A stretch of DNA of 21,676 nucleotides from Myxococcales bacterium (GTDB lineage Bacteria > Desulfobacterota_B > Binatia > UBA1149 > SPBQ01). Position 1 is the first letter of the stretch; the number at the start of each line of letters is the position of its first letter. Below, piece by piece: positions 1 to 21,676 of the stretch. The stretch lies in the NCBI GenBank assembly GCA_004525875.1, contig SPBQ01000004.1:1-21676 (forward strand). The letters run 5' to 3'. The notes beneath the pieces are model-generated. The model had not been told where the DNA came from and did not search any database. It worked only from the letters and a program-made list of their open reading frames with translations. The translations under genes were made by a program, and so were the position numbers.

Positions 1-5
1 CACGC

Positions 6-692
6 ATGGAGGCCGACCTCACCGGCGACGGTCCGTCCGAACAACAGATCCGTCCACGAAAACGAGGCCGATCTTCAAAAGTCACGCGCTCGATGATCTT
101 GTCGGCAGCAAGCGAGGAGTTTTCCGAGAACGGCTACGACGCCGCCACCACCGCATCGATCGCGCGCCGCGCCGGCGTGACGCAGCCGCTGGTCCATTAT
201 CATTTCGGTTCGAAGGAGCGCCTATGGAAGACGACGGTTAACGAGCTCTTCGACAGACTGAACGCGCGGCTCGCCGCCAAGAGCGAGGAGCTCGAGGGCA
301 TGGGCCCGGCGTGCCGGCTCGCCGGCATCGGCCACGCGTTCATCGACTTCACCATCGAGGCACCACAACTCGCCCGGATGATCAATCACGACGGCGTCGT
401 CGAGGGCGCTCGTCTGGAGTGGCTCGTCGACGAGCACGTGCGGCCCCTGGCCGAGGTGTGGGAGAAGGAGATCGAGGCGGCTCGTGAAGCCGGGCTGATC
501 AAGGACATCCCCGCCCCTTTCCTCTCGTTCATGTTCGTCGGCGCAGCGCAGCTCTTCTTCAACCTCTCGCCTCTGGTGACCCAGCTCTTCGGGCTCGAGC
601 CGCGCTCGCCCGAGACAGCGAAGGAATACGCGAACGCGCTCATCGAGGTCTTTCTGAAAGGTTGCGACCGCAGCAGCGACGCCGACGCCTGA
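6..692 (+). CDS. TetR/AcrR family transcriptional regulator
   Basis: A 228-residue TetR-type repressor. An N-terminal helix-turn-helix lies at about residues 25-70, with the family pattern of a first helix (ILSAASEEFSENGYDAATT), then IARRAGVTQPLVHYHFGSKE, where the HYHFGSKE stretch is the hallmark recognition helix and following turn. The remainder is an all-helical ligand/dimer domain with no recognisable ligand signature. The ATG at 6 is the first start visible; only five bases lie upstream, so the ribosome site cannot be judged and a start before the window is possible. It precedes citrate synthase by 212 bp on the same strand, too far to assume an operon. Its target is unknown; autoregulation, or control of the next gene or of an upstream gene, are all possible. 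The family call is secure and the function is not. Confidence 0.93.
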   Translation: MEADLTGDGPSEQQIRPRKRGRSSKVTRSMILSAASEEFSENGYDAATTASIARRAGVTQPLVHYHFGSKERLWKTTVNELFDRLNARLAAKSEELEGMGPACRLAGIGHAFIDFTIEAPQLARMINHDGVVEGARLEWLVDEHVRPLAEVWEKEIEAAREAGLIKDIPAPFLSFMFVGAAQLFFNLSPLVTQLFGLEPRSPETAKEYANALIEVFLKGCDRSSDADA

Positions 693-718
693 GCCACGCC
701 CCGGTTCCCCCCTTACCC

Positions 719-771
719 GCTCACTGCCGGCCGGATTCGGGCGGCAGGTGTGAGCGAAGCCGAAGCGGCTT
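719..771 (+). terminator. Imperfect hairpins after the TetR gene
   Basis: Two inverted repeats follow the regulator. GCTCAC (719-724) pairs with GTGAGC (750-755), extended inward by TGCC/GGCA with a three-base bulge. A smaller AAGCC (757-761)/GGCTT (767-771) stem follows. There is no T-tract, so this is at most a weak or Rho-assisted terminator. Confidence 0.28.
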
Positions 772-830
772 GGTCCGCGGGTCGGTTCACGGTCCCGTCA
801 TGGCTGCGACAACCGTGCACCTCATCTAAC

Positions 831-858
831 TTGAGCGAGCGCGATCGCTTGATAACCT
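831..858 (+). promoter_or_regulatory. Candidate promoter for citrate synthase
   Basis: TTGAGC (831-836) and TAACCT (853-858) are 16 bp apart; GATAAC (851-856) is an overlapping alternative -10. The match is weak. A perfect palindrome GCGATCGC (841-848), within AGCGCGATCGCT, sits between the two boxes and could be an operator. A GAGAAGGA ribosome site lies at 886-893 ahead of the ATG at 905. Confidence 0.25.
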
Positions 859-904
859 ACCACGGACGCAGGCGACAAGGATCGAGAGAAGGAACGATAC
901 CGAG

Positions 905-2245
<1,341 letters not shown>

Positions 2246-2262
2246 ATACCGCGCGGGCCGCA

Positions 2263-2913
2263 ATGAAGCTCTACTCCGGACCGATCAGCATGTTCGGCGC
2301 CAAGGCGGAGATCGCCCTGGCCGAGAAAGGCATCGAATTCGAGCGCGAGCTGGTGCCATTTTCGCTGCAGACGTCCTACCAGCCGAAGCACCCGGAAGTG
2401 GTGCGCGTCAATCCTAAGCGACAGGTGCCGGTACTGATAGACGGTGATGTCGAACTGTACGATTCGACCCAGATCTTCGAGTACCTGGAGGACACCCATC
2501 CCACGCCTCCCCTGTGGCCGCGGGAGCCCGCAGCCCGGGCGCGGGCGCGACTCTCTGAGCTGAGCTCGGACGAGATCTTGTTCCCGTACGTGGTGACGTT
2601 GATGCCTTCGAACTGGGAATCGGCAGGCGAGGACGGGCTCTCGGCAGCGCGAACGGCCATCGCGAGCTACTACCACGCACGAGAGGCGGAGCTGGAATCA
2701 CGCGAATTCCTTCAAGGCGAGCTCAGCTACGCCGACATCGCGTTCTTCATGGCGCAGTTTTTCGCCGGCTTCCTCGGCGCGCCCTGGGGCGAAGGACACC
2801 CGAACCTCGACGCGTGGCGCGAGCGCACGATGTCGCGCCCGCCGGTGAGCACCGTCGCGCTCGAACGCGCGGCCTACCTCGAGTCGAACGGCATCGTGCC
2901 CCCGCCGCTGTAA
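2263..2913 (+). CDS. Glutathione S-transferase family protein
   Basis: A 216-residue GST-fold protein. The N-terminal thioredoxin-like domain (residues 1-80) begins MKLYSGPISMFGAKAEIALA. It has the cis-proline strand (QVPVLIDG) and the glutathione-contacting acidic-Ser turn (LYDSTQIFEYLE). The helical C-terminal domain contains ELSYADIAFF, the conserved N-capping-box region. The chosen ATG is 17 bp after the citrate synthase stop; no strong ribosome site is seen, so translation may depend on the upstream gene. It resembles SspA-like and general GSTs, and the substrate cannot be assigned. Its stop is 17 bp from the stop of the convergent aldolase gene. Confidence 0.9.
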   Translation: MKLYSGPISMFGAKAEIALAEKGIEFERELVPFSLQTSYQPKHPEVVRVNPKRQVPVLIDGDVELYDSTQIFEYLEDTHPTPPLWPREPAARARARLSELSSDEILFPYVVTLMPSNWESAGEDGLSAARTAIASYYHAREAELESREFLQGELSYADIAFFMAQFFAGFLGAPWGEGHPNLDAWRERTMSRPPVSTVALERAAYLESNGIVPPPL

Positions 2914-2930
2914 CGCGCTGGGCGTTCGGG

Positions 2931-3848
2931 TCAGCTCCGGTAGATCTCCATCACGGCAGCCAGGAACTTCAGCGCGTCGTCCTTCTTACGCTGGAAGGAA
3001 TTGCGTCCGATGATACTGCCGAAGCCTCCGCCGGCATGGATACCGCGGACCTCGTCGAAGACTTTTTCGTCGGCGCCCTTCGCTCCGCCGGAGAAGATGA
3101 CGATGCGACGACCTCCGAACGCCGACTGGACGACATGGCTGACACGCTGTGCAAGCGTCGAGATCGGGACGCCCTCCGATTCGTAGACCTTGCGAGCGGC
3201 GTCCTGCTCGATGAAGTCGGTCGGCGGCTTCACCTTGATCACGTGGGCGCCGAGCTGCGCCGCGATCTGCGCCGCGTACGCACAGATATCGATCGCCGTC
3301 TCGCCTTCCTTGGAGAGGTTGCCGCCGCGCGGATACGACCACACAACGACCGCCAGCCCCTTGGACTTCGCCTCGCAGGTCAAGTCGCGCAGATCCTCGT
3401 ACATCGACTTGAACTCACCAGAACCGGGATAGATCGTGTAGCCGATCGCCGCGCAGCCGAGCCGCAGGGCGTCGTCGACCGTGCCGGTGAGCGACGTCAC
3501 CGGGTTCTCCGTGTCAGGCGACAGACTGTCGTGGTTGTTGAGCTTCAGGATGGTCGGGATATCGCCGGCGTACTCCATCGCGCCGGCCTCGATGAATCCG
3601 AGCGGAGCGGCGTACGCGTTGCAGCCGGCGTCGATCGCCAGCTGGAAGTGATAACGCGGATCGTAGCCCGCCGGGTTGGGCGCGAAGCTACGAGCGGGGC
3701 CGTGCTCGAATCCCTGGTCGACGGGGAGGATGACGAGCTTGCCGGTGCCGCCGAGCGTGCCGGTGTTGAGGAGCGCGGCGAGGTTAGTGAGCGTGCCGGG
3801 GCTGTCGGTCGCGTACCAGCTCAGGATCTCTTTCACTCTCGGTGTCAT
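2931..3848 (-). CDS. fbaB: Class I fructose-bisphosphate aldolase (DhnA/FbaB type)
   Basis: A 305-residue DhnA-family TIM-barrel aldolase. It cleaves fructose 1,6-bisphosphate to dihydroxyacetone phosphate and glyceraldehyde 3-phosphate through a Schiff base, in glycolysis and gluconeogenesis. Visible family blocks are LVILPVDQGFEHGPARSF near the N-terminus, the Schiff-base lysine region GAHVIKVKPP (Lys205 or Lys207) and the phosphate-binding end IFSGGAKG followed by GGGFGSIIGRNSFQR. The ATG at 3848 is chosen because AGGAGGGG stands just upstream; a longer reading to 3908 adds 20 Arg-rich residues overlapping the preceding gene. It lies 16 bp after the lipoprotein metallopeptidase gene, so the two probably form one transcript. 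The fold is certain; the symbol assumes the FbaB-like branch, and a related DhnA-family aldolase with another substrate is the alternative. Confidence 0.93.
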   Translation of the reverse strand: MTPRVKEILSWYATDSPGTLTNLAALLNTGTLGGTGKLVILPVDQGFEHGPARSFAPNPAGYDPRYHFQLAIDAGCNAYAAPLGFIEAGAMEYAGDIPTILKLNNHDSLSPDTENPVTSLTGTVDDALRLGCAAIGYTIYPGSGEFKSMYEDLRDLTCEAKSKGLAVVVWSYPRGGNLSKEGETAIDICAYAAQIAAQLGAHVIKVKPPTDFIEQDAARKVYESEGVPISTLAQRVSHVVQSAFGGRRIVIFSGGAKGADEKVFDEVRGIHAGGGFGSIIGRNSFQRKKDDALKFLAAVMEIYRS

Positions 3849-3864
3849 GGTGCAGTCGCCCCTC

Positions 3865-5046
3865 CTAGGTCGATGAATTCGTCGTCCCGGTCTCACACGG
3901 CGGATCACGGCGTCGGGTTCGGCCTACAAAAGACACAGCAGGAGTTTCGGAGCAACAGACCTGTGCCCTCTGGGTCGCCAGCAGAGCGGCGTACGGGTCG
4001 TCCGCCTCGCCCACGACCGCGGGCAGCGACGACAGTGCCGAGCCCGCGTCGGCGCAGCTTCCGACGTAGGCGTCGATCACGTGCGCCTGCTTGCGATAGC
4101 GCCACAACGCCAGGAAAACTGCGTTGTTCAAGCGATCGATCAGCCTCGCGTCCGGCTCGGCCGGTACCAGCCCGAGCTCGGCCATGCTCGGAAGCGCGCG
4201 CTCGTAGATCTCACGACGTCCAGCCAGGATCGCGTCGGCTTCCCGACCCTCGACGGAGGTGAAGTAGACGTCGAGCTCTGCGGCGAGCTTGTCCATGGCG
4301 CGGCTCTGCGCGAGCCAGCGCTCGCGTCGCTCACCTGCCGTCGTCGCTTCCTCGCTCGCACCACGCTCTTCGAAGAACCGGATCGTCAACCGGCCGGCCA
4401 CCGCCGAGGCGAGCGTCTCGTTGAAAGAAATATTCCCCGGGAGGTAGACAGTGCGGTGAACGAGCTCGTGGAGAACGAGGTCGACCAGCGCAACGTCGTC
4501 GTAGTCGAGAACACCGGAAGGTAGCGGGTCGTCGAACCAGCCGAGCGTCGAGTACGCGCCCGCCTCGACGATGTAGACGTCGTAACCCTTCTCGTCGAGC
4601 GTTGCGCCGAACTGCTCGGCCGACTCCCTCTCGAAGTATCCACGGTACGGGATGCGCCCGACCACCGGATAGCTCCAGACGTACGGTTCGAGTCGACCGC
4701 GATGGGCAGCCGTCACCACGTAGGCCGTCGACAGCCCCGACGTGTCGGAAACCTTCTCGTAGCTGCCCCCGACGTCCAGTCCGCTGACCGCCGCGAACTC
4801 GCGAACGGCGAGAACCAGCTCGAGCCGTCGGACGCGGATCGGATCGGTCTCCTCACCGATCAGCTCCGCGATCGGCCGCGCGCGCGCCATGAATCGCAAG
4901 TGCTGGACGCCGACGCGCGCGACATAGCCGGGCCGGCAGCCGGTCGCCCCCAAGGTCAGAACGCCGAGGCAGGCGCCGGCCACGGCGGCCGCGGCCGCGC
5001 GCCGCAGGTTTCCCCCCGAAGGATCCGCGGGTGCAGGGGTCGTCAC
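3865..5046 (-). CDS. Predicted lipoprotein zinc aminopeptidase (COG4324-like)
   Basis: A 393-residue protein resembling the predicted aminopeptidase family COG4324 (Pfam Aminopep). The N-terminus has LRR (residues 14-16), a hydrophobic run and a lipobox-like GATGC with Cys37, suggesting a lipid-anchored periplasmic protein. A zinc motif HELVH (His193, Glu194, His197) is followed 12 residues later by NETLASAVA (Glu210), a likely third ligand. The family block FDDPLPSGVLDY precedes it. The start is taken as GTG at 5046 with GAAGG just upstream; an ATG at 5115 would run into the divergent ABC gene. The last 20 or so residues are polar and not obviously conserved. It is upstream of, and likely co-transcribed with, the aldolase. 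Peptidase activity is inferred from family and motif only. Confidence 0.85.
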   Translation of the reverse strand: MTTPAPADPSGGNLRRAAAAAVAGACLGVLTLGATGCRPGYVARVGVQHLRFMARARPIAELIGEETDPIRVRRLELVLAVREFAAVSGLDVGGSYEKVSDTSGLSTAYVVTAAHRGRLEPYVWSYPVVGRIPYRGYFERESAEQFGATLDEKGYDVYIVEAGAYSTLGWFDDPLPSGVLDYDDVALVDLVLHELVHRTVYLPGNISFNETLASAVAGRLTIRFFEERGASEEATTAGERRERWLAQSRAMDKLAAELDVYFTSVEGREADAILAGRREIYERALPSMAELGLVPAEPDARLIDRLNNAVFLALWRYRKQAHVIDAYVGSCADAGSALSSLPAVVGEADDPYAALLATQRAQVCCSETPAVSFVGRTRRRDPPCETGTTNSST

Positions 5047-5052
5047 ACTACC

Positions 5053-5081
5053 TTCACAGACCTCGGGCGTATCGGTATAGT
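5053..5081 (+). promoter_or_regulatory. Sigma70-type promoter for the ABC exporter pair
   Basis: TTCACA (5053-5058), a 17-bp spacer and TATAGT (5076-5081) match the sigma70 consensus at 5 of 6 bases in each box with ideal spacing. Transcription would begin near 5088, only about 10 bases before the GTG at 5098, giving a nearly leaderless mRNA; this agrees with the absence of a ribosome site there. The element also occupies the 5' region of the divergent metallopeptidase gene. Confidence 0.6.
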
Positions 5082-5097
5082 TCCGCGTTCGCTGCGC

Positions 5098-6843
5098 GTG
5101 AAACGACTCTGGCAATACGTCCTCCGTTACAGGCTCCGCTATCTGGTCGGGACCGCCTGCCTGTTCACCACGGCCAGCATGGTGATGGCGATTCCGTACT
5201 TCACGCGGCTGGCCATCGACGCGATCCGTGGCGGAGCTCCCGACGCGACCTCGGTCGTGGCCCGGTGCGCGGGCGCCATCGTCGCTCTGGCGCTCTTCCA
5301 GGCGCTGGTGCGGACGCTATCGCGCACGCTGATCTTCAACACCGGTCGCGACATCGAGTACGAGCTGCGCAACGACCTGTTCCGTCACCTCGAGACCCTG
5401 CCGCAGGCCTATTACCAGCGCCAGCGCACCGGCGACCTCATGTCGCGCCTCGTCAACGACATCGGCGCCGTTCGCCTGATGCTCGGACCGGGCATCCTCA
5501 CCTTCATCAACACGCCGGTCTACTGCACGTACGCGTTCACGCTGATGCTTTTCATGGACGTGCGACTCACGCTCGCCGCGATGGTCCCGTTTCCGATCCT
5601 CCTCTGGGTAGTCAAACACTACAGTCGCGCGATGATGGAGGCGACGATGCGTACGCAGGAGAAGCTCGCCGACATGTCGAGCTTCGTCCAGGAGCATCTC
5701 AGCGGCATCCACGTGGTCAAGGCCTACGTGCGGGAGGAAGCGCGGGCCGAGACGTTTCGCGAACTGAACGATGAGTTCAAGTACGAGAGCATGGAGGTCG
5801 CCAAGCTCCGCGGCCGTGTCTTCCCGTTCATCCGCATCGTTTCCTCGCTCGGCGTCCTGGTGGTGCTTTACTACGGCGGCATCCTCGTCGTGGGCGGCTC
5901 GCTCACGCTCGGCGAGCTCGTCGCATTCATCGCCTACCTGCACATCCTGGCGTGGCCGATCATGGCGCTCGGCTGGATGATCACGATCTACCAGCGCGGG
6001 CGCGCCGCTCTCGTGCGGCTCGGCGAGATCCTCGATACGGTGCCCACGATCCGCAACCGCCCGGATCCTGTGATCGCCTCGGGGCTTCGAGGTGAGATCA
6101 CGTTCGAGGGCGTCGAGTTCGGATACGCCTCGCCCGGCAACGGACATCCGATCCTGCGTGAGATCGACCTTCGTGTCCCGGCCGGCTCGAGCCTCGGCGT
6201 GATCGGCCGAACGGGCTCCGGCAAATCGACGCTTGCGATGCTCGTACCGCGCCTGTTCGACGTCACCGCCGGCCGCGTCACGGTGGACGGCATAGACGTT
6301 CGCGACTGGGAGCTCCAGCGTCTGCGCTCCGGCATCGGCTTCGTGCCGCAGGACCCCTTCCTGTTCTCGCAGAGTATCGGCCAGAACATCGAGTTCGCGC
6401 GTCCGGACGTCACCCAGGAAGAGGTCATGCGCATGATCGAGATGGCCGGCCTCGACGCCGACCTCGCAGAGTTCCCGCACGGCGTGGAGACGCAGGTCGG
6501 CGAGCGCGGGGTCACGCTGTCCGGCGGCCAGAAGCAGCGGCTCACGCTGGCACGTGCCGTCGCGCGCGACCCTCGTATCCTCGTTCTGGACGACGCGCTG
6601 TCGAGCGTCGACGCCGCCACCGAGAAACGCATCCTCGACGAGCTAGAGGATGTGATGCGCGACCGCACCACGATCATCATCTCGCATCGCGTCTCCTCGG
6701 TCCGGCTCACCGATCAGATTGCCGTCGTCGAGAACGGCCGCATCGTCGAGCGCGGCACCCACCCCGAACTCGTCGAGCTCGACGGCGTCTATGCCGATCT
6801 GTACCGCCGCCAGCGGCTCACCGACGAGCTGGAGGCCATGTAG
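5098..6843 (+). CDS. Heterodimeric ABC exporter, subunit with degenerate Walker B (TM287/BmrC/YheI-like)
   Basis: A 581-residue half-transporter: a six-helix exporter membrane domain (about residues 10-320) and an ATPase domain. ATPase motifs are Walker A GRTGSGKST (Gly370-Thr378), signature LSGGQ (474-478), Walker B ILVLDD (Asp498, Asp499) and switch His530. The residue after the Walker B Asp is Asp499 instead of the catalytic Glu, the mark of the degenerate-site subunit in heterodimers such as TM287/288 and BmrCD. The GTG start at 5098 gives the normal family length and sits just after a good promoter; reading farther upstream adds Arg-rich sequence antisense to the lipoprotein gene. Its partner follows after 2 bp. 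The likely role is export of drugs or lipids from the inner membrane; the substrate is unknown. Confidence 0.95.
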   Translation: MKRLWQYVLRYRLRYLVGTACLFTTASMVMAIPYFTRLAIDAIRGGAPDATSVVARCAGAIVALALFQALVRTLSRTLIFNTGRDIEYELRNDLFRHLETLPQAYYQRQRTGDLMSRLVNDIGAVRLMLGPGILTFINTPVYCTYAFTLMLFMDVRLTLAAMVPFPILLWVVKHYSRAMMEATMRTQEKLADMSSFVQEHLSGIHVVKAYVREEARAETFRELNDEFKYESMEVAKLRGRVFPFIRIVSSLGVLVVLYYGGILVVGGSLTLGELVAFIAYLHILAWPIMALGWMITIYQRGRAALVRLGEILDTVPTIRNRPDPVIASGLRGEITFEGVEFGYASPGNGHPILREIDLRVPAGSSLGVIGRTGSGKSTLAMLVPRLFDVTAGRVTVDGIDVRDWELQRLRSGIGFVPQDPFLFSQSIGQNIEFARPDVTQEEVMRMIEMAGLDADLAEFPHGVETQVGERGVTLSGGQKQRLTLARAVARDPRILVLDDALSSVDAATEKRILDELEDVMRDRTTIIISHRVSSVRLTDQIAVVENGRIVERGTHPELVELDGVYADLYRRQRLTDELEAM

Positions 6844-6845
6844 GC

Positions 6846-8711
6846 GTGGCGATCGAGACTCGCGACACGGCCAGCACGCGCGGCCCCCGGCGCGATCGGC
6901 GCATGGACGGAACGCGCGACCTCCAGATGGTCCTCGGCATGTGGCGCTTCGTGCGCCCGTACCGGGGGCTGTTCGCGCTCTCGATGCTTCCGCTGCCCGC
7001 CATCTCGGCGTTCCTGCTCGCCCAGCCCTACATCGTGAAGCGCGCGATCGACGACTACATCGCCCGCGGCACGACCGACGGCCTCGGGTGGTGGGCCATA
7101 CTGTTCGGTGCCTGCATCGTCGGCGAGTTCTTCTTTCTGTACTGGCAGCACTACTTCACGATGCTGGTCGCACAGAAATCGCTTGCGGACATGCGCGTGG
7201 CCGTGTTCCGCAAGGTGCAGACAATGGAGAGCGCCTTCTTCGATCACAATCCGATCGGCCGCCTCGTCACCCGCATGACTACCGATGTCGACGTCATCAA
7301 CGAGATGTTCGCCGCCGGCGCACTCACGGTGATCATGGATCTCCTCACGCTGATGGGCATCGTCGTCATCCTGATGCTGATCCACATGAAGCTCGCGCTC
7401 GTCACGCTGTCGGTCATCCCGGTGCTGGTGCTGATGGTCGACTTCTTCCGCCGCAAATCCCGTCGCTATTACCGGCTGATCCGCGAGCGCATCGCACGCA
7501 TCAACGCCTACCTCCAGGAGTGCATCAGTGGCGTGGCCGTCATCCAGCTGTTCGCGCGCGAGAACGAGGTCTACGAGGAATTCGACCGACGCAACGCCCT
7601 TCACCGGGACGCCTACCACCGATCGAACCTCTACGAGGCCAGCTTGTTCTCCATCGTCGAAGCGGTGAGCAACATCACCGTTGCGCTCATCATCTGGTAC
7701 GGCGCTCACGTGGTGGTGGGCGAGCCCGTATCGACGACGTCGGCGGTGGCCGGGGCGGTCGGATTCGGTACGCTGGTCGCGTTCATCGAGTACATGAACA
7801 AGTTCTTCATTCCCGTCCGCGACTTCTCGACAAAGTACGCCGTCATGCAGTCGGCGATCACCGCGGCCGAGCGCGTGCTCGCATTGCTGGAGATCGAGCC
7901 GAGCATCCGCGAGCCCGCCAGGCCGTCGCCCACCCCGCCGGCGCGCGGAACCATCGAGTTCGACCGCGTATCGTTCGCTTACATCGAGGGCGAACCGGTT
8001 CTCGAGGACCTCTCGTTCACGGTCGATGCGGGTGAGCACGTCGCCATCGTGGGAGCCACGGGATCCGGCAAGACCACCATCACCAAGCTGCTCACGCGCT
8101 TCTACGACGTCACGTCGGGCCGCATCCTCGTCGACGGCGTCGACGTGCGGAACTGGAAACTGGGCGACTTGAGGCAGCGCGTCGGCACCGTTCAGCAAGA
8201 CGTCTATCTATTCTCGGATACGGTGCTCGAGAACATCCGGCTATGGGATCGTTCGATCGATGACGAGCACGTGGCGCAAGCCGCCGCGCACGTGCACGCC
8301 GACGTGTTCGTCGACAAGCTCCACGACGGGTATCGCGAGACCGTTCGCGAACGCGGCAACAATTTTTCCACCGGCCAGCGCCAGCTTCTCTCCTTCGCCC
8401 GCGCGCTGTCATTCGCGCCCGAGATCCTCGTACTCGACGAGGCCACCTCGAGCGTCGACACCGAGACCGAGGATCTCATCCAGGACGCGGTGGCCATATT
8501 GCAGAGCGAGCGGACCTCGCTCGTTATCGCTCACCGCCTATCGACCATCGAGAACGCCGACCGCATTCTCGTTCTCCACCACGGACGCCTGCGCGAGCAG
8601 GGGACGCACCGGGAGCTGATGGCCAAAGAGAACGGGGTGTACGCGCGGCTCTACCGGCTGCAGCACGAGGCCGAGCAGCATCGGCACGGGGTGGCCACAC
8701 CGCCGCCATGA
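6846..8711 (+). CDS. Heterodimeric ABC exporter, subunit with canonical Walker B (TM288/BmrD/YheH-like)
   Basis: A 621-residue half-transporter starting at GTG, 2 bp after its partner. A polar N-terminal extension of about 30 residues precedes the six-helix membrane domain. ATPase motifs are Walker A GATGSGKTT (Gly403-Thr411), signature FSTGQ (507-511), Walker B ILVLDE (Asp531, Glu532) and switch His563. The catalytic Glu is present but the signature motif is degenerate, FSTGQ instead of LSGGQ. This is complementary to the first subunit: the two defects fall in the same nucleotide sandwich, leaving one competent ATP site. The pair therefore fits one heterodimeric type IV (B-family) exporter better than two homodimers. 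The extra length compared with the first subunit comes from the N-terminal extension and the C-terminal tail. Confidence 0.95.
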   Translation: MAIETRDTASTRGPRRDRRMDGTRDLQMVLGMWRFVRPYRGLFALSMLPLPAISAFLLAQPYIVKRAIDDYIARGTTDGLGWWAILFGACIVGEFFFLYWQHYFTMLVAQKSLADMRVAVFRKVQTMESAFFDHNPIGRLVTRMTTDVDVINEMFAAGALTVIMDLLTLMGIVVILMLIHMKLALVTLSVIPVLVLMVDFFRRKSRRYYRLIRERIARINAYLQECISGVAVIQLFARENEVYEEFDRRNALHRDAYHRSNLYEASLFSIVEAVSNITVALIIWYGAHVVVGEPVSTTSAVAGAVGFGTLVAFIEYMNKFFIPVRDFSTKYAVMQSAITAAERVLALLEIEPSIREPARPSPTPPARGTIEFDRVSFAYIEGEPVLEDLSFTVDAGEHVAIVGATGSGKTTITKLLTRFYDVTSGRILVDGVDVRNWKLGDLRQRVGTVQQDVYLFSDTVLENIRLWDRSIDDEHVAQAAAHVHADVFVDKLHDGYRETVRERGNNFSTGQRQLLSFARALSFAPEILVLDEATSSVDTETEDLIQDAVAILQSERTSLVIAHRLSTIENADRILVLHHGRLREQGTHRELMAKENGVYARLYRLQHEAEQHRHGVATPPP

Positions 8712-8726
8712 TGCGGGCGTGCGGCT

Positions 8727-9257
8727 CTATTCGCTCGCGCCACCACCTTCGACGGCACCGGGCGTGGCGTCCGTTCCACCCTCCAGCGCGTCTTCGGCCT
8801 CGGCGTTGCGGTGCTGCTCGGCCAGATGTTGTTTGCGGCGGATCAAGAACTCGTAAAGGCCTGCGAGACCGCTCGTCCCGTTCGGCGACCACACGTAGCC
8901 CTTTTCGGCGGCAAGCTCGTCCCCTACCATCACGATGATCTGCGAGAGAGGTCGGTCCGCGTTGGCTTCGTCGGCGTAGAGGCTGTTCACTTTTTCGCGC
9001 CAGAGGTACACGGGCGTTTGCGGAGGAACCTTGAACTCCCGGGCCAGCGACGTATCCGGGTTGCGAGCCTGCACGACACGGACGACGGCGAGGAAACCGG
9101 CGAGATACCCCACCTGAAAGTGCCAGTTGTGCTCCTTCCAGTGCGACGTGCCCATCACCGCCCACGATCCGGCAGCGGTGGCACAGATGAGGCCCACGAC
9201 GAGTCCCACGATCACGCCGCGCGTGAATCCGCGATTGCTTCTTCTGAGATCTTTCAC
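8727..9257 (-). CDS. Small membrane protein of unknown function
   Basis: A 176-residue protein I do not recognise. After a basic N-terminus (KDLRRSNRG) one strong membrane segment runs at about residues 12-35 (VIVGLVVGLICATAAGSW). An aromatic stretch (HWKEHNWHFQVGYLAGFLAVV) follows and may be a second, weaker segment. A soluble region has PVYLWREKVNSLYADEA and GYVWSPNG. The tail is rich in Glu, Gly and Ala and looks disordered. The start is GTG at 9257 because AGGGAG lies just upstream; an ATG at 9377 would add 40 residues without a ribosome site. Its stop is 15 bp from that of the second ABC gene, with which it converges. A candidate promoter lies at 9327-9355. It stands alone and the context gives no role. 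Confidence 0.75.
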   Translation of the reverse strand: MKDLRRSNRGFTRGVIVGLVVGLICATAAGSWAVMGTSHWKEHNWHFQVGYLAGFLAVVRVVQARNPDTSLAREFKVPPQTPVYLWREKVNSLYADEANADRPLSQIIVMVGDELAAEKGYVWSPNGTSGLAGLYEFLIRRKQHLAEQHRNAEAEDALEGGTDATPGAVEGGGASE

Positions 9258-9326
9258 GCTTCTCCCTGAAAGGTTGACCGGCAAGCCGGCTCGATATTCA
9301 CGGCCGACGCCGCGCGCCACCTTGAT

Positions 9327-9355
9327 TTTATCGCTGCGAATCGGCCGATTGACAA
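9327..9355 (-). promoter_or_regulatory. Candidate promoter for the small membrane protein
   Basis: On the minus strand TTGTCA (9355-9350) is followed after 17 bp by GATAAA (9332-9327); an overlapping TAAAAT (9330-9325) gives a 19-bp alternative. It would yield a leader of about 60 bases before the GTG at 9257. The surrounding bases are AT-rich for this genome. Confidence 0.4.
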
Positions 9356-9390
9356 GCCCCTCGATGCGACCGACCACGATCGCGCCCCTG

Positions 9391-10485
<1,095 letters not shown>

Positions 10486-10497
10486 CGCGTGTGGTGC

Positions 10498-10523
10498 GCA
10501 GGCGAGTCGTCCTACGACCTGCC
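10498..10523. terminator. Hairpin between convergent gmd and rmlD-like genes
   Basis: GGC/GCC (10501-10503 with 10521-10523) and GTCG/CGAC (10506-10509 with 10515-10518) form one stem around a TCCTA loop, interrupted by one wobble and one mismatch; GCAGG/CCTGC is an alternative outer pairing. It lies centrally in the 46-bp gap and could serve both strands. There is no T-tract on either side. Confidence 0.35.
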
Positions 10524-10531
10524 CGACGGCG

Positions 10532-11413
10532 TCACCGATCGCGAAGCTGAGCCGCGACTCGCTCGAGCCCTTCGTTCAAGCCGCGGAATCGACAGCCGAC
10601 GCGCTCGCACGACTGATCGGCGTCGAGCCCGCCGGCCAGCGGGCGGACGGCGGCCTGCGAGAGCGCGGTGGTCGGCACGCCCTCGATGCCGCCGGGATCC
10701 AGACCGAACGCCGTTGCTGCACGCCGGCCGAGCTCGAGCCGGTTCACGTAGTCGGGTCCCGCCAGATGCACGACGCCGCGCACGTCGCTGTCCAGCAGAC
10801 GGACGATCGCCTCCGAGAGATCCTCGGCCAGCGTAGGACTGCCCCACTGGTCCTCGGGCACCCGCATCCGTTCGCCACGGTTCAAGCTCTTCCACACCGC
10901 CATCACGAAGTTCATGCCGTCGGCCTCGTAGCCGTACAGGTTGCAGGCCCGAACGATCACGTGGTCCTCGACGGTCGTCGCCACGATGCGTTCGGCTTCG
11001 AGCTTGTGGCGGCCGTACTCGTTGAGCGGGCTCGGCGTCTCGGAGAGCGGATGCGGACCTTGGTCACTGCCGAACACGTAGTCAGTGGAGAAGTAGATGT
11101 GACGGGCGCCGAACTCGGCCGCCGCGATCGCGACGTTGCGCGTCCCATCGACGTTCACGGCACGCGAGCGTTCGGGCTCACGTTCGCACAGGTCCACGTG
11201 GGTGAGCGCCGCGGTATGGACCACCACGCGCGGCCGTAGCTCGCCGATCAACGAGCGGCACGCGGCGGCGTCGGTGATGTCGAGTGCGAGCAGCCCCGCC
11301 TTCGCCTTGCTCGAGTACGTTCCGGCCGCCTTCGTACCGAAACGCGCCGCAAGGCGGCCACCGACGAGGCCCGAAGCGCCGACGACCAGGATCTCTGGCG
11401 AGCGCCGCGTCAT
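10532..11413 (-). CDS. RmlD-like NAD(P)-dependent sugar-nucleotide reductase
   Basis: A 293-residue member of the RmlD (dTDP-4-dehydrorhamnose reductase) substrate-binding family. It has the Rossmann loop GASGLVGG (residues 11-18), LDITD, HTAALTHVDLCE, the conserved STDYVFGS and active-site Tyr133/Lys137 in NEYGRHK. The rest follows the family pattern (RACNLYG, WGSPTLAEDL, GVVHLAGPDYVN). Its ATG overlaps the stop of the upstream FAD dehydrogenase by four bases (ATGA), so it is the third cistron of that operon. Candidate substrates are dTDP-4-keto-rhamnose, the GDP-4-keto-6-deoxymannose made by the convergent gmd product, or an unrelated carbonyl compound. RmlA, RmlB and RmlC are absent here, so a dTDP-rhamnose role is not supported by context. 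Confidence 0.88.
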   Translation of the reverse strand: MTRRSPEILVVGASGLVGGRLAARFGTKAAGTYSSKAKAGLLALDITDAAACRSLIGELRPRVVVHTAALTHVDLCEREPERSRAVNVDGTRNVAIAAAEFGARHIYFSTDYVFGSDQGPHPLSETPSPLNEYGRHKLEAERIVATTVEDHVIVRACNLYGYEADGMNFVMAVWKSLNRGERMRVPEDQWGSPTLAEDLSEAIVRLLDSDVRGVVHLAGPDYVNRLELGRRAATAFGLDPGGIEGVPTTALSQAAVRPLAGGLDADQSCERVGCRFRGLNEGLERVAAQLRDR

Positions 11414-13029
11414 GGCCGGGACTCCGCCGTGAACAGAACGCCCGGCGCGAGGATCCCGCGCGGATCGAGCGCACGCTTGACGGCCCGCATTTCTTCGACC
11501 CCCCGATCCCCGTAGAGGCGCCGCAGCAACTCCTGCTTCACCGGGTTACGCCCGACGCCGTGCTCGGACATCGGGCAGCCGCCGAGCTCGATCGCGACCG
11601 CGCCGATCTCGAGCTGGGCACGGCGGGCACGCTCCATGTCGGCACCGCTGCGCGGCAGAACGTTCGGGTGGACGTTGCCGTCGGAGGCGTGGCCCCAGAT
11701 CGCGTGGTCGAGATCATGCGATGCCAGGATTTCTCTGTAACGCTGCAGCGATTCCTCGAAGCGGTCGAACGGCACGATGACATCACCGGAAGACTTCGTG
11801 ATCGACGCATCGATCGAGCGTCGGCGCTCGCTGATTCGACGGTTGACGGTCTCGGGCACGGCCTCGCGCAGGCCAAGCAACGCTTCGAAGCGGGCCGTCT
11901 CCTCGGGCAGCACCGGCGTGCTGGTCTCGAAGGCCCCGTGCGCGGCGAGGATCCGACAGACGCGCAGCAGCGGAGAATCCGCCGTCGCATCATCCATGCG
12001 CGCGAGCTCCTCGAACGCTCGCCGGCGATCATAGGAGGCGTCGAGCTCGGCCTGGAACAGCACGGCAGCGCCGGCCGTGTCGGGCAAGCGAACGCCCAGC
12101 CGCGCGGGCGCGCCGTCCTCGCGCAGGAGCTCCAGGCAGCGCCGATCCATGTACTCCACCGCCGCAACATCGGCATCATCAACGTCGGCGCCGCTCCAGA
12201 CCCGCTTCGACGCCTCACGCAGGTCGGCAACGAGCGCGAGGGCCGCAGCATCGTCGGGCATCGGGACGAAGCCCGCGAAGATGGCCGGCCGCGGCGAGAC
12301 GATCCTGAGCACGACGTCGACGACGATGCCGAGCGTGCCCTCGGAGCCGACGAACAGGTCGACGAGATCCATGCCGGCAGCGGCGTGATAGCCGGCCGAG
12401 CGTTTCGGCACGTCCGGCATCCGGTAGCGCGGAACCGGCACGTGCGTCTCGCGCCCGGTGCTCGACTCGATCACGAAGACGCCCGCCTCGGAGGCGGCGA
12501 CCTGGCCGCGCTCGATCTCGAGCACCTCGCCGTCGGCGAGCACGATCGTGAGCGCCTCGATCCACGCCCGCGTGCTGCCGTGCTTGAACGTCGCCGCGCC
12601 TGCGGCGTTGGTCGCGACCGTGCCGCCGACGGTCGCGCCGTCGTAGGTCGGGATCGGTGGGTACGACCGGCCCGCGGCGCGAAGCGTGGCGTCGAGCTCG
12701 GCCAGCGCCACTCCCGGCCCGACGCGAACGCGATCGACACCCACCGTGTCGATGCCGGCGAGACGCGCAGTCGCGACGACACGCTCACCGCGCGGCGTCG
12801 CACCGCCGGTAAGCGAGGACTGCGCACCGACGACGAGTAACGGCTGCCCGGCGCGGACGATTGCAGCGACGTCGGCCTCGGTCCGCGGGAACAGGACCTC
12901 TGGTGTCGAGCCGCCCGGGTAGTGCGCCGCATCCTCGACCCAGGCCTCAAGATCCTCGCGGGCATCGATCCGACGGAAATCCGCCGCCTCGCCACGGGGT
13001 GGCCGTGTGCGTGCGATCGAGCCTGTCAT
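11410..13029 (-). CDS. FAD-linked 2-hydroxyacid dehydrogenase (GlcD/D-lactate dehydrogenase family)
   Basis: A 539-residue FAD-dependent oxidoreductase. The N-terminal PCMH FAD-binding domain shows VVGAQSSLTGGATPRG (about residues 66-81), the block VGGTVATNAAGAATFKHGST and FVGSEGTLGIV. The C-terminal FAD-oxidase domain ends with WGHASDGNVHPNVLP, the metal/substrate His-Asp-Asn-His motif, and CPMSEHGVGRNPVK. Family members oxidise D-lactate, glycolate or other 2-hydroxyacids to 2-oxoacids and pass electrons to quinone, cytochrome or ETF. The ATG at 13029 overlaps the stop of the LarA-like racemase by four bases, which fixes the start; the open frame to 13353 is antisense shadow. Position after a racemase suggests oxidation of the D-isomer it produces. 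The exact substrate is not determined. Confidence 0.92.
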   Translation of the reverse strand: MTGSIARTRPPRGEAADFRRIDAREDLEAWVEDAAHYPGGSTPEVLFPRTEADVAAIVRAGQPLLVVGAQSSLTGGATPRGERVVATARLAGIDTVGVDRVRVGPGVALAELDATLRAAGRSYPPIPTYDGATVGGTVATNAAGAATFKHGSTRAWIEALTIVLADGEVLEIERGQVAASEAGVFVIESSTGRETHVPVPRYRMPDVPKRSAGYHAAAGMDLVDLFVGSEGTLGIVVDVVLRIVSPRPAIFAGFVPMPDDAAALALVADLREASKRVWSGADVDDADVAAVEYMDRRCLELLREDGAPARLGVRLPDTAGAAVLFQAELDASYDRRRAFEELARMDDATADSPLLRVCRILAAHGAFETSTPVLPEETARFEALLGLREAVPETVNRRISERRRSIDASITKSSGDVIVPFDRFEESLQRYREILASHDLDHAIWGHASDGNVHPNVLPRSGADMERARRAQLEIGAVAIELGGCPMSEHGVGRNPVKQELLRRLYGDRGVEEMRAVKRALDPRGILAPGVLFTAESRP

Positions 13030-14282
13030 GCGACCTCCAGCGTGACGTTGCCGGCGTCGACCACTTCGATCCCCGTCGATGCCGTGCCGGCGAGCTCTCG
13101 TAGCACCCAGTCCGCAGCCGCTCGCCGCGATGCGAAGATGGCCATGCCGAGGACGTCTCCGAGCGCGGGTTCGACGTGCGCGCTCACCAGCGCGGCGCGA
13201 ACGCCGCGCGTGTCGGTCAGCGCTCGCAGCCTTACGGCCTTGTGGTCGCCGAGACGGTATCCCCTCGCGGCGACCGCGGCGAGCACCTCGCGGTGGGTCG
13301 GAGCGGCGCGCAGGGTTTCCACGAAATGATCGATGCCCACGCCGTGCGGACACTCGGCCTCGACGACCAGTACGCCGCCGTCGCGCACGCCGACCTCCGT
13401 GTTCTTGATGCCCTTGTCCGCCTGGTAGACGTCGCGGTCCAGAGGCGGCCGGACACGGGCGACGATCAGGTCGACGGGCCCGGACAGCACGTGCGCGAAT
13501 GCCGACCGCACGATCGGGAGCCCTTCGTCCAGAGCTGCCAGCGGCGAGCCGGCCGTGACGGCGGCGATGCCGCCGTCGACGATGATCTGGTTGAGAGCGA
13601 ACAATCGCGTACCAGCCGCCTCGAGAGCGGCAAGAACCTCGATGATCCCCTCATGCACAGGGTTGCCCTCAAGACGAAGGCCGCGCGAGCTCGGTTCCAT
13701 GGCGTGAGCGTGATTCGCCGTGATCGCCTCGGCCGATAGGACGCCGACCGTGAGCGTCTTGTGGGCACCGGTCACGCCTGCGAAGTAGTGCGGCTCCATG
13801 CTACCGCATGCGACGCACAGACCGCCGTCGGCCATCCAGCGGTGAGCGGCGTGGCCGCCGACATCCACGTGATCAGCCGAATCGTATGCGTCGTGCCATA
13901 GAATCCCGTCGAACCGCTCGCGGTGCCGACCCAGAATGCGTCTTTCGTGGGCTGACCGCTCGCTCGCATCGGCACGGTGCGTACCCGCCGCCACCAGCAA
14001 ACGCGGGCGGATCGCGACGCCGCCCGCGTCGAGGAGCTCGAATGCCGCCTCGAGGAACTCGGCCGTCGCGGTCACCCTGTGCGCATCGTTGACCACGAAG
14101 GTGACCGGCTGATCGTCACGCGATGCCAACCGTACCGCCGCTACCCACTGTGCGCCTTCGAGAGCCGAGCGCATCTGCGCCACGCCGTCGCCGCGCCTCG
14201 CCAGCGGCGCTGGGCCCAGCTTCTCCAGGACCACGCCGGGGAGAAGCTCGCACCACTCGGGCACGGATTGCGCGGACGGCAT
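13026..14282 (-). CDS. LarA-type nickel-pincer 2-hydroxyacid racemase/epimerase
   Basis: A 418-residue protein of the LarA (DUF2088) family, which interconverts 2-hydroxyacid isomers by hydride transfer to a nickel-pincer nucleotide cofactor. Residues equivalent to Lactobacillus LarA are recognisable by spacing: Asp66 and Arg69 in NDAHR, His102 in AAGTHR, His165 in PHYFAG, Lys175 (cofactor tether) ten residues on, His191 (nickel ligand) 16 residues later in NHAHA, and Gln287/Lys290 in YQADKG. All expected catalytic and substrate residues are therefore present. ATG at 14282 is chosen since earlier starts run into the divergent permease gene; the ribosome site is poor, so a GTG at 14264 is possible. 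It heads a coupled operon with the FAD dehydrogenase. LarB, LarC and LarE, needed to make the cofactor, are not in the window. Confidence 0.88.
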   Translation of the reverse strand: MPSAQSVPEWCELLPGVVLEKLGPAPLARRGDGVAQMRSALEGAQWVAAVRLASRDDQPVTFVVNDAHRVTATAEFLEAAFELLDAGGVAIRPRLLVAAGTHRADASERSAHERRILGRHRERFDGILWHDAYDSADHVDVGGHAAHRWMADGGLCVACGSMEPHYFAGVTGAHKTLTVGVLSAEAITANHAHAMEPSSRGLRLEGNPVHEGIIEVLAALEAAGTRLFALNQIIVDGGIAAVTAGSPLAALDEGLPIVRSAFAHVLSGPVDLIVARVRPPLDRDVYQADKGIKNTEVGVRDGGVLVVEAECPHGVGIDHFVETLRAAPTHREVLAAVAARGYRLGDHKAVRLRALTDTRGVRAALVSAHVEPALGDVLGMAIFASRRAAADWVLRELAGTASTGIEVVDAGNVTLEVA

Positions 14283-14373
14283 AGGCTGGGAATGTTCGGG
14301 CGTAGACCACTCGAACGCAAACCCGGCACCTGCATGGATCCGCCGCTGCGCAAGCACTACTCTCTGCCGAAGC

Positions 14374-15711
14374 ATGAGACGCGAGCTCGGTCCCTGGAGT
14401 GCGTACGCGCTCGTCGCGGGAAGCATGATCGGCACGGGAAGCTATTTTTTCGTGTCCCCAGTGGCGGTTCGCGTCGGCTCGACCGCTTCGATCCTCGGCG
14501 TTTGGGTCGTCGGAACGGCGATTGCCGCCGCCGGAGCCGCCTGCGTCGCAGAGCTGGCCGCGGCGTATCCACGAACGGGGGGAGTCTATGTCTTCCTCAA
14601 TCGCGCATATGGCCCTCTGACCGCATATCTCTACTCCTGGTCCAAGTTCCTCATCATGCGCGTCGGAAGCCTCGGAGTCGCAACGCTCGCGTTCGCGCAC
14701 TTCACGTTCCATGCGCTCGGTCTCGACCCGGAAAGCCATGACCTCACGCGAACGGCGACGGCACTGACGGCACTCTGGGGAGTGACGGCGATCAACATCG
14801 CCGGCGTTCGTGGTGCAGCCCGCACGCAGGTCGCTCTGACGGCCGTAAAGGTCCTCGCCCTCCTGGCCCTCATCGGCCTCGCGCTCGCGTATGCAGCCGG
14901 AGCGCTCGGGGCAGACATGCGCGTCCTCACCACGACACCGCCGGCAACTCGACTCGATCTCTCGGCGTACGCCCTGGCGCTCATACCGGTCATGTGGACA
15001 CTCGGAGGCTGGGACGAGTCGCCGTTCGTAGCCGAGGAGGTGCGCGACCCGGAGCGGAACCTCCCGCGTTCGGTGCTCGGCGGATCGATCTCCGTCGGCC
15101 TGCTCTTCGTACTGGTCAACGCCGCATATCTGTTGGTCCTCACGCCCGCCGAGCTGGCCGCGTCGGGCACGCAAACCGCGACGCTCTTCCTCGAGCGCAC
15201 GCTCGGCGAGCAGGCCGGCTCCGTGCTCGCAGTGGGGCTCATGATCTCGACCCTCGGCACCGCCAACGGGCTCACGATGACGGGCGCCCGCATCGCGGTC
15301 GCGACCGGACGCGACAACCGCATGCTTTCGTCTCTCACAGTGCTCCAGCCACGCACCGAGACCCCGAAGCGCGCACTGGTGGCGCAGGCCGCGCTCGCGA
15401 CCGTGGCCATCGCCGCGCTCGCGAACCCGTTCGAGCTGCTGCTCTTCACCGGCGTCGCGTACTGGGGGTTCGCGGCCCTGACCGCACTGGCGGTCATCGT
15501 TCTGCGACGCACGGACCCGCACGCCGCGCGGCCCTTCACCGTGCCCGGCTATCCCGTTCTTCCATTGCTTTTCGCCGCTACCTCGGTGGCGATGGCAGTC
15601 GCCGTAGGGCTGGAGCGCCCGCGCATGGCCACCATCAATATTGCCCTCATCGTCGCTGGCACGCTGAGCTTCGCAATCCAATCGCGTGAAGGTCGCGGTC
15701 GGTCGCGCTAG
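14374..15711 (+). CDS. APC-superfamily amino acid permease
   Basis: A 445-residue inner-membrane transporter with about 12 hydrophobic segments. The first helix holds the substrate-backbone-binding motif GSMIGTGSYFF, and the pattern AAYPRTGGVYVFLNRAYGPLTAYLYSW in helices 2-3 is typical of the APC/AAT/LAT group. PVMWTLGGWDESPFVAEEVRDPERNLPRS in the middle is the conserved helix 6 to helix 7 region of these carriers. The ATG at 14374 begins immediately before the first helix; no strong ribosome site is seen. It diverges from the LarA-like operon across 91 bp, so coordinated control is possible. The last residues after the final helix are basic. The likely substrate is an amino acid or small amine; specificity cannot be read. 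Confidence 0.92.
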   Translation: MRRELGPWSAYALVAGSMIGTGSYFFVSPVAVRVGSTASILGVWVVGTAIAAAGAACVAELAAAYPRTGGVYVFLNRAYGPLTAYLYSWSKFLIMRVGSLGVATLAFAHFTFHALGLDPESHDLTRTATALTALWGVTAINIAGVRGAARTQVALTAVKVLALLALIGLALAYAAGALGADMRVLTTTPPATRLDLSAYALALIPVMWTLGGWDESPFVAEEVRDPERNLPRSVLGGSISVGLLFVLVNAAYLLVLTPAELAASGTQTATLFLERTLGEQAGSVLAVGLMISTLGTANGLTMTGARIAVATGRDNRMLSSLTVLQPRTETPKRALVAQAALATVAIAALANPFELLLFTGVAYWGFAALTALAVIVLRRTDPHAARPFTVPGYPVLPLLFAATSVAMAVAVGLERPRMATINIALIVAGTLSFAIQSREGRGRSR

Positions 15712-15740
15712 ACTGGGCGCGGCGCAGAGGCGGGAAGGGC

Positions 15741-17420
15741 GTGTACGAACATCCATCGGCATCGGTCCGCAGCCTGATCGGCGGCGTACTCGCGTGTGCC
15801 GCGCTCGTGCTCGCCGCCATCGGCATCGGCGGCGACTTCCCGCTGAGCGACGACTGGTCGTACGCATACGCAGTCCGATCACTGTGCGTCGACGGCGAGC
15901 TACGGATGCTGCCCTGGACGGGCGCGAGCTTGGTACTGCAGGCCTGGTATGGGGCCTTGCTCTGCAAGCTTTTCGGATTCTCGTTCGAGGTCCTGCGGGC
16001 GTCGACGGTCGCAATGGCAACAGCCGGCGCCATCGGCTTTGCCCTCCTGCTGAACGAAGCCGGCATCCGTGGGCGCGTCGCGGCCCTCGCGATCGCCACG
16101 GTCGGACTCTCGCCCCTCTACGTGAACCTCGCGTTCACGTTCATGACCGACGTGCCGTTCACGGTGCTGTGTATCTGGAGCGGATGGCTCTATGTTCGTG
16201 GACTGCGCCGAGGCGAGACCGCTGCGCTGATCGCAGGCGCCGTGGTCTGCAGCGCCGCGCTGCTGATACGCCAGCACGGACTCTTCCTGGCGGCGGCGGC
16301 GATCGGCGCGTCGCTGTGGCCCGGCCCGACCGCCGCGCGGAGCCGCCTACGAACGGCGGCAGCAGCCGGACTGGCGCCGATCCTCGTATTCATCGCTTTT
16401 CACGTCTGGCTATTCGCGATTCACGGTGCCCCGTCGGGCGTCCAGAACAAGGTCGCCGAGGTCGGCCTGTTCAGCGTGGTCGGCGTCGGCAACCTCGCGT
16501 TTCGTGCCGTCGAGTATCTCGGCCTGCTGCTGCTGCCGATTGCGGCCGCGCAGGCCGGCACGGTGTGGCGGGATGCTCCCGGCCGTCTGGCCGCCGTCGG
16601 AACCGTCCTCGGGGCAGCGGCCCTGTTCCTTTACGCTCGCGATGGCGAGCTCATGTTCTATCTACCCTACGTTCTCCATGATCTGGGCCTGGGCGCTCTC
16701 ACGCTTCGCGACACACTTTTCCTTGGTGAGGATCCGCCGCTGCACGTCGGCGTCGGTCTCGGCGTGACGCTCTCGCTCGCGTCGACCGCCGCCGCATCCG
16801 TGCTGGTCACCGCCTACTGGACAGCGATGGATCGGCGGCCCACAGCACCGCACGCTTTCCTGATCTACGCGCTTGCGCTCCTAGTCGCGGGAAGCTTGCT
16901 TCACGTCGCGTTCTATTTCGACCGTTACCTTCTGCCGGCCCTCCCGTTCGCGGTCGCCGCGGCGCTCCTCTGCTTGCCGATTTCACGGGTCGGATCGGGG
17001 TCGTGGCTGGCCGCTGCGCTGCTCGCCTGGTGGGCCGTCGCCGGGACGCACGACTCCCTGGAATGGAACCGCGCACGCTTCGCGGCGATCGCCGCGCTCG
17101 AGCGCGAGGGGTTCGATGCACGCGAGATCGATGGCGGCGTCGAGTACAACGCGTGGCATCTGGCAGACCGGCTCGGCGACTGGCCGACGACCGAGGAGGT
17201 CCGCAGGGGTCAGCCTGCTACACGCAAGAGCTGGTGGTGGGTCGTCGATGATCGCTTCATCGTGAGCTTCCGTCCGCTTCGCGGATACGACGTGCGGGAC
17301 AGCATCGGATATTCACGATGGCTGGTCCCCGGCACGGGCCGGGTTCTCGTTCTCGAACGCGAGACGGTGCCTCCTCGCCCCGGCCCGAGCAACGGCCCCG
17401 TGCCGCTGTCGACCCGCTGA
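15741..17420 (+). CDS. Polytopic GT-C-like glycosyltransferase (GT39/ArnT-like)
   Basis: A 559-residue membrane protein with about 10-12 hydrophobic segments. The first periplasmic loop contains SDDWSYA (Asp37, Asp38), the acidic motif typical of the GT-C fold, and a second DVP motif lies in TFMTDVPFTVLC. Such enzymes transfer a sugar from a polyprenyl-phosphate carrier to lipid, protein or glycan on the outer face of the inner membrane. The GTG at 15741 has GGGAAGGG directly ahead; it starts 29 bp after the permease stop, so read-through is likely. The C-terminal 120 or so residues are a soluble region (WNRARFAAIAALEREGFDAR, then YNAWHLADRL). Donor and acceptor are unknown. A hairpin follows its stop. 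Confidence 0.8.
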   Translation: MYEHPSASVRSLIGGVLACAALVLAAIGIGGDFPLSDDWSYAYAVRSLCVDGELRMLPWTGASLVLQAWYGALLCKLFGFSFEVLRASTVAMATAGAIGFALLLNEAGIRGRVAALAIATVGLSPLYVNLAFTFMTDVPFTVLCIWSGWLYVRGLRRGETAALIAGAVVCSAALLIRQHGLFLAAAAIGASLWPGPTAARSRLRTAAAAGLAPILVFIAFHVWLFAIHGAPSGVQNKVAEVGLFSVVGVGNLAFRAVEYLGLLLLPIAAAQAGTVWRDAPGRLAAVGTVLGAAALFLYARDGELMFYLPYVLHDLGLGALTLRDTLFLGEDPPLHVGVGLGVTLSLASTAAASVLVTAYWTAMDRRPTAPHAFLIYALALLVAGSLLHVAFYFDRYLLPALPFAVAAALLCLPISRVGSGSWLAAALLAWWAVAGTHDSLEWNRARFAAIAALEREGFDAREIDGGVEYNAWHLADRLGDWPTTEEVRRGQPATRKSWWWVVDDRFIVSFRPLRGYDVRDSIGYSRWLVPGTGRVLVLERETVPPRPGPSNGPVPLSTR

Positions 17421-17422
17421 CC

Positions 17423-17439
17423 GAGCTCCGAGGGAGCTC
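17423..17439 (+). terminator. Perfect 7-bp hairpin after the first GT-C gene
   Basis: GAGCTCC (17423-17429) and GGAGCTC (17433-17439) pair perfectly around a GAG loop, starting two bases after the stop codon. There is no T-tract, so it may be a 3' stabiliser or a Rho-assisted stop. Confidence 0.4.
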
Positions 17440-17502
17440 ACGGTTGGACGGCCGATGGTCCCGAGTCGCTGGAGTGCGATTCGGCCCCGCGCATCGGCCT
17501 CG

Positions 17503-17530
17503 TTGCTCTGCTTCGTCCGCTTCGGATAAT
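17503..17530 (+). promoter_or_regulatory. Candidate promoter for the GT-C/lectin gene
   Basis: TTGCTC (17503-17508), 16 bp, then GATAAT (17525-17530), a 5-of-6 -10 box. It lies in the 224-bp gap 17421-17644, which holds no credible gene, and predicts a leader of about 110 bases. Confidence 0.35.
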
Positions 17531-17644
17531 GTCCGTCCGCACAGGCCGGCACGGACCTCGGACGCGCGTTCGTCCGGCCGGCACCGTGCGCCCATCGGCT
17601 ATCGCCCAGCGCGCGTGACGAACGGCTTCTGACAGGCACGACAC

Positions 17645-19798
17645 GTGAAACCCGTCGCCGACCACCCACGACCGCCGTTCCTGTCGATGGGCCGCATGGA
17701 CCGACTCGACGCGCTGCTCCTCGGCGGGATCGTGCTCGTGTTCCTGGCGACACGCTTTGCCTGGCTCTACTGGGCGCTACCCACCTGCGTCTACTGGGAG
17801 GAGAGCTTCCGCTGGTTGTCGGCTCGCGAAATCCTACACGGTCCGCACAGACCTCTCTTCGACTTCCAGGCCGATCACTATCAGGGCGGGTCGCTGGTCA
17901 TGATCTTCACGAGCGTCCTTCCGTTCCACCTGTTCGGCGAGACGGGCGCGGCGATGAAGATCGCGGCCGCGGTCTACTCGAGCGTCGTTCTCGGCGGCCT
18001 GTACACCTTGGGGAGGACGGGTTTCGGCCGGGCATGCGGTGTCTGCGCGGCGCTCGCCTACGTCGCCGGACCTCCACTCGTGGCGTTCTGGGGATTGGTG
18101 GTCATGGGCAGCCACGGCGAGTCCGTCCTCTTCAGCCTCGCCGAGCTGTTCGTGTTCTTTGGGATACTCTCCGGTCACTGGCGCACACCGGCCGGCTGGT
18201 CCGCATTCGGGTTCGTGGCGGGAGTGGGCCTGTGGTTCTGCTACACCTCGGGGCTGACACTCGTCAGCTGCGGCGTGGCCTGGTTGTTGCTCGAGCGCCG
18301 ACCGCGGGCGAGCGAGATCAGTTCCGCAGTTGCCGGCGGGCTCGTCGGCATGATCCCCTGGTTTATCTACAACGCGACGCACGAGTTCGCCGGTGTGACG
18401 CGAATTCTAGAGGTTTTCGGTCTGGGGGACCCGATCGACGCCTGGGAGTCGAAGAGCATCGTCGAGAAAGCTCCGCAGCTTCTACTCCACGACCTGCCGA
18501 CGAGCCTCCTCCGCCCCTTCGAGAACGCCATCGACGATCGCAGCATGAGCGTTCTCGCCGCCGCGTTCTTCACGCCTCTGATCATTGCGCTGGCATTCTC
18601 CGTCTGCCGCGCCGCGGCAACACTGCGGTCGCGACTGGCAGGCCGTCAACACTCCCCCGGGGGCACGGGCGCGGCGGGTGATTTCGTCTTCGTCGTCCAC
18701 GGTCTGGTCTTCTTGACCGCTCTGCTGGGATCGCGTTTCACCGTGACCGCGGATCAAGGGATCATCAGCTACCGGCTGTTTCTTCAGCCAGCCGTGCTGA
18801 TGCTGCTACCGGCGGCGAACTCCGTGGCGCGCGGATTCGCCGCCGGCTCCAGGTCACGCTCGCTCACGGCGCTCGGATTGTCTGCCTACCTGCTGGCGTC
18901 GTCGACGGCGACCTTCCTCCTGGCCACGCGTGAGCTCCCCGCCCAGGAGCACTTCCAGATCAACAGCGGCCACCTCGTGCGCGGCGTGCTGCTACATCGC
19001 AAGCACGAGCAGGATGTGGAGCGTGCCGCCGTCGCCGCGCGCGACAGCGGCGTTGCGAGCTGGACGTACCACGCACTCAGGGGCATCGGCTGGGGACTCG
19101 CGTTCCGGTACGAGAAGGATGGAGATTTCGCGACGATGCGCAGCCACATCGAGTCGCTACCGCTCGTCGACCGCGTCCCGGTGGTGCAGGGGGCGATCTG
19201 GTCAACGGGGCAACGTATCGGCCAGGTGAGGGACGTCATCGATTCGGGCCCTGGAGGTGAGCGCGAGCGGCATCTGCTCGAGAGACTCGAGCGTCTCGAT
19301 GATCTGCTGGAGCAAGAGCTCGTCAGCGTACGCCTGCGGCTGCGAGCCGAGACGTCCAACATGGCGCTGGCGGCGGTGACATCGCAGAGCAGCTCCGCGT
19401 TCGACATGGGCGCGGATCGCGCCGTCGATGGAATCACGGATGGCGATCACCATGCCGCGGAGTCGGTCTCACATACGGAGAAGGATCACCAGGCATGGTG
19501 GCAAGTCGATCTGGGCGCGGTGGTGGATATCGATCGCATCGAGATCTTCAACCGTACCGACTGTTGCAGCGATCGTCTGCGCGACTATTACGTGTTCATT
19601 TCCTCGACGCCCTTCGAGCATCGAACCGTCGAGGAGACTGTGCGGGACCCGAACGTGTTCGCTTCCTTCCAGCAAGAACAGGCGCAAAGCCCGACCACGG
19701 TAGCGATCGGGCGCAGGGGACGATTCGTTCGCATCCAGCTCACGGCGGAGGAACAGTTCCTGGCGCTGGCCGAGGTACGCGTCATCCCCGCGCGGTAG
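17645..19798 (+). CDS. Polytopic GT-C-like membrane protein with C-terminal F-type (fucose-binding) lectin domain
   Basis: A 717-residue protein in three parts. Residues about 20-430 are polytopic with a GT39-like first loop, YWEESFRW (Glu52, Glu53), and several membrane helices, the last near 405-428. Residues 430-570 are soluble, ending in a Leu/Arg/Glu-rich stretch that may be coiled coil. Residues 571-717 are a discoidin-like jelly-roll domain: AVDG, WWQVDLG and NRTDCCSDR. The F-type lectin motif HX26RXDX4(R/K) is matched exactly by His610, Arg637, Asp639 and Arg644. The DCC pair is also typical of that family. The GTG at 17645 is the longest start; ATGs at 17687 and 17696 are possible. 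Topology would place the lectin in the periplasm. Glycosyl transfer is inferred from the fold pattern, with fucose or related sugar binding by the tail. Confidence 0.82.
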   Translation: MKPVADHPRPPFLSMGRMDRLDALLLGGIVLVFLATRFAWLYWALPTCVYWEESFRWLSAREILHGPHRPLFDFQADHYQGGSLVMIFTSVLPFHLFGETGAAMKIAAAVYSSVVLGGLYTLGRTGFGRACGVCAALAYVAGPPLVAFWGLVVMGSHGESVLFSLAELFVFFGILSGHWRTPAGWSAFGFVAGVGLWFCYTSGLTLVSCGVAWLLLERRPRASEISSAVAGGLVGMIPWFIYNATHEFAGVTRILEVFGLGDPIDAWESKSIVEKAPQLLLHDLPTSLLRPFENAIDDRSMSVLAAAFFTPLIIALAFSVCRAAATLRSRLAGRQHSPGGTGAAGDFVFVVHGLVFLTALLGSRFTVTADQGIISYRLFLQPAVLMLLPAANSVARGFAAGSRSRSLTALGLSAYLLASSTATFLLATRELPAQEHFQINSGHLVRGVLLHRKHEQDVERAAVAARDSGVASWTYHALRGIGWGLAFRYEKDGDFATMRSHIESLPLVDRVPVVQGAIWSTGQRIGQVRDVIDSGPGGERERHLLERLERLDDLLEQELVSVRLRLRAETSNMALAAVTSQSSSAFDMGADRAVDGITDGDHHAAESVSHTEKDHQAWWQVDLGAVVDIDRIEIFNRTDCCSDRLRDYYVFISSTPFEHRTVEETVRDPNVFASFQQEQAQSPTTVAIGRRGRFVRIQLTAEEQFLALAEVRVIPAR

Positions 19799-19852
19799 AG
19801 CCCGAACGTGCGGGTTGCGGTGCCGCGCGTTCCGCCACTATTCTCCACACCC

Positions 19853-20014
19853 ATGGCCACACCCCTCGTCGCTCTGTCGCACGGAAAGGCCCGCCCACAG
19901 GTGGACCCAGCAACCGCAGGCCTCTTCTTCCGTCTGGCGGCCGCGATCTTGCTCACGATCACTTCGATCGGATGCAAAGATTCCCACCGCCGCCGGCTCC
20001 GAACATCGTTCTGA
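19853..20014 (+). pseudogene. Lipoprotein signal peptide, out of frame with the following sulfatase-fold gene
   Basis: This frame encodes a typical lipoprotein leader: GLFFRLAAAILLTITSIGCKDS, with Cys at 19973-19975 after a hydrophobic core, then runs out at a TGA (20012-20014). One extra C in the CCC at 19983-19985 would join it to the sulfatase-fold frame as CKDSPPPPAPNIVL, exactly the layout of lipid-anchored members. Possible starts are ATG 19853 or GTG 19901; the latter has GGAAAGG 11 bases upstream and gives a 24-residue signal. The cause is either a real mutation or a sequencing/assembly indel. Confidence 0.65.
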
Positions 20015-21333
20015 TCTTGATCGATACACTCCGGGCCGACCACCTCGGCGCGTACGGGTATCCGCGGCCGACCTCGCCGATCATCGACGGGCTCGCCGAC
20101 CGCGGGGTCGTGTTCACGAACGCGACGTCGAACAGCTCGTTGACTCGGCCCTCGGTGGCGTCGATTTTTACTTCACGCCTTCCCTCGGAACACGGCGCAT
20201 ACTCTTTCCGACGCTCGATCGCTCCGGGGCTTCCGACGCTCGCAGAGTGCCTGCACAACGCCGGCTACAAGACGTTCGGCGTGTCGGGAAACTTCGTCCA
20301 TATCAACGAGCCGTTCGGATTCGGCCGCGGCTTCGATCGCTGGCGCGAAGTTTCGATCGAGCTCGCAGACGGCGACGACGACGAGATGTGGCCCAACACT
20401 GGACCGAAGGGCGGCCAGCTGAGCGATCCGCCGGCAACCCTCGTCAACAAAGTCGCGCTCGGCTTCCTATCTCCGAGCGACGTCACGCCGTTCTTCCTGT
20501 ACCTGCATTACATGGAACCCCATTCGCCTTACGACGCGCCGGAACCCATCCGCTCTTCGTTCGTATCGGACCCGGCCATGCATGCCGGCCGTCCCGAAGC
20601 CTCGTCGCGGTACCTGATCGATCTGGCGCGCACGCGCCCGGCAGTGGATCCAGCGGAGCGACAGCGCCTGATCGACCTCTACGACGCAGAGATCGCAACG
20701 GTAGACCGGGCGATCGGTGGGCTACTCGATGCGCTCAAACAACGTGGCTTGGATAAGAACACGGTCGTGGCCGTCGTATCGGACCACGGCGAGGAGTTCG
20801 GAGAGCACGGAGGCTGGGTGCACGGGGGCACGCTGCACCGTGAATCGGTGTGGGTCCCCTTCATCGTGCACGACGCGCGCAGACCGACCCGGGGAATCCT
20901 TCGTGACGAGCCCGTCGATCTGCTGGACGTGGCGACGACGCTGCTATCGCTTGCCGGTGTCGACGCCTGTGAGGGAATGCGCGGGCGGCCGTTGCTGAGC
21001 CCCGACGGGAGTGCAGAGCGTGAGATCATCGCCGAGCTCCATCTCGAAGACCGACCCGAGGACGCGACCATCCCCCGCCTCCATCGGCTCGCGCTGATGA
21101 GCTGGCCCTGGCGAGTCATACTCGGCCAGGACGAGACGCGCAGCTTCTTCCGGGTCGACCGAGATCCAGGCGAGAGCGATCCCCTACCACCCGCGACGTC
21201 GGAGCTCGAAGATCTCGGGGCGTCGGCGGAAAGAGCCCGCAAGCGGCTGGACACGATGGCATCGAGATCCCGTGCCGGCAGCATCGACGCGCGGACGCAG
21301 GAAGGACTGCGCACGCTCGGCTACACTGACTGA
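19972..21333 (+). CDS. Sulfatase-superfamily (alkaline phosphatase fold) enzyme with Thr at the nucleophile position
   Basis: A 453-residue reading from an ATG whose upstream bases show no ribosome site; the true N-terminus is probably the lipoprotein leader in the other frame just upstream. The fold is clear: NIVLILIDTLRADHLGAYGY (Asp18 a metal ligand), SSLTRPSVASIFTSR, LYLHYMEPHSPY, and SDHGEEFGEHGGWVHGG (Asp271, His272, His284). Where formylglycine sulfatases have CxPSR, this has TRPSV, so Thr58 aligns with the modified Cys. It is therefore unlikely to be a classical sulfatase and more like the Thr-using phosphoryl-transfer branch of the superfamily (phosphodiesterase, or phosphoethanolamine/phosphoglycerol transfer). 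It follows the GT-C/lectin gene and overlaps the stop of the convergent methyltransferase by 13 bases. The substrate is unknown. Confidence 0.85.
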   Translation: MQRFPPPPAPNIVLILIDTLRADHLGAYGYPRPTSPIIDGLADRGVVFTNATSNSSLTRPSVASIFTSRLPSEHGAYSFRRSIAPGLPTLAECLHNAGYKTFGVSGNFVHINEPFGFGRGFDRWREVSIELADGDDDEMWPNTGPKGGQLSDPPATLVNKVALGFLSPSDVTPFFLYLHYMEPHSPYDAPEPIRSSFVSDPAMHAGRPEASSRYLIDLARTRPAVDPAERQRLIDLYDAEIATVDRAIGGLLDALKQRGLDKNTVVAVVSDHGEEFGEHGGWVHGGTLHRESVWVPFIVHDARRPTRGILRDEPVDLLDVATTLLSLAGVDACEGMRGRPLLSPDGSAEREIIAELHLEDRPEDATIPRLHRLALMSWPWRVILGQDETRSFFRVDRDPGESDPLPPATSELEDLGASAERARKRLDTMASRSRAGSIDARTQEGLRTLGYTD

Positions 21334-21676
21334 TCGGTCGCCTCACGCTTGCGGGCAAGCGCCGTGAAGGTGGCACCTGCACCGAGAAGAGACCAGATCG
21401 ACTCGACGACCGCGGCGATCGGGAACGCCGCAATGTAGGCCAGGTAGGCGGGGAGACGCCGCCAGCGATCACGGCGCCCCCGGTCCCGAGGGCCGCGCAA
21501 CATTTGATAGAGTCCGCTGCGTCGGGCGCCCAGGCGATTCAGGGCGCTTTGCAAAAATCCGAACGGATTTTGCTCGACGCTGAAGTGGGACACGCGTGAC
21601 AGTACGAAACCCTCCGATTCCAGCAACCGTCGCAACGTGACCGGCGAGTAGTGGTAGAGGTGCCTGGGCAGGTCGA
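21321..21676 (-). CDS. Class I SAM-dependent methyltransferase, C-terminal part
   Basis: A partial gene whose 5' end lies beyond the window; 118 codons are seen. It begins in frame with DLPRHLYHYSPVTLRRLL, the conserved segment after the last Rossmann strands in Methyltransf_23-type enzymes, followed by ESEGFVL and an insert, QNPFGFLQSALNRLG. The end has a hydrophobic helix (AYLAYIAAFPIAAVVESIW) and the final strand with ALARK, as in family members linked to surface polysaccharide and lipid loci. A TTG at 21635 is not a real start because the conserved sequence continues upstream. Its TAG at 21321-21323 lies inside the end of the convergent sulfatase-fold gene. The methyl acceptor is unknown. 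Confidence 0.85.
   Translation of the reverse strand, partial: DLPRHLYHYSPVTLRRLLESEGFVLSRVSHFSVEQNPFGFLQSALNRLGARRSGLYQMLRGPRDRGRRDRWRRLPAYLAYIAAFPIAAVVESIWSLLGAGATFTALARKREATDQSV

Follow-up and report, generated by a model that had tools for sequence, protein, structure and literature searches.

F-type lectins (FTLs) are known as free lectins, as toxin-targeting domains and as add-ons of degrading enzymes. Lectin-like modules on GT-C enzymes are already known, and an F-type lectin on such an enzyme is an unusual combination. An architecture of this kind, a putative GT-C membrane enzyme with an F-type lectin tail, is supported by sequence and predicted models for one protein encoded in the window, by which we mean the whole stretch of 21,676 nucleotides that was analyzed.

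The closest parallel is EmbC of Mycobacterium tuberculosis, for which the available text describes a C-terminal domain with a lectin-like module that binds acceptor analogues, and reports that single substitutions at two sugar sites impaired this binding and inhibited LAM extension (PMC3044687). The window protein would resemble EmbC in being a GT-C membrane enzyme with an extracytoplasmic C-terminal β-sandwich carbohydrate-binding module (CBM), for which acceptor recognition was both proposed and tested in EmbC according to the same text. It differs in that EmbC belongs to another GT-C family, carries another type of CBM (not an F-type lectin by the fold described there) and uses an arabinan acceptor, whereas the window protein is known by sequence and models alone. 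The mycobacterial GT-C arabinofuranosyltransferase AftD is likewise predicted to have a CBM, placed at 619-740 in the accessible text, but that module is not terminal, as further TM helices come after the loop region, and the family and acceptor also differ from ours (PMC6034362). We suggest that the window protein may work like these enzymes, not that it belongs to their families; no Emb or AftD Pfam family is among the Pfam matches, and the likeness is by fold match only.

The lectin domain of lectinolysin (3lei and 3lek), SpX of S. pneumoniae (2j1t and 2j22), FBP32 (3cqo) and eel AAA (1k12) share with the window tail the fold and the His and Arg residues of the motif. Their lectin modules belong to soluble or secreted proteins, and we know of none among these four that is fused to a membrane glycosyltransferase. 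ArnT (GT83), PMT (GT39), OST and ALG12 have the GT-C fold in common with the body, at about 9-15% identity in structural alignments; PMT carries a lumenal MIR domain in place of a lectin, and ArnT is not known to have one. Among the papers listed in literature searches (titles and abstract starts, 10 to 20 of 13 to 70,456 matches), none concerned a membrane glycosyltransferase bearing an F-type lectin, which is a weak absence, and the combination of "F-type lectin domain" with "polytopic" gave no literature matches. The combination may already have been described by Bishnoi et al., whose survey of FTLs is known here as cited in PMC5712786.

Authenticity of the fusion

The fusion is encoded by an open frame of 717 amino acids at 17645-19798 (plus strand), counted from a GTG start; the membrane body and the lectin tail indeed lie in this one frame, as a sequence-only reading had claimed, and the same fusion is found in P0001, a 703-aa protein 99% identical to that of the window. 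An in-frame ATG exists at 17687, 14 codons downstream of the GTG, and because the near-identical P0001 starts at the equivalent ATG, position 17687 is more likely to be the start than 17645. P0001 represents a cluster of three member sequences and lies on a separate JGI contig (11,966 bases). The two proteins differ at seven scattered residues, six of 545 in the body and one of 158 in the tail, with the motif residues untouched, a distribution that does not indicate decay of the tail.

That two unrelated genes were joined by an assembly artefact is scarcely conceivable: fusion relatives are confined to this one 99% identical cluster among the matches listed, but P0001 shares the junction on its own contig despite the seven scattered differences, and GC3 is similar on either side (body 0.83, tail 0.77). 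A chimera was rejected on the shared junction and the similar GC3.

The C-terminal lectin domain

The tail (19322..19798, plus strand; residues 560-717 in GTG-start numbering, stop included) is confirmed as an F-type lectin domain by sequence and predicted shape. A profile search, proposed earlier as a check, matched Pfam F5_F8_type_C_2 well above its cut-off (60.5 against 27.8 bits). In PDB sequence searches, all six matches of the whole protein were F-type lectins, as were the best six of nine for the tail alone. The fucose motif HX26RXDX4R lies at 19472..19576 on the plus strand, comprises His610, Arg637, Asp639, Cys640-Cys641 and Arg644, and was placed by alignment to solved F-type lectins, in which the three basic residues have their equivalents. 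All landmarks named by the sequence-only reading are exact, namely His610, Arg637, Asp639, Arg644, AVDG (593), WWQVDLG (618) and RTDCC (637). The spacing agrees with the eel lectin numbering (His52, Arg79 and Arg86) in the available text of an FTL review, which gives 26 residues between His and Arg although the motif is printed there as HX24 (PMC5712786). The exact pattern HX26RXDX4(R/K) occurs once in a six-frame translation of the window and in nine of 2000 shuffles of the protein; the motif alone is thus uncommon by chance yet short of proof, and its significance rests on homology.

The contiguous Cys pair at RTDCC (637-641) is present in the tail. The accessible part of the same review states that the vicinal pair packs on the fucose ring, that it is absent from some family members, and that AAA and the first domain of FBP32 have it, as does the window tail (PMC5712786). 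Of the cation motif h2DGx, AVDG is present, but the next residue is Ile rather than N/D/S; x is given there as a small hydrophilic residue, and the motifs are said to be kept in most FTL sequences (PMC5712786).

The tail was unusable in the full-length predicted model (pLDDT <50 over 567-703), presumably because only P0001 covers it, and it was therefore folded alone. The resulting model has the predicted F-type lectin (jellyroll) fold and fits F-type lectins better than any discoidin or CBM32 fold among the matches listed. The discoidin alternative, which the sequence-only reading had raised, was rejected on this comparison. Its other concern, loss of the motif in close orthologues, was allayed insofar as the sole close orthologue, P0001, keeps the motif, but the check is weakly applicable as the next relatives (≤47% identity) are without the whole domain.

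It is quite unlikely, in our estimate, that the tail retains the lectin fold as a structural or oligomerization domain whose sugar binding has been lost or changed. Some FTLs have lost the triad according to the available text (PMC5712786), the final residue of the cation motif is atypical, and 112 of the 113 listed relatives of the body do without the lectin; against this, the triad, the Asp and the vicinal Cys pair are all retained, in P0001 too. By inference, the ligand of the tail would be a fucosylated or 6-deoxy glycan.

The predicted GT-C membrane body

The body (17687..19321, plus strand; residues 15-559 of the GTG-start frame) consists of a polytopic part and a conserved helical region. 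It contains an invariant Glu (residue 38 in ATG-start numbering, which is used for the body below) soon after the first helix, and the motifs QAD-YQGG and GSH-E. The earlier description of a GT39-like polytopic body is borne out by the match to Pfam PMT_2 (28.5 bits against a cut-off of 26.1) and by the GT-C fold of the predicted model, whose structural matches include ArnT, PMT, OST and ALG12. The seven Foldseek matches at E≤0.001 have modest TM-scores (0.33-0.39 by query, 0.27-0.55 by target), and a PDB sequence search with two body alignments gave no meaningful match. In an alignment of 26 bodies (A1), 25 members match PMT_2 at E≤0.01; some relatives with tails score under the PMT_2 cut-off. 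Glu38, the acidic residue of the first extracytoplasmic loop, is conserved in 26 of 26, as are Asp63, His143 and Glu145; residue 39 is Glu in 24 and Asp in two. By analogy with ArnT and PMT, we take Glu38 to be the catalytic position.

The GT-C assignment comes from the predicted fold together with the weak Pfam match (28.5 bits, cut-off 26.1), which leaves some room for a body inactive as a glycosyltransferase. The protein would then amount to a lectin anchored in the membrane to capture fucosylated material. The polar residues invariant in all 26 aligned proteins, and the glycan-building neighbors of related bodies in the loci L006 and L009 described below, make this very improbable, and the enzyme is probably active.

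Tails at one attachment point

A search for body homologues, in which the best 7996 candidates by shared words were scored, listed 113 homologous bodies. The lectin tail is present in one of them, P0001, and no other body homologue among the 113 has the same domain order. Since 112 of the 113 are without it, the lectin is not needed for the basic reaction. Most bodies (87 of 113) end within 40 residues of the body/tail attachment point, and 26 have longer tails. Sixteen of these are sulfatase-fold domains (P0004, P0012, P0089-P0092, P0094-P0099, P0101, P0106, P0108 and P0109) and five are cytochrome c-like (P0047, P0058, P0061, P0063 and P0064). The remainder comprise P0001, two others without assignment (P0022 and P0056, the latter with a CBM-like match below cut-off), P0005, whose tail appears by eye to repeat the helical region, and P0110, which has just a fragment of a sulfatase match. 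The five cytochrome c-like tails form one clade and all contain CXXCH; P0047 alone scores above the cut-off of a Pfam cytochrome family (24.3 bits, cut-off 21.3), and the other four match such families below cut-off. A redox protein is an odd companion for the body of a GT-C-like membrane enzyme.

In a tree of 113 rows (112 of the 113 homologues plus the window), the lectin, the cytochrome and the P0022/P0056 tail each require one change and the sulfatase tail requires four, of which starred branches force three. The window protein and P0001 form a pair on a long branch (0.8), and the tree contains no close relative of theirs.

Cytochromes of the c type receive their heme outside the cytoplasm, and both cytochrome c-like and sulfatase-fold domains are normally extracytoplasmic. 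Because the lectin shares its attachment point with these two kinds of tail, it probably lies in the periplasm as well. The sequence-only reading had placed a lectin tail on a glycosyltransferase in that compartment; the location can now be argued from the tails of relatives at the same place, though it is still reached by inference.

Genome surveys and a second candidate

Genome searches scored at most nine body candidates per genome in a class of 148 genomes, and at most three in a second group of 377, in the results shown. The body was found in at least 15 of the 148 genomes (E≤1e-20), with one full-length match in each of five, split matches to two tandem genes in G008, and partial or distant matches in nine, and in at least seven of the 377 (E≤1e-60). 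The lectin was found in six of 148 (E≤1e-6) and 11 of 377 (E≤1e-10). One genome, G107, has both at those thresholds, on different contigs, and no lectin match occurs inside 36 body loci, some of them overlapping. The ORFs around 22 lectin loci have 0-2 hydrophobic segments by simple Kyte-Doolittle counts, the measure used throughout; 13 of the 22 run past the fetched stretch, so that their N-terminal parts are partly unseen.

Among FTL relatives of 394-1255 aa, 371 were found, and the best 120 of these comprise P0001 and 119 others, 118 of which have 0-2 hydrophobic segments. The exception, P0198, an 891-aa JGI protein with seven, has a polytopic body, then a soluble part and then two F-type lectins, both of which contain the motif. 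The other 251 relatives may hold more cases because single-FTL fusions rank low. The body family of P0198 has at least 43 members including itself (best 7997 candidates scored), and only P0198 has lectins among those listed; 11 other members have tails of 223-232 residues, with FG-GAP-like matches below cut-off in five of six scanned. P0198 and the window protein thus share a polytopic body with C-terminal F-type lectin(s), but P0198 has two lectins and a body of another family, the GT-C nature of which is putative. No relation between the two bodies was detectable by BLASTP, and a profile comparison of the P0198 family with the window body was not significant (hhalign probability 6%, E 0.0063). 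Matches of the P0198 family to PMT_2 or PMT are only weak, PMT_2 appearing in two of 24 aligned members. If P0198 is a GT-C enzyme, the GT-C plus lectin architecture would have arisen twice.

Gene neighborhood and related loci

A GDP-mannose 4,6-dehydratase is encoded at 9451..10485 on the plus strand (NCBIfam gmd, 434.3 bits against a cut-off of 415; PDB 1rpn, E 6e-125), and might be a source of 6-deoxyhexose 7 kb from the lectin gene. It faces a reductase gene on the minus strand (10532..11413), the pair spanning 9451-11413; the reductase is RmlD-like, at 197.3 bits below the rmlD cut-off of 224.05, with 3sc6 as its best PDB match. No GDP-fucose synthase was recognized in the window. The dehydratase was rejected as proof of fucose because the adjoining reductase resembles RmlD rather than a GDP-fucose synthase, and because five genes, that reductase included, lie between the dehydratase and the lectin gene. 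D-rhamnose, another product of the dehydratase route, is without an axial 4-OH.

Upstream of the fusion, at 15741..17420 on the plus strand, lies a second PMT_2-family GT-like membrane protein (31.1 bits), with a 50% identical match in L006. A sulfatase-fold gene (Pfam Sulfatase, 186.6 bits, query 19945-21330) with Thr at the nucleophile position (TRPSV) follows the fusion downstream at 19853..21333, also on the plus strand. The DNA of 19853-20015, read directly, encodes a lipoprotein-like signal ending in ITSIGC, whose frame is not that of the sulfatase-fold body behind it; the body may begin at an ATG of its own and have no signal, or this sequence may contain a break in the frame. Thr replaces the sulfatase Cys in 16 of 16 fused domains with a readable motif, P0110 being unreadable, and in 20 of 21 readable rows among 23 sulfatase-fold rows from the loci (L013 repeats L006), with Cys in one. 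The nearest solved structures to the sulfatase-fold protein by sequence are mostly annotated sulfatases. Enzymes of this fold with Thr are usually phospho-transferases or phosphodiesterases, not sulfatases. A GT-C body fused to or adjoining a Thr-type sulfatase-fold enzyme is a recurrent pair, which may equip a single glycan with both a sugar and a phospho-group; a literature search on GT-C/sulfatase fusions listed none.

The bodies of L001 and L010 are 46% and 52% identical to that of the window (L010 over residues 4-326 only), and in both loci an adjacent gene on the opposite strand encodes the nearest relative seen of the sulfatase-fold protein (47% and 55%, the latter over residues 7-187 only). 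The L006 genome has the closest citrate synthase (81%) of nine genomes searched. L006 has a body without a lectin, relatives of the LarA-like, FAD-oxidase, permease and upstream GT genes of the window, and, around the body gene, five sulfatase-fold genes, a GT2, an FkbM methyltransferase and an acyltransferase-3; it looks like a locus for building and decorating a glycan, and the nearby GT2 gene is suggestive of a polyprenyl-phosphate sugar donor for the GT-C enzyme. In L009 (10001-13470, from G008), the tandem body genes lie near an RmlD-like reductase (44% identical to that of the window), a methyltransferase and an acyltransferase-3.

Discussion

On balance we lean toward the view that the window protein is an inner-membrane GT-C glycosyltransferase whose F-type lectin tail is an acceptor-holding module for an axial-4-OH residue. 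The body would take a sugar from a polyprenyl-phosphate carrier at the periplasmic face and pass it to a glycan, and the tail would grip such a residue (L-fucose or a sugar resembling it) in the glycan under modification, which would keep the acceptor near the active site. Sugar binding by the tail, the identity of the ligand and the acceptor role are what we would expect of such a module. This view is supported by the folds of body and tail, the conserved polar residues, the undecayed tail, the extracytoplasmic tails of relatives, the glycan-related genes of L006 and the EmbC precedent; the Ile in the cation motif, the lack of a recognized GDP-fucose synthase in the window, the possibility that the dehydratase route leads to D-rhamnose, the modest TM-scores and the 112 of 113 listed bodies without a lectin count against it.

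The lectin might instead bind the finished product or the surface polysaccharide of the cell, and so place the enzyme, or a complex with the neighboring sulfatase-fold protein, in the envelope. That protein is encoded next door and fused in relatives, and FTLs are joined to other enzymes, e.g., α-L-fucosidases and metallopeptidases, in Pfam and in the accessible text of the review (PMC5712786); we nevertheless consider this role unlikely because a GT-C enzyme already resides in the very membrane at which its acceptor is produced.

If the acceptor-holding role is generalized, environmental bacteria may have repeatedly put F-type lectins on extracytoplasmic GT-C-type enzymes as acceptor readers, in the window protein and independently in P0198, within a wider family that swaps periplasmic tails (phospho/sulfatase-fold enzyme, cytochrome c or lectin) at one fixed place. 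This is a tentative and rather doubtful proposal. If true, the lectin would recognize a fucose-like sugar in the envelope of the cell that makes it, and a domain known for binding foreign or host glycans would here be directed at self. An F-type lectin on a sugar-adding membrane enzyme suggests that the module may read acceptors during envelope building. Its 150-residue soluble domain would provide an easily expressed handle on the substrate of an apparently uncharacterized GT-C family, and what this family builds would become directly testable by glycan array.
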